From an uncultured Bdellovibrionales bacterium (GTDB lineage Bacteria; Bdellovibrionota; Bdellovibrionia; Bdellovibrionales; Bdellovibrionaceae), in NCBI GenBank assembly GCA_903926205.1, contig CAIYID010000085.1, positions 1-64,000 on the forward strand: a stretch of DNA of 64,000 bases. Reading direction: 5' to 3'. Below the pieces are notes generated by a model. It saw nothing but the letters and a program-made list of their open reading frames with translations, was not told the DNA's origin and did no database searches. Shown in pieces: positions 1 through 64,000 of this stretch. A program made the translations under genes and the position numbers. Each line of letters starts with the position of its first letter. The first letter of the stretch is position 1.

Positions 1-487
1 ACATGTCAAGCCTGGCAAAGGAAACCAATTCACTCGTACGAAAATGCGCAATCTTCTCACTGGGCAACTTTTAGAGCGAACCTTTAAATCAGGCGAACGT
101 TTTGAAGTTCCTGATGTTCTCAATAAAGAGATGTCTTTCCTCTATAAAGACGAGAGCGGCTACACCTTCATGGACAAAGAGAACTTTGAACAAATCGCCA
201 TAATGGAAAGTGAAATTGGCGAGGCAAAAAACTTCCTCACTGAAAATCTAGACGTAGTGATTTTATTCTATAACGAACGACCAGTTTCCTGCGACGTTCC
301 AAAAGCCGTAAATCTTAAAGTGGCGACCACTGATCCAGGCTTCAGAGGCGATACCGTTTCTGGTTCCACCAAACCCGCAACTTTAACCACTGGACTTATT
401 GTAAAAGTGCCTCTTCACATCAATGAAGGTGATCTTTTAAGAATTGACACCTCGACCGGCGACTACATCGAGCGTGTGAATAAATAA
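1..487 (+). CDS. efp: Elongation factor P (3' part, 5' end outside window)
   Basis: EF-P binds between the P and E sites of the ribosome and helps it make peptide bonds at proline runs. The reading frame is open from base 2, before the first ATG at 44, and the codons there read HVKPGKGNQFTRTK. This is the N-terminal KOW-like domain with the KPGKG loop, whose lysine is the one that is modified in many bacteria. The two OB-fold domains follow, with the family signature around GSTKPATLTTGLIVKVP and the C-terminal end INEGDLLRIDTSTGDYIERV. The gene is therefore cut by the window edge and does not start at the ATG at 44. Only about the first 20 to 25 residues should be missing. Which enzyme modifies the lysine cannot be told from this window. 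Confidence 0.96.
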   Translation, partial: HVKPGKGNQFTRTKMRNLLTGQLLERTFKSGERFEVPDVLNKEMSFLYKDESGYTFMDKENFEQIAIMESEIGEAKNFLTENLDVVILFYNERPVSCDVPKAVNLKVATTDPGFRGDTVSGSTKPATLTTGLIVKVPLHINEGDLLRIDTSTGDYIERVNK

Positions 488-495
488 GAAAATAA

Positions 496-516
496 CACGA
501 CCTTTTTAAGGTCGTG
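496..516 (+). terminator. Hairpin after efp
   Basis: A perfect 9-bp stem, CACGACCTT / AAGGTCGTG, with a 3-base loop, starts 8 bases after the efp stop codon. No T run follows it, so it may be a weak or Rho-assisted terminator or an mRNA 3'-end stabiliser. Confidence 0.45.
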
Positions 517-568
517 ATTCGGTGCATTAAGTCTCAATATTCATTAAATATAATAGCAAAATAAGGGG

Positions 569-1654
569 GTGGCAAATTCACCTTCTTCTGTGCATATTGA
601 AATTGAGATTCATCAGCAGCTTTCAACGAATCTAAGTCTGGATGAAGTGATCAATCATTTGGTCAAAAATTATTCGGACTCAAATTTAAATCGTCCTGAA
701 TTGGAATCTCTATCAACTTTCTTTTTACTCACAGGGTATCACTTCACCTTGGCTCAATTTCTAGTGCGTTGTCTTGAAAGAGGACTCAATATTCCCTGGC
801 CACATTTTTGTGAAGCCCTGTTCAAGTCAACACCGGCAATTCCGGAAACGATAAAATCAGCAATCATTCATGGAGCCAGAGAACAATATCAACTTGAAGA
901 ACTGGCTCGAGTTTCTTATTTAGACCATTTCGATGACAAGCTTCCTCTCTTGCGCCAAAAACGCCCTCAATTTCACGCTGAGAGTTTTCGCCTTCGCAAA
1001 GAAGAGCTCATCGCAACGTTGGAAATGCTTCAAGCTCAAGGTTTACATGCAGAAGAAGATCGTCTTCTGGAAAAACTCAATAAAATCTTCCCCAATAGCG
1101 ATGAGGCAAAAGACTTCTCCGCAAGAAAACAGAAAAAAAGAAATATCGAATTAGTTCAGGAAATAAAAACGACTCGCAATCGTTGGATTCCAATTCCTGC
1201 TTTTCAAAAAGTTGAGGATGAGACCGCTCGGCTTTTATTACTGATTGAAAATTCGATGAATACCGCGTTGGAGCAATTTCCAAAGTCCGAATTAGCCCAC
1301 GACTTTGCCATCGCCCATATTCAGTGGGAAAATTATTCATCCGCCTTAAAGTTTACGGATTCCGCCATTCAACGAAATGAACCCGGAATCCGCGGCCTTC
1401 AGTGGCTGCGATTAGAAATCCTTTTTAACCTGCGTCGTTTCATAGACATTCTCACCGAAGTGACCGTCCTCGAACCCTTGTGGACTGATGATCCCGAACT
1501 CACCCTCAGTTTGCTCTACATGAAAGCTCGTTGCCTGTGGGAGCTCTCTCGAAAACAACAAGCCATCGAAATCATGGAATCAATTTGCATCGTTCGCCCC
1601 AGCTTTCGAAGCGCCCGAATATTATTAGCTGAGTGGCGAGGGGATGCCACGTGA
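569..1654 (+). CDS. TPR-like helical repeat protein upstream of tamB
   Basis: A 361-residue protein without a signal peptide or membrane segment. The C-terminal half (about residues 220-355) is built of helix-turn-helix repeats of TPR type, for example ELAHDFAIAHIQWENYSSAL and the last repeat ending in IVRPSFRSARILLAEW. The N-terminal half is also helical but I do not recognise a family. The start is uncertain: the GTG at 569 sits directly against the purine run AAGGGGG, so a start slightly further in is possible. Its stop overlaps the GTG start of tamB by four bases (GTGA), which argues for translational coupling. A scaffold or partner role in the TamB/Omp85 pathway is an inference from context only. 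Confidence 0.75.
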   Translation: MANSPSSVHIEIEIHQQLSTNLSLDEVINHLVKNYSDSNLNRPELESLSTFFLLTGYHFTLAQFLVRCLERGLNIPWPHFCEALFKSTPAIPETIKSAIIHGAREQYQLEELARVSYLDHFDDKLPLLRQKRPQFHAESFRLRKEELIATLEMLQAQGLHAEEDRLLEKLNKIFPNSDEAKDFSARKQKKRNIELVQEIKTTRNRWIPIPAFQKVEDETARLLLLIENSMNTALEQFPKSELAHDFAIAHIQWENYSSALKFTDSAIQRNEPGIRGLQWLRLEILFNLRRFIDILTEVTVLEPLWTDDPELTLSLLYMKARCLWELSRKQQAIEIMESICIVRPSFRSARILLAEWRGDAT

Positions 1655-4600
1655 AGCGCACGCTCATTATCTTGACCCCCTTGCTGCTGACCACGCTCGT
1701 CTTCGCAGGATTGCTCCGCTATTTTCATCCTGAAATAGAAAACTTTTTCACTCAACAAATTCGAGAATTATCTTCGCGTTTTTCTCCCGTCGAAATCACT
1801 GCTGAGCATATTCAATTTCATTTGTTACCACCCTCCATTGAAATCGAGTCCATTCAAATTGCGGCCAAGAATCCTGAATCTCTTGGCTTCGATATGATTG
1901 ACATTGATACGATCGAAGCCGATCTGGATTATTTGCAACTCCTGGTTGGGCGCATTGGAATTTCGACGCTCACCGTAAAATCGCCGGAAACTGAAATTAA
2001 TCTCGACGAAATTAAATCTGATTCCTCAGCTCCCCAGAAGGGGATCAATCTCAACCCGCTTTTTGATCAATTAAAAATTCTCCCTATTCATCGACTTTCT
2101 ATTGTTAATCTCGATGCAAAAGTTTTCTCAAAAAGTCTTCGTTTCGAGCTGTTGCTTGATCAAAGCAATGCTTTATTGGTAAACACAGGCAATTCGATCA
2201 TTCTTGAGTCTGAATTCGATGCACAAGAGCTCAAGTATGGAAATTTAAAAGACAGTGCCCATCTTCGACTGGGATTTGTGTTGTACCGAAATCAGATCGA
2301 AGTCCCTCAATTTCATCTTACCACTTTAAATACCGACATCTTGCTGAGCGCAACAATTTATAATATCAACAACCTTCGAAATAATCTGACCGCGCATGCC
2401 CACGTCAACACAACCTCTGACTTGAAACTTCTTTCGGAAAAAATCAGTAATGAATTTAAATTTCCAACCCTACTGGGAACGTTAAAACTTGGCAGTCAAA
2501 TTGAATTTGACGCTGGAGTTTTAAAAGTTGGTTCTTTAGACCTTCGTGGAGAGGGTCTTAACATTGATCGAATCGAAATTGGAAAAGTGGATTTGTCTGG
2601 GAATTGGAAAGACAATCAATTTAAATCAAAGATTTTTCAAATCACCAACGAAGCAAGCCTCATCGACCTCCCGATGCTAGAACTCAATTTCAAATGGCCC
2701 GAATCTAAACCTCAGATGAGTTTCAAGACGCAAGTTAAAACAGAAATGTTAGATCTGAATCAACTCTTGCAAAATCTCAATCTAGGAAAAGTACCTATCG
2801 AGCTGATGGCCGCCGCTGAACTTCAGTGTGGCGGTCCACTCTATCCAGATTTTTCCGTTACTTGCCAAGGAGATGTACATTCAGACATGTTTGAAGCGAG
2901 AAGTGGCTATGAAAAAGGGAACGTTATCGTTCAATTGGGCGAAGTGAATATCGCAGGAACTGTAAACATTGATACCGAACGGGTTCAATACAAAACCGAT
3001 TTGAAGATCGGAGAGAACACTGGTCACAGTGAAGGACGAATCTCCTATGCCGAAGGATTTAATATTTCTTATGATACTCCGGAAGTGGATTTTAAAAACC
3101 TTGAAAATCTAGCAAATTTAAAGTTGGAAGGTAAAGCGAAGCTCTCTGGTCGGATCACGGGAGATCAACATCACGCTGTCTTCTTTATCGATGCTAATGG
3201 CGATAATATTTGGTTCGAAAATTATTACTTGGGTCAACCTCAACTGACTGTCCGCTATAAAAATGGACTGCTGAGTTTTGATAATATAAAATCCAATATC
3301 AATGGTAGCAATGTGTCCGCCAACGTTGAAGTGAATCTCCATGAAAATCAAATTTTGATTGATGGAGAAAGTCAGAAATTCGACGTGACGGACGCCTTGG
3401 CCGCCTTTCAACGCAAAATCACTCTTCCTATAGAAGTCGGAGGTACTGGCAACGTTAAAGTACATGCGGCAGGTCCTTTGGACTTTTCTCATCTCAGTTA
3501 TGATTTTTCCACCAATTTAGAAAAAGGCACAATCGCCGGTGAAAGTTTTGAATCCGCAGTGTTCAAAGTTCATTCGCAAAATGGCGAGGTCAAAATCGAA
3601 GATTTCCATTTGCTCAAAGGCCAGGGCCGATTGGATGGTCAAGGAACGGCCCACCCCAATGGCACCACTCAATTATCAATTGAGACTCAAAATATGGCTC
3701 TTGAAGAAAGCGAAAACGTGGCACGCCTTTCACCAAATATTTCTGGATTATGGTATGCAAAAATGCAAATGAGCGGAAAAATTTTAAATCCAGAAATACA
3801 ACTGGATGCAAATCTGAAAAATCTAGTGATTGAGGATCAAGAATTTCCCCCAAGTCAGGCTCAGTTTCAAATAAATTCTCACACTATCGCTGGTACTTCG
3901 AATTTATTTGATGGCAAATTAAAATCAAATTTTATTTTACCTTTTACAGAGCAAGATCCATTCAAATTTGAAGCGTCAGCTCGTGATTGGAATTACACCA
4001 CTATATTTACTTTGATTGGTGGCGGGACCTTGCTCTCCGAGTATCAGGCCAGCTTAACGGGCGATCTCAATTTACATGCGGAGAAAGGCGGAGTTTTTGC
4101 CTCGAGCGGCGAAGGTTCCATCTTGAAGGCCACTTTGCAAAGAAAAAATTTACGTCTGATAAATCCAGGCCCTATGGAGTTAAAAATGGACAAAGGCCAA
4201 CTCACACTGAAAAACTTTCGAATGGCGGGAGATGACTCTTACATCGAAGTTTCGTCCAATGGCTCTACGAAAAACAATCTGAATTTAAAAGCGAGAGGTA
4301 ATATTCAACTCCATATCTTGCAGATCTTCGTTCCCTTTATTGATGAGTTATCTGGAATCGCTAATGTACAAACCAGTATTAATGGCACTTTGGACAAACC
4401 AGAAATCTTAGGAACTGGCACTTTGGATAACGGCTTTATTAAATTAAAAGCCCTTCCTCACGTCTTTGAAAGAGTTTCCGCAAAAGCTCAGTTCTCACAA
4501 TCAAAAATTATTATCACTGACATTGCTGGTAGCCTCGCCGGTGGTACGTTGGGTGGCGAGGGAACAATTTCAATTTTGGGACTTAAAAATCTTCCGATGT

Positions 4601-5607
4601 TATTCAAAGGTCACTTTGAAAATGTGAATCTTAATATACCTGATCGCATCCGTTCGACGGGTTCAGGCGAAATTATACTATCCGGAAACTGGTTCCCCTT
4701 TACGCTTGCAGGCACCTACCACGTCACGGGTGGATTGATCACTAAAGAATTTAACGACTCCATATCGGATCAGATCGCAAAACAGAGTTCCTACTTACCT
4801 CGAATTCTACTCCAAAGCGCTTTTGAGCCTATTCAGCTCAATTTACAAGTTTTTCTGGATCAACCCATCACAATTAAAAATTCCATGATCGAAGGGGCGT
4901 TGTCTGGCAACGTGGGCATTCAAGGAACTCCGTCTTCGCCCATTTTGGCTGGGAAAATCTCGATAGAACATAACTCAAAGATTTCTTTTCGTGACAAAAA
5001 CTTCGATGTTTCAAGTGGAGTTATTACCTTTAATAATCCAAAAGAATTGAATCCTGAATTATTTATCGCCGGTCAGTCACACGTGAGTGATTATGACATT
5101 AACTTGGTCGTCCAAGGTACGGCCAAAGCTCCTATTATTCGTTTGGATAGTATTCCGCCACTTCCCTATCAAGACATTGTTTCGCTCTTAGCTTTAGGAA
5201 TCACTACAGGAAATTTGGATGATACCCGTGGAACACAGCGCAGAGACACACAAATTGCGGCAACACAAGCTATCGTTGCCGGAGTTAATGAACTCAGTAA
5301 AAGTGCCCAGAAAGCCTGGAACGTCGACTTCACCGTGACGTCTCAATATGACGATACTAAAAATATGGCGGTGCAACGGTACACAATTTCTCGAAAAATT
5401 TATGACGGTGTAACTCTGTATGGAACTCAAACAAAAGGAGACTTAGACAGTCAATTTTTCCAATTGAAGTACAAGTTAAATTCAAACGTTTCGCTTTCAA
5501 CTTCTTATGAAATAGTCGAATCGGCACAATCGGGAACCTCTACCCAGATCCAACCCACTGGTCGCGTGTTCGGAATTGACTTAGAATTCAAGCAGGAGTT
5601 TAAATAA
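1651..5607 (+). CDS. tamB: TamB-family translocation/assembly protein (DUF490)
   Basis: TamB-type proteins span the periplasm as a long beta-helix and, with an Omp85 partner, help phospholipids or outer-membrane proteins reach the outer membrane. The product is about 1318 residues, close to E. coli TamB. It has one N-terminal membrane helix (LIILTPLLLTTLVFAGLL), a long series of beta-strand repeats, and the conserved C-terminal domain, including GVITFNNPKELNPELFIAG and LPYQDIVSLLALGITTG. I place the start at GTG 1651 rather than GTG 1633, because GAGGGG lies 7 bases before it and it gives the GTGA overlap with the TPR gene. The Omp85 gene follows after four bases. The three genes look like one operon. 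Confidence 0.93.
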   Translation: MKRTLIILTPLLLTTLVFAGLLRYFHPEIENFFTQQIRELSSRFSPVEITAEHIQFHLLPPSIEIESIQIAAKNPESLGFDMIDIDTIEADLDYLQLLVGRIGISTLTVKSPETEINLDEIKSDSSAPQKGINLNPLFDQLKILPIHRLSIVNLDAKVFSKSLRFELLLDQSNALLVNTGNSIILESEFDAQELKYGNLKDSAHLRLGFVLYRNQIEVPQFHLTTLNTDILLSATIYNINNLRNNLTAHAHVNTTSDLKLLSEKISNEFKFPTLLGTLKLGSQIEFDAGVLKVGSLDLRGEGLNIDRIEIGKVDLSGNWKDNQFKSKIFQITNEASLIDLPMLELNFKWPESKPQMSFKTQVKTEMLDLNQLLQNLNLGKVPIELMAAAELQCGGPLYPDFSVTCQGDVHSDMFEARSGYEKGNVIVQLGEVNIAGTVNIDTERVQYKTDLKIGENTGHSEGRISYAEGFNISYDTPEVDFKNLENLANLKLEGKAKLSGRITGDQHHAVFFIDANGDNIWFENYYLGQPQLTVRYKNGLLSFDNIKSNINGSNVSANVEVNLHENQILIDGESQKFDVTDALAAFQRKITLPIEVGGTGNVKVHAAGPLDFSHLSYDFSTNLEKGTIAGESFESAVFKVHSQNGEVKIEDFHLLKGQGRLDGQGTAHPNGTTQLSIETQNMALEESENVARLSPNISGLWYAKMQMSGKILNPEIQLDANLKNLVIEDQEFPPSQAQFQINSHTIAGTSNLFDGKLKSNFILPFTEQDPFKFEASARDWNYTTIFTLIGGGTLLSEYQASLTGDLNLHAEKGGVFASSGEGSILKATLQRKNLRLINPGPMELKMDKGQLTLKNFRMAGDDSYIEVSSNGSTKNNLNLKARGNIQLHILQIFVPFIDELSGIANVQTSINGTLDKPEILGTGTLDNGFIKLKALPHVFERVSAKAQFSQSKIIITDIAGSLAGGTLGGEGTISILGLKNLPMLFKGHFENVNLNIPDRIRSTGSGEIILSGNWFPFTLAGTYHVTGGLITKEFNDSISDQIAKQSSYLPRILLQSAFEPIQLNLQVFLDQPITIKNSMIEGALSGNVGIQGTPSSPILAGKISIEHNSKISFRDKNFDVSSGVITFNNPKELNPELFIAGQSHVSDYDINLVVQGTAKAPIIRLDSIPPLPYQDIVSLLALGITTGNLDDTRGTQRRDTQIAATQAIVAGVNELSKSAQKAWNVDFTVTSQYDDTKNMAVQRYTISRKIYDGVTLYGTQTKGDLDSQFFQLKYKLNSNVSLSTSYEIVESAQSGTSTQIQPTGRVFGIDLEFKQEFK

Positions 5608-5611
5608 TCCG

Positions 5612-8386
5612 TTGAGATCACTAACTCTTGTTTTCATTCTTGTTTTTATTATTCCAAGCTTGGTTTGGTCTAAATCAATCGACCTGAATGCTTTGGAAAA
5701 AAAGACCCAACAGGATCTGATGACGGCAATCCCTCAACTCAAAACAAATGATTTCACTCGCAGCGATCTTGAACAAGCTCTCCGTTGGCTAGTCAGTTCA
5801 GGGAGCTATGATTCGGCCCAGTATGTTTCCTCTGATCAAAAACACTATACGTTTCAAGTGGGGAAAACGAAAAGGGTCCGCTCCATCAAAATCATAGGTA
5901 ATTCTAACCTTGGTGAAAATGAACTTCGCCAGGTTTTCGGCGTGAGCGAACAGGCCCTTTTTGATTCTGAAAATCTACTGGACGCTGGAAAAAAAGTGAG
6001 ACTCTATTACAATGAACATGGATTTTATAATTCCGTCATCAATATGGAGTTTTTACCCTTCGGAAAAAATGAATATGATGTGATTTTAAAAATCTCCGAG
6101 AATATTCAATCGAGATTTGCGCAATTTAAAATTAATACCGCAAATCCTGAGCTCCAAGATAGGCTACAAAATCTACTTTCAAGTCACTTAAATAGTCCTT
6201 ACACCCCGTTAGCGCTAAATCTGATTTTGAAAGATTTAAAATCATTTTTTGTAGAAAAACATTATTTTAAAGCCGAACTTTTAGAGCCGACAATCACTTC
6301 CTCAAAAGATGAATCAGAGGTCACTGTTGAATTCAAAATCGACCATCCGGAATCCTATTTCATCGACCAACCCGAAAAAGGAAAAGAAAATTTTATGGAT
6401 TGTATCGAGGCGATTGGACTGAATCAATACAGCTCCACCGCTCCCAATCTGAGTCAGGAAATCGCTTCGAAAATAAAATCCTACTACATTTCATTAGGCT
6501 ATGCTCGTGTTGAAGTTTCAGTGCAAGAGAAAGAAGGCATAGAACCTTATCATCATCATTTAGCTATTGATCTCAAGGAAGGCCCTCGTGTTGAAATTGA
6601 AAAAATTGAATTCACTGGACGCTTTTCCAAACCAGAAAAATACTACATCAATAAACTTTATGATCTCGCATCTCCTGTTTTTGCTAAACATCGCTTTGTA
6701 AAGGATGATTTGGACGTTGCACTGAAAAACCTTATTATTGACAGTGAAAATAATGGCTACTTCAAAGCAAAAATGGTGTCGATAAGGACCTCTTTCAATA
6801 AAGACCATGATCGAGTCACCATCACTCTGAATATGGATGAAGGTCCCTTAACTCAAGTTCAGAAAATATCCGTTGAGGGTGCTTATCAGATTTCTGCAAA
6901 TGAAATTTTAAATGAACTCAAGCTAAAACCCATGGACCCGCTTCGCCTCAATGTACTTGAAACTGGAATTGAAAATGTTAAAAAGTATTATCGCGAGCAT
7001 GGATTCCTCGACATGGCTCTCCTTAATGAAAAAAATGAAAAAGAAGAATTGGTCAGTTACAACGAAGATAACACCCTCGCAAATTTAAAATTCAAAGTTT
7101 TCGAAGGTCCTAAGGTACTCGTTGGCGCCATCGTCGTCGAGGGAAACACGATCACCAAGGATTATGTCATTTTCAAAGAGCTTGAATTTAAACAAGGTGA
7201 CATTTTAACGCCCTCGATTATCGAAGAATCAAAAGCTCGACTTCAAAGGTTGGGAATTTTTGGCTCCGTCGAAATCAAAACTTTAGAAGAAAAAACCATG
7301 GTCTCCTGGCGAACAGTATTGGTGCGCGTGAATGACCGCAATCCCGGTTTGTTTAATACCGGTATCGGTTACACGAGCGAATTATATGGAACTGTGCGAG
7401 GATTCTTGGGCTACGCCTATAGAAATATCGATGGAATGGCTCGTTTATTTTCCGCGCGCGCGGACCTCGCAGATAATATCACCAACATCCATTTTCTTGA
7501 AAAAAAGGCCACGGTTAGTTATCTGCGCCCTTATCTTTTTGATTCGCGGATGCGTGGCCGTGCTAGTTTAATCGATGCCGCCTTTGTTTCTGACTACAGT
7601 GCGCTCAACGCCGAGGACGTTTTACAATTCACATTTTCTTTGGAACAAGAAATCACCTCTCATTTGCTTGTTCGATGGGACGTATGGAATTGGGCTAAAT
7701 ATCAAGATTTTTCTCTCACTGACAATCCTCAATACCCAACCACGAATGTCCTGATTGGCTCCACGGGTCCGACGATAGAACTCGATTATCGTGACAATGT
7801 TTTTAGTCCCACCAAAGGCACTTTCACTCGACTTAATTTTGAATACGGCGCGCAAGGACTTTTACAGAGTTCACCTCAGATTAATTTTGCCAGAGCGGTT
7901 TTGTCTTTCACTCATAATCTCTCCGTTTATAAAAAAATTGTCTGGGCTAATCATCTACGCAGTGGCTACTTAAAAAATCTGGAAGATCCAACCACCGGGG
8001 GCTATACGCCCTGGACGCAAAAGGGCTTTTTATTAGGGGGCCCCACCACCATTCGCGGCTTCGCCAATGCTGAAGCCTTTCCTTCATCGAGGGATTTCGG
8101 GAATACCACGTATAGATTACAAACCGATGCTTCCATGTATTTATTCAAGTCGGAATTTCGAATCCCGCTGAAGGGTAATTTAGGAATCCTTCTTTTTTAT
8201 GATGGAGGAGCGGTCAATATCACCGGCTTAGACTATGGTTTTTCTTATCGACATTCTGTCGGATTTGGAGCTTTGTACAATACTCCCGTGGGACCCGCGA
8301 GCTTGTATATCGGGTGGAAGCTCAATGAAATCGGCCACCGAAGCGAATCTCCACTCGCGATTGATCTTTCGATTGGAACATTTTAA
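5612..8386 (+). CDS. tamA: Omp85 outer-membrane protein with about six POTRA domains (TamA/BamA type)
   Basis: A 924-residue outer-membrane protein with an N-terminal signal peptide (MRSLTLVFILVFIIPSLVWS). I count about six POTRA-like repeats between residues 70 and 590, each following the pattern of a beta strand, two helices and a strand ending in a hydrophobic run, for example VRSIKIIGNSNLGENELRQV and VGAIVVEGNTITKDYVIFKE. A 16-stranded Omp85 barrel follows, with the family motif GGPTTIRGF near its end and a terminal phenylalanine. Classical TamA has three POTRA domains and about 577 residues, and BamA has five and about 810, so this protein is longer than both. The position next to tamB suggests the TamA role; BamA-like function is the alternative. 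The start codon is TTG, with AGGAG 13 bases upstream. Confidence 0.9.
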   Translation: MRSLTLVFILVFIIPSLVWSKSIDLNALEKKTQQDLMTAIPQLKTNDFTRSDLEQALRWLVSSGSYDSAQYVSSDQKHYTFQVGKTKRVRSIKIIGNSNLGENELRQVFGVSEQALFDSENLLDAGKKVRLYYNEHGFYNSVINMEFLPFGKNEYDVILKISENIQSRFAQFKINTANPELQDRLQNLLSSHLNSPYTPLALNLILKDLKSFFVEKHYFKAELLEPTITSSKDESEVTVEFKIDHPESYFIDQPEKGKENFMDCIEAIGLNQYSSTAPNLSQEIASKIKSYYISLGYARVEVSVQEKEGIEPYHHHLAIDLKEGPRVEIEKIEFTGRFSKPEKYYINKLYDLASPVFAKHRFVKDDLDVALKNLIIDSENNGYFKAKMVSIRTSFNKDHDRVTITLNMDEGPLTQVQKISVEGAYQISANEILNELKLKPMDPLRLNVLETGIENVKKYYREHGFLDMALLNEKNEKEELVSYNEDNTLANLKFKVFEGPKVLVGAIVVEGNTITKDYVIFKELEFKQGDILTPSIIEESKARLQRLGIFGSVEIKTLEEKTMVSWRTVLVRVNDRNPGLFNTGIGYTSELYGTVRGFLGYAYRNIDGMARLFSARADLADNITNIHFLEKKATVSYLRPYLFDSRMRGRASLIDAAFVSDYSALNAEDVLQFTFSLEQEITSHLLVRWDVWNWAKYQDFSLTDNPQYPTTNVLIGSTGPTIELDYRDNVFSPTKGTFTRLNFEYGAQGLLQSSPQINFARAVLSFTHNLSVYKKIVWANHLRSGYLKNLEDPTTGGYTPWTQKGFLLGGPTTIRGFANAEAFPSSRDFGNTTYRLQTDASMYLFKSEFRIPLKGNLGILLFYDGGAVNITGLDYGFSYRHSVGFGALYNTPVGPASLYIGWKLNEIGHRSESPLAIDLSIGTF

Positions 8387-8421
8387 AAGTAGGCGGTGTG
8401 GAATTATCCACTCTGAACAGG

Positions 8422-8448
8422 CTACTGACGACCTCCTGTCATCAGTAG
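8422..8448. terminator. Hairpin between convergent genes
   Basis: An interrupted inverted repeat, CTACTGA-c-GAC / GTC-a-TCAGTAG with loop CTCCT, lies between the end of the Omp85 gene and the end of the convergent lipoprotein gene. There is no T run on either side, so a terminator role is only likely from position. Confidence 0.4.
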
Positions 8449-8465
8449 AAAAGGTTTACTACCAA

Positions 8466-8996
8466 TCAAAGTCCTTTAAAAATCTCAGAGCTCGATTTGC
8501 CTAAATCCGACTGACAGAAATCAGGTATCCAATATTCAAGACGACTCAAATTAGGAGCAAGGCTTTCTCTCACATATTTTAATTTTTTCAATTCATCAGG
8601 ACTCAATTTGTTCGCCTTTTCTTCAACGACCATATCTGCAAGATAGGCCTCCAGCGCTGAATGAAGTTTATAGGTCACGACATTGGGTTCATCCCAAGGG
8701 TTAAGAGTCGAACTTGAAATAGACTGAGCCTTGGCTTCCAATTGCAAAAGTCTTTCTTTTAAGGAAGGCTCGGAACTTTTGACTCGCAACTTTTCTAGTT
8801 GTACTTGAAAAAGTTGGTTAATGGCTGTTGTGCGTTTTAAATTGTACTGATTTAAAGGGGTATTTTCTGAATTTGGTGCCCCGAGAGATTGACGGTTGCA
8901 GACGCCACTAACAGCTGCGGGCGTACGAGCAACAGAAATATTGGAAGATGAACATGCTGACAAAATAACCAACGACAAAACCAAAAGCCTAGGCAT
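8466..8996 (-). CDS. Small lipoprotein of unknown function
   Basis: A 176-residue protein with a clear lipoprotein signal: a short basic start, a hydrophobic stretch and the lipobox LSAC at about residues 12-15, followed by three serines. This predicts export and lipid attachment at the cysteine, probably at the outer membrane. The mature part is mostly helical and charged, with two further cysteines (one in SGVCNRQ, one in DFCQSDLG). I recognise no family. GGGGAG lies 7 bases before the ATG, which fixes the start. The gene is alone on its strand, convergent with the Omp85 gene and divergent from prpD. Confidence 0.8.
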   Translation of the reverse strand: MPRLLVLSLVILSACSSSNISVARTPAAVSGVCNRQSLGAPNSENTPLNQYNLKRTTAINQLFQVQLEKLRVKSSEPSLKERLLQLEAKAQSISSSTLNPWDEPNVVTYKLHSALEAYLADMVVEEKANKLSPDELKKLKYVRESLAPNLSRLEYWIPDFCQSDLGKSSSEIFKGL

Positions 8997-9229
8997 TCTA
9001 CAACTCCCCAGTTCTCATCCTATCTTTGAGTCGACAAAAACGGAACTGAGACTGGACTTGATGATAAATGCGCAGCGCAAAAAACCTCGACAAAGCGCGT
9101 TTTCCCTCAAGGACATAGGTCCGGGCGTCGAACAGAGTTGACCCACTTTCAGGACTCAAGTTAGGCTGCTCCGGTTTATTGTCGCAAGCTTTCAAGCAAG
9201 AGCACCCCCTATGAGCCAAAGGAAACATA

Positions 9230-10738
9230 ATGAAAAAACATTTAGTGCGAGTCTACCCTTCAAAAGAAAAACTTCCCCGTGAAAATCAACTCGCTTGGAA
9301 AATGGCCGAAGTGGCTTCCGACAAAGTCAAAATCAATGAAAAGGTCACGGACATGGTCATTAATCGAATCATTGATAATGCTTCTGTTGCGATCGCGGCT
9401 ATCAATCGTCATCCGGTCGCTAGCGCTCGTGCAATGGCGATTGCTCATCCTCGTGCTAACGGTGCAACTGTTTTTGGAATGCCCAATGATCAACGCTTTG
9501 ATTGTGAGTGGACCGCTTGGGCGAACGGAACTGCCGTACGCGAATTAGATTTTCATGATACTTTTCTGGCTGCTGATTATTCTCATCCAGGCGATAATAT
9601 TCCCCCGATGTTGGCCGTTGCTCAACAAACTGGAAAGAGCGGAGCCGATTTACTTCGCGGGATTGTCACAGGATATGAACTTCACGTGAATTTGGTGAAA
9701 GGGATTTGTCTTCACAAACATAAAAAAGATCATATTGCGCATTTGTGCCCAGCCACTGCTGGCGGGATTGGTACGATGTTAGGGCTTTCAACTGAAACTA
9801 TTTATCAAGCCATTCAACAAGCGGTGCATGTCAGTTTCACCACTCGTCAATCACGCAAAGGCGAAATCTCTAGCTGGAAAGCTTATGCCCCAGCTCATTC
9901 GGGAAAATTGGCGATTGAAGCGGTCGATCGCGTGATGCGCGGAGAAGGCGCGCCTTCTCCGATTTATGAGGGAGAAGACTCCGTCATTGCTTATATGCTT
10001 GATGGTAAAGACGGAAAATACGAAGTTCCACTTCCGGGCCCTGGTGAGGAAAAACTCGCGATTCTTGAAACCTACACGAAAGAGCACTCGGCGGAATACC
10101 AATCTCAAGCTTTGATTGATCTGGCTTGTCGCATGCGCACGAAAATTAAAAATTTCGACGACATAAAAGAAATCGTGATTCATACTTCTCATCACACTCA
10201 CTATGTGATCGGTACAGGTGCTGGTGATCCTCAAAAAATGGATCCAAATTCTTCAAGAGAAACCCTTGATCATAGCATCATGTACATTTTTGCCGTGGCT
10301 TTGCAGGATGGAAAATGGCATCACCTTCATTCGTATGCACCGGAGCGCGCACAGCGCCCTGAGACTGTTCGACTGTGGCATAAAGTTCGTACATTGGAAG
10401 CTCCTCAGTGGACCGAGTGGTATCATGATCCAGATCCCAACAAAAAACGCTTTGGCGGCACTGTTGAAATCATCATGAACAATGGTGAAACCCTTATTGA
10501 TGAGCTCGGTGTAGCCAATGCTCATCCAGCAGGCGCAAGACCTTTCAAACGGGACGATTATATTCGCAAGTTTGACACCCTGACTGAAGGAGCTATCACC
10601 AAAGATGAGCGCAATCGCTTCATCAGTTTAGTGCAACGACTACCAGAAATCACTGCCGCCGAACTACTTCAGTTGAACGTGCAATTGCCACTCGCAACTT
10701 TGATTAATAATCATCGCGATACCAAGGGAATTTTTTAA
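9230..10738 (+). CDS. prpD: 2-methylcitrate dehydratase PrpD
   Basis: PrpD removes water from 2-methylcitrate to give 2-methylaconitate in the methylcitrate cycle, which turns propionyl-CoA into pyruvate and succinate. The 502-residue product matches the MmgE/PrpD family over its full length: the N-terminal helical domain with [16 protein letters not shown] and [15 protein letters not shown], and the motif around [22 protein letters not shown] lies 5 bases before the ATG. The stop overlaps the prpB start by one base (TAATG), so prpD, prpB and prpC form one operon in that order. Hydration of the product to 2-methylisocitrate would need an aconitase encoded elsewhere, since none is in this window. 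Confidence 0.95.
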
Positions 10739-11634
10739 TGTTATTTCAACACACCAATCCCATGGTAAAACGAGCGGAGTTCCGAAAAGCTCTTAAATCA
10801 GGAAAGCTCCTGCGTTTTCCTGGCGCTTGGTCACCTCTCGTTGCCATGCAAATTGAAAAAATCGGCTTTGACGGAGTCTACATTTCTGGCTCCGTTTTAT
10901 CCAATGATCTTGGTTATCCGGATGTAGGGTTGACCACCTTAACAGAGGTTGCAGCACGAGGTCGTCAGATTTCGCGAGCAACAAAGTTACCCACCATCAT
11001 TGATATTGACACTGGCTTTGGTGTGCCGATGAATGCCGCCCGCTCCGTGAGTGAGTTGATTGAGCTCGGACTTGCAGGCTGCCATTTAGAAGACCAAGAA
11101 AACCCCAAACGCTGCGGACATCTTGATGGAAAGTCTTTGGTTGCTTCGTCTGAAATGACGATGAAAATCAAAGCAGCGGCAGAGGGTAAAAAAATGGATC
11201 CTAACTTTTTAATCATCGCGCGCACTGATGCGCGAGCTTCAGAAGGTCTCGACAAAGCTATCGATCGCGCTAAAGCCTATGTTGACGCTGGTGCAGAGAT
11301 GATTTTCCCAGAAGCTCTTGCGGATTTAAAAGAATTTGAAATCTTTAGAAAGGCCGTCAATGTTCCGCTTTTAGCCAACATGACAGAGTTTGGAAAATCA
11401 AAATTACTAACGACAAAAGAGTTAGAAAGTGTTGGTTTTAACTTGGTCATTTATCCAGTCACAACTTTGCGTTTAGCAATGAAAGCCGTTGAGTCTGGCT
11501 TGCTTCAAATTAAAGCCGATGGAACGCAAGAGGCTCTTATTGCAAAAATGCAGACTCGCAAAGAACTCTACGACCTCACAAATTACGAAGATTATAATCA
11601 ATTTGATCAAAGCATTTTTAATTTTAAAGTCTAA
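10738..11634 (+). CDS. prpB: Methylisocitrate lyase PrpB
   Basis: PrpB splits 2-methylisocitrate into pyruvate and succinate, the last step of the methylcitrate cycle. The 298-residue protein is a member of the isocitrate lyase/PEP mutase TIM-barrel family, with the metal-binding stretch IIDIDTGFG and the active-site loop KRCGHLDGK carrying the catalytic cysteine. The family loop is normally KKCGH, so this is a conservative change. Translation is coupled to prpD by a TAATG overlap, and prpC follows 18 bases after the stop. Confidence 0.95.
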   Translation: MLFQHTNPMVKRAEFRKALKSGKLLRFPGAWSPLVAMQIEKIGFDGVYISGSVLSNDLGYPDVGLTTLTEVAARGRQISRATKLPTIIDIDTGFGVPMNAARSVSELIELGLAGCHLEDQENPKRCGHLDGKSLVASSEMTMKIKAAAEGKKMDPNFLIIARTDARASEGLDKAIDRAKAYVDAGAEMIFPEALADLKEFEIFRKAVNVPLLANMTEFGKSKLLTTKELESVGFNLVIYPVTTLRLAMKAVESGLLQIKADGTQEALIAKMQTRKELYDLTNYEDYNQFDQSIFNFKV

Positions 11635-11652
11635 AAAATAGGGAGAATCAAA

Positions 11653-12813
11653 ATGTCTCAAATCGTGAATCCAGATTACGTGGTCGAGCCAGAAAAAATG
11701 AATGTAAAAAAAGGCCTGGAAGGCTCTGTGGTTGATCAAACGACCATTTCAAAAGTAACTCCTGAGACTAATTCTCTTGTTTACAAAGGCTATCCGGTTC
11801 AAGAACTTGCGGAAAACTGCCGCTTTGAAGAGGTTGCTTATCTTCTGTGGAACAGCGAACTTCCAACAAAATCTCAATTGGCAGAGTTTGAGAAAAAAGA
11901 ACGCAGCTACCGTGATATCACGAAGGCCAATCTGGAAATCATTCGCCTGCTTCCAAAAAAATGTCATCCGATGGATTCGATTCGTACGGCGGTGAGTTTT
12001 TTAGGAGCCGAGGATTCAAGAATTTGGGATAAAGCCAGCAATCTTGATAAAGCCATGATCATGCTAGCCAAAATTCCCACGATGGTGGCTGCGGACTTCC
12101 GCTTTAAAAAAGGCTTAGAATTTATTCCTCCGAATCCTCAACTGCCCATGGCTGAAAACTTTTTTCATATGTGTTTTGGAAAAGTGCCTGCGGCTGATAT
12201 CGTCAAAGCCTTTGACGTGTCATTAACCCTTTATGCTGAGCACAGTTTCAATGCCTCCACGTTTGCCACTCGTGTGATCGCTTCGACCGAGTCCGACATT
12301 TACAGTGCGACGGTTGGTGGAATCGGTGCTTTAAAAGGCCCTCTTCATGGCGGAGCGAACGAGCAAGTGATGCATATGATGCTTGAAATTGCTGATCCTG
12401 CGAAAGCGGAGCAATGGATGATTGATGCTTTGAAAAATAAACGTAAAGTGATGGGCTTCGGTCACCGCGTTTACAAATATGGCGACAGTCGTGTGCCTAC
12501 CATGAAGAAATATGCACAAAAAATGGCCGATGCGACCGGCGAACAAAAATGGATGAAAATGTACGCGGCTCTGGAAAAAACCATGATTGATCAAAAGAAA
12601 ATTCATCCCAATTTAGATTTTCCGGCAGGCCCTGCTTATTACATGATGGGATTTGAAATTGATTTCTTCACTCCAATTTTTGTCATGGCCCGAACCACTG
12701 GCTGGTCAGCGCACATCATGGAGCAACATAGTAATAATCGCATTATACGCCCGCTTTCTGAATACAACGGCCCAGCAGAGAGACATGTCAAACCAGTTTC
12801 AGAAAGAAATTAA
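11653..12813 (+). CDS. prpC: 2-methylcitrate synthase (citrate synthase family)
   Basis: The enzyme joins propionyl-CoA and oxaloacetate to 2-methylcitrate, the entry step of the cycle completed by its two upstream neighbours. The 386 residues show the citrate synthase landmarks: GPLHGGANEQVMHMM with the catalytic histidine, MGFGHRVYKYGDSR with the second histidine, and the C-terminal EQHSNNRIIRPLSEY. The short form without the N-terminal extension of hexameric citrate synthases fits PrpC. A plain citrate synthase has the same fold, so the assignment rests on the prpD-prpB context. AGGGAG lies 7 bases before the ATG. No propionate regulator gene (prpR) is adjacent. Confidence 0.92.
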   Translation: MSQIVNPDYVVEPEKMNVKKGLEGSVVDQTTISKVTPETNSLVYKGYPVQELAENCRFEEVAYLLWNSELPTKSQLAEFEKKERSYRDITKANLEIIRLLPKKCHPMDSIRTAVSFLGAEDSRIWDKASNLDKAMIMLAKIPTMVAADFRFKKGLEFIPPNPQLPMAENFFHMCFGKVPAADIVKAFDVSLTLYAEHSFNASTFATRVIASTESDIYSATVGGIGALKGPLHGGANEQVMHMMLEIADPAKAEQWMIDALKNKRKVMGFGHRVYKYGDSRVPTMKKYAQKMADATGEQKWMKMYAALEKTMIDQKKIHPNLDFPAGPAYYMMGFEIDFFTPIFVMARTTGWSAHIMEQHSNNRIIRPLSEYNGPAERHVKPVSERN

Positions 12814-12862
12814 GCGTCGCAGCCTATGAGGCGAAGCCCTTCTCACAACCAGAGGCTAAGCC

Positions 12863-13222
12863 CTAGCGTTCGTCATAAAGCTCGACACTGTGACCATCAG
12901 GATCTAGCACCACCGCCATTTTTCCAAAGGGAAGTTCTTGCATGCTCATAAGAACTTCCACTCCTGAAATTTGCTGAAGCTTTATCAGCACCTCAGAAAT
13001 ATTTTCAACCTGAATACGCAAAGATAAATCTGGAGAAAGTCTCTTTTCTCTTTTCGCAATAGAAAAAAGTCCAATTTCAAGATCTCCCATATTGCCACGA
13101 TAAGACACGGAACCATTTTTCACGTTCGTGACCTGCATGGCGACCCCCAGGGCGCTAAAGAAACTCACCATATCTTGCATTTTTTCAGTGTTAATCGTGA
13201 TTGTTTTAAGGATAGAGGTCAT
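12863..13222 (-). CDS. VOC/glyoxalase-fold protein
   Basis: A 119-residue single-domain protein of the vicinal-oxygen-chelate superfamily (glyoxalase / bleomycin-resistance fold), with two beta-alpha-beta-beta-beta units and the typical end DPDGHSVELYDE. The glutamate that usually binds metal in the second unit is present. In the first strand (LKTITINTEK) I see no histidine at the usual first metal-ligand position, so catalytic activity is doubtful. Substrate is unknown. The gene runs opposite to prpC and pepN on either side. Confidence 0.8.
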   Translation of the reverse strand: MTSILKTITINTEKMQDMVSFFSALGVAMQVTNVKNGSVSYRGNMGDLEIGLFSIAKREKRLSPDLSLRIQVENISEVLIKLQQISGVEVLMSMQELPFGKMAVVLDPDGHSVELYDER

Positions 13223-13312
13223 GACTCTATGCCAATCTGATTGACGAAGATAGTCAAGCTCTCTAGCTTGGCGAGTTCTAGGTCCAACTCAGGTACTGAC
13301 GAAGGAGAATTC

Positions 13313-15940
13313 ATGAAAACCGACGAGCCAAAAAAGATCTTTCTCAAAGACTACCAAACTCCTGATTTTACTATAGACCACGTTGACTTAAATTTTGATT
13401 TACAGGAAGACTTTTGTCGAGTCACCGCAGTCATGGCCATTCGTAAGTTAAACCCCAAAGTCCAGGCTCTCATTTTAGATGGGGAAGAACTGAAACTGGA
13501 AAAAATCTTTTTGAATGATAAAGAGTTAAGTTCCAGCGAGATAACTGTGGGGTCCTCAACGCTTGAAGTTCTTCAAGTTCCTAATGAGTTTCAGTTAAAA
13601 ACAGTTGTGTTCATTGAACCAAACAAAAACACCAGTCTTGAGGGGCTGTATCGCGCTTCAAACGTATTTTGTACTCAATGCGAAGCTCAGGGGTTTCGTA
13701 AAATCACCTATTTCTTAGATCGTCCTGATGTGATGACAAAATTCCAAGTGACACTTGAGGCTGACGAAAAAAAATATCCTGTGCTGCTTTCGAATGGCGA
13801 TCGTCTGTGGAAAAAATCCTTAGGAAATGGACGACATCAAGCGCACTGGAAAGATCCCTTCAAAAAACCCTGCTACTTATTTGCCCTTGTTGCGGGCGAT
13901 CTCGGTTTGATCGAAGATCACTTTGTCACAAAATCAGGTAAAAATGTGAGTCTAGAGATTTACTCTCAGCATGGAAGCCAAGACCGCTGTCATCACGCCA
14001 TGGCCTCGCTAAAAAAATGTATGGCTTGGGATGAATCTCGTTTTGGGCGAGAATACGATCTTTCGACTTACATGATCGTGGCCACGGATGATTTTAATGC
14101 TGGTGCAATGGAGAATAAAGGTCTTAATATTTTCAATTCTCGCCTGGTGCTTGCGGATGCCAAATCTGCCACCGATGCCGACTATTTTAATATTGAATCA
14201 GTGGTGGCTCATGAATATTTCCACAATTGGACTGGCAATCGAGTCACTTTGCGAGATTGGTTTCACTTGTCTTTAAAAGAAGGGCTCACTGTTTTTCGCG
14301 ATCAAGAATTTTCAATGGATATGAGTTCCCGCTCCGTGGTGCGAATTGATTCTGTGACTGATCTGCGCAGCCGACAGTTTGCCGAAGATGCGGGTCCCTC
14401 GGCTCATCCCATCCGCCCTGAAAGCTGCCTTGCCGTGGACAATTTTTTCACTTCGACGATTTACGAAAAAGGTTCAGAAGTTATTCGCATGATGCAAACC
14501 ATGGTTGGACGCCCGGGCTTTCGCAAGGGCATGGATCTTTATTTTGAACGCCACGATGGTCAGGCCGTCATTATTGAAGATTTTGCGCGCGCCATTTCCG
14601 ATGCCAACGGCCAAACCTGGGAGCAATTCAAGCTATGGTACTCCCAGGCTGGGACTCCCCACGTCAAAGTGACAGAAACTTTCGATCAGAAAAAAAACGA
14701 ATACCATTTGGAGCTCGAACAATTCTGCCCCGCGACTCCTGGTCAACCGGAGAAACAAGCTTTTCATATTCCTTTGCTCATTGGTCTTCTTGACCCAAGT
14801 GGAAAAGATATCGAAATTTCTCATCCAGAACTCAAGACAAATTCAGAGGGACAAAAACTTCTTAATTTTATCGATAAAAAGAAAACTTATGTTTTTTCCG
14901 GCATCACTCAAAAACCGACTTTGTCATTGAATCGTCAATTTTCGGCCCCGATTCATTTGGAATGGTCCGCTACTGATGAAGAGCTCTTACTTTTACTCAG
15001 TCATGATTCTGATGATTTTAATCGTTGGGAAGCGGGACAAAAATTGGCCACGCAAAATCTTTTGCAGCTCACTGAGGCCTACAAGCAGCAAAAAAGCATT
15101 CCATCTTCTGAAACGCTCCTGAGGGGATTAAAAAAATCCATACAGAGCCCATTAGACACCGCCTTGAAAGCGATGATTTTAGATTTGCCAGCTGACTCCT
15201 ATTTGCTACAAATGCAGAAGGAGCTTCATGCTCCCGCGATGGAAGCCGCTCGCCAGTCATTGGAACTTGAAATTGCAACGAAACTCAAACCACAGTTTGA
15301 AGAAATTTATCAGCAATTTCATGGAAAAAATGACAACGAAAGAACTCCGAAAAATTTTGCAGAACGTCGTCTAAAAAATCTAGCACTGCAATATTTAACT
15401 TTACTGGATAAAGGGGTTTTGGCTCTTAAACAATTTAAAACTACAAAAATCATGACTGATCAACAAGCGGCTCTTGGAGCGCTGGTTCATCAAAGCAATG
15501 AGTACCGCAAGGAGGCCCTCGCGGCTTTTCATCTTCAATGGAAAGAAGATCAACTTGTGATGAACAAGTGGTTTGCACTACAAGCGCAATCCACCGCGCT
15601 AGATACTTTTGAAAATGTTGTTCAACTGTGGGAACATCCAGATTTCAATCGAAAAAATCCGAATCGGGTTTATAGTTTGCTCAGTCAGTTCGGGGCTAAC
15701 TTGGTGAGATTTCATGATCCCAATAAAGAATGCTACACTTTCATGGCAGAAAAAATTATTGAGCTCGATAAGTTAAATCCTCAGGTGGCGACACGGGTTT
15801 CGGGTAGTTTCAACCCTTGGATTAAACTCACCGGAATTCAAAAAGAGAAAGCCCATCGCTCGCTGGAAAAAATGATTTCCGCAGGTCTTTCGAAAAATAC
15901 CTACGAAATCGTTTCCAAAGCCTTAGCCGCAGCCCCTTAG
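13313..15940 (+). CDS. pepN: Aminopeptidase N (M1 zinc metalloprotease)
   Basis: A cytosolic aminopeptidase that removes N-terminal residues from peptides. The product is about 875 residues, close to E. coli PepN (870). It has the substrate-binding motif GAMENKGLN, the zinc site HEYFHNW followed by the second glutamate in LKEGLTVFRDQEF, and the long C-terminal helical domain of the family. The frame is open to TTG 13241, but ATG 13313 has AAGGAG 6 bases upstream and gives the length expected for PepN, so I use it. The last four bases overlap the stop of the small convergent gene. Confidence 0.95.
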   Translation: MKTDEPKKIFLKDYQTPDFTIDHVDLNFDLQEDFCRVTAVMAIRKLNPKVQALILDGEELKLEKIFLNDKELSSSEITVGSSTLEVLQVPNEFQLKTVVFIEPNKNTSLEGLYRASNVFCTQCEAQGFRKITYFLDRPDVMTKFQVTLEADEKKYPVLLSNGDRLWKKSLGNGRHQAHWKDPFKKPCYLFALVAGDLGLIEDHFVTKSGKNVSLEIYSQHGSQDRCHHAMASLKKCMAWDESRFGREYDLSTYMIVATDDFNAGAMENKGLNIFNSRLVLADAKSATDADYFNIESVVAHEYFHNWTGNRVTLRDWFHLSLKEGLTVFRDQEFSMDMSSRSVVRIDSVTDLRSRQFAEDAGPSAHPIRPESCLAVDNFFTSTIYEKGSEVIRMMQTMVGRPGFRKGMDLYFERHDGQAVIIEDFARAISDANGQTWEQFKLWYSQAGTPHVKVTETFDQKKNEYHLELEQFCPATPGQPEKQAFHIPLLIGLLDPSGKDIEISHPELKTNSEGQKLLNFIDKKKTYVFSGITQKPTLSLNRQFSAPIHLEWSATDEELLLLLSHDSDDFNRWEAGQKLATQNLLQLTEAYKQQKSIPSSETLLRGLKKSIQSPLDTALKAMILDLPADSYLLQMQKELHAPAMEAARQSLELEIATKLKPQFEEIYQQFHGKNDNERTPKNFAERRLKNLALQYLTLLDKGVLALKQFKTTKIMTDQQAALGALVHQSNEYRKEALAAFHLQWKEDQLVMNKWFALQAQSTALDTFENVVQLWEHPDFNRKNPNRVYSLLSQFGANLVRFHDPNKECYTFMAEKIIELDKLNPQVATRVSGSFNPWIKLTGIQKEKAHRSLEKMISAGLSKNTYEIVSKALAAAP

Positions 15941-16236
15941 GCTGCGTTATTAGCCACAGAGGGCTGGAGGATGCCTCGGGACTGACAGGCAGTGATGCAA
16001 TCATCCCAAAATTTATCTTTAATTTTTTGCTCTGCAGGTCCCATTTTTACTTTTGGGAAATCCTTTTTCTCGAAATGCTCGCAAAATTGGGCTTCGGCGC
16101 CTGCTCGTACAACTTTTAGAAGCAAATTGAAATGAGGCTCGGTGAATGGTTTATTATCAACCAACATTTTACGCAGCCCCTGCTCTGGTGTTTGAGATAA
16201 AAACTGAAACAATCCGGCAACATCGTACTGACTCAT
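15937..16236 (-). CDS. Small protein of unknown function, convergent with pepN
   Basis: A 99-residue soluble, mainly helical protein, MSQYDVAGLFQFLSQTPEQG at its start, with two cysteines (EAQFCEHF and ITACQSRG). No signal peptide and no family that I recognise. A strong GGGAGG lies 5 bases before the ATG, which makes it a real gene rather than an antisense shadow. Its end overlaps the pepN end by four bases. Confidence 0.7.
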   Translation of the reverse strand: MSQYDVAGLFQFLSQTPEQGLRKMLVDNKPFTEPHFNLLLKVVRAGAEAQFCEHFEKKDFPKVKMGPAEQKIKDKFWDDCITACQSRGILQPSVANNAA

Positions 16237-16440
16237 TAAGCCTCCCTATTTATTTAGCAATACGCTCTTTTGACCACGCCTTGCATTGACTAGCGCTTTT
16301 GCTTGATACCCCTCTCTTATCGGAAAAAATCGAAACAGCTTTAAAGGAAATCTCAGCTTGAGACATTGGCCAGGTCCAAAAATGGTCTCTCACTTCGACC
16401 AAAGGCAGGAAATCATTATTCAGTGAGTTCATTCCAATTC

Positions 16441-16469
16441 TTGGCAAAAGGGAAAAAATAGACCATACT
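16441..16469 (+). promoter_or_regulatory. Sigma70-type promoter of the 34-residue gene
   Basis: TTGGCA (16441-16446), a 17-base spacer and CATACT (16464-16469) match the -35 and -10 consensus at good spacing. Transcription would start near 16476, giving a leader of fewer than 20 bases before the start codon. Confidence 0.65.
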
Positions 16470-16493
16470 GGACCAGATCTAAAGGAGAAAAAA

Positions 16494-16598
16494 ATGGCTA
16501 AAAAGAAAAAACGTACAAAGAACAAACACCACGTCAAACGCATCAAACGAAAAAAGAGAATGTTAAAGGCTAAACAAACCAGCCGAAAAACTAAATAA
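16494..16598 (+). CDS. 34-residue lysine/arginine-rich small protein
   Basis: The ORF starts MAKKKKRTKNKHHVKRIKRK and ends SRKTK. More than half the residues are lysine or arginine and there are no acidic residues, so it should bind RNA or DNA. AAAGGAG lies 6 bases before the ATG, a sigma70-type promoter lies 25 bases upstream, and a strong hairpin-plus-T terminator follows 16 bases after the stop. The gene therefore has a complete monocistronic expression unit. In size and the run KRIKRKKRMLKAK it recalls tiny ribosomal proteins such as the bacterial COX24-domain protein (bS22 type), but this is a resemblance by eye and not an assignment. A histone-like or RNA-chaperone peptide is equally possible. 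Confidence 0.75.
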   Translation: MAKKKKRTKNKHHVKRIKRKKRMLKAKQTSRKTK

Positions 16599-16612
16599 TC
16601 TTTTTAATTTTA

Positions 16613-16650
16613 AGAGCTTCGATTTTTCATCGAAGCTTCTTCTTTTGTTT
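16613..16650 (+). terminator. Intrinsic terminator of the 34-residue gene
   Basis: AGCTTCGAT (16615-16623) pairs with ATCGAAGCT (16629-16637), with a 5-base loop and a T-rich tail. It lies 16 bases after the small ORF. Confidence 0.8.
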
Positions 16651-16681
16651 TCCTGACTCTTCATTTTCGTAGGCCAACTAA

Positions 16682-18193
16682 TTATTTTTGTTTTTGCTCA
16701 CGAATTTTTCGAATTAAATTTGGAACAAGAGCTGTCAGGTCAGAGGGCAATAAAGAAATAATATCTTTTCCTTCTTTGCACCACTCATTAGCTAAGCGGC
16801 CGTGAACATAGGCTCCTAACACCGCTGCACGAGAGGGCTCCAAACCCTGGGCGTAAAACGCCGCTATAAATCCCGACAAAACATCCCCTGAACCAGCTTT
16901 TGCCAATCCAGAATTTCCAGCTAAAACGACTCCGGACATTTTCAAATTTGCGGAGGCCACAATCGTTCGAAATCCCTTAAAAAGAACAACACAACCTAAA
17001 AGCACGGCGGCCTCTTGTGCTGAGCCAAATCGGTCCGCATTTAAAACTTTAGGTGCTCGCTGCAGAAGACCGGACAACTCTCCGGCATGAGGAGTGACAA
17101 TCCAGGTGGTGGGAAGCGGCCAGATTTTTTTTTGCGCAATCACAGTCAGTGCATCGGCGTCGACAACGACTCGCTCAAATTTTCTTTTAATAAGTTCTCG
17201 AAGTAATTTTTCTGTCTCTTCATTCACGCCAAGCCCTGGGCCAATGATCACACAGCTCTCTTTGTCGAGAGTTTTCAAATCGAGAGTTTTTTTGTCTCTA
17301 AAAATCACTTCTGGAATCATTTGCAGATTCTGATAAATCCCAGAATCCCCATAAAAATAAACATAACCCGCGCCCGCACGCCCAGCACCATTTGCGGCCA
17401 ATAAACCCGCCCCAGGATATTCGGAACTTCCCGCGATAAGCTGAACAGTACCATGATTAGATTTATGCGAAAGTTCATCTCGCGTTGGTAGCAACTGAGC
17501 ACAAGCGCGACCACCCCAGGCAAAATGAGTTTTCGCTTCACGGCGAAGCAGCTGTAAGGGAAAACCGATGCGATGAATTTTCAGCAAACCCACACAGCGA
17601 GGCCCACGTGAAATAAAAAAACCAGGCTTCGCCAGTCCAAAAGTCACCGTGAGTTTCGCTCGCAGAGCCAGTGGCTTTTCAAGCCCGGTGTCCACATCCA
17701 AACCCAAAGGTGAATCAACTGCGACAACAAATCTATTTTTTGAATTAAGAAATTGTACGAGCTCTAGAAGTTCTTGATCCAGGCTTGCAGAAAAGCCCGT
17801 TCCTAAAATCGCTTCAACGATAACTTCGCAGTTAGCAATCTCCATCTTCAGTCTGTCGCTAGAAAGACGCAAAATTTCTACTCCGCTGTTTTGGGCCTTT
17901 TCTAATTGAAAATTCCAAATTTTTGCGGGAGTCGATTTTTCTCGTAAAATAGCGCAGACTAAATTCGTAAAACCTTTTCTTTTGAGAATTCGCGCGGTAG
18001 CTAAACCGTCAGCGCCATTATTTCCAGCCCCAATCAAAATAAGAATCCGATTTTTTTTGTTTTTTAACGCTGAGTGAATTTCTTCTGCCACTGCAGAGCC
18101 CGCTGCTTCCATAAGCACTTCTGGACTCAAACCGAACTCTTTTTGGGCAATTTGATCAATTTGCTGAGATTGAGTCCGAGTTGAAAGTCGCAT
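16682..18193 (-). CDS. nnr: Bifunctional NAD(P)HX epimerase / ADP-dependent NAD(P)HX dehydratase
   Basis: This enzyme repairs hydrated NADH and NADPH: the N-terminal domain interconverts the R and S forms, and the C-terminal domain dehydrates them at the cost of ADP. The 503 residues carry both units: the YjeF_N domain (about 1-210) with LIGAGNNGADGLATARIL, and the carbohydrate-kinase-like domain (about 230-500) with GPGLGVN, VVDADAL, VTPHAGE and the phosphate-binding GSGDVLSGFIAAF. Its ATG overlaps the folE stop by one base (TGATG), so the two genes are co-translated. Confidence 0.95.
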   Translation of the reverse strand: MRLSTRTQSQQIDQIAQKEFGLSPEVLMEAAGSAVAEEIHSALKNKKNRILILIGAGNNGADGLATARILKRKGFTNLVCAILREKSTPAKIWNFQLEKAQNSGVEILRLSSDRLKMEIANCEVIVEAILGTGFSASLDQELLELVQFLNSKNRFVVAVDSPLGLDVDTGLEKPLALRAKLTVTFGLAKPGFFISRGPRCVGLLKIHRIGFPLQLLRREAKTHFAWGGRACAQLLPTRDELSHKSNHGTVQLIAGSSEYPGAGLLAANGAGRAGAGYVYFYGDSGIYQNLQMIPEVIFRDKKTLDLKTLDKESCVIIGPGLGVNEETEKLLRELIKRKFERVVVDADALTVIAQKKIWPLPTTWIVTPHAGELSGLLQRAPKVLNADRFGSAQEAAVLLGCVVLFKGFRTIVASANLKMSGVVLAGNSGLAKAGSGDVLSGFIAAFYAQGLEPSRAAVLGAYVHGRLANEWCKEGKDIISLLPSDLTALVPNLIRKIREQKQK

Positions 18194-18849
18194 CAGGGAC
18201 CTTCATAACGTGTCGTACAGTGGGCCAAGAACTCACTCCGAGTGGCAGCAGAATCCCTGAACTCACCACGTAGATCCGAGGTCGCCGTCGCACTATGACT
18301 GTCCTCTACGCCACGAGCGATGACACAATAATGACGAGCGTTCATATGAACAGCCACATCTTTTGTTTCCAAAATATATTCCAAACAATCTGCAATTTGT
18401 TTAGTCAATCTTTCTTGTACTTGCGGGCGTCGAGCGAAAAATTGCACGATGCGATTGATTTTCGATAAACCAATAACTTTTTTATTCGGTATATAAGCCA
18501 CGGTGGCATGTCCGTCGATTGTTTGAAAATGGTGCTCACAAACACTCAAAACTTCGATATCCTGGACGACCAACATTTGATCATACTTCATATCATTTTC
18601 AATCACCGTGATTCGTGGAAAGGTCTCTTTATTCAAGCCGGAAAAAACCTCGTTCACATACATTCTTGCAATACGACCAGGAGTGTCTTCTAAGCTGTCG
18701 CTGCTCAAATCAAGTCCCAAAGTGGTCATGATTTCCAAAAAACAAAGAGAGATTTTTTTAATCTTTTCATCACTTGTCAAATCGGACTCTAAGAGGGGAC
18801 CAGGACGCACGTGCTTTAAAATCTCAGCAGGTTCAAGAGAATTAGTCAT
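18193..18849 (-). CDS. folE: GTP cyclohydrolase I
   Basis: FolE turns GTP into dihydroneopterin triphosphate, the first step of tetrahydrofolate and other pterin synthesis. Residues match the family along the full length: [18 protein letters not shown], the zinc ligands in VCEHHF and HYCVIARG, and [20 protein letters not shown]. The frame is open up to 18954. ATG 18849 gives 218 residues, nearest to E. coli FolE (222); ATG 18882 (229 residues) is possible, and neither has a strong ribosome site. The gene is followed directly by the NAD(P)HX repair gene, with a TGATG overlap. Confidence 0.94.
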
Positions 18850-19049
18850 TTTTTTTGAGCGTCTCTTTTTGGTAGAGTTCATGAGGCGTAAACTAGCAGA
18901 GACTCCCGGGTGTTGTCCACAATTGTCGTCCTGTCTAGTTTTTTGACAGGTCACTGAGCCTTAAATCCGGTTTTAGTAAGGACCAAGCTTTGCATTAAAC
19001 TTATCCGTCGCCCCCATTAGCTAAAATGAAAATTTTGGCAGAGGAGCTT

Positions 19050-20909
19050 ATGGTTCAAAGATCAACAGCCAAGTCTGTCTTATTAGTATTAACGACTTTG
19101 CTTTTACGAAGTTCCTTAGCGAACTCCGTGGAAAATCTCCCCAAATTAGAAGAAGAACCCAAGGTCAAAGTGAAGCATTACCTTTCCAATGCCATTCAAG
19201 TGGATTTCACACCCCGTGGAGAAACTTACTTTTTAAATAATTCGTTAAGAATTTTTTCTAACGGCGGAGTCTATCTTAATGCGCAGAAATTTGAAAACCT
19301 CAACTCGGGCTCGCAAAAGTCCTACCAACTTGATAGTTTAAAAACAGACGCTAACACACAAAAACTAGTGACCACTATTCGTGGCATGTTGAAAAGCTGG
19401 TTTGTTGGTTTTTCAATTTCAGAAGTGCGACCCGCCGTTCAAATTGCTAATTCGTCTTATCAGGCAGAATTTAGTCAATTTGCAATTTCCACTGATGAAA
19501 ACTTACTCGATCAGTTGAAAAAAACCGAAGGTGCAATTCTTGTTCTTAATATGGACATTAAAGGAATTAACTACCAGGCAGCAAAAATAAGGCTCTGGGA
19601 TCAAGACAAACCCAAACTTGGTCAGGTCGGTTTTGATGACGTCAAAGTCAAAATGGCCGATGGAAGCGGCCCTTTGCATGTACGAATACCTTTTTATGTA
19701 AAAATCAATAGTCAAGGTGTGCCTGAATATGAAGCTGTTGGAATTGACGAAAATATAGACACCACTAATTTTGAATTTAAATATGGGAAATTTATCGTTC
19801 CAACAATTCAATTAGTGATCAACGGAGAAGCTCTCCCCTTCAATGATGTTGTGTTAGGCCAGGAACTTGTAAACAGCACACCCATCGTAATCACAGAAAT
19901 ACGAAATTATTTGCACGACTTCGCCAGTCACCAGATTCCGACTTTGCTCAATGAAAAATCAAAAGAATACCTCGTTCAAGCTCTTGAAAACGTGAAACAT
20001 CTTCAAGCTCCAAACACACCCGATGGCGCTTCTGGTGATTTATGGTGGGGAATGCAATTTAAAAGTATCAGCGAAAATAATGGATTAACCGCAAAATTCA
20101 ACTGCTATGTTGAAGACCCCGTTAACCCAGACTCGATGCCAAATACTTTGGTGAGCGCAACTCGACCTCCACTTGCGAGCACACTGAATAAGGCCGACTA
20201 TGACGTTGCCCTGAGCATTGATGAAGGAATGATTAATCGGATCATGCAACTATCCTACGAACGAAAGTTTTTCGAAAAGATTGCTCTCGATACCACCAAT
20301 TCTTCTTCTAAAGATTCGACAACAACGAATGATGGAAAATTTCTTCGCTTGACACAAACGCCGATACTGAAACCCATCGAATCAACTGTAAAATTTACGG
20401 ATTCAGGTTCTGCTCCTAACTGGGGGGAAACTTTTGCTAAGTTACAACTGAGCGTCCAAGTCCCTCCTGGAACGGTCACTGGTTTGGAAACGCTGATCAT
20501 GAAAGATAGATTTTTTATGAACGTCGACCTTATTGTGAAACTCGTAAAAACCAAAGATGCAAAAGGTGTTTCTATTTTATTGTGGGACTTTGACCCAGAC
20601 AGTTTTAAAATTGATGCTCGAAATTTTACAATTTTGGGAAAAATTGCCAAGGGACTTGGACTCATAATGAGTAGTCTTAAAAGCCAATTCAGTGACATGT
20701 CTGTTCAATGGAGAGCCGATAAACTGGCGATGCCAGGATCAATACCCGTCCCCTCAATTCTTGGTGTACCGTTGGGCATCAAGCATCTCGCTATGGAACA
20801 AAACGGGCACTTAATTCTATATCTCAACTATTCCGGTCCTCCTTCAGATGTCAATGCGAGTATTACGGCAAGTGTCAATGCGAGCATCAGTGCGAGCAAA
20901 AAAAATTAG
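19050..20909 (+). CDS. Large secreted protein of unknown function
   Basis: A 619-residue protein with a clear signal peptide (MVQRSTAKSVLLVLTTLLLR then SSLANS), so it should reach the periplasm or outside. The rest alternates beta strands and short helices, and I recognise no domain. The C-terminus ends in two copies of an eight-residue repeat, VNASITAS and VNASISAS, encoded by a 24-bp direct repeat. GAGGAG just before ATG 19050 makes it a better start than the in-frame ATG 19026. The gene stands alone between divergent folE and a convergent amine oxidase. Confidence 0.75.
   Translation: MVQRSTAKSVLLVLTTLLLRSSLANSVENLPKLEEEPKVKVKHYLSNAIQVDFTPRGETYFLNNSLRIFSNGGVYLNAQKFENLNSGSQKSYQLDSLKTDANTQKLVTTIRGMLKSWFVGFSISEVRPAVQIANSSYQAEFSQFAISTDENLLDQLKKTEGAILVLNMDIKGINYQAAKIRLWDQDKPKLGQVGFDDVKVKMADGSGPLHVRIPFYVKINSQGVPEYEAVGIDENIDTTNFEFKYGKFIVPTIQLVINGEALPFNDVVLGQELVNSTPIVITEIRNYLHDFASHQIPTLLNEKSKEYLVQALENVKHLQAPNTPDGASGDLWWGMQFKSISENNGLTAKFNCYVEDPVNPDSMPNTLVSATRPPLASTLNKADYDVALSIDEGMINRIMQLSYERKFFEKIALDTTNSSSKDSTTTNDGKFLRLTQTPILKPIESTVKFTDSGSAPNWGETFAKLQLSVQVPPGTVTGLETLIMKDRFFMNVDLIVKLVKTKDAKGVSILLWDFDPDSFKIDARNFTILGKIAKGLGLIMSSLKSQFSDMSVQWRADKLAMPGSIPVPSILGVPLGIKHLAMEQNGHLILYLNYSGPPSDVNASITASVNASISASKKN
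20850..20897 (+). repeat. 24-bp tandem direct repeat inside the secreted-protein gene
   Basis: Two adjacent 24-bp units, each beginning GTCAATGCGAG, encode VNAS(I)xAS twice at the C-terminus of the protein. The second unit differs in a few bases, so the duplication is not very recent. Confidence 0.7.
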
Positions 20910-20962
20910 CGCGAACCATCTCAAGAATTTTTTAAATTTCAGTCGGCTGAATGAGCTTATTG

Positions 20963-22471
20963 CTAAATCATCTTACGGCTAAGCTCGTTCTTAAATCGAG
21001 AAGCTTCAAGAGCAGCCCGCAAACCACTTTCGACCGCTCCATTCAACGTGCCCATCGAATTGAGTGAAGTATGCTCCCCTGCAAAAATAAATGTCCCTTG
21101 TCGTTCCGAGGCCATCAGTGTCGAAGAAAAAGACTGCATCTGACCCTGCCGAAAGAAAGAAACACTGCCTTGACTCCAGGGATTCAAAGACCAGTTCATC
21201 ATTTGGGAAAGCTCCTCCGATCCCGCTGAAGAACTAATTTTCTTGCAATCTTCTCGTAAATTAATCAAAGAATGAGGTCCTAAGTTTTTTCCCTCGATAC
21301 CCGACAACTGAGCGGCGATAATTCCACGTGAACCAAAATTGAGTGAGCTCGCATCAACTCCTGATTCCCAGAGCCATTGACTTTTTAAATCGCCGGTCCA
21401 GATAGGTGACTTTGTTTGCCAAAATTTTTCAACGAATGACAAAGCCACTTTCCCATGGGTCCCATACCCGAGCTCTTGAATAGACTTTAGTTTAATCGGT
21501 GAAAAATCTAAATTTTCTATTCCGTTCACCTGTCGCAAAGTAGAAAAAGGAAGAGTGCAGATGACAACGCGAGCATCTATAGAAAAGGTTCCGTCCTTCG
21601 TTTCAAAATCCATTTTTAAACGATCACCTTTATCCTTGATCGCCACCAATTTATGATCAAATAAAACAAACCGACCAGGAACAACTCCTGCAATTTTGTC
21701 ATACAATGCTTGAGATAAATTCTGAACACCACCACGAATTCGGACTCTTTTTTCTGTGGCATTCTGCCATCCGGAAGGAACCCCTCTAAACCGCTCAAGA
21801 ACCGCCAACGCACTGATATTCGCAGGGTCGGTTCCCCATTCCAACTGAATCATTCGCCGAATCCACAAGAGACATTTTTCTTCAACGGAGGACCGTAGCT
21901 CGGTCAGTAAATCCTCCGCCGTCATGGCATCCCACTGATCCTCACTTCGATGATCTTTTTTTTCCAAAATTTTACGATCGGCCAATTTCAAACTTTTTAC
22001 TAGCGCCTCAAAGCTTTCCAGAGTCTCGCCTTTATAAAATTGTGGTGATCGTGATAGAGCTGAAAGAGTGTTTGTCCCGACTTTTAATTCACGACAAAGA
22101 CTTAAAACAAATTCGTCATTTGTAGAAATCCATTCGGCTCCCAAATCAACGCTCTGTGAAGCCTCGTTGAATTCATCAAGAGTAAAGACCCTTCCTCCAA
22201 CTCTCTGTGATCCTTCAAAAATCCGAAAGGGAACTCCTCTTTTCTTTAGTTCTCTTGCAGCGGTGAGCCCACTAATTCCTCCACCGAGAATCATCACCGA
22301 TTGGGTTTCATCCGAGCCATCTCCAACAATCAACCGATCAAGCTGCACACAAGCTTGTAAAAAAGGAGACAACGCAGCGCCCGTTACCGCAAGAGTACCC
22401 GCACGAAGAAAGTCCCTTCGTGGTGCGGATTTCAAACTTAAGATCTTTCTTGTTTTTGTTGTGTTGGACAT
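20963..22471 (-). CDS. Flavin-containing amine oxidase with Tat signal
   Basis: An FAD-dependent oxidase of the monoamine oxidase family, acting outside the cytoplasm. The N-terminus carries a twin-arginine signal (RRDFLRAG, then a hydrophobic stretch ending near LQAC), which means export in folded form with FAD bound. The FAD-binding motif ILGGGISGLTAARELKKRG follows, then RVGGRV, and at the C-terminus FAGEHTSLNSMGTLNGAVES, the second flavin contact. The substrate amine is unknown. The ORF is open to 22576, but that would overlap the divergent ABC gene. ATG 22471 gives 502 residues and a proper signal peptide. The cysteine in LQAC might also be a lipid attachment site. Confidence 0.88.
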   Translation of the reverse strand: MSNTTKTRKILSLKSAPRRDFLRAGTLAVTGAALSPFLQACVQLDRLIVGDGSDETQSVMILGGGISGLTAARELKKRGVPFRIFEGSQRVGGRVFTLDEFNEASQSVDLGAEWISTNDEFVLSLCRELKVGTNTLSALSRSPQFYKGETLESFEALVKSLKLADRKILEKKDHRSEDQWDAMTAEDLLTELRSSVEEKCLLWIRRMIQLEWGTDPANISALAVLERFRGVPSGWQNATEKRVRIRGGVQNLSQALYDKIAGVVPGRFVLFDHKLVAIKDKGDRLKMDFETKDGTFSIDARVVICTLPFSTLRQVNGIENLDFSPIKLKSIQELGYGTHGKVALSFVEKFWQTKSPIWTGDLKSQWLWESGVDASSLNFGSRGIIAAQLSGIEGKNLGPHSLINLREDCKKISSSAGSEELSQMMNWSLNPWSQGSVSFFRQGQMQSFSSTLMASERQGTFIFAGEHTSLNSMGTLNGAVESGLRAALEASRFKNELSRKMI

Positions 22472-22493
22472 GGCGAAAGTGTAAAAATGCTTT

Positions 22494-24359
22494 ATGCCAA
22501 AGTCCAATGATAATTTGATTTTCCGGCGAATGTTTTTAGAAATCGTCTTCACCCGTTTTTGGGTTCGTCTCATCATGATTTTGGCTGCCGCTTTATCTGC
22601 TAGTTTTGGAATTTTAGGCCCTTTTTTTCAAAAAGAATTCATTGATCAACTCACCGGTAATCCCGTATCAATTGGAAAATTTTTTCCTTCACTCAGTTCC
22701 TATCTTCCATCAACGCCACTTTATTTTCTTATTTTTTCTTTTCTATGCGTTCTGCTTAATCTTGTCTGTTTTCAATTGGTCACCTATTTAGGCGCAACAG
22801 AATCCATTTATCTACAAAGGCTCTGGTCACAAAGAATGTATGATCGAATCCTCGAATTGCGCGCTGATTCCTTGGGAGGACGTCCTGTTGGAGAAATCGT
22901 TGCTATCTATACCACAGATTTACCCAGTGCCACAATTTTACTAGAACAGAGTTTACCTCAAGCTTGTTCAATTATCTTCCCCTTGATTCTTACTCCTTTT
23001 CTGATTGTTGGATTATTTCAAACTCCTATTCTGCCCACCTTAACAATTGTCTGTGGCATTGTGCTGATGAATTTAGCACTGGCAAATCGTCAAAGTAAAT
23101 TTTTTTACAAATTCAAAAAACTAGCGGCCGAACGTATTGGCTTAGTCAATGAGTGGGTGCAAAACATTCGAACTCTCAGAATATTAGGTTGGACTCGACA
23201 CTTTGAGAAAAAAATTATTTTGGTGAGAGAAATTGAAACTCAAAATCGGGTTTCTATGCTCAATAATGGACAAACAATGAATGCGATTGCCTCTTCAATT
23301 ACTTTTGTCTTAAACGTGACCGTGCTTTTGTCGATGGTCACATCTCATCAAGCAAAAATTACCCCTGGCGCTTTGCTGGCACTTCTCTGGGTGGTTGGAG
23401 TTTTTTTGACTCGTCCTTTTCGACAAATGCCTTGGTTCTTCACATTTTTGTTTGATGGCACTTCCTCTTTAAGACGAGCCTCTGATCTTTTCAAAATCAA
23501 AAACTACGAACCCGTACCTCATCATCAACATTTTCAAAAATTGAAAGATTTAGGTTCTGAAAATGAACCCGCAATCACGGTTGAAAAATTAAATTTGAAA
23601 ATTTCAGGGAAGCAAGTTTTAAAAAATATTACTTTCAACGCAGCACCAGGGGAATTTTTAGCCATCGTCGGTGAAGTGGGCTCAGGAAAATCGCTTTTGC
23701 TTTTGAGCCTGCTGGCCGAAACTGGAGCGAATTTTGCCAAATACCAAATAGGTGAAAATGATGTTCGTCAAATTCCGCTAGATCAGTTACGGCAATTTTT
23801 CACTTTCGTACCCCAAGAGGGTTTTATCATGAGCGCTTCGCTAAGGGAGAATGTTGCCTTTGAATACGAATATAGCTCAGATGCAGACTGCGAAGTTCTA
23901 AAAGCATTGGAGCATGTGCATTTTAACTTTCAGCAGGAGCGAGTCAAAGATGGGCTTGATACGGAGATTGGTGAACGAGGCGTTAATCTTTCTGGTGGCC
24001 AAAAACAGAGAGTAAGCCTGGCCAGAGTCGATTTTTACAAAGCTCCAATTATTTTATTAGATGATTGCCTCAGCGCGGTGGATGTCGATACTGAACGAAA
24101 GATTGTGGATTTTCTTTTATTGAAGGAATGGGGGACCCGTACTCGAATTTTAGCAACTCATCGTTTAACCGTGCTTGAAAAGGTTGATCGGATACTTTTC
24201 CTAAAGAATGGGGAACTGATTGCGCAAGGGAAATATGCCGATCTTTTGCGGGAAAATGAGGAGTTTCGACATTACACCGCCACCATAAAACAATCGTCAG
24301 TCAGTCCCCCGACGGTGAATCAGGCCATCGCCAATACTGATTCAGGAAGTGAGAAATGA
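22494..24359 (+). CDS. ABC exporter half, ABCC-like, with degenerate ATPase site
   Basis: A 621-residue half-transporter with an N-terminal six-helix membrane domain (about 20-320) and a C-terminal nucleotide-binding domain. Walker A is GEVGSGKS (393-400) and the signature is LSGGQKQ (499-505). In Walker B the usual catalytic glutamate is an aspartate: ILLDDCLSAVD, with D523 and D524. The form LLDDxLSAVD is typical of the first nucleotide-binding domain of ABCC (MRP-type) exporters. The second half-transporter follows with an ATGA overlap, so the two should form one asymmetric exporter. The cargo is unknown. No strong ribosome site is seen before ATG 22494, which lies only 22 bases from the divergent oxidase start. 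Confidence 0.9.
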   Translation: MPKSNDNLIFRRMFLEIVFTRFWVRLIMILAAALSASFGILGPFFQKEFIDQLTGNPVSIGKFFPSLSSYLPSTPLYFLIFSFLCVLLNLVCFQLVTYLGATESIYLQRLWSQRMYDRILELRADSLGGRPVGEIVAIYTTDLPSATILLEQSLPQACSIIFPLILTPFLIVGLFQTPILPTLTIVCGIVLMNLALANRQSKFFYKFKKLAAERIGLVNEWVQNIRTLRILGWTRHFEKKIILVREIETQNRVSMLNNGQTMNAIASSITFVLNVTVLLSMVTSHQAKITPGALLALLWVVGVFLTRPFRQMPWFFTFLFDGTSSLRRASDLFKIKNYEPVPHHQHFQKLKDLGSENEPAITVEKLNLKISGKQVLKNITFNAAPGEFLAIVGEVGSGKSLLLLSLLAETGANFAKYQIGENDVRQIPLDQLRQFFTFVPQEGFIMSASLRENVAFEYEYSSDADCEVLKALEHVHFNFQQERVKDGLDTEIGERGVNLSGGQKQRVSLARVDFYKAPIILLDDCLSAVDVDTERKIVDFLLLKEWGTRTRILATHRLTVLEKVDRILFLKNGELIAQGKYADLLRENEEFRHYTATIKQSSVSPPTVNQAIANTDSGSEK

Positions 24360-26230
24360 GTCGAGCCGATTCTCTTCTGAAGCAAGATTCAAGGTTTTCC
24401 GGTCATTTTTCCAAATCCGTTTTGCAGACGCTGCGCTTTGCTTATCAATCCTCGAAATGGGTCCTTAGTTTTTGTTTGCTCATGGGCTTCCTCGGGCGAA
24501 TTTTCTTATTATCGAATGCCAACATTATTGGCCTTTGGGTGGATCATTTTTGCACTCCGCAAGCCGGAGTACCCTGTCGACCAGTTTCGAATTACTTCAT
24601 CAATTTTACTGATGGAGATTTTTTGAAATGGATGGCTCTCACCACAGGACTTGGATTTATTTTGACTTGGCTTTTTCGCATTTTCTTTTCATCAATTTCA
24701 GCAAAAGCGGTCAGCCAGATTTATGATGAAACCACTTACCGGACTTCTCGGTATCCTATGATTTTTTTCGATCGCAATCCCACTGGAAGAATTGTGACCC
24801 GATTTTCCAGCGATTACGGAAACGTCTTTCGATTATTTGGTGGCCCGCTTGCAGAATTTTTATCAATCATCTTTGACTTGATCGGCATGATCATTTTAAT
24901 TGCGGTTGCAAGCCCGTATTATTTATTCACGGTTCTTTTTACTGCACTTTTGAACTTCCTTGTCTTTCGCTTCAATCGTGAAAAATTACGATCATCACGT
25001 CGCGAGCTTTCCGCCAGTCGCTCCCCTGCTATTGCTCATTTCTCAGAGACCGCTCAGGGGGCCAGCACGATTCGGTCCTTCAACCGACAGGGCTCATTTT
25101 CCGGTCGATTTCAAAAACTTGACTCATACTTTTTAGAACAAAAACGGCGAGTCGTTACTCATGTTATGTTTTTTTCTTTTCAAATGAACAGCCTCACTGC
25201 CGCTTTATTTTTAATCACGGGCCTCTTAGGCCATTTCTTGCTAAAATCGGGAACCGTCAGCATCGGCTCCTTGGGTGTTGCTTTCGGGTTCATCGCTTTG
25301 AGCGGCAATACAGTACAAATGTTTTTTGAGTGGCTGACACAGTTCGAAGAAGCGATGATCGGGGTTGAAAGAATGGATAACTACTTACACAAACCCATCG
25401 AACTCGGAGCACGCCTTCCGTCCTTCACTCAATTTCCCACCGAGCAATGGAAATTGTCCAGCAGCGAAGATGAAAGTGCACAAAGTTCACGGCTCTCTCA
25501 AGAAAAAGCCGCACCGATTAAATTTGAAAACGTCTGGTTTCGTTATGGAGAGGATCTTCCCTACGTACTTAAAGGACTTTCATTTGAAGTTAAACCGGGG
25601 GAACGCTTTGGAATTATTGGAAGAACCGGCAGTGGAAAATCGAGCTTAATTCAAGCCTTATTTTATTTGTACCCAATTGAAAAAGGTCAGATTCAAGTGG
25701 CCGGCTTCAAGCCTCAGCTTCTTAAATCAGAGACAGGAGTCGATCTTGAAGTTTATCGACGCGCGATGAGTTTTATTTCGCAGGATCCCATACTTTTTAA
25801 AGGGAGCTTGTTGGAAAATCTTGTTTGTGATCCTAAAATTACACAATCACAAATTTTTGAAGCCCTCAACAGAGTTGGTTTGGACGAGTGGGCGAATGAA
25901 AAAGGTTTAAAAATTCAAATTGAAGAAAAGGGAAAAAATCTTTCCTTAGGGGAAAAACAGCTTATTTGCATGGCTCGCTGCTTACTCCAGCAGTCCCCAA
26001 TAGTCGTCATGGATGAAGCCACAAGTTCCGTCGACCCAAAATCCGAAGAAATCATGGTCAAGGCAACAGAAGAATTTTTCGCAGGCCGCACGCAAGTTGT
26101 CATAGCACATCGCTTATCAACCTTAAGAAATTGCGATCGAATATTATGGTTACAAGACGGAAAGATTCAGATGCTAGGAGAAACAAAAGAAGTTCTGCAG
26201 GTTTTTCAAGATTCAAACTTATCACCTTAG
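24356..26230 (+). CDS. ABC exporter half, ABCC-like, with intact Walker B glutamate
   Basis: The partner half-transporter, 624 residues, with a six-helix membrane domain and a nucleotide-binding domain. Walker A is GRTGSGKSS (from 422), and Walker B is VVMDEATSSVD with the catalytic glutamate at 554. The signature is LSLGEKQ (529-535) rather than LSGGQ. Together with the preceding subunit this matches the ABCC pattern: one weak site made of the first Walker B and this altered signature, and one active site made of the other halves. Start and upstream stop overlap by four bases (ATGA). An uncharacterised insert of about 30 polar residues lies before the nucleotide-binding domain. Confidence 0.9.
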   Translation: MSRADSLLKQDSRFSGHFSKSVLQTLRFAYQSSKWVLSFCLLMGFLGRIFLLSNANIIGLWVDHFCTPQAGVPCRPVSNYFINFTDGDFLKWMALTTGLGFILTWLFRIFFSSISAKAVSQIYDETTYRTSRYPMIFFDRNPTGRIVTRFSSDYGNVFRLFGGPLAEFLSIIFDLIGMIILIAVASPYYLFTVLFTALLNFLVFRFNREKLRSSRRELSASRSPAIAHFSETAQGASTIRSFNRQGSFSGRFQKLDSYFLEQKRRVVTHVMFFSFQMNSLTAALFLITGLLGHFLLKSGTVSIGSLGVAFGFIALSGNTVQMFFEWLTQFEEAMIGVERMDNYLHKPIELGARLPSFTQFPTEQWKLSSSEDESAQSSRLSQEKAAPIKFENVWFRYGEDLPYVLKGLSFEVKPGERFGIIGRTGSGKSSLIQALFYLYPIEKGQIQVAGFKPQLLKSETGVDLEVYRRAMSFISQDPILFKGSLLENLVCDPKITQSQIFEALNRVGLDEWANEKGLKIQIEEKGKNLSLGEKQLICMARCLLQQSPIVVMDEATSSVDPKSEEIMVKATEEFFAGRTQVVIAHRLSTLRNCDRILWLQDGKIQMLGETKEVLQVFQDSNLSP

Positions 26231-26265
26231 ACCAGTTCTTCTCGCCTTTCGTCGGGACTATCCTT

Positions 26266-26294
26266 TTGACAGAGACAATCTGAGCTATCATAAT
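26266..26294 (+). promoter_or_regulatory. Strong sigma70-type promoter of the 26.3 kb outer-membrane protein gene
   Basis: A perfect TTGACA (26266-26271), a 17-base spacer and CATAAT (26289-26294). Transcription would start near 26301, some 40 bases before the ATG. It is the closest match to consensus I found in this window and suggests high constitutive expression. Confidence 0.8.
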
Positions 26295-26341
26295 AGTGTA
26301 GTAATAAATAAATTATGAGCTCTCCCGAAAGGAGAATTACA

Positions 26342-26986
26342 ATGAGAAATTTTTTAACAGCAGCACTTATGGTTTTAGGAATCAGCATGACAGCTCACGC
26401 GGGGTTTGTTGTAGAACCGGCCGTTGGGGTGCAGGGGATTACCGGACAAACTCAGTTTGAGTACAAATTCGCTAACAATACAACTCAGAAGTACACTCAA
26501 CAATCATACCCTGTTTCGTTGACTTTCAAATACCAAACGGCCAATGGTTTTTGGTATGGAGTTCGTGCCGATGATTATTTAGGCGGTACTTTTTCTAAAG
26601 TGACTAATTATACAACAGCAAATGATACTTTCACTCGCTTAGTTGCCAGTGCTCAGATTGGTTATGAAAGTGCAAAAGGAATTCGAGCTTGGGTTGGATA
26701 CGATGCGGTGAACCAAATCACGAATACTCCCGGAACAACAAGCAATAACAATAACTATGAATTCACTTCACTGAGTGGAACTGGTTATCAAGTTGGTCTT
26801 GGTTGGAAATTTCATTCACACGTTGCTGTCAATGCAATGTATGATGTGCCCACTTATACCGGCGGAACTGTGACAGCAAAAACCGGTAGCAGTGCTACAA
26901 ATACCATTGGCACTAACGGTTACAATACCTTCACTGATGGTTATTGGAACATCAACGTCTCTTTCCCCTTTGGTGGCAGCAAGTAA
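26342..26986 (+). CDS. Outer-membrane beta-barrel protein
   Basis: A 214-residue exported protein with signal peptide MRNFLTAALMVLGISMTAHA followed by alternating amphipathic strands rich in aromatic residues, as in small 8- to 10-stranded barrels. AAGGAG 7 bases before ATG 26342 decides the start over the in-frame ATG 26315. A near-consensus promoter upstream and a strong terminator downstream make this a monocistronic, probably highly expressed gene. Function is unknown. Confidence 0.85.
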   Translation: MRNFLTAALMVLGISMTAHAGFVVEPAVGVQGITGQTQFEYKFANNTTQKYTQQSYPVSLTFKYQTANGFWYGVRADDYLGGTFSKVTNYTTANDTFTRLVASAQIGYESAKGIRAWVGYDAVNQITNTPGTTSNNNNYEFTSLSGTGYQVGLGWKFHSHVAVNAMYDVPTYTGGTVTAKTGSSATNTIGTNGYNTFTDGYWNINVSFPFGGSK

Positions 26987-27010
26987 ACTTTAAAAGCTTC
27001 ACTGAATCAA

Positions 27011-27048
27011 AAAAAGGAAGCCATTTTATGGCTTCCTTTTTTATTTTT
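27011..27048. terminator. Bidirectional intrinsic terminator
   Basis: GGAAGCCA (27016-27023) pairs with TGGCTTCC (27029-27036), with an A run before and a T run after. It can end the outer-membrane protein transcript on the + strand and the protease transcript on the - strand. Confidence 0.9.
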
Positions 27049-27071
27049 GGCCGATCAAGAACAGCCAATTC

Positions 27072-28970
27072 TTATGTTGGAACTAGTTGCTGAGTCCATT
27101 GCCTGATCTTCATCAAAAGATGATCTGCCATTGGACCAAATTGCACTCCATAAGCTTGATCATTATTATTCCAAACAATTCGTCCCATCACTTGAATGGA
27201 ATCTGACTTCCCTGGATCCGAAATTTGCAATGTAATCAACTCACCCTTAGATAAATTCATATCTGCCAAGAAGGAAACCCCTCCCTCACTGATTGTTGAG
27301 AGACGGCCCAATAATTCTTCTCCGTCACGCAGAAGTTTCACTTCTGAATTCATGTGGAATCGCTCAAATCTTCGTCCTTCAGGGGTTACCCAACGACTTC
27401 GAACAACACTCCAGGCAAACAAGGGTAATAACAACAAAGCTAGTATCGACCCCAATACATCGGAACCCATTCCTCCGGAGCCACCACCTCTTGACCAGAA
27501 AATTTTTGATAAGGCTCCTGCTGAAATTGTTCCACAACCCATGCTTTGCGGCGAACGCGAAGTATTGTCGACAGGAGACACTTCCATATACACTGGTTGA
27601 AAGGACTGACTACTAACTGAAGAAATAGCGTTTTGAACCGTCGTCAGTGCATTAACTCTTCCACTTGTTGAAACGTAGTTTGCCAATCCAGAAACAACAT
27701 CCACTGACTGCGTAATAATTTGTCGAACCTGGTAACCGGTCAACTGCGGTGCTTCTCTGAGCACTTGAGCCGCTAAGCCCGCAACAAAAGGTGCAGCCAT
27801 ACTTGTCCCAGAGAGATAAGCAAAAGAATTTCCAGGATAAAGACTTAAAATAGAAACCCCTGGCGCCGCCACATGAACCGTTGATCGGCCATAAGAAGAG
27901 AAGCTTGCCAAGACATCATAATTATCAGTAGCGGCAACAGAAAGTTGACTCGGAATTGAAAGATTTGCGGGGTAGAGAGGACTACTGTCATCATTACTCG
28001 CATAATTTCCTGCTGCCGAGGCAATAAACAGTCCATGATTATAAGCATAGGTCAAAGCATCATTGAGCGACTGAGCATAGCCGCTACCACCCCATGAGTT
28101 ATTAATCACTTTTGCGCCATTCGCAATGGCATAATAAATCGCTGAAACAGCTGCGGCGGTCGTTCCTGTGCCGCTCGAGTCCATGAATTTCAATGGCATA
28201 ATTTTAATTTTGGAAGTGGACAAAGTCGCCGCTAAAATGTTCTGTCCGATGCCTAAAACAATTCCAGAGACATGAGTTCCATGGCCATTGTCGTCCATTG
28301 GATTATTTGTCGAAGAAGCAAAGTTCCAACCATGAACATCATCGATAAAACCATTACCATCATCATCAATTCCGTTACTGGGAATTTCACTGCTATTTGT
28401 CCAAACTCCCGAAGTGCTCGTCATTACATAGTGATTATAATCTAACCCGGTATCCAGAACGGCCACGATCACTGAATTTGGGCTTGTGGCAGAAGACCAA
28501 GACTGCGCCACTTTAACTGGAGCAGAATCTTGAGAATAAGTGGCACTGCCTCCTGAACTCATAATTTGAGTCTGTTCTCCTGATAAAATCTGAGCTTCAG
28601 TTTCTGAAGTCTGGGATAAATGAATCACATAATTTGGTTCAACATATTCAACACTCGGATCCAATCTTAATTCATCCATTAGAACTTTTCGTGAGGAGCG
28701 ACCAGTCATTTTTATATGATGAATATTCATGCCTGGCATTGAATGATGAGACTTCGCTCGTCCGCGCATGTGTTTAAAAACTTTGGAGGTGTGTTGATCT
28801 CCAAACTGCCCTTTAATTTTCACTATGAACTCACCAGGAACAGTTTCTGGCGTCACAACTACTCCCCCCGAGGAACCACTAACTTGAGCGAAGGATTGGC
28901 TGGGCAAAATGAGAGCCCCGAAAACCCCAGACAAAAGAATTGTTATGGCAAAGCCTGATCGTATTGTCAT
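27072..28970 (-). CDS. Subtilisin-like serine protease with membrane helix and C-terminal PilZ domain
   Basis: A 632-residue fusion. Residues 1-29 are a signal peptide. Residues 45-120 look like an inhibitor_I9 propeptide, ending at VEYVEPNYVIHL. Residues 150-450 are a peptidase S8 domain with the catalytic triad D173 (VAVLDTGLD), H230 (NGHGTHVSG) and S390 (LSGTSMAAP), and the oxyanion asparagine in ASAAGN. A glycine-rich stretch (496-502) leads into a hydrophobic helix (about 504-524) and then arginines. Residues 532-632 resemble a PilZ domain: R533xxxR537 (RRFER), then STISEGGVSF in place of the usual (D/N)xSxxG, and VQFGPM near the end. If the protease is periplasmic, the PilZ part would lie in the cytoplasm and could sense cyclic-di-GMP, with the caveat that the D/N position is a threonine. 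Confidence 0.88.
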   Translation of the reverse strand: MTIRSGFAITILLSGVFGALILPSQSFAQVSGSSGGVVVTPETVPGEFIVKIKGQFGDQHTSKVFKHMRGRAKSHHSMPGMNIHHIKMTGRSSRKVLMDELRLDPSVEYVEPNYVIHLSQTSETEAQILSGEQTQIMSSGGSATYSQDSAPVKVAQSWSSATSPNSVIVAVLDTGLDYNHYVMTSTSGVWTNSSEIPSNGIDDDGNGFIDDVHGWNFASSTNNPMDDNGHGTHVSGIVLGIGQNILAATLSTSKIKIMPLKFMDSSGTGTTAAAVSAIYYAIANGAKVINNSWGGSGYAQSLNDALTYAYNHGLFIASAAGNYASNDDSSPLYPANLSIPSQLSVAATDNYDVLASFSSYGRSTVHVAAPGVSILSLYPGNSFAYLSGTSMAAPFVAGLAAQVLREAPQLTGYQVRQIITQSVDVVSGLANYVSTSGRVNALTTVQNAISSVSSQSFQPVYMEVSPVDNTSRSPQSMGCGTISAGALSKIFWSRGGGSGGMGSDVLGSILALLLLPLFAWSVVRSRWVTPEGRRFERFHMNSEVKLLRDGEELLGRLSTISEGGVSFLADMNLSKGELITLQISDPGKSDSIQVMGRIVWNNNDQAYGVQFGPMADHLLMKIRQWTQQLVPT

Positions 28971-29103
28971 AGTCCTATTCTATCGGATGAAAGTCGTGAT
29001 TCTTGAAGCCCTTGGCAAAAATTCTCATTTTAGAACACTATTTTTGTTTCATTCTCAGAATGTATCCTTAGACTTAGCTGTTCTTTTTTTTTACAATCAA
29101 TTG

Positions 29104-29715
29104 ATGACATCACTTGGAAAAATTTTTTTTCGCGGCCTGATTACTATTTTACCCATCGCGATCACCATTTATATTTTATATTCAGCAATAGTCATTCTTG
29201 ATGGAATGCTGGGCGTGGTCCTTCGACAAATTCTTCCGACCTATATTCCAGGATTGGGATTAGCGACGATCATTTTCTTTACTTTTTTGTTTGGTCTTAT
29301 GCTCAATAATTTAGTGATTGAAAAATTTCTTTCCTTCGCCGAAAAAAAATTATTAGATGTTCCACTCATCCGTGCCGTGTATTCGCCACTCAGAGATTTG
29401 ATGAATCTCTTTTCTAAAAAAAGCGAGAAAAATCCTCAGCAAGTGGTTTTTGTACAAATGAGTCAATTGGGGCATCTTCAATTGGGACTTATCACCCGTG
29501 AAAGCTTCGAAGAGCTTGATCTTGGTGACAAAACTATCGATAAGGTGGCAGTTTATTTCCCCTTCAGTTATGCCTTGGGCGGCAACACTCTTTTGATTCC
29601 GAAGTCTCAAGTCACTCATGTCAATTTGCCAATTGAGAAAGCAATGAGCCTGGCCATCACCGGCTGGGTGAAGGCTGAAAAAACCAACGAAGATTCGTCA
29701 AATTCTCAGAGCTAA
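29104..29715 (+). CDS. DUF502 membrane protein
   Basis: A 203-residue inner-membrane protein of the DUF502 family, with two N-terminal membrane helices (GLITILPIAITIYILYSAIV and LATIIFFTFLFGLMLNNLVI) and a conserved soluble part containing PLIRAVYSPLRDLMNLF and VYFPFSYALGGNTLLIPKSQ. Function is unknown; family members often sit in envelope-related clusters. The frame is open far upstream, but ATG 29104 gives the usual family length. There is no Shine-Dalgarno site, while TACAAT (29092-29097) lies 6 bases before the ATG, so the mRNA may be leaderless. Confidence 0.87.
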   Translation: MTSLGKIFFRGLITILPIAITIYILYSAIVILDGMLGVVLRQILPTYIPGLGLATIIFFTFLFGLMLNNLVIEKFLSFAEKKLLDVPLIRAVYSPLRDLMNLFSKKSEKNPQQVVFVQMSQLGHLQLGLITRESFEELDLGDKTIDKVAVYFPFSYALGGNTLLIPKSQVTHVNLPIEKAMSLAITGWVKAEKTNEDSSNSQS

Positions 29716-29722
29716 ATTTAGG

Positions 29723-31267
29723 CTAAGCCTTTAACGCCCGGTTCGATAAAAACTCCACCAGAGTTTGCACCGTTTGTCCGTTACCACCCGCAAAGGTCAG
29801 AGGGCCGTGCGCACGATCATTCCAAGCGTAAATATCCAAATGAGCCCAAGGTTTTGAACGCACAAATTTTTCCAAGAATAAAGCGGCTGTGATCGCACCA
29901 CCAAAACCATCCGAGCAATTCGTCATATCCGCAAAGGCCGAGTCCATACTTCGCATATACTTGGAATAAAGTGGAATTCTCCAGTTCGGTTCACCAACAG
30001 ACGCACCGGCTTTATTCAATGACTCCGCCAAAGCATCATCATTAGAAAAAAGTCCTGGAATGTCCGTCCCAAGAGTTGATTTAATAGCACCAGTGAGCGT
30101 CGCCACATCAATGACCATGGCGGGCTCATCTGTTTTTTTCTGCGTCACCGCCACATCCAAAACATCGGCTAAAACCAAGCGGCCTTCAGCATCGGTGTTA
30201 TGAATTTCCACACTCATCCCGTTGCGTGCGACTAAAATATCGCTGGGGCGCATGCTGTTACCATCGACACAGTTTTCAGCCAGTCCTAAATAGACATCGA
30301 CAGGAACATCTGGCTTTGCGAGTGAAAGCCAAAGAGCTACACCAGAAAGAGTCGCGACTCCGCCCATATCTTTTTTCATCAAACGCATACTTGAAGAAGG
30401 CTTGATATCCAAACCTCCCGTATCAAAAGTAACCCCTTTTCCCACCAGAGCCACGGGCTTTAAGGCTTTACTTCTTTTGGAATTTGTTGGGCGGTAGCGA
30501 ATGTGAATTAGACTCGGCGGAGTTGAAGAGCCCTGTCCAACTCCCAAATGCAAACCCATGCCCTCTTTTTGCAAGCGCTTTTCATCCCAAATTTCCATTT
30601 GAATTCCAGTCGTGCCTTTGAGCAAACGACTCATGAATTCTGTCATGGTTTTTGGATTGAGTTCATTCGGCGGACTATTCACCAAATGTCTGGCCAAATT
30701 TATGCTTTTTGCTATTGCACTGGCTTCTTTTACAACTGAAGCAGAGAGTGCTTTTGCGAAATAAAGTTCTGGTCCGTCATAGGCCTTACCGTCCACTAAA
30801 TTTTTATAAGAATAAGCCGACATATCCAGTCCAACAAGAACACCCTTTTCTTGATATTCATCTGTTGAAATGAGCTGAATTTGCAGCACAATCACGTGGT
30901 AGGCACGACAAAATCCTAAAAGTCCGCCCAGTTGATCTCGATGCCAGGAATAAGCAGATTCTTCGAGTCGACCACCATGGGAAACAGGTCCTTGCCATTT
31001 TTTTCGACAAAAAATCCAAACAGGACCCTTTACACCAGAAAAATGGATCACTTCTCGACTCACGTGCTCCTCTAATGACTTCAATTGCCAGTCGGGAGCA
31101 TGTTCGCGAATCAAAGACTGAATTTGCGCACGATCATCCACTCCCAATACAAAAACGAAGCCCATCACTCCTTTATAATTTTTTGACGGTGGACGAGATG
31201 AAAACTTCATTTTTTCAATCAAGGAAGGGATCTCAACACGTAATGAATTATTTTTTTTCTTTGTCAT
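29723..31267 (-). CDS. Leucyl aminopeptidase family protein (M17)
   Basis: A cytosolic metallo-aminopeptidase of 514 residues. The catalytic C-terminal domain (about 200-510) has the metal and active-site motifs VGKGVTFDTGGLDIKP and HNTDAEGRLVLADVL. The N-terminal domain is the variable M17 type. The enzyme would release N-terminal residues from short peptides, in line with the other peptidases in the window. The gene is convergent with the DUF502 gene, with 7 bases between the stops. Confidence 0.93.
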   Translation of the reverse strand: MTKKKNNSLRVEIPSLIEKMKFSSRPPSKNYKGVMGFVFVLGVDDRAQIQSLIREHAPDWQLKSLEEHVSREVIHFSGVKGPVWIFCRKKWQGPVSHGGRLEESAYSWHRDQLGGLLGFCRAYHVIVLQIQLISTDEYQEKGVLVGLDMSAYSYKNLVDGKAYDGPELYFAKALSASVVKEASAIAKSINLARHLVNSPPNELNPKTMTEFMSRLLKGTTGIQMEIWDEKRLQKEGMGLHLGVGQGSSTPPSLIHIRYRPTNSKRSKALKPVALVGKGVTFDTGGLDIKPSSSMRLMKKDMGGVATLSGVALWLSLAKPDVPVDVYLGLAENCVDGNSMRPSDILVARNGMSVEIHNTDAEGRLVLADVLDVAVTQKKTDEPAMVIDVATLTGAIKSTLGTDIPGLFSNDDALAESLNKAGASVGEPNWRIPLYSKYMRSMDSAFADMTNCSDGFGGAITAALFLEKFVRSKPWAHLDIYAWNDRAHGPLTFAGGNGQTVQTLVEFLSNRALKA

Positions 31268-31314
31268 AGACTTGAGTAGACACCGCTACGAGGCTTCTCG
31301 TAAACTAGATTTTC

Positions 31315-32415
31315 ATGACTCAATTCGCGAAAACCGCAAAAATTAAATCAACCTCGTCTAACTCCGCTAGCGATTCCTCCGGCACGACGACCTCTGGATT
31401 GAATCTCAAAATCATGCTACTCAATGCTGAAAATTTGTTCCTCATTTCAGACAAGACTTTAGAAGAGGAACACCTCACACTCGACGAAAAAAAGTGGCAA
31501 AAATTATCGACCTCCGTTTTTGAAAATAAGCCTCTGAGAAAATGCCAAATTTTGAGCAAAATATTTCAAGAGGTGAATCCAGACATTGTCATGTTAGCCG
31601 AGGTGGGGGGCTTAGAAAGCCTGTCCAACTTCAATCGACTTTTTCTTGGCGAGAAGTATTCTGCCGCACTGATTGAAGGTAACTCCAATCGTAGTATCGA
31701 CGTGGGCTACTTGATTCGAAAAAACATGGGTTTTTATTTTGATCTCGTTTCCAATAAAAATCGGCCGATCAACTTTCTTTATCCCCACGAACGGGAACTT
31801 GTCTTAAATGGTCTCGGAGAGCAGTTTAAGACGCCATCCAGTCACAAGTTTTCTCGGGATGTCGCCGAACTCCATCTTTTTACAAAGGATCGTGAACGAC
31901 CATTTTTATTACTGCTACTCGCTCACCTCAAGTCGCGATTAGATCCAGAGAACATCGACCCCAACGGGTTGGAGCGCAGGAACGCTGAATTAAAAACCTT
32001 GATGGAGATTTATTTGGAGTTTGAAAAAAAATGGAACGGAAAAACTCCAATCATCGTGGCCGGAGATTTCAATGGCAACGCCAGCAAGCATTCCGCTGAA
32101 CTAGAATTCAAACCGATCTATGACTCCACCAAATTATCAGATGTTTGTGAGTTAGCAAATCTAGCACTCGAAGACCGGGCAACCTATTATCAGGTGGGTC
32201 GACACTCCCATGTTGAAGGCCGCCAAATCGACTATAGCTTTTTATCCCCGAAGGCAGCTCCACTTTTGGAAAAAGAAAGTGTCAAGATTTATCGTTACAA
32301 AAACCATCTTGGACAAATAATGGATCCTCCGACGACGCTGGACGCTAAAAACCAGCTACCATCAGATCACTATCCGCTTATTTTTGAGCTCAAAAACATT
32401 CCGATGATTGACTGA
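31315..32415 (+). CDS. Endonuclease/exonuclease/phosphatase-fold protein
   Basis: A 366-residue protein of the EEP (DNase I-like) superfamily. Visible motifs are LNAENLF with the first metal-side asparagine, PDIVMLAEVGG with the catalytic glutamate, VAGDFNGNAS and the terminal SDHYPLIFEL with the catalytic histidine. The first 30 residues are a polar, serine- and threonine-rich stretch and no signal peptide is present. Substrate could be nucleic acid or a phosphoester; the sequence does not decide it. It runs in the same direction as the next gene, apaG. Confidence 0.87.
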   Translation: MTQFAKTAKIKSTSSNSASDSSGTTTSGLNLKIMLLNAENLFLISDKTLEEEHLTLDEKKWQKLSTSVFENKPLRKCQILSKIFQEVNPDIVMLAEVGGLESLSNFNRLFLGEKYSAALIEGNSNRSIDVGYLIRKNMGFYFDLVSNKNRPINFLYPHERELVLNGLGEQFKTPSSHKFSRDVAELHLFTKDRERPFLLLLLAHLKSRLDPENIDPNGLERRNAELKTLMEIYLEFEKKWNGKTPIIVAGDFNGNASKHSAELEFKPIYDSTKLSDVCELANLALEDRATYYQVGRHSHVEGRQIDYSFLSPKAAPLLEKESVKIYRYKNHLGQIMDPPTTLDAKNQLPSDHYPLIFELKNIPMID

Positions 32416-32508
32416 ATGACGGGGTGATTTTAGTGTCTGTTCAGCATGAGCTTGGAAAAACAGAAACTCAAAAACAACCTCACAACTAATCCTGGAGAGC
32501 CTTCCGTT

Positions 32509-32919
32509 ATGGCTTCTGAAACTCAATCTAAAATTGAATCTCAATTAAAAAAGAACCAGATCAATGTGAGCGCGCAAGCGAGCTATATTGCCTCTGAATC
32601 TAACCCAGAGTCTTGTCGTTTCTTTTTCGCCTATAAAATGAAAATTTTAAATCAAGGAAAACTGCCCGCACAGTTAATGAGCCGACACTGGATCATCACT
32701 GATGGCGCAGGCCACGTTGAAGAAATTCGCGGAGCCGGAGTCGTTGGAACTCAACCCCGAATTTTACCCGGCCAGCATTTTGAATATGAAAGCGCCTGCC
32801 CTCTCACGACCGCCTCCGGAAGTATGAAGGGCTACTATCAAATGGTTCTCGAAGACGGAGACTCCTTCGACGTGGAAATTCCAGAATTCTATTTAATTGC
32901 GCCTTCAGCTCTTCATTAA
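32509..32919 (+). CDS. apaG: ApaG domain protein
   Basis: A 136-residue protein with the ApaG fold (fibronectin-like beta sandwich), containing MSRHWIITDGAGHVEEIRG, GVVGTQPRILPG and MKGYYQMVLEDGDSFDVEIP in the order of E. coli ApaG. The function of ApaG is not settled; the fold also occurs in F-box and other binding proteins. ATG 32509 has GGAGAG 9 bases upstream and gives near-normal length. ATG 32446 in frame would add 21 polar residues. Confidence 0.93.
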   Translation: MASETQSKIESQLKKNQINVSAQASYIASESNPESCRFFFAYKMKILNQGKLPAQLMSRHWIITDGAGHVEEIRGAGVVGTQPRILPGQHFEYESACPLTTASGSMKGYYQMVLEDGDSFDVEIPEFYLIAPSALH

Positions 32920-32928
32920 GGGCTGAAG
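32903..32928. terminator. Hairpin at the apaG/pcp convergence
   Basis: CTTCAGC / GCTGAAG with a 12-base loop overlaps the apaG stop codon and lies just before the convergent pcp stop. No T run follows, so this is a modest candidate for a shared terminator. Confidence 0.3.
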
Positions 32929-32932
32929 CAAA

Positions 32933-33523
32933 TTAAACAATCTTCCCTAAAACAAACTCCAAACATTTCTGCATTTCCTCCAACGAAAGACTGGGCGTTT
33001 CGGGGGTTTTATTCAGAGTTTGCTCGGGTAAAAAAGGCAAATGAATAAAAAGACTCTTCACTCCCCTCACAGAAAAATTTTCGGCCACTTGGTAACTCAA
33101 GGAATTGCAAACATATGTTCCTGCGGAATTGGAAACAACTAATGGTAAGTTTTTACTCTGAGCAAGAGTTATCCAGTTATCAATGGGGAACTGAGCTTGA
33201 AAAGCCTCGGGCCCATGAAGGGAAATCCTTTTTCCTTTGAATAGAAGCTGATCTTCATCGGGGATTTCAGAATCAATAAGATTCACCACAAATCGCTCAA
33301 GACAAACTTGAGCTCGCCCGCCAGCCTGGCCGAGCATAATCACGCACGGATATTTTCCGGTCTGAAGTTCCGCACTCACCATGGAAAAAGATTTTTCATA
33401 GGACACCGGTAAAATTAATTTTTTTGCGATAAAGTGATCAGGAATAATATTCAGCAACAATTCGGACGGATTGATGAGCTCTCCAGCAAAGGAACGAAAT
33501 CCAGTCAGAAGAATTGATTTCAT
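32933..33523 (-). CDS. pcp: Pyroglutamyl-peptidase I (C15)
   Basis: A cysteine peptidase that removes N-terminal pyroglutamate. The 196 residues hold the catalytic triad in family context: E76 in GQAGGRAQVCLERF, C139 in SNSAGTYVCNSLSY and H161 in LFIHLPFLPEQ. It is a little shorter than typical family members (about 215). It is the last gene of an FKBP-pdxH-pcp operon, 16 bases after the pdxH stop. Confidence 0.93.
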   Translation of the reverse strand: MKSILLTGFRSFAGELINPSELLLNIIPDHFIAKKLILPVSYEKSFSMVSAELQTGKYPCVIMLGQAGGRAQVCLERFVVNLIDSEIPDEDQLLFKGKRISLHGPEAFQAQFPIDNWITLAQSKNLPLVVSNSAGTYVCNSLSYQVAENFSVRGVKSLFIHLPFLPEQTLNKTPETPSLSLEEMQKCLEFVLGKIV

Positions 33524-33539
33524 TAAAACTCCCTAAGAC

Positions 33540-34136
33540 CTAAGGAGAAACGAATTTGCGAGTCCAATTGACAGAAAAATCTTTTCGCTCATAAACAAAG
33601 CGCTCATGCAAGCGACCTTCGCGACCGAACCAAAATTCAATACGAAGTGGTAGAATTCGAAAGCCACCCCAATTAGAAGGGCAGGGAACTATTTGATTCG
33701 CAAATTTTTCTTCAAAGACTTTGACCCTATCATTAAGAAAATCAAAGCTTGGAATTTCCTGACTTTGTAAACTTGCCCAAGCTCCAATTTGACTGAGGCG
33801 AGGACGACTAGCAAAGTAGGCCTCGGACTCTTCTCTGGTGAGTCGATCAACTTTTCCGATGACCCTGATTTGTTGAGCCAGAGGCGCCCAAAAAAACAAA
33901 GCGCTGGCATTGGGATTCTCAGATAGTTCCTGAGATTTTTGGCTGTCGTAGTTGGTATAAAAAGATAGTCCACCTCGTACAAGGCCCTTAAATAAAACAG
34001 CCCGCACATCTGGCAGGCCGTCTTTTGTCGCTGTGGCTAGCGACATTGCAATTGGTTCTTTAACGCCTGAGACCCCGGCTAGATCAATCTGATCTAATAA
34101 GTTTTCGAATGGGTCTCGAGCGAAATCAAAAGCCAA
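33540..34136 (-). CDS. pdxH: Pyridoxamine 5'-phosphate oxidase
   Basis: An FMN enzyme that oxidises pyridoxine or pyridoxamine phosphate to pyridoxal phosphate. The 198 residues match PdxH throughout: MSLATATKDGLPDVRAVLFK, GLSFYTNYDSQKSQELSENP, ASRPRLSQIGAWAS (with SRP in place of the usual SRP/SRxxxS pattern) and the end EFWFGREGRLHERFVYER. The ATG lies two bases after the FKBP stop, so the two are co-translated. Confidence 0.95.
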   Translation of the reverse strand: MAFDFARDPFENLLDQIDLAGVSGVKEPIAMSLATATKDGLPDVRAVLFKGLVRGGLSFYTNYDSQKSQELSENPNASALFFWAPLAQQIRVIGKVDRLTREESEAYFASRPRLSQIGAWASLQSQEIPSFDFLNDRVKVFEEKFANQIVPCPSNWGGFRILPLRIEFWFGREGRLHERFVYERKDFSVNWTRKFVSP

Positions 34137-34138
34137 TT

Positions 34139-34837
34139 TTATTTTTTTCCTTTTGGTGCAATCACATCCAACAATTCAACTTCAAATAACAAAACTGAGT
34201 TTGCAGGAATTCCAGGACGAGCGGCATTTCCATAAGCCAATTCTGGGGGAATGAACAATTTCAATTTTCCGCCAACTTTCATTAATTGCAAAGCCTCTGT
34301 CCAGCCTTTGATAACGCCATCAACTGGAAACTCAGCAGGTTGTCCACGATCATATGAACTATCAAATTGCTGACCGTTAGTTAATGTTCCTTTGTAATGA
34401 GCTTTCACAGTGTCTTTCAGGCCAGGAGTTTTTCCTTTTCCTTCTTGAACAATCGTGTATTGAAGTCCTGAAGCTGTAGTTACGACATTCGGTTGAGTTT
34501 TGTTGTTTTCCAAAAACTTCTTAGCATCAGTCAAATTATTATCTGCGACTTCCATTTGTTTTTTGTTAACACCCTCTTGCAATTTTTTGAGAGCTTCTTG
34601 CATCTCTTCCGGTTTCAATCGAGATGGTTTTGCAGTGGAAACATCTTTCATTGACATGGCAATCACGTCTGGATCGAAATCAATATTCTGAGTCTTCAGA
34701 TTTTGACCAATTTGTTGACCAATTGCATAGCTTGCTTTTTTTTGATCACTATCCAATTTCTTTTCACAACCTGCTGTGAGCAAAACACCCATCATAGTCA
34801 AAGAAACAAGTACGGGACCGAATTTTGATTGCATCAT
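34139..34837 (-). CDS. FKBP-type peptidyl-prolyl isomerase, Mip/FkpA-like lipoprotein
   Basis: A periplasmic or membrane-anchored folding helper of 232 residues. It has a lipoprotein signal with lipobox LTAGC (C24), an N-terminal helical dimerisation domain with SYAIGQQIGQNLKTQ, as in Mip and FkpA, and a C-terminal FKBP domain with GKGKTPGLKDTVKAHYKGTL, GTEFDSS-like GQQFDSSYDRG and IPPELAYGNAARPGIPANS. AGGAG lies 8 bases before the first ATG. It leads an operon with pdxH and pcp. Confidence 0.93.
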   Translation of the reverse strand: MMQSKFGPVLVSLTMMGVLLTAGCEKKLDSDQKKASYAIGQQIGQNLKTQNIDFDPDVIAMSMKDVSTAKPSRLKPEEMQEALKKLQEGVNKKQMEVADNNLTDAKKFLENNKTQPNVVTTASGLQYTIVQEGKGKTPGLKDTVKAHYKGTLTNGQQFDSSYDRGQPAEFPVDGVIKGWTEALQLMKVGGKLKLFIPPELAYGNAARPGIPANSVLLFEVELLDVIAPKGKK

Positions 34838-34975
34838 TGCTGCATCTCCTTATGTATTAATATTAAAGCTAACCCACCTATATCACAAAAAATGAACCCC
34901 TCTTGTAAAGAGCTTTTATCAATACTTATAGATATTTCGTGGTGCGCTATGCGAACAAAAAAGAGCTAACACTCA

Positions 34976-35890
34976 ATGAGTTCTTACCACATGATAACGA
35001 CCTCTGTGCGAATAGCTCTTTTTTTTCTCGCCATTCTAAGCCTTTCACAAGCGGCCGCCCTTTCCAGACTTTCGGGAGCTCCACCCGAGCTCATTTCTTT
35101 TTGGCGCCTATTTATTGCTTCCATTGCTATGGGTGTCCTGTCGCGAACACGCGGTGAAAGCCTGACCAACTTCAAAGAGCTTCGTGGCAAAACCGGTGTT
35201 TATGCTCTACTGAGTGGTCTTTTTTTCTGGCTACATCTTTGGTGTTTTCAATTTGCGGCACAAAACACTCCCATTGCTAATCTGATGATTATTTTTTCTA
35301 CAAACCCGATGTTCACTGGCATTATTTCCGTCAGTGTTCTCAAAGAACATTTTGAAAAGCGCCTAATTCTAGCTTATTTTTTGGCCATCAGTGGCATTTA
35401 TATTCTCGTGAATCATAATCTAAAATTAGACCCAAAAAATACTCCTGGTGATTTGGCGGCGCTGGCCGCGGCCGCTCTTTTTTCTTTGTATATTCTCTGC
35501 GGACATCAGGCCCGAAAAAAAGTATCTAACACCACCTACACCTACTTTATCTATGCCGTTGCAGGAATTTGTTTTTACTTCACCACTTTGGCTCGAGGGA
35601 TCAGTTTCGTTCAATATCCATCAGTCACTTGGCTTGCGATTGCAGGACTTGTGCTTTTCCCCACACTTTTGGGCCATGCGCTTTTTACCTATCTTCTGCG
35701 TTTCATCAATATCAATTGGTTAAGTACTGGCAAATTAGCCGAGCCCGTTTTTGCCAGCATTACGGCTTACTTTTTATTCAAGGAAACCTGGTCCACGATG
35801 ACCCTTCTGGCGTTTACATGCACCTGTTTAAGCCTTATGATCCTGATTGAACCCTGGAAATACCTGAAACGAAAAAAGGTGACGCTATGA
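34976..35890 (+). CDS. EamA/DMT-family membrane transporter
   Basis: A 304-residue inner-membrane protein with ten predicted helices in two five-helix EamA repeats, as in RhaT/RarD-type drug/metabolite exporters. The motif near the start of the first repeat (PPELISFWRLFIASIAM) and WLSTGKLAEPVFASITAYFLFKE in the second are typical. Substrate unknown. Its stop overlaps the start of the aldehyde dehydrogenase gene by four bases (ATGA), so the two may serve one pathway. Confidence 0.87.
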   Translation: MSSYHMITTSVRIALFFLAILSLSQAAALSRLSGAPPELISFWRLFIASIAMGVLSRTRGESLTNFKELRGKTGVYALLSGLFFWLHLWCFQFAAQNTPIANLMIIFSTNPMFTGIISVSVLKEHFEKRLILAYFLAISGIYILVNHNLKLDPKNTPGDLAALAAAALFSLYILCGHQARKKVSNTTYTYFIYAVAGICFYFTTLARGISFVQYPSVTWLAIAGLVLFPTLLGHALFTYLLRFININWLSTGKLAEPVFASITAYFLFKETWSTMTLLAFTCTCLSLMILIEPWKYLKRKKVTL

Positions 35891-37293
35891 ATGAAATTAA
35901 TATCGAAGAAACATTTCAAAAACAAAAACGCCGCGCTCAGGTATTACGCTCAGTATCGATTTTCAATCGCTTGGAATATCTAAAAAAATTAAAAAAATGT
36001 TTAACGAAGTATGAAAATGAAATTATTCAAGCACACCTTGAGGATTTCCGTAAACCCGCCAATGAAACTTTGCTCACGGAAATTCTTCCCGTGCATGAAG
36101 AAATTAATTTGTTTTTAAAACATCTTCGTTGTTGGAGTCGCCCCAAAAAAGTCTCGAATTCACTTTTACTTTTTGGCTCCAAAAGTTTTGTCCTCAGCGA
36201 GCCCAAGGGCTGCGTCCTAATTATCGCCCCTTGGAACTACCCCTTTATGCTTAGTCTTGTACCTTTGGTGGGCGCCATTGGCTCTGGAAATACCGTTTGC
36301 GTGAAACCTTCAGAACTCACGCCCAAAGTTTCTCAACTCTTATGCCGAATCGTCCAAGAAGTTTTTCCGCCCGAAATGGCCACAGTGGTTGAAGGCGGCG
36401 TTGAAGTTTCTCAGAAATTATTAAGTCTTCCTTACGATCATATTTTCTTTACGGGCTCGACCGCCATAGGCAAAATTATCATGGAGGCCGCGGCTAAAAA
36501 TTTGGTTCCCGTCACCTTGGAATTGGGTGGCAAATCACCCGTGATCGTTGATTCCAGTGCTGATTTAGCTTCCGCAGCGGAAAAAATTATTTGGGGAAAA
36601 TCAATTAATAACGGGCAAACCTGTGTTTCGCCCGATTATGTTTATGTTCACACTCAAGTTTGGGATCGGTTCATTCAAGAATGCGAAAAAGCCTTAGCTA
36701 TCCTACAAAAGGAGCACCATCGTCCGCAAATCATCACTGAGAAACATTTCCAAAGACTGCTTCACTTACTGAAACAAGCGGAATCCGAAGGTGTAAAAAT
36801 TCTAGTGAAAGGCCAAATGCAAGGCCCTCGAGACTTATCCCCTGTTTTATTAGAAGTTACCAAAAATAATTTTTCTACCGAACTGATGCAAAGTGAAATT
36901 TTTGGCCCTCTTTTACCAATGATCAAATACGAGCAAAACGAAGAAATTATTGATCATATTAATTCCCAAGGAAAGCCGCTGGCCCTTTATATTTATTCAA
37001 GCGATCGGCAAAATATTCAGCATTTAATTCAAAGTATTTCTAGCGGCGGAGTGGGTATCAATAACAATATTTTACAGGTTGCTAATCATCATTTACCTTT
37101 TGGAGGAATCGGCAATTCAGGTATCGGAAAATATCACGGTTGGTATAGTTTTTTAGAGTTTTCACATCAAAGAGGTGTTCTGCAAACACCAGGATGGGCT
37201 CACTCTATTTTTAGAAAGTTTTTCCCACCTTACAAAAAGAATAGCGAAAAACTCGTCAGCCGAATGATTCGGCTGCTTCAACGAGTGGGCTAA
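35887..37293 (+). CDS. Aldehyde dehydrogenase, fatty-aldehyde (class 3-like) type
   Basis: A 468-residue NAD(P)-dependent aldehyde dehydrogenase. The catalytic cysteine is in NNGQTCVSPDYV, the general-base glutamate in LELGGKSPVIV, and the cofactor loop is FFTGSTAIGK. The overall shape, with IAPWNYPFMLSLVPLVGAIG and the C-terminal ANHHLPFGGIGNSGIGKYHG, is that of short class 3 / fatty-aldehyde enzymes. The last 30 residues form a basic amphipathic tail (SIFRKFFPPYKKN and on) that could lie on a membrane. It is translationally coupled to the EamA transporter upstream. Confidence 0.93.
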   Translation: MNEINIEETFQKQKRRAQVLRSVSIFNRLEYLKKLKKCLTKYENEIIQAHLEDFRKPANETLLTEILPVHEEINLFLKHLRCWSRPKKVSNSLLLFGSKSFVLSEPKGCVLIIAPWNYPFMLSLVPLVGAIGSGNTVCVKPSELTPKVSQLLCRIVQEVFPPEMATVVEGGVEVSQKLLSLPYDHIFFTGSTAIGKIIMEAAAKNLVPVTLELGGKSPVIVDSSADLASAAEKIIWGKSINNGQTCVSPDYVYVHTQVWDRFIQECEKALAILQKEHHRPQIITEKHFQRLLHLLKQAESEGVKILVKGQMQGPRDLSPVLLEVTKNNFSTELMQSEIFGPLLPMIKYEQNEEIIDHINSQGKPLALYIYSSDRQNIQHLIQSISSGGVGINNNILQVANHHLPFGGIGNSGIGKYHGWYSFLEFSHQRGVLQTPGWAHSIFRKFFPPYKKNSEKLVSRMIRLLQRVG

Positions 37294-37295
37294 TT

Positions 37296-38015
37296 TTATT
37301 TTCGTGGAATGTAGGATTTAGTTTTTGTTCTGGCGATTTCTTCATTCACGAGTTTGCACGCAGACTCATTCAAATTCAAAAACTCCAGTCCAAGGCTCGC
37401 GGGTGATTTATTATCAGTGTCGTACTGAATCCAACGAACAATCCCCGTGAAAACACTTGAATCCGCAAGAGAAAAAGTCACCGCATCTTGAGCTCGGATT
37501 TCTGAAAAATTTCCCCTGATAAACATCCCACCAAGACCAATAGAAATAAGACTTTTAGATAAAAGTTCAGCAAAAGTACCTGTGACTGGTAATTTTTTTA
37601 TTGTCGCGATCTTGACGGCCTGACTCCAGCGCTGCTGAGAATCTAATAAAGCTCGAGATAAATTTTCCATCATGGGTCCAAGATTAAAGGGCTTGTAGAC
37701 AAAACCCTCTATGCCCATATCGAAGGCTTCGGCGGGAGCCACATCGGCAAAACCCGTCACTAAGAACATCACTGGGCTCGTGCCTTCTTGCCCTTTGATA
37801 TTTTTTGCAAGAGTTAGCCCATCTCCACCAGGCATCCGAATATCAGAAATAATCGCATCGAACTTTTGTGCTTTAGCCAAAAGAAGAGCTTGCTGTCCGT
37901 TCTCGGCTTCGGACACAGTCGCTCCCGCAAACTCTAATTCATCGCGAAGGATTTCTCTCAAATCAGGTTCATCATCCACGACAAGAATGTTTTTTTCAGA
38001 AAACAAACCACTCAT
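37296..38015 (-). CDS. Response regulator with C-terminal PilZ-like domain
   Basis: A 239-residue protein with a CheY-like receiver domain (about 7-125) containing VVDDEPD, the phosphorylated D58 in ISDIRMPG, the conserved threonine in LVTGFAD and the lysine in VYKPF. The C-terminal part (about 150-235) is PilZ-like: SIGLGGMFIRG stands where DxSxxGGMF is expected, and LGLEFLNL is the usual end. The RxxxR cyclic-di-GMP motif is missing, so it may bind no cyclic-di-GMP. ATG 38015 has AAGGA 10 bases upstream; GTG 38024 is too close to it. The gene diverges from an OmpR-type regulator gene. Confidence 0.87.
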   Translation of the reverse strand: MSGLFSEKNILVVDDEPDLREILRDELEFAGATVSEAENGQQALLLAKAQKFDAIISDIRMPGGDGLTLAKNIKGQEGTSPVMFLVTGFADVAPAEAFDMGIEGFVYKPFNLGPMMENLSRALLDSQQRWSQAVKIATIKKLPVTGTFAELLSKSLISIGLGGMFIRGNFSEIRAQDAVTFSLADSSVFTGIVRWIQYDTDNKSPASLGLEFLNLNESACKLVNEEIARTKTKSYIPRK

Positions 38016-38110
38016 TGCTAACACGTCCTTTTAAATTAAATAATTCCCTCAGTCGAGAACCTCAAAACTCTACTCACTCAACTATATCGGCAGATCTAAG
38101 TCTAAGCCTT

Positions 38111-38205
38111 ATACTATCCTAGTATTATTCTCTACAATTTGCTTGTCCTTATCAATCTCTTAATACTACTAGTCAGAACTTAACAATTATTCTAGTATTT
38201 CTTAG
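38111..38205. promoter_or_regulatory. Inverted and direct repeat cluster between two divergent regulator genes
   Basis: A perfect inverted repeat ATACTA-tcc-TAGTAT (38111-38125) is followed by a second related site, ATACTAcTAGTca (about 38164-38175), and a third, TTCTAGTATTT (about 38190-38200). The same core CTAGTATT occurs in the first and third. The cluster lies in the 236-base gap between the PilZ-like regulator and the OmpR-type regulator, which suggests binding sites for one of them. Confidence 0.45.
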
Positions 38206-38251
38206 TCCTTCTTCTTATTTTGAAGACGAGAGCTAACGGGGTTGTTTCGAT

Positions 38252-38935
38252 ATGAGAATTTTAGTTGTCGAAGATCAAATTAAGATGGCCCAATTTGTAA
38301 AAAAGGGCTTGGGTGAAATTGGCTATGCCGTTGATTTAGCAGAGAGCGGAGCCTCCGCTGAAGTCATGGTCGCTGAAAATGAATACGATCTTGTGATTCT
38401 AGATGTTATGTTACCTGGTCAGAATGGAATGGATACAGCTCGTCATCTTCGAAGGGATGGCTTCGAGGGGCCAATATTAATGCTCACTGCTTTAGCAACA
38501 ACCAAAGACAAAGTGAACGGACTTGATTCAGGAGCGGATGATTATTTAACCAAACCCTATTCTTTCGATGAACTCCTCGCCCGCGTGCGCGCACTGCTAA
38601 GACGCAAAAATAGCGTCACTGGCAGCGGCTCAAGCCACCTGCGTTACAGTGACTTAGAGCTAGACCTGATTGCTCGCAAAGCACGACGCCAAGGCCAGGA
38701 TATTAATCTCACAGCGAAGGAGTTTTCTCTTCTTGAATATCTAATGAGAAATATCGAACGCCCTGTGACCCGCGTGCAAATTGCAGAGCATGTCTGGGAT
38801 GTGCATTTCGATACCGAAAGTAATGTCATTGATGTTTATATTAATCTTTTGAGAAAAAAAATCGATTCACCGTTTTCAAAAAAGCTCATTCACACCGTGG
38901 TAGGCACTGGATATGTCCTTAGAGAAAATCCGTAA
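38252..38935 (+). CDS. OmpR/PhoB-family response regulator
   Basis: A 227-residue DNA-binding regulator: a receiver domain with D51 in VILDVMLPG and the lysine in LTKPYSFDELLARV, then a winged-helix output domain with LTAKEFSLLEYLMRN and the recognition-helix region ending NVIDVYINLLRKKID. The family usually acts with its own kinase, and the kinase gene starts inside its last 23 bases. The stimulus is unknown; the pair resembles CusR/CusS and QseB-type systems but has no metal-resistance genes nearby. Confidence 0.94.
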   Translation: MRILVVEDQIKMAQFVKKGLGEIGYAVDLAESGASAEVMVAENEYDLVILDVMLPGQNGMDTARHLRRDGFEGPILMLTALATTKDKVNGLDSGADDYLTKPYSFDELLARVRALLRRKNSVTGSGSSHLRYSDLELDLIARKARRQGQDINLTAKEFSLLEYLMRNIERPVTRVQIAEHVWDVHFDTESNVIDVYINLLRKKIDSPFSKKLIHTVVGTGYVLRENP

Positions 38936-40385
38936 CCTCACTCAGCTGATTAGTATTCGCTGGAGAATCACGGTTCTCTTTGTCGTGGTTTTTGGAACTA
39001 CGCTTGTTTTATTTGCCGTCTTTATTTTCAATTTTTTGGCGTCCACCCTCCAACATGAATTCGATGATGCTCTTTTTAATTACACCGTCGACGTCAACGA
39101 AAGCATTAGTCTTGATGCTCGGGGAGATTTATCTTTTCAAACTCCAGCTTTGGATAAAGGAAAACTCTATCCTTTTGCCTTAGGAACCGCCCTGATTCAA
39201 ATTCGCCACACCAATGGAGAAATCCTTTCTCGGGTCGGAGATTTTGGAGCATTGAATCTTCCTTATCATCACGAAATTGATAAGCTCAACAAAGGGGAAG
39301 AAGCCGTCTTTCGCACGATAACCAAACTCGAAGGACTTCCTAACAAAGAAGCCGAAGCCTATCGAATGGTCACGTTACCGATCGACAATTCCCCGATCCC
39401 ACAACTTTTACTCCAGGTTGCGGTTCCGATGACTCTCTTGGAAGACCAAATTGAACATCGAAAAAGAATCATGGAAATCTCACTTCCCTTGGCGCTGCTG
39501 ATTTCGATTATTGGCGGATATCTTCTCTCAATCAGAGCCTTTCATCCGATCACGGAAATGATTGCTACCACGGAGGCGATCAGCGCACAAAAACTATCCG
39601 CACGCCTTCCCGTTCCATCAGTCAAAGATGAAGTTCAAGCTTTGGCCCTAGCTCTCAACGAAATGCTCGCTCGTATTGAACGGGCTTTTCAAAGCCAAGA
39701 GCGTTTTATTGCCGATGCTTCTCATCAATTGCTAACCCCCTTAACAATCATGAGAGGTGAAATTGAGGCGGCTCTTCGCCATCAAGACAACGGTCAAAAT
39801 GTATTAAATAGCAATTTGCAAGAAGTGGAACATCTCTCAAAAATTGTGCAACAACTTTTACTCCTGGCAAGAGTGGAAGCGGGTCACGGGGCTCTTCAAT
39901 TTTCACCATTGGCTCTCGATGAAGTCGTGCTTGAAGCCGTGGTTAGAGCCCGTCGTGCGGCGGAGAAAAAAAATATTCGTATTCAGTTCAATATTCAAAA
40001 TTCCACAGAAGCTGATTCACGTCCGGAGGTGATGGGCGATTCTGATCTGCTGCAAAATCTTGTTTTTAATTTGTTAGAGAATGCGGTGAAGTATTCACCG
40101 CGAGATGAAATCGTCAAAGTGAACCTTCACTGGCAAAAAGAATGTCAAAACCTTCAAGTGGAAGACAATGGTCCCGGAATTCCAGAAAACCAACTCAGTC
40201 TGGTGTTTGAACGCTTTCACCGAGCTCAACCTGGGGGTGATGGCTATGGTTTAGGCCTAGCCATCGCAAAAAAAATATCTGATGCTCATGATGCAAAACT
40301 AACAGTAAAAAATAACTACATGAATTCATTAGATAAAACAACTATCTCAGGTTGTACGTTCTCTCTCGAGATGAAAAATATTTAA
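38913..40385 (+). CDS. Sensor histidine kinase
   Basis: A 490-residue membrane kinase, partner of the regulator it overlaps by 23 bases. Two membrane helices (about 19-42 and 185-207) frame a periplasmic sensor of about 140 residues without a known domain. A HAMP linker follows, then the dimerisation helix with the phosphorylated H271 (ADASHQLLTPLTIM), and an ATP-binding domain with the N box LLENAVKYS, the G1 box VEDNGPGIPE and the G2 box GYGLGLAIAKKI. Confidence 0.94.
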   Translation: MSLEKIRNLTQLISIRWRITVLFVVVFGTTLVLFAVFIFNFLASTLQHEFDDALFNYTVDVNESISLDARGDLSFQTPALDKGKLYPFALGTALIQIRHTNGEILSRVGDFGALNLPYHHEIDKLNKGEEAVFRTITKLEGLPNKEAEAYRMVTLPIDNSPIPQLLLQVAVPMTLLEDQIEHRKRIMEISLPLALLISIIGGYLLSIRAFHPITEMIATTEAISAQKLSARLPVPSVKDEVQALALALNEMLARIERAFQSQERFIADASHQLLTPLTIMRGEIEAALRHQDNGQNVLNSNLQEVEHLSKIVQQLLLLARVEAGHGALQFSPLALDEVVLEAVVRARRAAEKKNIRIQFNIQNSTEADSRPEVMGDSDLLQNLVFNLLENAVKYSPRDEIVKVNLHWQKECQNLQVEDNGPGIPENQLSLVFERFHRAQPGGDGYGLGLAIAKKISDAHDAKLTVKNNYMNSLDKTTISGCTFSLEMKNI

Positions 40386-40524
40386 TCTCCCATTAATCCC
40401 AATTTTAAGCCCCTGAGTTATCCTGATCTCGTTGAACAAAATAAAATAGCAAAGGAATCTAACTCCTACCGTTGGGGTGAGAGTGGTGAAACCGATGCAA
40501 TCAATATAATCCTTAGGAGGATTT

Positions 40525-40734
40525 ATGAAATTAGTAACTATCTTGGCTACTTTGGCTTTCGCTGCTGTTGCTTCAGCTCAAGCTCCTACTGCTCCTGCTG
40601 CTCCAGCTCCTGCGACTCCTGCTGTTGCTGCTCCTGCTGCTCCAGAGAAAAAAGTTGAAGAGAAAAAAGCTGATCACAAGAAAACTCACGCTAAAAAGAA
40701 CAAAAAAGGCGAGAAAAAAGAAGAAACTAAATAA
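40525..40734 (+). CDS. Small exported alanine/proline- then lysine-rich protein
   Basis: A 69-residue protein with signal peptide MKLVTILATLAFAAVASAQA, then about 22 residues of alanine and proline, then a tail of lysine, glutamate and histidine. Composition recalls acid-shock-type periplasmic proteins, but I see no conserved domain. AGGAGG lies 5 bases before the ATG and a strong terminator follows, so the gene is monocistronic and probably well expressed. It sits 139 bases after the histidine kinase stop. Confidence 0.75.
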   Translation: MKLVTILATLAFAAVASAQAPTAPAAPAPATPAVAAPAAPEKKVEEKKADHKKTHAKKNKKGEKKEETK

Positions 40735-40758
40735 TTAGTTTTTGATTTTTTACTTTTA

Positions 40759-40790
40759 AAAAAGGGAGCTGCAAGGCTCCTTTTTTTTAT
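40759..40790 (+). terminator. Intrinsic terminator after the small exported protein
   Basis: GGGAGC pairs with GCTCCT, extended by A-T pairs, with a 6-base loop and eight T residues (40781-40788). Because A residues precede it, it may also act on the convergent - strand gene. Confidence 0.88.
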
Positions 40791-41341
40791 TAAAAAGCTC
40801 CACCACCGGAGATAATGATAAAATACATCATATCTGAGCTAGGAAAGATTAAGCCCGTCACCGGATCTTTTCCTGGTGAAAAATAATTCAAAGCTTTAAC
40901 TCCCGCTCCAAGATTGAGTCCCCCCAAACGGAAGATCACACCGGCCTCACCAAATGCTCCGCTGTATTGAGTGCTTGCCAAACGCAAGCCTGGTCCTACA
41001 AAAAATCGAAATCCCGCTGAGCCACTTTCGGTTTGGCTGACTAATTCATAACGAAGTGAGGAATCTAGACCCATCGATGAAACTGCAGAAGAGTTTCCAA
41101 ATCGATCCCAAACTACATTCCTCCAGTTAAAATTTTCTGCGAAGTGATCATTCAATCCAAAATCAAATTCAGAATAAGAGTAATTTCCGTAGGTTCCTGC
41201 TGCCGCACCGAGATCCCAGGTCCATTGTGGCGAGGATTCTGTCGTGCGGTAGCGTCGCTCTGCCTGAGCCTGAAAGGATACAAAGAAAAAACCAAAAGCC
41301 ATGAAGAATAAAAAGAATCGGGATAAAAATATCTTTTTCAT
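40790..41341 (-). CDS. Outer-membrane beta-barrel-like exported protein
   Basis: A 183-residue protein with a long hydrophobic signal (IFLSRFFLFFMAFGFFFVSF) cut after QAQA, followed by alternating strands with many glycines and aromatics and ending in a phenylalanine, as in small outer-membrane barrels. Function is unknown. A TATACT box at 41380-41385 on the - strand may be its -10 element. Confidence 0.75.
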   Translation of the reverse strand: MKKIFLSRFFLFFMAFGFFFVSFQAQAERRYRTTESSPQWTWDLGAAAGTYGNYSYSEFDFGLNDHFAENFNWRNVVWDRFGNSSAVSSMGLDSSLRYELVSQTESGSAGFRFFVGPGLRLASTQYSGAFGEAGVIFRLGGLNLGAGVKALNYFSPGKDPVTGLIFPSSDMMYFIIISGGGAF

Positions 41342-41402
41342 AAAGAAAGACTATCAAGAGTTGAATCTTCGAGCCAGCAGTATATTGCGCTCAATCGTGG
41401 TG

Positions 41403-41428
41403 AAAAAAGCAAAAGCCCCAACTTTTGC
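41403..41428 (-). terminator. Intrinsic terminator of the HiPIP gene
   Basis: Read on the - strand, GCAAAAG pairs with CTTTTGC around a TTGGGG loop, and six T residues follow. It lies 62 bases after the HiPIP stop codon. Confidence 0.8.
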
Positions 41429-41489
41429 CAATGCTGACAAGAGTTAGGGCCTAGCGACTGAAAAAAAATAGATCTAATTAAAGTTTAAA

Positions 41490-41849
41490 TCAATTTGGTT
41501 TTTTAGCCCAAGATCGGCAAATACCATCTGGCTTAACCAATTGATTCGGGAATAACGCGCACTTTCCATTGACGCTGCTTGTGTCTTTCGTAAAAAGAGC
41601 ACAAGTCGAACATTTTTGATTAGCAAATTTTACGCCTGCGCGTTCAATTTGATCTTTTTTATCAAGTTTTTTCTTATCATCAACGTATCCAACACTCGCC
41701 GCCATTCCCTTGCCTGGTTCAACGAAGGTCAGGGCACCTTGCGCTTGTGCGACTGATGGTAATAAAACTTTCAATAGGGTAGGAGCAGCCACGACGGCAC
41801 CAACTACACCTAGGGCTTGTTTAAAAAACTGTCGACGTGAATTGTTCAT
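41490..41849 (-). CDS. High-potential iron-sulfur protein with Tat signal
   Basis: A periplasmic electron carrier holding one [4Fe-4S] cluster. The 119-residue precursor has a twin-arginine signal (SRRQFFKQALGVVGAVV) cut near AQA, as is needed for a cluster-loaded protein. The mature part of about 80 residues has the four cluster cysteines in KCSTCALF, GKCALFP and GICRSW, with the usual C-x2-C spacing of the first two. The partner oxidase or reductase is not in this window, although a diheme cytochrome is encoded at 59.3 kb. The gene diverges from an outer-membrane protein gene. Confidence 0.92.
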   Translation of the reverse strand: MNNSRRQFFKQALGVVGAVVAAPTLLKVLLPSVAQAQGALTFVEPGKGMAASVGYVDDKKKLDKKDQIERAGVKFANQKCSTCALFTKDTSSVNGKCALFPNQLVKPDGICRSWAKKPN

Positions 41850-42035
41850 TTTACCTCCAATGATTTCAATGACAGGCTCCTATTGTGGCTAAAATTATCT
41901 GGATTGCAATTGCAAAAAGAGAACCAAAAAAATATTCGCTGCACCACAAAACAAGACTTTTCGATTCCGTCTGTATCTGAAACACTAAGATTCTGCTCTT
42001 GACGCAAATCTCTTTTCGATTTTCTGGAGGCTAAA

Positions 42036-42650
42036 ATGTTTAAAAAGTTATTTCTGGTGCTCGCATTTTCCTTACCTCTAATGACAGCTCTTCCGGCTCT
42101 GGCAATCATTGAGCTCAATGTCGGAGGACAGGGACTCTTGAGCAATTCCGGCGGCGGAAATTGGACAGGAGTGGGTGCCTCGACAGCTAGCTTCTCTGGC
42201 GGCTATGGCCTTCAAGCAGACGTTCGCTTCAACTTACCAATGAATGATTGGCAGCTAGGACTGCGCTACGGACAAATTGGTCTCAGTGGCTCTAACAGCG
42301 GCGTCAGCCTTTCAATGAATGCCACCACATATTCAGGTCTAGTTGCCTACCGACTCATCAATACAGGAATTCTTTTTGGACCCGTTTTCACTTATGCTTT
42401 TTCTGGAAGTGGCACTTTGCAAAACTCTTTGGCCAGTACGGGTAGCAGCTCCGCAACCGCAGGTAGCGTGAGCCAATACACGGCAGGCTTGGAAGTTGGA
42501 CTTAAGTTCCCATTCCTGTTGGCGTTAGAAGCGGGATATGGAAATTTGTCAATGAACACTTTTAGTAACAGCCAGACTTTGGGCGGGAATGCAACCAACG
42601 TGTCCTTGAGCGGAACTTACGCGCGGGTCAGCGTCGGACTTTCGTTTTAA
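42036..42650 (+). CDS. Outer-membrane beta-barrel protein, small
   Basis: A 204-residue exported protein with signal MFKKLFLVLAFSLPLMTALP ending near ALA, followed by eight or so amphipathic strands with serine- and glycine-rich loops and the C-terminal ending SVGLSF, typical of an OmpA/OmpX-like barrel. CTGGAGG lies 7 bases before the ATG. Function is unknown. Its end overlaps the convergent hydrolase gene by four bases. Confidence 0.82.
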   Translation: MFKKLFLVLAFSLPLMTALPALAIIELNVGGQGLLSNSGGGNWTGVGASTASFSGGYGLQADVRFNLPMNDWQLGLRYGQIGLSGSNSGVSLSMNATTYSGLVAYRLINTGILFGPVFTYAFSGSGTLQNSLASTGSSSATAGSVSQYTAGLEVGLKFPFLLALEAGYGNLSMNTFSNSQTLGGNATNVSLSGTYARVSVGLSF

Positions 42651-43474
42651 TTATAGCCTTCAGCTTGCTTGTAAAAATCTCTGAGCAAGTATTCCCTCAT
42701 GGCCCCGGCAATTAGCTTGGGCTGCTGAACAATCGAAATATGACCAGCATCCATTGTTGTCACCACATTCGTGCCCGCCAGCTTCCTCGCAAAGCCATCA
42801 TAAAATTCACTCTTGAATAAAGGATCCTTGCGATCATAAATCAATAGACAATCATGCTGCCAGTGATTGAGTTGTTGCTCCCAAGACTTCCACTTTTCCT
42901 TACGTAAAATCCATGAAAATTTCCAGAGCATTTGGGCCACAAATTGCAGTTTACGACCCTGCAGTTTTTCTATGCGGCCATCATCCTCACTGGCCTGCAA
43001 ATTGCGAAAAACCTGGGCCACTTCGTTCAGAAAAACTTTTCCCAGCGAGGAGCCCAGAAAAAAATAAATGAGTGTCACAGGCAAAGGAATGGAAAAAAAA
43101 TATTTCAAACTGGCAATAGCAAAATACTGTTGCGCCGCTGGGGGCATGGGATTAATAAAAATAACTTTCTCTACGAGCGCGGGATAGCGACTGGCAATCC
43201 CCCAAGCTAGCGCTCCGCCATAGGAGATGCCGCTGAGAAAAATTTTTTCGTTGGGGCATTGAGTTTGAATAAACTTCGCCACTTCATCTATCTGCTGCGA
43301 AAAATTTAAACCCTCTTTACCCATATACAGATGCGTGAGATTAGGAGTGATCACTCGAAATTGGCGAGAAAGTTCTTCGCTGACTTTTTCCCAGTGTAAA
43401 GCACTGCCACCGTAACCATGCAGGCAAACGAGACTTTTGCCTTGACCTTTTTCTCGACTCACAATTTTTATCAT
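42647..43474 (-). CDS. Alpha/beta hydrolase
   Basis: A 275-residue alpha/beta hydrolase with the oxyanion motif LHGYGGSALHWE, the nucleophile elbow GISYGG (serine), a cap region with hydrophobic segments, the acid in YDRKDPLF and the histidine in MDAGHISIVQQP. No signal peptide. The substrate is unknown, but the family covers esterases and related enzymes. No Shine-Dalgarno site is seen; GATAAA lies 6 bases before the ATG, so the message may be leaderless. It follows the ferredoxin gene on the same strand after 68 bases. Confidence 0.87.
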   Translation of the reverse strand: MIKIVSREKGQGKSLVCLHGYGGSALHWEKVSEELSRQFRVITPNLTHLYMGKEGLNFSQQIDEVAKFIQTQCPNEKIFLSGISYGGALAWGIASRYPALVEKVIFINPMPPAAQQYFAIASLKYFFSIPLPVTLIYFFLGSSLGKVFLNEVAQVFRNLQASEDDGRIEKLQGRKLQFVAQMLWKFSWILRKEKWKSWEQQLNHWQHDCLLIYDRKDPLFKSEFYDGFARKLAGTNVVTTMDAGHISIVQQPKLIAGAMREYLLRDFYKQAEGYN

Positions 43475-43542
43475 AGTGTTTTATCGGTCTATCAAAACCT
43501 TAACTTAACTCGCATTGAAAAGTTTCGGAGGAATTTCTTTTT

Positions 43543-44082
43543 TTAGCGACGGCGACTTTGGTTGTGACCACCTCGACCTGGGTTTGGTTTCTTATCCCCT
43601 GTTGGTTTCCCATGAGCCGCTCTATCATTATTATTTTTCTCTACTGGCTTTTCGTTTGGTTTATCGGCAAGTTTCTCTGTCAGTTTCTCTGCCGGCTTAT
43701 CCTGCAAGATCAAAGTGTCTAGCACCGCATGAGACTGATGAGTCTTATCTTTCGGACGAAAACCTCGAACTTTTTTATGCGCATTCTGTTCGCGATCAAT
43801 TTGTTCACTCACATCAATGGTCACATCACCATAGGCTCGCACTTGGCAAGAAAGTCGACGGCCATCCAAATAATAATTATTTCCAAGAACCGCTAATTCT
43901 ACAGCGTTCGGTGGTATAACATTGTGTTCACCTTGCACAATTTTCACTCGGCATTCTGCACATTTTGGCTGCCCTTTACAGAGCGAATTGATGTGCACTC
44001 CATTCTCATGACAAAGCTGCAAAAGCGATTTATTCGGATCATTTTCAAATTCAACTTGATTAGGAACTACTTTAATTTTCAC
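43543..44082 (-). CDS. [2Fe-2S] ferredoxin with long charged C-terminal tail
   Basis: A 179-residue protein. The first 95 residues form a [2Fe-2S] ferredoxin domain: [12 protein letters not shown] gives three cluster cysteines and GRRLSCQV the fourth. The last 80 residues are a low-complexity charged tail with repeats of the type (E/D)KPxEKLxEK, ending in [11 protein letters not shown]. The tail looks like a nucleic-acid or membrane contact. The GTG start overlaps the tyrS stop by four bases (GTGA), so it is translated with tyrS. The electron partner is unknown. Confidence 0.88.
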
Positions 44083-45299
44083 TTGATGATCACCTTAACA
44101 AACTTTCTTTTTCCGGCTCGGATAATTAAGGACTGACCTGACTTCAGATCCAATTTCAATTTTTCATCTTCGACTTTTACTTGATCAATTTCCACAGCCC
44201 GACCCATAATCAAGCGTTTAGCTTCTCCATTCGACGCCACCAAACCCGCCTGCACCATCAATTGACAAATTCCGATAGCCTCGTTGCTGGCTGGAAGAAT
44301 AAATTCCGGAACTTCATTCGGCAAACCTTTGTCCACAAACATGCGATTGAATTCTTCTTCCGCCTGTTTTGCCGCCTCTGAAGAATGAAATCGTGTGATC
44401 AAAAATTTGGCCAAATCCACTTTTACTTCGCGAGGATGTTTCTTTTTCTCACTCAAATCGGTTTTCAATTGTGAGAGGGCCATCGGAGTAATATCAGTTA
44501 AAAGTTCTATCCAGCGAATCATAAGCGAATCGGAAACTCGCATTGTTTTGCCAAACATTTCTTTTGGAGAATCCACAACGGCGATATAATTATCCAAAGA
44601 CTTTGACATCTTGTTGACGCCATCAAGTCCTTCTAAAATAGGAACCGTGATCACGCATTGTTGATGGATTTGTCCGTAAGATTTTTGCAATTCCCGGCCC
44701 ACCAATAAATTAAACTTTTGATCCGTACCACCGAGTTCCACATCAGATTTTAAGTGAACAGAATCATAACCCTGACACAGGGGATATAAAAATTCATGAA
44801 TGGCAATCGGAGTGTGTGACTGAAAGCGTTTTGTAAAATCATCACGTTCCAACATGCGGGCCACCGTGTATTGCGCTGACAATTTAATAAAATCTGCGGG
44901 AGTGAGTTTTGAAAACCAATGAGAATTATAAACAATTGAAGTTTTTTCTGGATTCAAAACTTTAAAAATCTGTGCCGCATAGGTCTTAGCATTGATGGCA
45001 ATTTCCTCAGCGGACAAGGGCGGACGGGTTTCATTTTTTCCCGTTGGATCGCCGATCATCGCTGTAAAATCACCAATTAAAAAATCCACGTGGTGCCCAA
45101 AATCTTGAAACTGTCTAATTTTGTTAAGCACCACCGTGTGCCCAATATGCAAATCAGGCCTAGTGGGATCCGCGCCAAATTTCACTTTGAGGGGCTGACC
45201 CTTAGCAATTTTCTTTTTTAACTCTTCCGCTTGAATAAAATCTGACGTCCCCAACTGGAGTTGTTCGATTTGCTCTTGCGGCCCTGCGGTCAAGGTCAT
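44079..45299 (-). CDS. tyrS: Tyrosyl-tRNA synthetase
   Basis: The enzyme loads tyrosine onto its tRNA. The 406 residues contain the class I motifs HIGH (51-54) and KMSKS (within [11 protein letters not shown]), the tyrosine-binding region and a C-terminal S4 RNA-binding domain ([17 protein letters not shown]). Its length fits the TyrZ-like bacterial form. The ATG overlaps the rny stop by four bases and its stop overlaps the ferredoxin start, so rny, tyrS and the ferredoxin form a coupled block. Confidence 0.96.
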
Positions 45300-46861
45300 C
45301 TCGCCATCTCCACGGATCGTGTTTCTCTAACCACTGCCACTCTGACTTGACCAAGATGAGGCATTTCTCTTTCGATTTTACGAGCCACATCTCGAGACAG
45401 CATAATGCTTTGATCGTCAGTCACTTTGGAAGCCTCAACAATCACTCGCACTTCTTTTCCGGCTTGCACAGCGAAGGTGCGAAGAACTCCGTCAAAACTA
45501 TTTCCGATGCTTTCCAAATCTTGTAGCCGATTGATGAAGTTATCCATTCCCGGACGTCGCGCGCCCTGTCGACTTTTCGAAATCAAATTCGCTGCTTGTA
45601 CAATGTGTGCAATCACGGAACTTGGAGGTTCATCATTGTGATGAGCACGAATCGCATGACAAACCATTTCAACTTCACCGAATTTTTTTGCAAAATCGGC
45701 TCCGACAATGGCGTGATTTCCTTCAACGGTATGATCAATGGCTTTACCGATATCATGCAATAAGCCAGCGCGACGGGCAATTTTCACATTCGCACCAATT
45801 TCCGCTGCCATGATTCCCGCGAGATAAGCGACTTCCATCGAATGGTTCAACAGATTTTGAGTGTGAGTGGCTCGGTACTTTAAAGAGCCAATGGCTCGTT
45901 GAATTTCGGCGTGCATGTTCGGAATGCCCAATTCAACGCAAGCTTTTTCGCCCTCTTCTCGAAGATTTTTATTTAATTCCGCTTTCTGTTTTTCAACGAC
46001 TTCTTCAATTCGAGCTGGATGCACACGTCCATCTTCCATCAATTTTTCCAAAGTGCGTTTCGCCAATTCACGGCGCACGGGATCGAATCCGCTAATCACC
46101 ACGGCTTCAGGAGTGTCATCCACAATCAAATCAACGCCACAAAGGGCTTCCAGCGTGCGAATGTTTCGACCTTCTCGACCAATGATTTTACCCTTCATTT
46201 CTTCGCCAGTTAAGGCCATGACACTCACGGTGCGCTCAGAAGTGTACTCAGAGGCCAACCGAGAAACGGCTACTGATAAAACCTGCTTGGCTCGTCGATC
46301 GGCTTCACGCTCTGCCTCTTGTTCTATTTCAAGAACTTTTTTCGCTGCAGCTATTTTAGCGTCGCCTTCGAGTGCTTCAACGAGCTCCCTTTTCGCCGCC
46401 TCTGTGGACATACCAGCCACAGACTCCAGCTTTTGTTTTAAATCTTGTAAATTTTGTTCAATTTTTTTCTCAGCGTCTTCTGCGCGGTGCTCAGCAATGG
46501 CAATTTTTTCTTCACGAGATTTTAAATTTTGTATGTAGCGATCGTTTTCATCGAGTTTTTGTTTGAGCTGATCATCGGTCTCTTTTAATTTTCTTTCGAG
46601 TTGTGATTCTTTGTTTTTTAGCTGACTTTTTTGCTTTTGAATCTCAGCCTCAACATTTTTTCGAGCTCGCGCTTCAAAATCCTTGGCGCGGTTTTTGGAG
46701 TCTTTATCAATTTTTGTTGATTCCGACTTTGCTCGATTAATGATTCTTTCAGCCTCAACTTTGGCCGATTTCTTTTTTGCGTCGTCTTGAATTTTTTTAA
46801 ATAAAAAAATGCCGATGCCACCAACTAATAATCCAACCACTGCGGCGATGACTATTTCCAT
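45296..46861 (-). CDS. rny: Ribonuclease Y
   Basis: RNase Y is a membrane-anchored endonuclease that starts mRNA decay. The 521 residues show an N-terminal membrane helix ([18 protein letters not shown]), a long coiled coil (about 30-200), a KH domain with [20 protein letters not shown], and an HD domain with [11 protein letters not shown] and the metal-side HAIVGADFA. It lies between the 5-FCL gene and tyrS in a five-gene - strand operon starting at zapA. Confidence 0.96.
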
Positions 46862-46895
46862 TTTATTGTCCTCTTATTCTTTTCATTTTCTAAAA

Positions 46896-47495
46896 TTAAC
46901 TTCCTGAATTTATCTTGATCACTTCTTTTTCTGTGATCACTAAATCCATCTTCACATCGTGGGCTTCGCTCGGCAGGGAAGTTACCACCTGAGAGCTAAA
47001 AGCCACCCCAATCTTAAGTCCTCTAAAATCGGCCAGGGTGCGATCGTAGAATCCTTTTCCCCAGCCAAGCCGATTCCCTTTTCGATCAAAACCCAAGCCT
47101 GGAATCAAAAAACCTTGAATTTTCTGCTGAGGTATTTCTTGCGCTCCTGAAATCACTGGTTCTTGAATTGCAAAACTCCCAAGCTCGAATCCCATTTCCC
47201 CCACTTTAAACCAACGCAAGTGCTGACCACTCCCTTGGTCGCTATTGACTCGCGAAAAAACCCACTCCAGGTTTTTAAGCTTTTCCACCGCTAAAGCGAT
47301 GTTGGGCTCCTGGGGTAAAGCTTGATAACCTCCCCAAAGACCAGTCCGAGCGCTCAAATAATCAATCAGATTATTTTGAAGCTGAGCTTCAGCCTGGCTT
47401 TTCTGCCCATTTTGTTTTTGGGAAAAAAAAGCCTCTGCAGACTTTTTTAGATGCACGCGCCATTCCTGCTTCGAACGAACGAACAGTTCTGACAT
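46896..47495 (-). CDS. 5-formyltetrahydrofolate cyclo-ligase
   Basis: This enzyme turns 5-formyl-THF into 5,10-methenyl-THF with ATP, and is the YgfA family. The 199 residues end in the family motif GLGFDRKGNRLGWGKGFYDR, which binds ATP phosphate. As in many proteobacteria it follows zapA. The zapA-to-5-FCL gap here is only 63 bases, too short for the 6S RNA that lies between them in E. coli. Confidence 0.93.
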   Translation of the reverse strand: MSELFVRSKQEWRVHLKKSAEAFFSQKQNGQKSQAEAQLQNNLIDYLSARTGLWGGYQALPQEPNIALAVEKLKNLEWVFSRVNSDQGSGQHLRWFKVGEMGFELGSFAIQEPVISGAQEIPQQKIQGFLIPGLGFDRKGNRLGWGKGFYDRTLADFRGLKIGVAFSSQVVTSLPSEAHDVKMDLVITEKEVIKINSGS

Positions 47496-47558
47496 ATTGA
47501 AAGTTCTCCCAAAACTATTAAAACCAACTTCAATACAGGATGATCAAACTAAATCCTT

Positions 47559-47882
47559 TTAATGGCTTTTAGAGTGAGTCCTTTCTTGGACCTTGGAAGT
47601 CTCCAGTTCTTGGGAAATTTTAAGAGTGCGTTCTTCGATACGATCAAGCTCTGAGAGAGCTTGGCGTTTTAAAAGAATTAATTCTTCGGCAATATTAAGC
47701 GCTGCCAATACAGCAGCACTTTGGAAGGATCCGCTTTTTGTCGCTTGAAGGGCCTGTTGCATCTTCAAATCAACAAAATCAGCTAATTCCTTAACCGTCT
47801 CCTCATCATGTGAGGAACGCAATTTGAATGGAAGCCCTCCGAAGCTCAGTTCGTAGGTTTTCTTGTCATTCACCGTACTCAT
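47559..47882 (-). CDS. zapA: Cell-division protein ZapA
   Basis: ZapA binds and bundles FtsZ at the division ring. The 107 residues have the family head YELSFGGLPFKLRSSHDEET, followed by the helical dimerisation part with AAVLAALNIAEELILLKRQ and a coiled coil. It leads the operon zapA-5-FCL-rny-tyrS-ferredoxin. AAAGG is 4 bases before the ATG. Confidence 0.9.
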   Translation of the reverse strand: MSTVNDKKTYELSFGGLPFKLRSSHDEETVKELADFVDLKMQQALQATKSGSFQSAAVLAALNIAEELILLKRQALSELDRIEERTLKISQELETSKVQERTHSKSH

Positions 47883-47923
47883 TTACCTTTCACCACCTGA
47901 ACCTCAGAAAGCTTAGAATCTGG

Positions 47924-48019
47924 GCAGGCTAGCACCTTTCCAGTCCCATTTTTAACTGAGAAATCCAGTTTAAATCCCCAAAATAACTATTGAAAAACAA
48001 TAGTCCAATATGCTCCTGC
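47924..48019 (-). promoter_or_regulatory. Structured inverted-repeat element in the zapA upstream region
   Basis: Outer arms GCAGG-ct-AGCA (47924-47934) and TGCT-CCTGC (48011-48019) pair over nine bases and enclose two further perfect stems: AACTG/CAGTT and ACTATTG/CAATAGT. The element looks like a three-way junction in the leader of zapA. A TACAAT box (48020-48025, - strand) directly abuts it, so either the outer arm is partly untranscribed or the main start is further upstream. No known riboswitch class is recognised. Confidence 0.4.
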
Positions 48020-48172
48020 ATTGTAACGATATTAAACCAACTCAAGCAAGGAAAAACACGGTTTAACCCGTATTTGCATTATTTGCCTGTTGGAATACTG
48101 GCACTGGAATGAGTCCTAAAAGTGACTTAAAACAATCATGAGCAGCAGATTCCACTTCATCTTGGAGGGCTT

Positions 48173-48898
48173 TTGATAAAAAGAATTTTTATTGTCTTGG
48201 CGCTTATTCTTCCAGGGATCTCCTTTGCCCGCAGCCATAAACATGGCCGTGTACCTAATCATTCAAAGACGGCTGCCGTCTCTGATGCTGCAATTGATGC
48301 CGCGACTGAAAACGCCTCTGATTCTCCTTCCCAAGAGATAGAATTTAAATATCGACAGATCTTCGAAAAAAATCCTGAAATCAATGCGACGGCCTTGACG
48401 CGTTTGCTGGCTTACTATGATGAAAACTTGGAAAAACTCCACAATAAGAATTATGTCACATTTGTAGACTTCAGCCTAGATAGTGAAACGCCAAGGATGT
48501 ATTTGATCGATATGCGTGATGGCTCCCAAGAAAAATTTCTAGTTGCTCACGGCAGAGGCTCCGACCCCAAACACACCGGTCGAGCCCGGCTCTTTTCTAA
48601 CAAGGTCAACTCCTATATGTCGTCACTGGGCATCTACGACACTGAGAAAGAGCCTTATCACGGACAACATGGAATTTCATTGCGACTCAGAGGACTTGAA
48701 AAAACGAACTCTGCTGCGCTTGACCGCGGCATTCTAATTCATAGCGCCGAATTCGTTTCGCCGAGCATACAACCTCTAGGAAGAACGCAGGGTTGCTTTG
48801 CTGTTGAGCCTTCTCATATTCGCGATGTTATTTCCAAACTCTCGGGCGGTAGTCTATTGATGGCCTGGATTAATCCAAAACTCCGCTCTAGCAAATAG
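48173..48898 (+). CDS. Murein L,D-transpeptidase catalytic-domain family protein
   Basis: A 241-residue exported protein: signal peptide MIKRIFIVLALILPGISFA, then a YkuD-like catalytic domain of the family that shows LVAHGRGSDP, LHIHSAEF-like ILIHSAEFVSP and GRTQGCFAVEP. The cysteine in TQGC is the presumed nucleophile and the preceding histidine the partner. It would cut or form links in peptidoglycan, which fits cell-wall remodelling. The TTG start has GGAGG 4 bases upstream. The MFS gene follows in the same direction 27 bases later. Confidence 0.87.
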   Translation: MIKRIFIVLALILPGISFARSHKHGRVPNHSKTAAVSDAAIDAATENASDSPSQEIEFKYRQIFEKNPEINATALTRLLAYYDENLEKLHNKNYVTFVDFSLDSETPRMYLIDMRDGSQEKFLVAHGRGSDPKHTGRARLFSNKVNSYMSSLGIYDTEKEPYHGQHGISLRLRGLEKTNSAALDRGILIHSAEFVSPSIQPLGRTQGCFAVEPSHIRDVISKLSGGSLLMAWINPKLRSSK

Positions 48899-48925
48899 AC
48901 TTTTTTCTTGTCATGCTAGGCCTCG

Positions 48926-50128
48926 ATGGAAAATAAAAAAAAACCAATTTCACGCTCGGTGATCGTCTTAGGATTTGTTAGTTTTTTTACTGATATTTCA
49001 AGTGAAATGATTTATCCGTTGCTTCCGGTTTTTTTAATCTCCGTGATTGGTGCAGATCCCACCACTTTGGGTTTGATTGAAGGTGTTGCTGAATCTGTTG
49101 CTTCTGTTTTTAAGCTCATCAGTGGTCTTTGGACAGATCGAATGAGTGTCAGAAAACCCTTGATCGTTTTTGGATACTCGCTCTCTTCACTCGCACGTCC
49201 CCTGATTGGCCTATGCACTAGCTGGGGACAAATCTTAGGACTTCGCTTTATTGATCGCATGGGAAAAGGTTTTCGCACCACTCCCAGAGACGCACTGGTT
49301 TCCGATGTCACTCCCGAAAATGAACGCGGTCGCGCTTACGGTTTTCATCGCGCCATGGATCACTGGGGAGCCGTCACTGGCCCCTTGATTTCATCCGCAC
49401 TCATGCTAGGACTTGGCTTAAAAATTCAAAATGTTTTTTTACTTGCTTCAATTCCTGCTGCCCTTGCTGTTTTTACTTTAGTTTTTTTCTTGAAGGAAAA
49501 ACGCAAAGACATTTCAAAAGCTGGTGAAAATAAAAAAGACTCCCCGAAGAAAACAAAAATAAGCCTCAGCGCTGAGTGGGCCAAGTTTCCATTTTCCTTG
49601 AAAGGTTTTTTCGCGGCGGTTTTTGTTTTTTATTTAGGACAATCGAGCGATGCATTTTTGCTTTTGCGACTTAAAGATGTCGGCGTTCCGGAAAGTTATC
49701 TCCCCGCCCTGTGGGCGCTTCTTCATATTATCAAAGCCACCACTTCCCAATATTTTGGAAATCTTTCGGATCGCTTGGGACACCAAAAGATGATTGTTTT
49801 TGGCTGGATCTATTATGCTTTTATTTATTTAGGCTTTGCTTACATTTCCTCGAGCTCAATCCAAGTGCTGCTCTTTTTAATTTACGGAGTTTACTACGGA
49901 TTGGTTGAAGCACCGGAAAAAGCCTTGATCTCAAAAATAGCTCCTCCTGCAATGTCCGGAGGCGCCTTTGGCTTCTATCATTTGATCGTCGGAGTTTCGA
50001 GCTTACCTGCGAGTTTACTGTTTGGCTGGATCTGGAGTCGATTCGGCGCGAGCGCTGCGTTCTCTTTTGGCGCCGCAGTTTCAATCATTGCTTTACTGAT
50101 GCTCCCGAAACTTAAATCACAAAATTGA
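48926..50128 (+). CDS. MFS transporter
   Basis: A 400-residue inner-membrane protein with twelve predicted helices and a central cytoplasmic loop rich in lysine (about 190-212). The loop 2-3 motif reads GLWTDRMSVRKPLIVFGY and loop 8-9 has NLSDRLGHQKMIVFGW, both variants of the MFS GxxxDRxGxR motif. Substrate is unknown. The last 12 bases overlap the convergent ftsY stop. Confidence 0.9.
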   Translation: MENKKKPISRSVIVLGFVSFFTDISSEMIYPLLPVFLISVIGADPTTLGLIEGVAESVASVFKLISGLWTDRMSVRKPLIVFGYSLSSLARPLIGLCTSWGQILGLRFIDRMGKGFRTTPRDALVSDVTPENERGRAYGFHRAMDHWGAVTGPLISSALMLGLGLKIQNVFLLASIPAALAVFTLVFFLKEKRKDISKAGENKKDSPKKTKISLSAEWAKFPFSLKGFFAAVFVFYLGQSSDAFLLLRLKDVGVPESYLPALWALLHIIKATTSQYFGNLSDRLGHQKMIVFGWIYYAFIYLGFAYISSSSIQVLLFLIYGVYYGLVEAPEKALISKIAPPAMSGGAFGFYHLIVGVSSLPASLLFGWIWSRFGASAAFSFGAAVSIIALLMLPKLKSQN

Positions 50129-51298
50129 ATCAACAAATTCCTGAGTGGAAAAGGCTCTTAAATCACCAATTTTTTCACCCACACCAATAAGCCGAATCGG
50201 GATTTGCAATTCATTCGCTAAGCCCACTGCGACTCCGCCCTTGGCCGTGCCATCCATTTTTGTAAGCACCACTCCCGTGAGCTGAACGGACGAATGAAAT
50301 TCTCGTGCTTGAGCCAAAGCGTTCTGGCCTGAATTTGCATCCAAAACAATAAGGACTTCATGCGGAGCTTCGGGAACAACTTTGGTCAAAACGCGTTTCA
50401 ATTTCTTTAATTCTTCCATCAAATTCACCTGGGTGTGAAGTCTTCCCGCCGTATCGACAATCACCACATCATAATTTTGAGCTTTGGCTTTTTGAACAGC
50501 ATCAAAACCAACTGCGCTTGGATCCGTCACTCCAGGAGGCGAAAAGATTTCCACTTGTGCTCGATCCGTCCAAACTTTTAATTGCGAACCAGCTGCTGCT
50601 CGAAAGGTGTCTCCTGCAGCCACTAAAACTTTTTTGCCTTGTTTGGCTAAATGAGCCGCCAATTTTCCAATCGTGGTGGTTTTACCCACTCCATTCACCC
50701 CTACCACCAACCAAACTGATGGCGCTCCGGATAAGTTCAAGTGAGAAAATAAATCCGGCCCGGGCTCTTGCACATGGGACTTTTCAAAAATCTGTTGAAA
50801 CTCCCGACGTAAAAGATTTTTAATGCTATCAATGTTATTTTTTTCACCACGTGACAGTTCCGCTTGAACAGACTTCATTAGTAGCTCTACTGTCTTTGGT
50901 CCTAAGTCGCTGGTGTATAAGACTTCTTCCACATCATCGATATTTTTTTGCGCAACTTCACTAGAAAACAAATGACGAATTCGTCCCCAAAGATTTTCTT
51001 CGGTCTTAGATAAAGCCTGTTTCAAAGTTTTGGAGGAAGTAAATTCGTCTTTTAAGTCTTCTTTTGATTCGACTTTTGGTTGAACTTTAAGTTCGGTTTT
51101 TCCGAGCTCTGGCTTAAAAGGCTCCGCAGTGACGGGTGGCAACTCTGTTTTTTGGAGTGCACTGGCGGGCTCCACTTTTTGTGAAGCTTCGACAATCTTT
51201 TTCTTTTTACGATTACGACGCCAGAAAAAAACAGAAAGCCCGATGAAAAGTAAAACAACACCAAGCCCTAAAAAAATCATCTCATTATTATTTATCAC
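50117..51298 (-). CDS. ftsY: Signal recognition particle receptor FtsY
   Basis: FtsY is the membrane-side receptor that takes ribosome-SRP complexes to the Sec translocon. The 393 residues have an N-terminal membrane anchor (IFLGLGVVLLFIGLSVFFW), a charged linker of about 70 residues and the NG GTPase domain: GVNGVGKTTTIGKLA, DTFRAAAGSQLKVW, VDTAGRLH and TKMDGTAKGG. A true membrane helix instead of an acidic A domain is seen in a number of deltaproteobacterial and Bdellovibrio relatives. Its GTG start overlaps the smc stop by four bases (GTGA), as smc-ftsY is a common pair. Confidence 0.95.
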   Translation of the reverse strand: MINNNEMIFLGLGVVLLFIGLSVFFWRRNRKKKKIVEASQKVEPASALQKTELPPVTAEPFKPELGKTELKVQPKVESKEDLKDEFTSSKTLKQALSKTEENLWGRIRHLFSSEVAQKNIDDVEEVLYTSDLGPKTVELLMKSVQAELSRGEKNNIDSIKNLLRREFQQIFEKSHVQEPGPDLFSHLNLSGAPSVWLVVGVNGVGKTTTIGKLAAHLAKQGKKVLVAAGDTFRAAAGSQLKVWTDRAQVEIFSPPGVTDPSAVGFDAVQKAKAQNYDVVIVDTAGRLHTQVNLMEELKKLKRVLTKVVPEAPHEVLIVLDANSGQNALAQAREFHSSVQLTGVVLTKMDGTAKGGVAVGLANELQIPIRLIGVGEKIGDLRAFSTQEFVDSIL

Positions 51299-54200
51299 GC
51301 GATATCTTGCAAATTCACAGAAACCATCGTGGAAACACCACGTTCTTGCATGGTCACTCCGTAAAGTTTTCCTGCGACTTCCATCGTGTGTTTATTATGA
51401 GTTACCACAATGATTTGAGATCGTTTCGCCATCTCTCTGACCAAGTCATTAAAACGGAAAACGTTCGCATCATCCAAGGGAGCATCAACCTCATCCAGTA
51501 AGCAATAAGGAGATGGCTTCACCAAGAAGATAGAGAACACCAAAGCCACCGCAGTGAGAGCTTTCTCACCTCCTGAGAGCAATGAAATATTTTGCATCTT
51601 TTTGCCCGGAGGTTTCGCGATGATTTCAATTCCCATCTCGCCTTTTTCCACATCCTCGATCAATTCCAAACGAGCTTCACCACCACCGAATAGTACTGGA
51701 AATACGCGTTGAAAGCGGTCATTCACTAGATCAAAGGTTTCTTTGAAACGTTTACTACAAATGCGATTAATTCGATCAATCACCTTGCGCAATTGTTCCT
51801 TGGCTTCATTCAAATCGGCTTGCTGCTGCACCAAGAACTCATAACGTTTCGCTGTTTCTTCGTACTCTTCGATGGCCGACAAGTTCACTTCGCCAATTTT
51901 TCCCAGCTTGTCCCGCAGCTCTTTTAATTGAGATTCCGCTTGAGAAGGATCACCCTCTTTGGACAAATGAGCCTCATAAATCTCTGCAAGATTCAGCATG
52001 TAGCGCTCACGAATCTGATCGATCAAATACTGCTCTTTCATTTTAGCTTGCTCATATTTCAGTTGAGCATCGTTCATTTTATGCATGCGATCATTGCGTA
52101 CACGCTGAGTTTCAAAAGTCTTCGCCTCAATCTCACGTACCAAGGCCGATTGCACCTCGTATTGATTTTTCGCAAGAGCAGAGCGTTCCTTCAAATCTTC
52201 CACCTCATAGGCGGTGCGTTCGAACTCAATTTTTCGTTCTTCCAAACGAATTTGCGAATCCGTCATCACCGTTGCATTTTTTTGAGATTCTTCGGTCATG
52301 CGTGACAATTGAGTATTCAATTCATTCACCGAGCGCTGAACCATTTCCAATTGCCTTTGCACTCCTGCGTATTCTTGGCTCTTCGAAGCCGATTGGGCTC
52401 GAAGCTCAGCGGTTTCACTTTGCATACTATCAAAGCTCATTCGTAAACCGGTGAGCTCTTGTTGAAGGCTCTCGGTCTCTTCTTCGGCTTCAGATTTTTT
52501 TGCCCTTGCCTCTGTGAGGGAAGCATTGAGTTCAGCAATTCGAGTCTCCATCTGCTGAACCTGTTCCGATAATTTCAAAATTTCTTTTTGCTGACGTTCT
52601 GTCGCATATTTTGCGTTCTCAACTTCAGTTTCAGAGCGTTCTAAATCCTTACGGAGCTCTGCCACTTTCAATTCTTGATCTTGACGACGTTTTTGCGCAC
52701 TTTCAAAATCACTGGTTACAGTTAATAATTGTTCTTCGATTTTTTTCAAAGAAGCCTGTGCTAAAGCTAATTTTCCTGACCACTCATCTTTGGACGCAGA
52801 CAACTCTTTGATTTCCCGACGACGTTTAAGGACTCCACTGTCCGCACCTTCGGTTGAACCTCCGGTCAGAACTCCGTCCGCTGTTAAAGTGTCTCCGTCA
52901 GCAGTAACGAAAGTCCACCCCTCATAACTAGGACGCAAACTCAAGGCTGTTCGAATCGAATCAACAACAGCCACTCCGTCCAATAAATAACTCACGGAGT
53001 TTTTGAATTTATCATCACTTCGAATCACGTCTTTCAAAATCGCGCGAACACCTTCACCTTGTGGTGCTTGGGACAAATTTTTCGCGGTCGCACTGGCTGA
53101 TCCAGACTCCGTACCAGACGCACCAGCAGCAGAGAAGAAGCTTGAACGACCTGAATTATTCGACTTCAAATGATCGACGGCTTGCAATGCATAGTTCGAA
53201 TCTGTTGTGAGAAGCATTTGCAAACGTGAGCCCAGTGCCGCTTCCATCGCCACTTCGTACTCAGAAGGAACTTCCACCACATCAGAAACAGGTTGAAAGC
53301 TCACAGTGCCATCGGCGGAAATTTCAGCTTGCTTCGTTTTTTGCCAAAGCATGACGTTCTTCACGCCCTCTTCGAATCCTTCAAAATTATTTTGCAAATT
53401 TTCCAGACCATAAAGAAGACTGGTCACTTCATTCAATTTGTCTTTGAAAGTATCAACTTCAAGGCGTTTTTCACCCAACTGACCTTGCAAAGATTTTTTA
53501 TTCGCTTCAAAAACGTCCACATCACTAACCAAGCCCAATTGCATTTGTCGCTCAGTCTCTAAACTCTGGTAGGTTTTTGTGCGACGTTCTTCAAAGTCCG
53601 ATTGTTTTAAGCGAAGCTCCGTCAAAACTTCTTGTTCGTTAGCTTCCCGCTCTTGCATTTGTTCAAACTGAGTACTGAGAGCTTGAATTTTTGCGTCCAC
53701 GGAAGATTCAGTTTGTCCGAGAGCGAACAATTCGCGACGTCGAGTGGTGAGGTCCTCATCCACTTCTTGCACTCGGGACTGTGCATTTTGAAAAATTTCA
53801 TTTTTAGTTTGGAATTCTTCGGACAAAGACTCACTTTCAGTCTTCAAGCTTTCCACCTGTGATTGCAACTGAGTGTGATCACGGAGAAGCAATTCCCGAC
53901 GAGCTTGTTGCTCTTGCAACAAGGTTCCCGTCGTCTGTTCATTTCGACGAGCGGTCTCAATCTCGAATTTTAATTCCTGAATTTCCAGTTCGTTTTTTTG
54001 AACAAAGGATTGTTTGTCGTAATATTGAGTTTGCAAAGCTTCGACGTTTTTTTCTTGCTCTAATAAAGAGAGTTTCAAGGTTTCTAACTCAGATTGCAGT
54101 TGAGCTAAAGACGAATCACCTTCGACCTCTTGAGACTGGCACTCTTGAAAAATTCGCTGGCACTCGTCGGCTGCTGATTTCAAATCTTTGAAGCTCAAAG

Positions 54201-54900
54201 AAGAAACCCACAAATCCAATGCTTCGATTTGAGTTTTTAAAGTGCGATAGCGTTCGGCGCGTTGGGCCTGTCTTTGCAAACTGTCGATTTGGCGTTTCAG
54301 CTCTCCGATAATGTCCTGCAAGCGCACCAAATTTTGATCTGTGGATTGAAGTTTCCGCTGAGACTCACGCTTACGCATTTTAAATTTTGTGATTCCCGCG
54401 GCTTCCTCGATCAACATGCGGCGATCTTCCGGTTTTGCCGTAATGATTTTTCCAATCATACCTTGCTGAATGATAGAAAACCCTTTGGAGCCCGCTCCGG
54501 TATCCATAAAAATTTCTTGAATATCTTTCAAGCGAGCTTGCTCTTTATTGACGAAATACTCGGACTCTCCATTGCGATGCAAACGACGAGTCACCATGAT
54601 CTCAGTATGCTTAATATATTTCGCAGGAAAAGGTCCGCCGTCATTTTCCAAAGTCAGGGAAACTTCGGCCATTCCCGCTGGAGCATAATTCTCCGCCCCT
54701 GCGAAAATCACATCCATCATTGAGCTTCCGCGCAGATCCTTCGCAGACATTTCACCCATCACCCAAACCAGGGCATCAACGATGTTCGACTTACCGCAGC
54801 CATTAGGTCCCACGACACCGGTAATTCCGGCATCAAATTGAATGACAGTTCGATCTTTAAAAGACTTAAAACCTATGAGTTCAATTTTCTTAATTCTCAA
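51295..54900 (-). CDS. smc: Chromosome segregation protein SMC
   Basis: SMC forms the core of the bacterial condensin that organises and segregates the chromosome. The 1201 residues have the N-terminal ATPase half with GPNGCGKSNIVDAL, a first coiled coil (about 170-490), a hinge (about 500-680, including VRAILKDVIRSDD and TADGVLTGGS), a second coiled coil, and the C-terminal half with signature LLSGGEKALTAVALVF and Walker B PYCLLDEVDAPLDD. The start is TTG, and its ribosome site GGAGGG lies in a small inverted repeat. No scpA or scpB gene is adjacent. Confidence 0.96.
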   Translation of the reverse strand: MRIKKIELIGFKSFKDRTVIQFDAGITGVVGPNGCGKSNIVDALVWVMGEMSAKDLRGSSMMDVIFAGAENYAPAGMAEVSLTLENDGGPFPAKYIKHTEIMVTRRLHRNGESEYFVNKEQARLKDIQEIFMDTGAGSKGFSIIQQGMIGKIITAKPEDRRMLIEEAAGITKFKMRKRESQRKLQSTDQNLVRLQDIIGELKRQIDSLQRQAQRAERYRTLKTQIEALDLWVSSLSFKDLKSAADECQRIFQECQSQEVEGDSSLAQLQSELETLKLSLLEQEKNVEALQTQYYDKQSFVQKNELEIQELKFEIETARRNEQTTGTLLQEQQARRELLLRDHTQLQSQVESLKTESESLSEEFQTKNEIFQNAQSRVQEVDEDLTTRRRELFALGQTESSVDAKIQALSTQFEQMQEREANEQEVLTELRLKQSDFEERRTKTYQSLETERQMQLGLVSDVDVFEANKKSLQGQLGEKRLEVDTFKDKLNEVTSLLYGLENLQNNFEGFEEGVKNVMLWQKTKQAEISADGTVSFQPVSDVVEVPSEYEVAMEAALGSRLQMLLTTDSNYALQAVDHLKSNNSGRSSFFSAAGASGTESGSASATAKNLSQAPQGEGVRAILKDVIRSDDKFKNSVSYLLDGVAVVDSIRTALSLRPSYEGWTFVTADGDTLTADGVLTGGSTEGADSGVLKRRREIKELSASKDEWSGKLALAQASLKKIEEQLLTVTSDFESAQKRRQDQELKVAELRKDLERSETEVENAKYATERQQKEILKLSEQVQQMETRIAELNASLTEARAKKSEAEEETESLQQELTGLRMSFDSMQSETAELRAQSASKSQEYAGVQRQLEMVQRSVNELNTQLSRMTEESQKNATVMTDSQIRLEERKIEFERTAYEVEDLKERSALAKNQYEVQSALVREIEAKTFETQRVRNDRMHKMNDAQLKYEQAKMKEQYLIDQIRERYMLNLAEIYEAHLSKEGDPSQAESQLKELRDKLGKIGEVNLSAIEEYEETAKRYEFLVQQQADLNEAKEQLRKVIDRINRICSKRFKETFDLVNDRFQRVFPVLFGGGEARLELIEDVEKGEMGIEIIAKPPGKKMQNISLLSGGEKALTAVALVFSIFLVKPSPYCLLDEVDAPLDDANVFRFNDLVREMAKRSQIIVVTHNKHTMEVAGKLYGVTMQERGVSTMVSVNLQDIA

Positions 54901-55042
54901 AGGAGGACCCTCCGCATTATCTAAATCAAAATGACGATCTTATGTCGCACAATCACGAAACAGTCATCAAGGCTAAGACTCTCCCTAGACCAAAGACTGA
55001 TGTCAATTATGCTATTTTAAAATTCTCATCAAATGATTATTT

Positions 55043-55068
55043 GCGCCGAGTCATTAAGCACTCGGCGC
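55043..55068. terminator. GC-rich hairpin after ppdK
   Basis: A perfect 9-bp stem, GCGCCGAGT / ACTCGGCGC with an 8-base loop, lies 17 bases beyond the ppdK stop. On the - strand it is followed by AAATAATC, so the T tract is poor. Confidence 0.55.
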
Positions 55069-55084
55069 TCATTCCTTCAGCAAA

Positions 55085-57760
55085 TCAGTGAAGCTTCCGC
55101 CCCTTCAACGAGGCTCGGGCTGCCGCTAAGCGAGCAATTGGAACTCGGTACGGTGAACAGCTCACATAGTCCAATCCAGCCGTTTCGAAGAACTCGATGC
55201 TCTCCGGATCTCCACCGTGCTCACCACAAACTCCAATTTTCAAATTCGGTTTTGTTTTTCGCCCCAAATTCACGCCCGTTTTAACTAACTGACCAACGCC
55301 TTCTTGATCGATGCTGACAAAAGGATCTTTGGCAAAAATTCCTTCGGAAACATAGCTGCCCAAAAATCTTCCCGAGTCATCACGAGACAACCCCAAAGCT
55401 GTTTGGGTCAAATCATTGGTTCCGAAACTGAAAAAATCGGCATAGTCAGCAATGCGATCAGCGGTGATTGCCGCCCGTGGAAGCTCAATCATCGTTCCTA
55501 CCAAATAATCGAATTTGACGTTTTGTTCTTTCATCACTTTTTCAATTTCATTCACTGTCAAGCGACGTAAAATCTCAAGTTCCTTGTCCGTTCCCACAAG
55601 AGGAATCATGATTTCCGGTATGAGTTTATACCCCTCTTTCACAAGCAAGCCTGCGGCCTCGGAAATGGCGCGAACTTGCATTCGATAAATCTCAGGAAAA
55701 GTGATCGCCAAGCGGCAACCACGATGTCCCAGCATGGGGTTGAATTCGTGCAAAGAATTCACTTTGGATCGCACAGTATTTGGATCCATTTTCACGCGTT
55801 TTGCAAACTCCTGAATATCCTCTTCTCCATGAGGAACAAACTCATGCAAAGGCGGATCCAAAAGACGAATCGTCACAGGATAACCCTTCATGATTTCGAA
55901 GATCGATTTAAAATCGCTTCGTTGCATGGGTAATAATTTTGCCAAAGCTTTTTCACGATCCTGCGTGTTCTCCGCAATGATCATCTCTCGAACCGCATCG
56001 ATGCGATCTGCGCCAAAGAACATATGCTCCGTACGACAAAGTCCGATACCCTCCGCACCAAACTGACGAGCCGTCTGCGCGTCTTTTGGCGTGTCCGCAT
56101 TGGTACGAACACCCATGCGGCGTTTAGAATCAGCGATTTTCATGATGCGCTCAAAAGTGCTAGAAATTTCTGGTGAAAGAGTTTTGACCTCGCCCATGAA
56201 AACTTCACCAGTGCTGCCATCTAGAGTGATCACGTCTCCTTGTTTCAGAACGTAACCTTTGGCCTTCATCGTCTGATCGCGATAGTCCACTTCGATGTCA
56301 CCACAACCCGCCACACAACATTTTCCCATCCCTCGGGCCACGACAGCGGCATGAGAGGTCATTCCTCCACGAGTGGTTAAAATTCCTTGAGCCGCGACCA
56401 TTCCCGCAATGTCTTCTGGCGAAGTTTCAATCCTCACCAGAATTGTTTTTTTGCCATGTTCTTTCCAACTGACAGCCTCTTCAGGAGAAAAAACGATTTG
56501 ACCCGAAACGGCGCCCGGACTTGCTGGCAAACCTTTTGCCAAGGTGGTTTTCGTTGCTTTGGGGTCCAATGTCGGATGCAATAATTGATCGAGACTCGCC
56601 GGTTCAATTCTGAGTACCGCTTCATCCTCAGTGATTAACTTTTCATCGATCATGTCACAGGCAACTTGCAGCGCCGCTTGCGCCGTGCGCTTGCCATTAC
56701 GAGTTTGCAACATCCATAATTTATTTCGCTCGACCGTGAACTCAATATCCTGCATATCGCGGTAGTGTTTTTCTAACGCCATGTAAATGTCCGTGAGCTT
56801 TTTGTAAGGCTCAGGCATCAATTCAGCCATCTTTGAAATCGTGAGTGGAGTACGAATTCCCGCAACGACATCTTCCCCTTGAGCATTAATCAAGAATTCT
56901 CCAAAGAATTTTTTCTCTCCAGTGCTTGGGTCACGAGTGAAAGCGACACCGGTCGCCGAGTCCTCCCCCATATTTCCGAAAACCATGGACTGCACATTCA
57001 CGGCCGTTCCCCAGGAAGCGGGAATTCCATGTAAATCACGATAAGTGATCGCACGAGGAGTATTCCACGAACGAAAAACTGCAGAAATGGCTCCCCACAA
57101 TTGCTCCCAAGGTTCTGTGGGAAACATCGTGCCTGTAGAGTTTTTAATGAGTTCTTTGAATTTTTTTACCAATAATTTTAAATCTTCAAGATTTAAATCG
57201 GTGTCGTAGTGAATGCCTTTTTCGGCTTTTAAATCTTCCATCGTCACATCCAAAAGACTTGAATTCATTCCCATGACCACATCGGAATACATTTGAATGA
57301 AGCGACGATAAGAATCCCAAGCAAAACGCGGATTTCCTGAAATCAGCGCGAGTCCTTCCACCGTTTGATCATTCAAACCCAAGTTCAAAATGGTGTCCAT
57401 CATTCCAGGCATGGACGCCCGAGCTCCGGAGCGCACAGAAACCAACAGAGGATTTTTTACATCACCAAATTTTTTACCAATCAATTTTTCGACTCGAGCC
57501 AAAGATTCTTGCACGGGTTTAATCACCCAATCAGGAAGTTTCCCACCGTTTTCATAATAATGAGTGCAAACTTCCGTGGAAATCGTAAAGCCCGGAGGAA
57601 CGGGAATTCCAAGAGAGGTCATCTCTGCGAGATTCGCTCCTTTTCCCCCTAGAATGTTTTTCATTCCAGCATTGCCGTCAGTCTCACCAGCTGCGAAAAA
57701 ATAAACTGACTTCGCTGGAATTGCAGGATTTGCATTGGTTGTGGTCGACGAATTTTGCAT
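55085..57760 (-). CDS. ppdK: Pyruvate, phosphate dikinase
   Basis: PPDK interconverts pyruvate, ATP and phosphate with PEP, AMP and pyrophosphate, and can serve gluconeogenesis. The 891 residues hold the N-terminal ATP-grasp domain ([40 protein letters not shown]), the phosphohistidine domain with [15 protein letters not shown] (catalytic histidine) and the PEP-binding TIM barrel with [17 protein letters not shown] and the catalytic cysteine region [10 protein letters not shown]. It starts one base inside the glyS stop (TAATG), so glyS and ppdK are co-translated. Pyruvate from PrpB could feed it. Confidence 0.96.
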
Positions 57761-59115
57761 TAGAACTCCTTCATGCCTTTACGGACATAGTCATTCAATT
57801 CAGAAATTTTCACTCGATCTTGTTTCATGGTATCGCGATGACGAACAGTCACACACTGGTCGTTGATCGTATCAAAATCCACTGTCGCACAGTAAGGTGT
57901 TCCCACTTCATCCTGCCGACGGTAACGTTTGCCAATAGAGCCACTCTCGTCATATTGAGCTGCAAAATCTTCGCTCAATTGAGAGTAAACTTTATTAGCA
58001 ATATTCATTAATTCTTCTTTTTTCGAAAGCGGCATGACGGCAATTTTCACTGGTGAAATTTCTGGATGCAGTCCTAAAACCACTCGCACGTCTTCTTGCC
58101 CTTTTTCATCCACGGTGACTTCTTCACGGTAAGCATCGCAAAGGAAAGCTAAAAATAAGCGATCACAACCCACCGCGGTTTCAATCACATAAGGAATAAA
58201 CTTTTCTTTTGCCGCTTCATCGAAATATTCCAAAGATTTTCCGGAAAACTTCGTGTGTTGAGTGAGATCAAAATTCGAACGATTATGAATTCCTTCGAGC
58301 TCACTCCAACCCATTGGAAAAAGATACTGCACATCAAAAGCCGCTTTTGCATAGTGCGCGAGCTCGGTTGGACCATGTGGATGAAAACGTAAGTTCTCTT
58401 TCCGAATTCCAAATTTGCTATAGAAACTCCAACGAATTTCTTTCCACATTTCAAAAGCCTTTTCATCTTCACCGGGACGAACGAAATACTGCATTTCCAT
58501 TTGTTCGAATTCACGCGTGCGAAAAACAAAATTTCCGGGAGTGATTTCATTGCGGAAAGATTTTCCAATCGCCGCAATTCCAAAGGGAACTTTATAGCGA
58601 GTGGTTGTCTGACAATTTAAAAAATTCACAAAGTGACCTTGCGCAGTCTCTGGACGCAAGTAAATCACTGAGCCCGCATCATCCACTGGCCCCATGAGGG
58701 TTTTGAACATCAAATTGAAATTGCGAGGCTCCGACAAATTCTTACTTCCACACTCTGGGCATTTTTTCTCATTGATGTAAGAGTCCGTGTTGTCCGAGCG
58801 AAAACGTGTTTTACAATCTTTGCAATCGACCAAAGGATCAGAAAAACCATCGACATGCCCTGAGGCTTTCCACACCATGGGATGCATCAAAATTGAAGCA
58901 TCAATTCCACACATATTTGGTCGGCGGGTCATCGCTTTCCACCAAGCCAACTTCACATTGAGCTTCATCTGTGAGCCCAAAGGGCCGTAGTCCCAGCAAG
59001 AGTTGAGTCCCCCATAAATTTCACTGCTTTGAAAAACAAAGCCACGACGTTTACTCAAAGACACCAAGGTTTGCAGGTCCGAAAGCCTGCGGACTTTTAC
59101 TGAGGAATCACTCAT
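57760..59115 (-). CDS. glyS: Glycyl-tRNA synthetase, homodimeric type
   Basis: A class II synthetase of the alpha2 type, as in archaea, eukaryotes and some bacteria. The 451 residues show [23 protein letters not shown], the zinc-like CKDC-CPEC pair (residues about 85-125), motif 2 ([22 protein letters not shown]) split over RNEI and FRTREF, and the motif 3 region [17 protein letters not shown] lies 4 bases before ATG 59115, which I prefer to ATG 59151. The gene is coupled to ppdK. Confidence 0.95.
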
Positions 59116-59273
59116 CCAGCCTCCAACAAGAGAAATCAAAATTGAGATCACTATATTCTACTGCTTAAGGGCTAACATTCAGGGTCAAAATCAGTCAAAT
59201 AAAACAGTCCTTGGCGAGCTCCGTCTAGAACCGTTAAGCTATTAAAACCAAAGTTGATTTTTGAGGAGAAAAA

Positions 59274-59690
59274 ATGCACAGCAATGAATTCAACCTAAAG
59301 AAACATTTTATAAAAACTTTTGTGATTGGCTTATTCGCAGTCATTTTACCTATTTTACTCATCGCGCTACAGTCAGAGTCACAGCTGCCCTCAAAAATTA
59401 AGTCCGAAGATCAGGCTTATCGGGAATACATGCTTAAAATGACCAGACAACTCGGAACCACTTGCTCGGCTTGCCATAATCCGAATAATTTTGCTTCGGC
59501 AGAAAAAATTGAGTTTAAAAAATCCAAAGAACATATTCACATCACACAAGCTCTTATTGACGCAGGTTTTGATGGACAAAATGGACGTCCTCTGGCGGAT
59601 TGCTACCTGTGCCACCGCGGAAAAATGAAGCCTGACTTTCGAGAACCCTTCGATCCTATGACGATGAAAAAGCTACCAGAGACCAAATAG
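59274..59690 (+). CDS. Membrane-anchored diheme c-type cytochrome, PufC-like
   Basis: A 138-residue protein with an uncut N-terminal anchor (TFVIGLFAVILPILLIALQS) and two heme-binding motifs, CSACH and CYLCH, with the surroundings TCSACHNPNNF and ADCYLCHRGKMKP. These flanks recall half of the tetraheme reaction-centre cytochrome family (PufC), which occurs in many non-photosynthetic bacteria. A methionine-rich helix just before the first motif (YMLKMTRQL) could give the sixth heme ligand. It should carry electrons in the periplasm; the partner is unknown. GAGGAG lies before the ATG. Confidence 0.9.
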   Translation: MHSNEFNLKKHFIKTFVIGLFAVILPILLIALQSESQLPSKIKSEDQAYREYMLKMTRQLGTTCSACHNPNNFASAEKIEFKKSKEHIHITQALIDAGFDGQNGRPLADCYLCHRGKMKPDFREPFDPMTMKKLPETK

Positions 59691-59699
59691 TTTTCTGAT

Positions 59700-60107
59700 T
59701 CACTTCGAACGATTTTTTTCTTGTTTGAGCACTTTGTAGGCGGTGTTCACAAATTCTCGTGAATCTGGTTGCACCGTAGCTTGCAGCTTTTGATAGGCTT
59801 CTTCGATGGTTTTCATGCTCGAGCCGGGGGGGATTCCAAAGATTTCATGGGCCTCAAAAGAGTGTCCGTTGTAAATAAAAAGAACATTTAAGCTCTTCAT
59901 TTTCAAACCGCCGTTGGATTCCTCCAAAGTCGCCGGGTCCAAAATATGTCTTTCCGCAGAATCAGTGCGTTTTTTTTTCAAGTGCAGGCGAGTGTCGGTT
60001 TTGATTCCCGAAAATCGTCGAAAACTAAAGAGAAAGACGAAAATAACGCCAATCCCTACAAATAGACCAATAACTTCTTGGCTGCTCAACATTTCTTTAT
60101 TATTCAT
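59700..60107 (-). CDS. Membrane-anchored J-domain-like protein without HPD
   Basis: A protein of about 135 residues with one N-terminal membrane helix (VIGLFVGIGVIFVFLFSF) and a basic linker. The C-terminal helical part EIFGIPPGSSMKTIEEAYQK then NTAYKVLKQ has the spacing of DnaJ helices. The HPD motif needed to stimulate DnaK is not seen, so it may be a J-like adaptor only. The start is not certain: ATG 60107 and ATG 60092 are both in frame, and TTG 60143 is unlikely because it would almost touch the divergent Mrp start. Confidence 0.65.
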   Translation of the reverse strand: MNNKEMLSSQEVIGLFVGIGVIFVFLFSFRRFSGIKTDTRLHLKKKRTDSAERHILDPATLEESNGGLKMKSLNVLFIYNGHSFEAHEIFGIPPGSSMKTIEEAYQKLQATVQPDSREFVNTAYKVLKQEKNRSK

Positions 60108-60144
60108 TAGCCAAAGAATAACGTGCAAGAAGAAAGGCTCCAAA

Positions 60145-60975
60145 ATGGCTCACGATCCCTCCTCTCATTCGACTCACTCAACCAGCTCAACCAACAGCCC
60201 CTTTGATTCACAGAAATCCATTCCTCATGTGAAACATATTATTGCAGTTTCTTCTGGTAAAGGCGGAGTGGGAAAAAGCACTGTCGCGACCAATCTAGCT
60301 TTAGCTCTTGGAAAGAAAAATAAAGTCGGACTTCTCGATGCTGACATTTATGGCCCCAGCATTCCACGGATGCTTGGTGCCCTTAATCAGAAACCAACGG
60401 CCAATGAACATAATAAATTGAAACCCATCATTCGCTATGGAATTAAATTAATGAGCATTGGTTTTTTGGTGGAAGAGTCTTCCGCCATCGTCTGGCGTGG
60501 CCCTATGCTTTTTAAAGCGATTGATCAATTTCTTAATGATGTCCTCTGGGATGAATTGGATTATTTGGTCGTGGACCTTCCTCCTGGGACTGGAGATGTG
60601 CAACTTTCTCTGGCACAAAAAGTGCTCGTGAGCGGCGTAGTCACCGTCTGCACACCACAAAATATCGCGCTGATTGACACGAAAAAATCTGTAGATATGT
60701 GGACAAGAATGGGAGTTAAAATCCTCGGCATGGTAGAGAACATGTCTTATATGAAATCACCCACTGGAGAAAAAATTCAACTCTTTCCTAAAGGGGATTT
60801 AGACTCCTACTTGGATTCTAAAAGAATCACAAAGCTCGGTGAAATTCCTTTCAATCCTTCAGTGTCCCTGGGCTCTGAGGCAGGAGTTCCTGTCGTTGAA
60901 AGCCAGCCGCAGAGTGCGGAAGCAGAAGTGTTCTTCGCTATCGCGGAACAGATTCGAACCGCTCTTCCAGTGTAG
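60145..60975 (+). CDS. Mrp/NBP35-family P-loop ATPase lacking the CPxC cysteines
   Basis: A 276-residue member of the Mrp/ApbC/NBP35 family, which carries Fe-S clusters to target proteins. It has the deviant Walker A SSGKGGVGKSTVATNLA, LLDADIYGPSIPRMLG, and DYLVVDLPPGTGDVQLSL. The cluster-binding motif after ENMSY is normally CPxC, but the sequence reads YMKSPTGEKIQLF, so both cysteines are missing. There is also no N-terminal DUF59 domain; the start instead has a serine/threonine/histidine-rich stretch. ATG 60145 fits the family length; the open frame further upstream is antisense to the J-like gene. Confidence 0.9.
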   Translation: MAHDPSSHSTHSTSSTNSPFDSQKSIPHVKHIIAVSSGKGGVGKSTVATNLALALGKKNKVGLLDADIYGPSIPRMLGALNQKPTANEHNKLKPIIRYGIKLMSIGFLVEESSAIVWRGPMLFKAIDQFLNDVLWDELDYLVVDLPPGTGDVQLSLAQKVLVSGVVTVCTPQNIALIDTKKSVDMWTRMGVKILGMVENMSYMKSPTGEKIQLFPKGDLDSYLDSKRITKLGEIPFNPSVSLGSEAGVPVVESQPQSAEAEVFFAIAEQIRTALPV

Positions 60976-61002
60976 AGCCGTGTCTGGCGGTACAGAGAGT
61001 TT

Positions 61003-61413
61003 TTAAAACCACTTTCTGTGTTCGATCACCAAGCAGCGGTTTGAGACCACTTTGATACCAGCCTTTTCGGCGCGAGCTTCAGCCTCTGGATGAGAGATTC
61101 CAAGCTGAAGCCACAACACTTCCACACCACCCAACTCAAGAATCTCGTCGACGACTTGTGGGATTTTATCTGAGGCTCTAAAGACATCGACAAATCTTCT
61201 ATCTTCTTTGGGGACTTCACTTAAGTTTTTATAAATTTTAAAATTATTTATTGAGTGAATTTTTGGATAGACTCCGACGATCTCCCAACCATGACCACGC
61301 ATATAGAGGGGAACCGTGTGACTGGGTTTCTCGGTGTCTGCGCTTAGTCCATACACTGATATTTTTTTATATCTCACCAACAGGTCTTTTATTTCGTTTT
61401 CTTTCACATTCAT
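61003..61413 (-). CDS. CoA-binding protein, YccU type
   Basis: A 136-residue single-domain protein with the CoA-binding Rossmann fold of the succinyl-CoA synthetase alpha family: VYGLSADTEKPSHTVPLYMR for the nucleotide loop, VGVYPKIHSI, and VLWLQLGISHPEAEARAEKA. YccU-type proteins have no known enzymatic activity; the role is unknown. Its upstream region holds a palindrome GACTTcaaAAGTC (61461-61473) and two copies of TATTTAGTAT. Confidence 0.88.
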   Translation of the reverse strand: MNVKENEIKDLLVRYKKISVYGLSADTEKPSHTVPLYMRGHGWEIVGVYPKIHSINNFKIYKNLSEVPKEDRRFVDVFRASDKIPQVVDEILELGGVEVLWLQLGISHPEAEARAEKAGIKVVSNRCLVIEHRKWF

Positions 61414-61642
61414 ATTGAGTCCTCATAAAGTTATTTAGTATGACTATTTAGTATCATTGAGACTTCAAAAGTCATAGTAGCTTCGCTCATGCCAAGCAAA
61501 GTCAAAAAGTTTAAAAAAAGTCTCATTTTGCAGGTTTGATTAATTAATTCTATTTTTGAAACACTTAATTCGCATCAATTCTAAACGATGATATTTTTCT
61601 TTCATTTTTTTTGATCTGCTTTGAGAAACTAACAACAAAAAT
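61414..61642. other. A+T-rich intergenic region upstream of the CoA-binding gene and the ncRNA
   Basis: This stretch separates the divergent CoA-binding gene and the riboswitch RNA. It has the direct repeat TATTTAGTAT (61432-61441 and 61445-61454) and the palindrome GACTTcaaAAGTC (61461-61473), both placed as a promoter or operator of the - strand gene. I see no ORF with a ribosome site in it. Confidence 0.55.
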
Positions 61643-61671
61643 TTTACCTAGACCTTGGTCTTTGCTACACT
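61643..61671 (+). promoter_or_regulatory. Sigma70-type promoter of the riboswitch RNA
   Basis: TTTACC (61643-61648), a 17-base spacer and TACACT (61666-61671). Each hexamer matches consensus at four of six positions. It would start transcription near 61678. Confidence 0.5.
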
Positions 61672-61845
61672 GATCAAGTCACTTCGAGGAGGTTGCGGTG
61701 AAAAGAAGACAGGCAGGATCGCGATGTCATCTGGCCGACCCCGGATACGAGTAGCGGAGCCGGTTGGAGAAGAGACAACACCTACGGCGCACCCGAACTC
61801 TGTGGTACCAAATCTTTTTTTTCAAAGGAGGTTCCTTAAGGCGAA

Positions 61846-61881
61846 ATGAAGGTTTTGAGCTTTCCCTTTGCTAAAGGCTAA
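61846..61881 (+). CDS. Possible 11-residue leader ORF inside the riboswitch RNA
   Basis: The ORF encodes MKVLSFPFAKG and ends with TAA inside the first strand of the c-di-GMP aptamer. AAAGGAGG (61824-61831) lies 14 bases before its ATG, a little far, and is itself within a small inverted repeat AAGGA-ggt-TCCTT. It may be a regulatory leader peptide or chance. Confidence 0.25.
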   Translation: MKVLSFPFAKG

Positions 61882-61974
61882 GCCGTGGAAACACGGGGGC
61901 GCAAAGCTAGAGGGGCTTCCCGATCATGAAGTTTAGTCAATTAACTTCGAGGTCGAAAGCTAGCCAGCTGCCAG
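61870..61974 (+). promoter_or_regulatory. Class I cyclic-di-GMP riboswitch aptamer (GEMM-I)
   Basis: The sequence follows the GEMM-I consensus: AAAGGCUAAG, then a stem CCGUG-GAAA-CACGG with a GNRA tetraloop (the loop that docks into the receptor of the other arm), then GGGCGCAAAGCUA, which is the conserved GACGCAAAGCC core, and at the 3' side GCUAGCCAGCUGCC, the conserved GGUAGCCGGGUUGCC strand. The guanine and cytosine ligand contacts lie in these two strands. The terminator lies 91 bases further on. Confidence 0.88.
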
Positions 61975-62064
61975 AGGACGATGGTTCATCCGTCGCCGAA
62001 TGGGAACATTCGCAAATGGCAAAGCAAGTATTTCCAAAAAATTCAAATAGGTTTTATCCCCCTT

Positions 62065-62108
62065 AACCCGCGACTGAGTTATTTGGACTCAACGCGGGTT
62101 TCTTTATT
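62065..62108 (+). terminator. Intrinsic terminator of the riboswitch RNA
   Basis: AACCCGCG (62065-62072) pairs with CGCGGGTT (62093-62100), and inside it TGAGT with ACTCA, followed by TTTCTTTATTT. It is a strong terminator and ends the ncRNA well before the next gene at 62434. Confidence 0.9.
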
Positions 62109-62433
62109 TGGCTCAGTCGTTGAACAATCATTTTTAACTACTTAAAAAAAAGTTGAGACTTCCACTATTTTTCTTTGCCGACTTTTTCAAAGTGGCACTG
62201 GTCACAAGCTTAAGATGTGAGCTAGAGCCCCAACGACGCCCAACATTCTTATGAAAAAGCTTAATTAGGGCATTTCGTTGACTTCTTAGACAGGTATTTT
62301 TTATCAGTGCAGAATAAAACGCCTGCTTGTTTGGCATGCTTTTCGTATTGAACTCTTCTGAAAAATCAATGACGGGCTGTCTTATGGAAAATTATTTCCA
62401 TTTTAGCCCACCCTCATTAACTAAGGAGTTCTT
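62109..62433 (+). other. Noncoding leader region before the 62.4 kb gene
   Basis: About 325 bases without a convincing gene. A 67-residue - strand ORF (62134-62337) has no ribosome site. The notable element is a compound inverted repeat at 62374-62409: GGGCT / AGCCC outside and ATGGAAA-atta-TTTCCAT inside. It could be an operator or an mRNA hairpin of the next gene. No clear promoter was found. Confidence 0.5.
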
Positions 62434-62856
62434 ATGAAAATGTTAAACGAAATTACAATTCGCAAGAGTTTTTATGGCGCATCTATTTTGTGTGCAATGA
62501 TTTTAATGCTGACCAGTCATACAGCATCTGCTGCAGAATTTAAAGGAACTGATAATGAAGGACGGTCTTGCCGTGCTGACTTTGCAGGAGCATATAAGTC
62601 GTCAGACCTTTCAATTGTGAGTGTCGGTAAAGTTTCTTTGAATATTATCGGATCAGAGGAATTGAACTTAGATAATGTGACGAATGAATCCCATGGCTTA
62701 AATACTAAAGATTCAACAACAATCATTTTGAATGACTCAACAAGTGTTGCAATTGGATTTAGCAAACAATCGTTTGAAAGTGAGAATTCACCGATCAGTC
62801 CTGCTTTTTTTGAAATCAGCAGCAATAGCGACGTGAAGCTTCGATGTAATTTTTAA
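62434..62856 (+). CDS. Small exported protein of unknown function (first of a pair)
   Basis: A 140-residue exported protein: an N-terminal signal with a hydrophobic core (SFYGASILCAMILMLTSHTA) cut near ASA, then a mainly beta mature part with two cysteines (GRSCRAD and the terminal KLRCNF) placed to form one disulfide between the ends. I recognise no family. AAGGAG lies 6 bases before the ATG. The second exported gene follows after 16 bases, so the two likely share a transcript. Confidence 0.75.
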   Translation: MKMLNEITIRKSFYGASILCAMILMLTSHTASAAEFKGTDNEGRSCRADFAGAYKSSDLSIVSVGKVSLNIIGSEELNLDNVTNESHGLNTKDSTTIILNDSTSVAIGFSKQSFESENSPISPAFFEISSNSDVKLRCNF

Positions 62857-62872
62857 TTATTGAGTTCAATTT

Positions 62873-63565
62873 ATGTCGTTCACATTAGCTGGTCGAATTG
62901 TAATTGCAGCAGTCATCTTTGCAAGTTGTGCTTTGACCTCTCGAGCCAATGCCAGTGCATACTCATGCTCTGGCATTTTATTGCAAGTTCATGAAAATCA
63001 GCAAATTCTCGCCCAAAAAGAACAAATAAAGAAAGAGCTTGCTGTTATTGCGCGTACAGAAATATGGCAACGTTCAAGCTCACCAACTCCCTACATTTTC
63101 ATCCGTCAAATTAATGAAACCCAACTTGAGCCTCTGGCAACTCTTGCTTTGTCTAACAATTTATCATCTGAAACCATATTGGAAATTTTCAATCGTGTAG
63201 AAAACGGTTTTCAACTGACTCTGTTTAAAAACAAGCCTACGGAACTTCAAATTAATGACACCATTAAACTAATAGATATTATTCTGGCTGGAGAAAAAAT
63301 CAAAAGATCGCGAGATCTATTTCATGCAGACATCTTCATTTCTGATGTTCGCAAAATTTGGGAAAACACCTTCACAGATGAACCCTATTCTCGTAGGCGG
63401 GAACCTCCTTCATTCATACGCTCTTACTTGGACACAAAAATGATCATTCGTCTAATGGAATATAAAGAGAATAACAATCTATCGACGGATGAAATAATCA
63501 GCCTTTTCAACTCACCAGAAAGCACCGACGGAATGATATTAAAAAACTATTTGATAAAGAAGTGA
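62873..63565 (+). CDS. Exported protein of unknown function (second of a pair)
   Basis: A 230-residue exported protein: signal peptide with core IVIAAVIFASCALTSRANAS, then an almost wholly helical mature part, with a single mature cysteine (SAYSCSGILL) near its start. The cysteine in FASCAL is inside the hydrophobic core, so lipoprotein processing is less likely. I recognise no domain. It lies 16 bases after the preceding exported gene and ends with LFNSPESTDGMILKNYLIKK. Confidence 0.75.
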   Translation: MSFTLAGRIVIAAVIFASCALTSRANASAYSCSGILLQVHENQQILAQKEQIKKELAVIARTEIWQRSSSPTPYIFIRQINETQLEPLATLALSNNLSSETILEIFNRVENGFQLTLFKNKPTELQINDTIKLIDIILAGEKIKRSRDLFHADIFISDVRKIWENTFTDEPYSRRREPPSFIRSYLDTKMIIRLMEYKENNNLSTDEIISLFNSPESTDGMILKNYLIKK

Positions 63566-63569
63566 GAGT

Positions 63570-63737
63570 TTGAGAGCAGAGATCTCTATAGACACTCCAT
63601 TAAACTTAATCAATAAAGACTCTCTCCTTCGCCACTTTGCAGTCGTCCTTTGGATCAACGATATGTATCCCGCCAAGTATGGTTTATTTTATATTGATAA
63701 AAATTACGAAGCCCTTGCCGACAATCTGTATTTTTAA
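63570..63737 (+). CDS. Possible 55-residue ORF or gene remnant
   Basis: The frame LRAEISIDTPLNLINKDSLL and on, ending YEALADNLYF, reads like natural protein but starts only at a TTG, has stops immediately upstream (63552-63557) and no good ribosome site. It could be a small protein or the tail end of a lost gene. It begins five bases after the stop of the preceding exported gene and ends directly at the MltD-like gene's stop. Confidence 0.3.
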   Translation: MRAEISIDTPLNLINKDSLLRHFAVVLWINDMYPAKYGLFYIDKNYEALADNLYF

Positions 63738-63738
63738 C

Positions 63739-64000
63739 TTAAAACGCGCGAGCTTCCGTCACGGGAATGAGTAATTTAGAACCAACTAAAATATGAGAGT
63801 CGTTATGAAGACGATTTTTTTCTTTCAAAGCATCTACACTCACTTGATAGCGATTGGCGATATGAATAAGATTCTCGCCTCTTCGCACCACATGAACTTT
63901 CATTTGAGAATGATGAATTTGTCGCTGAGCTTTTTGCAATTTCAACTGAGCAATTCCGTTCAATTTCTGTTTGAATTTTTTTTCTCCTGCAGGCACTCGT
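63739..64000 (-). CDS. C-terminal part of a LysM lytic transglycosylase (MltD-like), cut by the window edge
   Basis: The frame stays open to the window edge, so only the last part is seen. It starts with VPAGEKKFKQKLNGIAQLK, resembling the linker of MltD-type lytic murein transglycosylases, and then shows one LysM domain: VHVVRRGENLIHIANRYQVS and LVGSKLLIPV. LysM binds peptidoglycan. The catalytic domain would lie outside the window. Another LysM-bearing wall hydrolase is the alternative. Confidence 0.7.
   Translation of the reverse strand, partial: RVPAGEKKFKQKLNGIAQLKLQKAQRQIHHSQMKVHVVRRGENLIHIANRYQVSVDALKEKNRLHNDSHILVGSKLLIPVTEARAF

Follow-up and report, generated by a model that had tools for sequence, protein, structure and literature searches.

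Within the window, the whole stretch of 64,000 nucleotides that was analyzed, the open reading frame at 27072-28970 on the minus strand was confirmed; it encodes 632 aa plus stop (the S8-PilZ protein). The preliminary description as a secreted S8 protease fused to a PilZ domain across a membrane helix was borne out (Pfam S8, 1.8e-48; PilZ, 5.1e-16; helix, residues 503-527), and all domains of the protein scored above the curated Pfam cut-offs. The following features were assigned.

27072..28970, minus strand: S8-tag-PilZ gene, 632 aa; the ORF recurs in other genomes
28884..28970, minus strand: predicted Sec-type signal peptide, residues 1-29 (MTIRSGFAITILLSGVFGALILPSQSFAQ); cleavage site placed by eye, helix 4-26 in the model
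28632..28844, minus strand: fervidolysin-type propeptide, residues 43-113 (Pfam PF22148, Fervidolysin_NPro-like, 3.2e-5, over the cut-off)
27702..28475, minus strand: S8 catalytic domain, residues 166-423 (Pfam PF00082, 1.8e-48)
27531..27539, minus strand: G478-C479-G480, signature of the sorting-like tag (ortholog conservation)
27465..27530, minus strand: variable Gly/Ser-rich linker of the tag, residues 481-502 (low pLDDT)
27390..27464, minus strand: membrane helix of the tag, residues 503-527, followed by basic residues (AlphaFold2 model and alignment)
27390-27551, minus strand: match to the tag profile (tag profile search)
27090..27374, minus strand: PilZ domain, predicted cytoplasmic, residues 533-627 (Pfam, 5.1e-16; fold match)
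27360..27374, minus strand: RxxxR (R533, R537; alignment)
27279..27296, minus strand: TISEGG (559-564), at the position of (D/N)xSxxG; the first residue is T, S or C throughout the family

The fusion is not an artefact of chance, assembly or reading frame, because over 100 genomes contain the same open frame, at about 600-700 aa. The AlphaFold2 model (46 orthologs in the input; mean pLDDT 85) contained a signal helix (residues 4-26), a confident propeptide and S8 domain, a low-confidence linker (467-502), the helix at 503-527 and a confident PilZ barrel. By sequence, the nearest solved structure to the S8 domain was deseasin MCP-01 (PDB, 2.2e-66).

Conservation was assessed in an alignment of 46 orthologs from ten families. 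The S8 triad that had been described as complete (D173, H230 and S390) was unchanged in 46/46, as was the oxyanion residue N322, and the protease is predicted from its sequence to be exported with its catalytic residues complete. R533, R537, G563, G564, W600, G608 and F611 were likewise invariant in these orthologs, which reach distant families of the class. Between the S8 and PilZ domains, conservation was about 44-50% in the linker, 39% in the helix and 99% in the GCG signature; G478, C479 and P516 were unchanged in all 46 orthologs and G480 in 45 of them. C479 was the sole Cys of the exported part in 35/46. The preliminary description had recorded a Gly-rich stretch and a helix in this region; both are present, but the tripartite tag with its invariant Cys and helix Pro had been missed.

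The PilZ match scored 59.3 bits (cut-off 22.5) and was the strongest of 12 PilZ matches in the source genome, so that the failure of the PilZ profile, which would have told against the preliminary description, did not occur. When the C-terminal part was searched alone, the top fold matches were c-di-GMP complexes of Alg44 (Foldseek, 5.6e-7). The structure prediction proposed earlier for this region gave a PilZ fold, with a Z of 15.7 over 101 residues to 4rt1 (Alg44 PilZ-c-di-GMP), and this structural match excludes a false positive of the profile. The RxxxR motif was present as described, and both of its arginines were unchanged in 46/46 orthologs. Threonine in the first place of (D/N)xSxxG was also as described (T559): the orthologs carry T (26), S (16) or C (4), and the D or N of this c-di-GMP-binding PilZ motif was found in none of the 46. 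Since the first place is T, S or C, never D/N, in all 46 orthologs, the departure is a family trait and not a quirk of a single sequence. The SxxG part of the motif is kept (S561 in 45/46, G564 in 46/46). Because a complete S8 domain is joined across one helix to a real PilZ domain with invariant arginines, cytoplasmic control of the exported protease via PilZ is plausible. Elsewhere in the window, 8-9 kb from the S8-PilZ gene, a gene at 37296-38024 (minus strand) encodes a response regulator receiver domain and a weak PilZ-like domain (22.2 bits against the PilZ cut-off of 22.5).

In 12 genomes of several families, a gene for a PpiD/SurA-like chaperone directly precedes the S8-PilZ gene in the same orientation and adjoins, divergently, mreC-mreD-PBP2. 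These genomes include other orders of the class, and the source family is not among them (loci of the upstream gene: L068, L073, L075-L081 and L130-L132). An operon or shared transcript with the ppiD-like gene received no support from the gaps of about 150-400 bases. In the source family, the PpiD/SurA-like neighbourhood is absent and the S8-PilZ gene is divergent from a DUF502 gene. In the window, this DUF502 membrane protein gene is listed at 28909-29715 (plus strand) with a start that overlaps the S8-PilZ gene; its true start is likely near 29104, leaving a divergent gap of about 130 bases. Taken together, the neighbourhood points to envelope biology and to nothing more specific.

A full-length search recovered the S8-PilZ architecture from most genomes of the order at 39-64% identity. 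With a tag-helix-PilZ profile, one copy per genome was found in about 97 of 106 good genomes of the class, which comprises Bdellovibrio relatives, usually at E <1e-30, and 119 of 144 class genomes of all qualities were positive; the genomes lacking it include most of the smallest (1.2-2.1 Mb). A profile search of the remaining phylum returned PilZ-only proteins, in frames of <370 aa, and no S8-PilZ architecture. Beyond the phylum, the contig search comprised one single-sequence query, and its match was one Bdellovibrionota locus (MAG). The S8-tag-PilZ architecture is genuine and defines the class. A maximum-likelihood tree of S8 domains united S8-PilZ and tag-only rows in one group (91/82) apart from the other S8 paralogs. 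Six S8 relatives in this clade have no detectable PilZ domain, five of which end in the tag and one in a degenerate PilZ-like tail, and the six occupy five places within the group. The simplest reading of this placement is one ancestral S8-tag-PilZ gene from which PilZ would have been lost repeatedly while the tag was retained, indicating that the jobs of tag and PilZ are separable.

The tag motif consists of GCG(L/T)(V/I), a linker, a helix with Pro and an R/K end. Four PilZ-less S8 relatives end in a GGC(G/A)-linker-helix-R/K tail, and a profile of S8 tails alone matched the ends of unrelated proteins (15 genomes). When a widened profile was run over 107 genomes and the ORFs at its matches were read, the tag stood at the very end of closed frames. 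The carriers were S8 proteins and matrixin M10 proteases, gingipain-like C25 peptidases (1,499-2,551 aa), LPMO-like proteins, one fn3 protein (1,128 aa) and a family whose members have about 530 aa. The Cys and the helix Pro were invariant in a 28-row alignment of carriers, and the refined profile was positive in 90 of 107 class genomes against 2 of 135 other genomes of the phylum. The tag appears, on these sequence patterns, to be a class-specific sorting signal that curated NCBIfam models do not cover. A general sorting machine in the source genome is uncertain, because the S8-PilZ protein was the only tag carrier found there.

Several of the terminal-tag carriers have features of their own. 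Four (L167, L168, L171 and L180) are LPMO_10-like or SCE4755-like with a predicted mature N-terminal His (AHA/HIRITP), and possibly represent surface copper enzymes of predatory bacteria. Three are very large (L164, L172 and L178; 1,499-2,551 aa), of which L164 and L178 have gingipain-like C25 domains. In the family of about 530 aa (L177, L184, L185 and L186), two scanned members gave no Pfam match, and L185 showed weak similarity to AgmC of myxobacterial gliding.

Candidate processing enzymes were also sought. PF02517 (CPBP, the myxosortase family) was not found in the source genome or in most genomes with the tag, and was present in 44 of 107 class genomes; it occurred in 10 of 24 genomes with terminal tags, showing no enrichment. 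MrtX (NF040593) had no match in the source genome and none over the cut-off in 17 genomes. A myxosortase was set aside as the partner of the tag on these two grounds. Rhomboids were present in every class genome examined, hence their presence does not discriminate, and a rhomboid partner was likewise set aside. Four rhomboids scanned fell far below the rhombosortase cut-off (TIGR03902), and the two of the source genome scored 40.7 and 29 bits against 84. In one genome (G119, contig C9; L050 and L207), a rhomboid gene adjoins, in convergent orientation, an S8 gene that lacks PilZ and carries a tag variant, GGCA; the two possibly form an enzyme-client pair, and the rhomboid looks GlpG-like. A T2SS secretin was present in the source genome (1e-176).

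Our preferred reading, to which we give a probability of about 0.4, is that the S8-PilZ protein would be a tag-anchored exported precursor, with c-di-GMP binding by PilZ gating its retention, processing or release. The signal peptide would export the protein, and the MYXO-CTERM-like tripartite tag (GCG, helix and basic residues) would hold it in the inner membrane, with the subtilisin domain on the periplasmic and the PilZ domain on the cytoplasmic side. The PilZ domain behind the tag would bind c-di-GMP or a related dinucleotide, and its binding state would determine the fate of the precursor. The domains and their order across the membrane, the single copy throughout the class, the invariant residues and the recurrence of the tag on unrelated secreted proteins are established by the analysis, whereas we infer processing of the tag, dinucleotide binding by PilZ and gating of sorting by that binding. 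A more specific form, which we offer tentatively, is a sorting signal under second-messenger control, in which c-di-GMP, through the PilZ domain behind a class-specific Cys tag, would time release of the protease from the inner membrane by an enzyme that is neither a recognized myxosortase nor a rhombosortase. Because the same tag ends unrelated secreted proteins, the likely mechanism changes from that of the preliminary description, in which c-di-GMP could set the activity or location of the protease.

The single helix joining both domains, the co-conservation of the PilZ arginines and the triad in 46/46 orthologs and the single copy across the class would also suit a one-piece transmembrane receptor-protease that is never cut. 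In such a protein, c-di-GMP on PilZ would shift the position or access of the subtilisin domain, following the logic of LapD/LapG in a single chain, and the Cys would be a stabilizing lipid or disulfide site. We consider this unlikely, since the helix is preceded by a long, variable linker with low model confidence, a poor conduit for a conformational signal that must travel along a single helix; moreover, the same Cys-helix-basic tail occurs on proteins without a cytoplasmic domain, and S8 relatives retain it after PilZ loss. Another reading makes the PilZ domain a c-di-GMP-blind positioning or partner-binding module that parks the membrane-tagged protease at, for example, the pole or the growth machinery. 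The T, S or C at the first (D/N)xSxxG place in every member, the loss of PilZ in several lineages and the PpiD/SurA-like and mreC-mreD-PBP2 neighbourhood in 12 genomes of other families are consistent with it. However, the source family has DUF502 in place of that neighbourhood, c-di-GMP complexes head the fold matches, and SxGG is invariant together with R533 and R537, the residues by which c-di-GMP is held in known complexes. The positioning module seems slightly less likely to us than the one-piece protease, and both are serious competitors of the preferred reading.

The tail could finally be a generic membrane anchor, its Gly-Cys and helix Pro shared by common descent or convergence and not as a sorting signal. 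The searches for PF02517, MrtX and a rhomboid or rhombosortase, which returned no processing enzyme, and the one carrier found in the source genome are in accord with such an anchor. Nevertheless, it is very improbable, because at least five unrelated families in the class terminate exactly in this signature, 2/135 genomes are positive elsewhere in the phylum, and one carrier tail passes the MYXO-CTERM model (20.7 against 20).

In B. bacteriovorus, the switch between attack and growth is under c-di-GMP, about 15 PilZ proteins are encoded, and few links from PilZ to an output are known (PMC3271064). A single-copy, class-wide gene that ties a c-di-GMP-type sensor to an exported protease provides a concrete, testable output. 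The clients of the tag (proteases, LPMO-like proteins and gingipain-like peptidases) are what a predator might show on its surface. If the more specific form of the preferred reading is true, Bdellovibrio-type bacteria would have second-messenger-gated sorting as a core feature. Since the arrangement is kept as a single gene across nearly the whole class, control of the placement of a protease from the cell interior may be basic to these predators.

The preliminary description did not know the arrangement as a described class; that it had gone unrecorded is not supported: 'Subt-PilZ, NP_969350.1' of Bdellovibrio bacteriovorus was tabulated, unanalyzed, under 'Signalling' by Tripathi and Sowdhamini in 2008 (PMC2605481). 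NP_969350.1 comes from the same bacterial group, agrees with the S8-PilZ protein in its two domains and their order, and is very probably an ortholog, an assignment set by the domain listing and not by alignment. That listing covers one protein and does not describe the membrane helix, the tag, their conservation or their distribution (PMC2605481); beyond it, we found no functional work on the S8-PilZ pair in the literature. Three pilZ genes, Bd2524, Bd2545 and Bd3100, are down-regulated after the attack phase (PMC2797640), and NP_969350.1 could be one of them. What is new is the sorting-like tag mid-protein with a sensor behind it.

In form, the tag resembles MYXO-CTERM of Myxococcota (TIGR03901), a tripartite tail with an invariant Cys, a helix and a basic end, and alignments of the S8-PilZ tag likewise contain a Cys signature, a helix and a basic cluster. 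The client types also overlap, with matrixins and SCE4755-type proteins on both sides: weak similarity was seen between two matrixin carriers and a family called myxosortase-dependent by NCBI, and between one LPMO-like carrier and the myxobacterial family SCE4755. TIGR03901 matched none of seven S8-PilZ tails, whereas the tail of one C25 carrier passed it (20.7 against the cut-off of 20) and that of another carrier fell just short. The S8-PilZ tag differs in its GCG(L/T)(V/I), helix Pro and longer linker and in that no MrtX was found. It is also internal, with PilZ behind it, whereas MYXO-CTERM is as a rule C-terminal, as are the tags of the other carriers. An internal tag is credible, because rare internal MYXO-CTERM tags are reported from myxobacteria, where sorting tags are stated to function mid-protein (PMC11980579). 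The resemblance is thus one of form, judged from sequence, and membership is not established. GlyGly-CTERM with rhombosortase offers a second parallel, as VesB of Vibrio cholerae is a secreted serine protease with a Gly-rich stretch, a helix and a basic tail that is exported by the T2SS. However, VesB is trypsin-like and the protease here is S8, GlyGly-CTERM is not defined by an invariant Cys such as the S8-PilZ tag has, and the rhomboids here lie far below the rhombosortase cut-off. NCBIfam scans gave no GlyGly-CTERM match, although short models can drop out in the HMMER filters.

For the sensor side, Alg44 and BcsA, which are among the closest solved structures to the PilZ domain here, are also membrane proteins whose PilZ domain faces the cytoplasm. 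Unlike the S8-PilZ protein, they control polysaccharide synthesis, have the canonical PilZ motif and carry no protease. In LapD/LapG, cytoplasmic c-di-GMP decides periplasmic proteolysis; LapD is an EAL receptor with a HAMP domain, and LapG is a separate protease of a different fold. LapD/LapG divides receptor and protease between two proteins, whereas the S8 and PilZ domains here lie in one chain.
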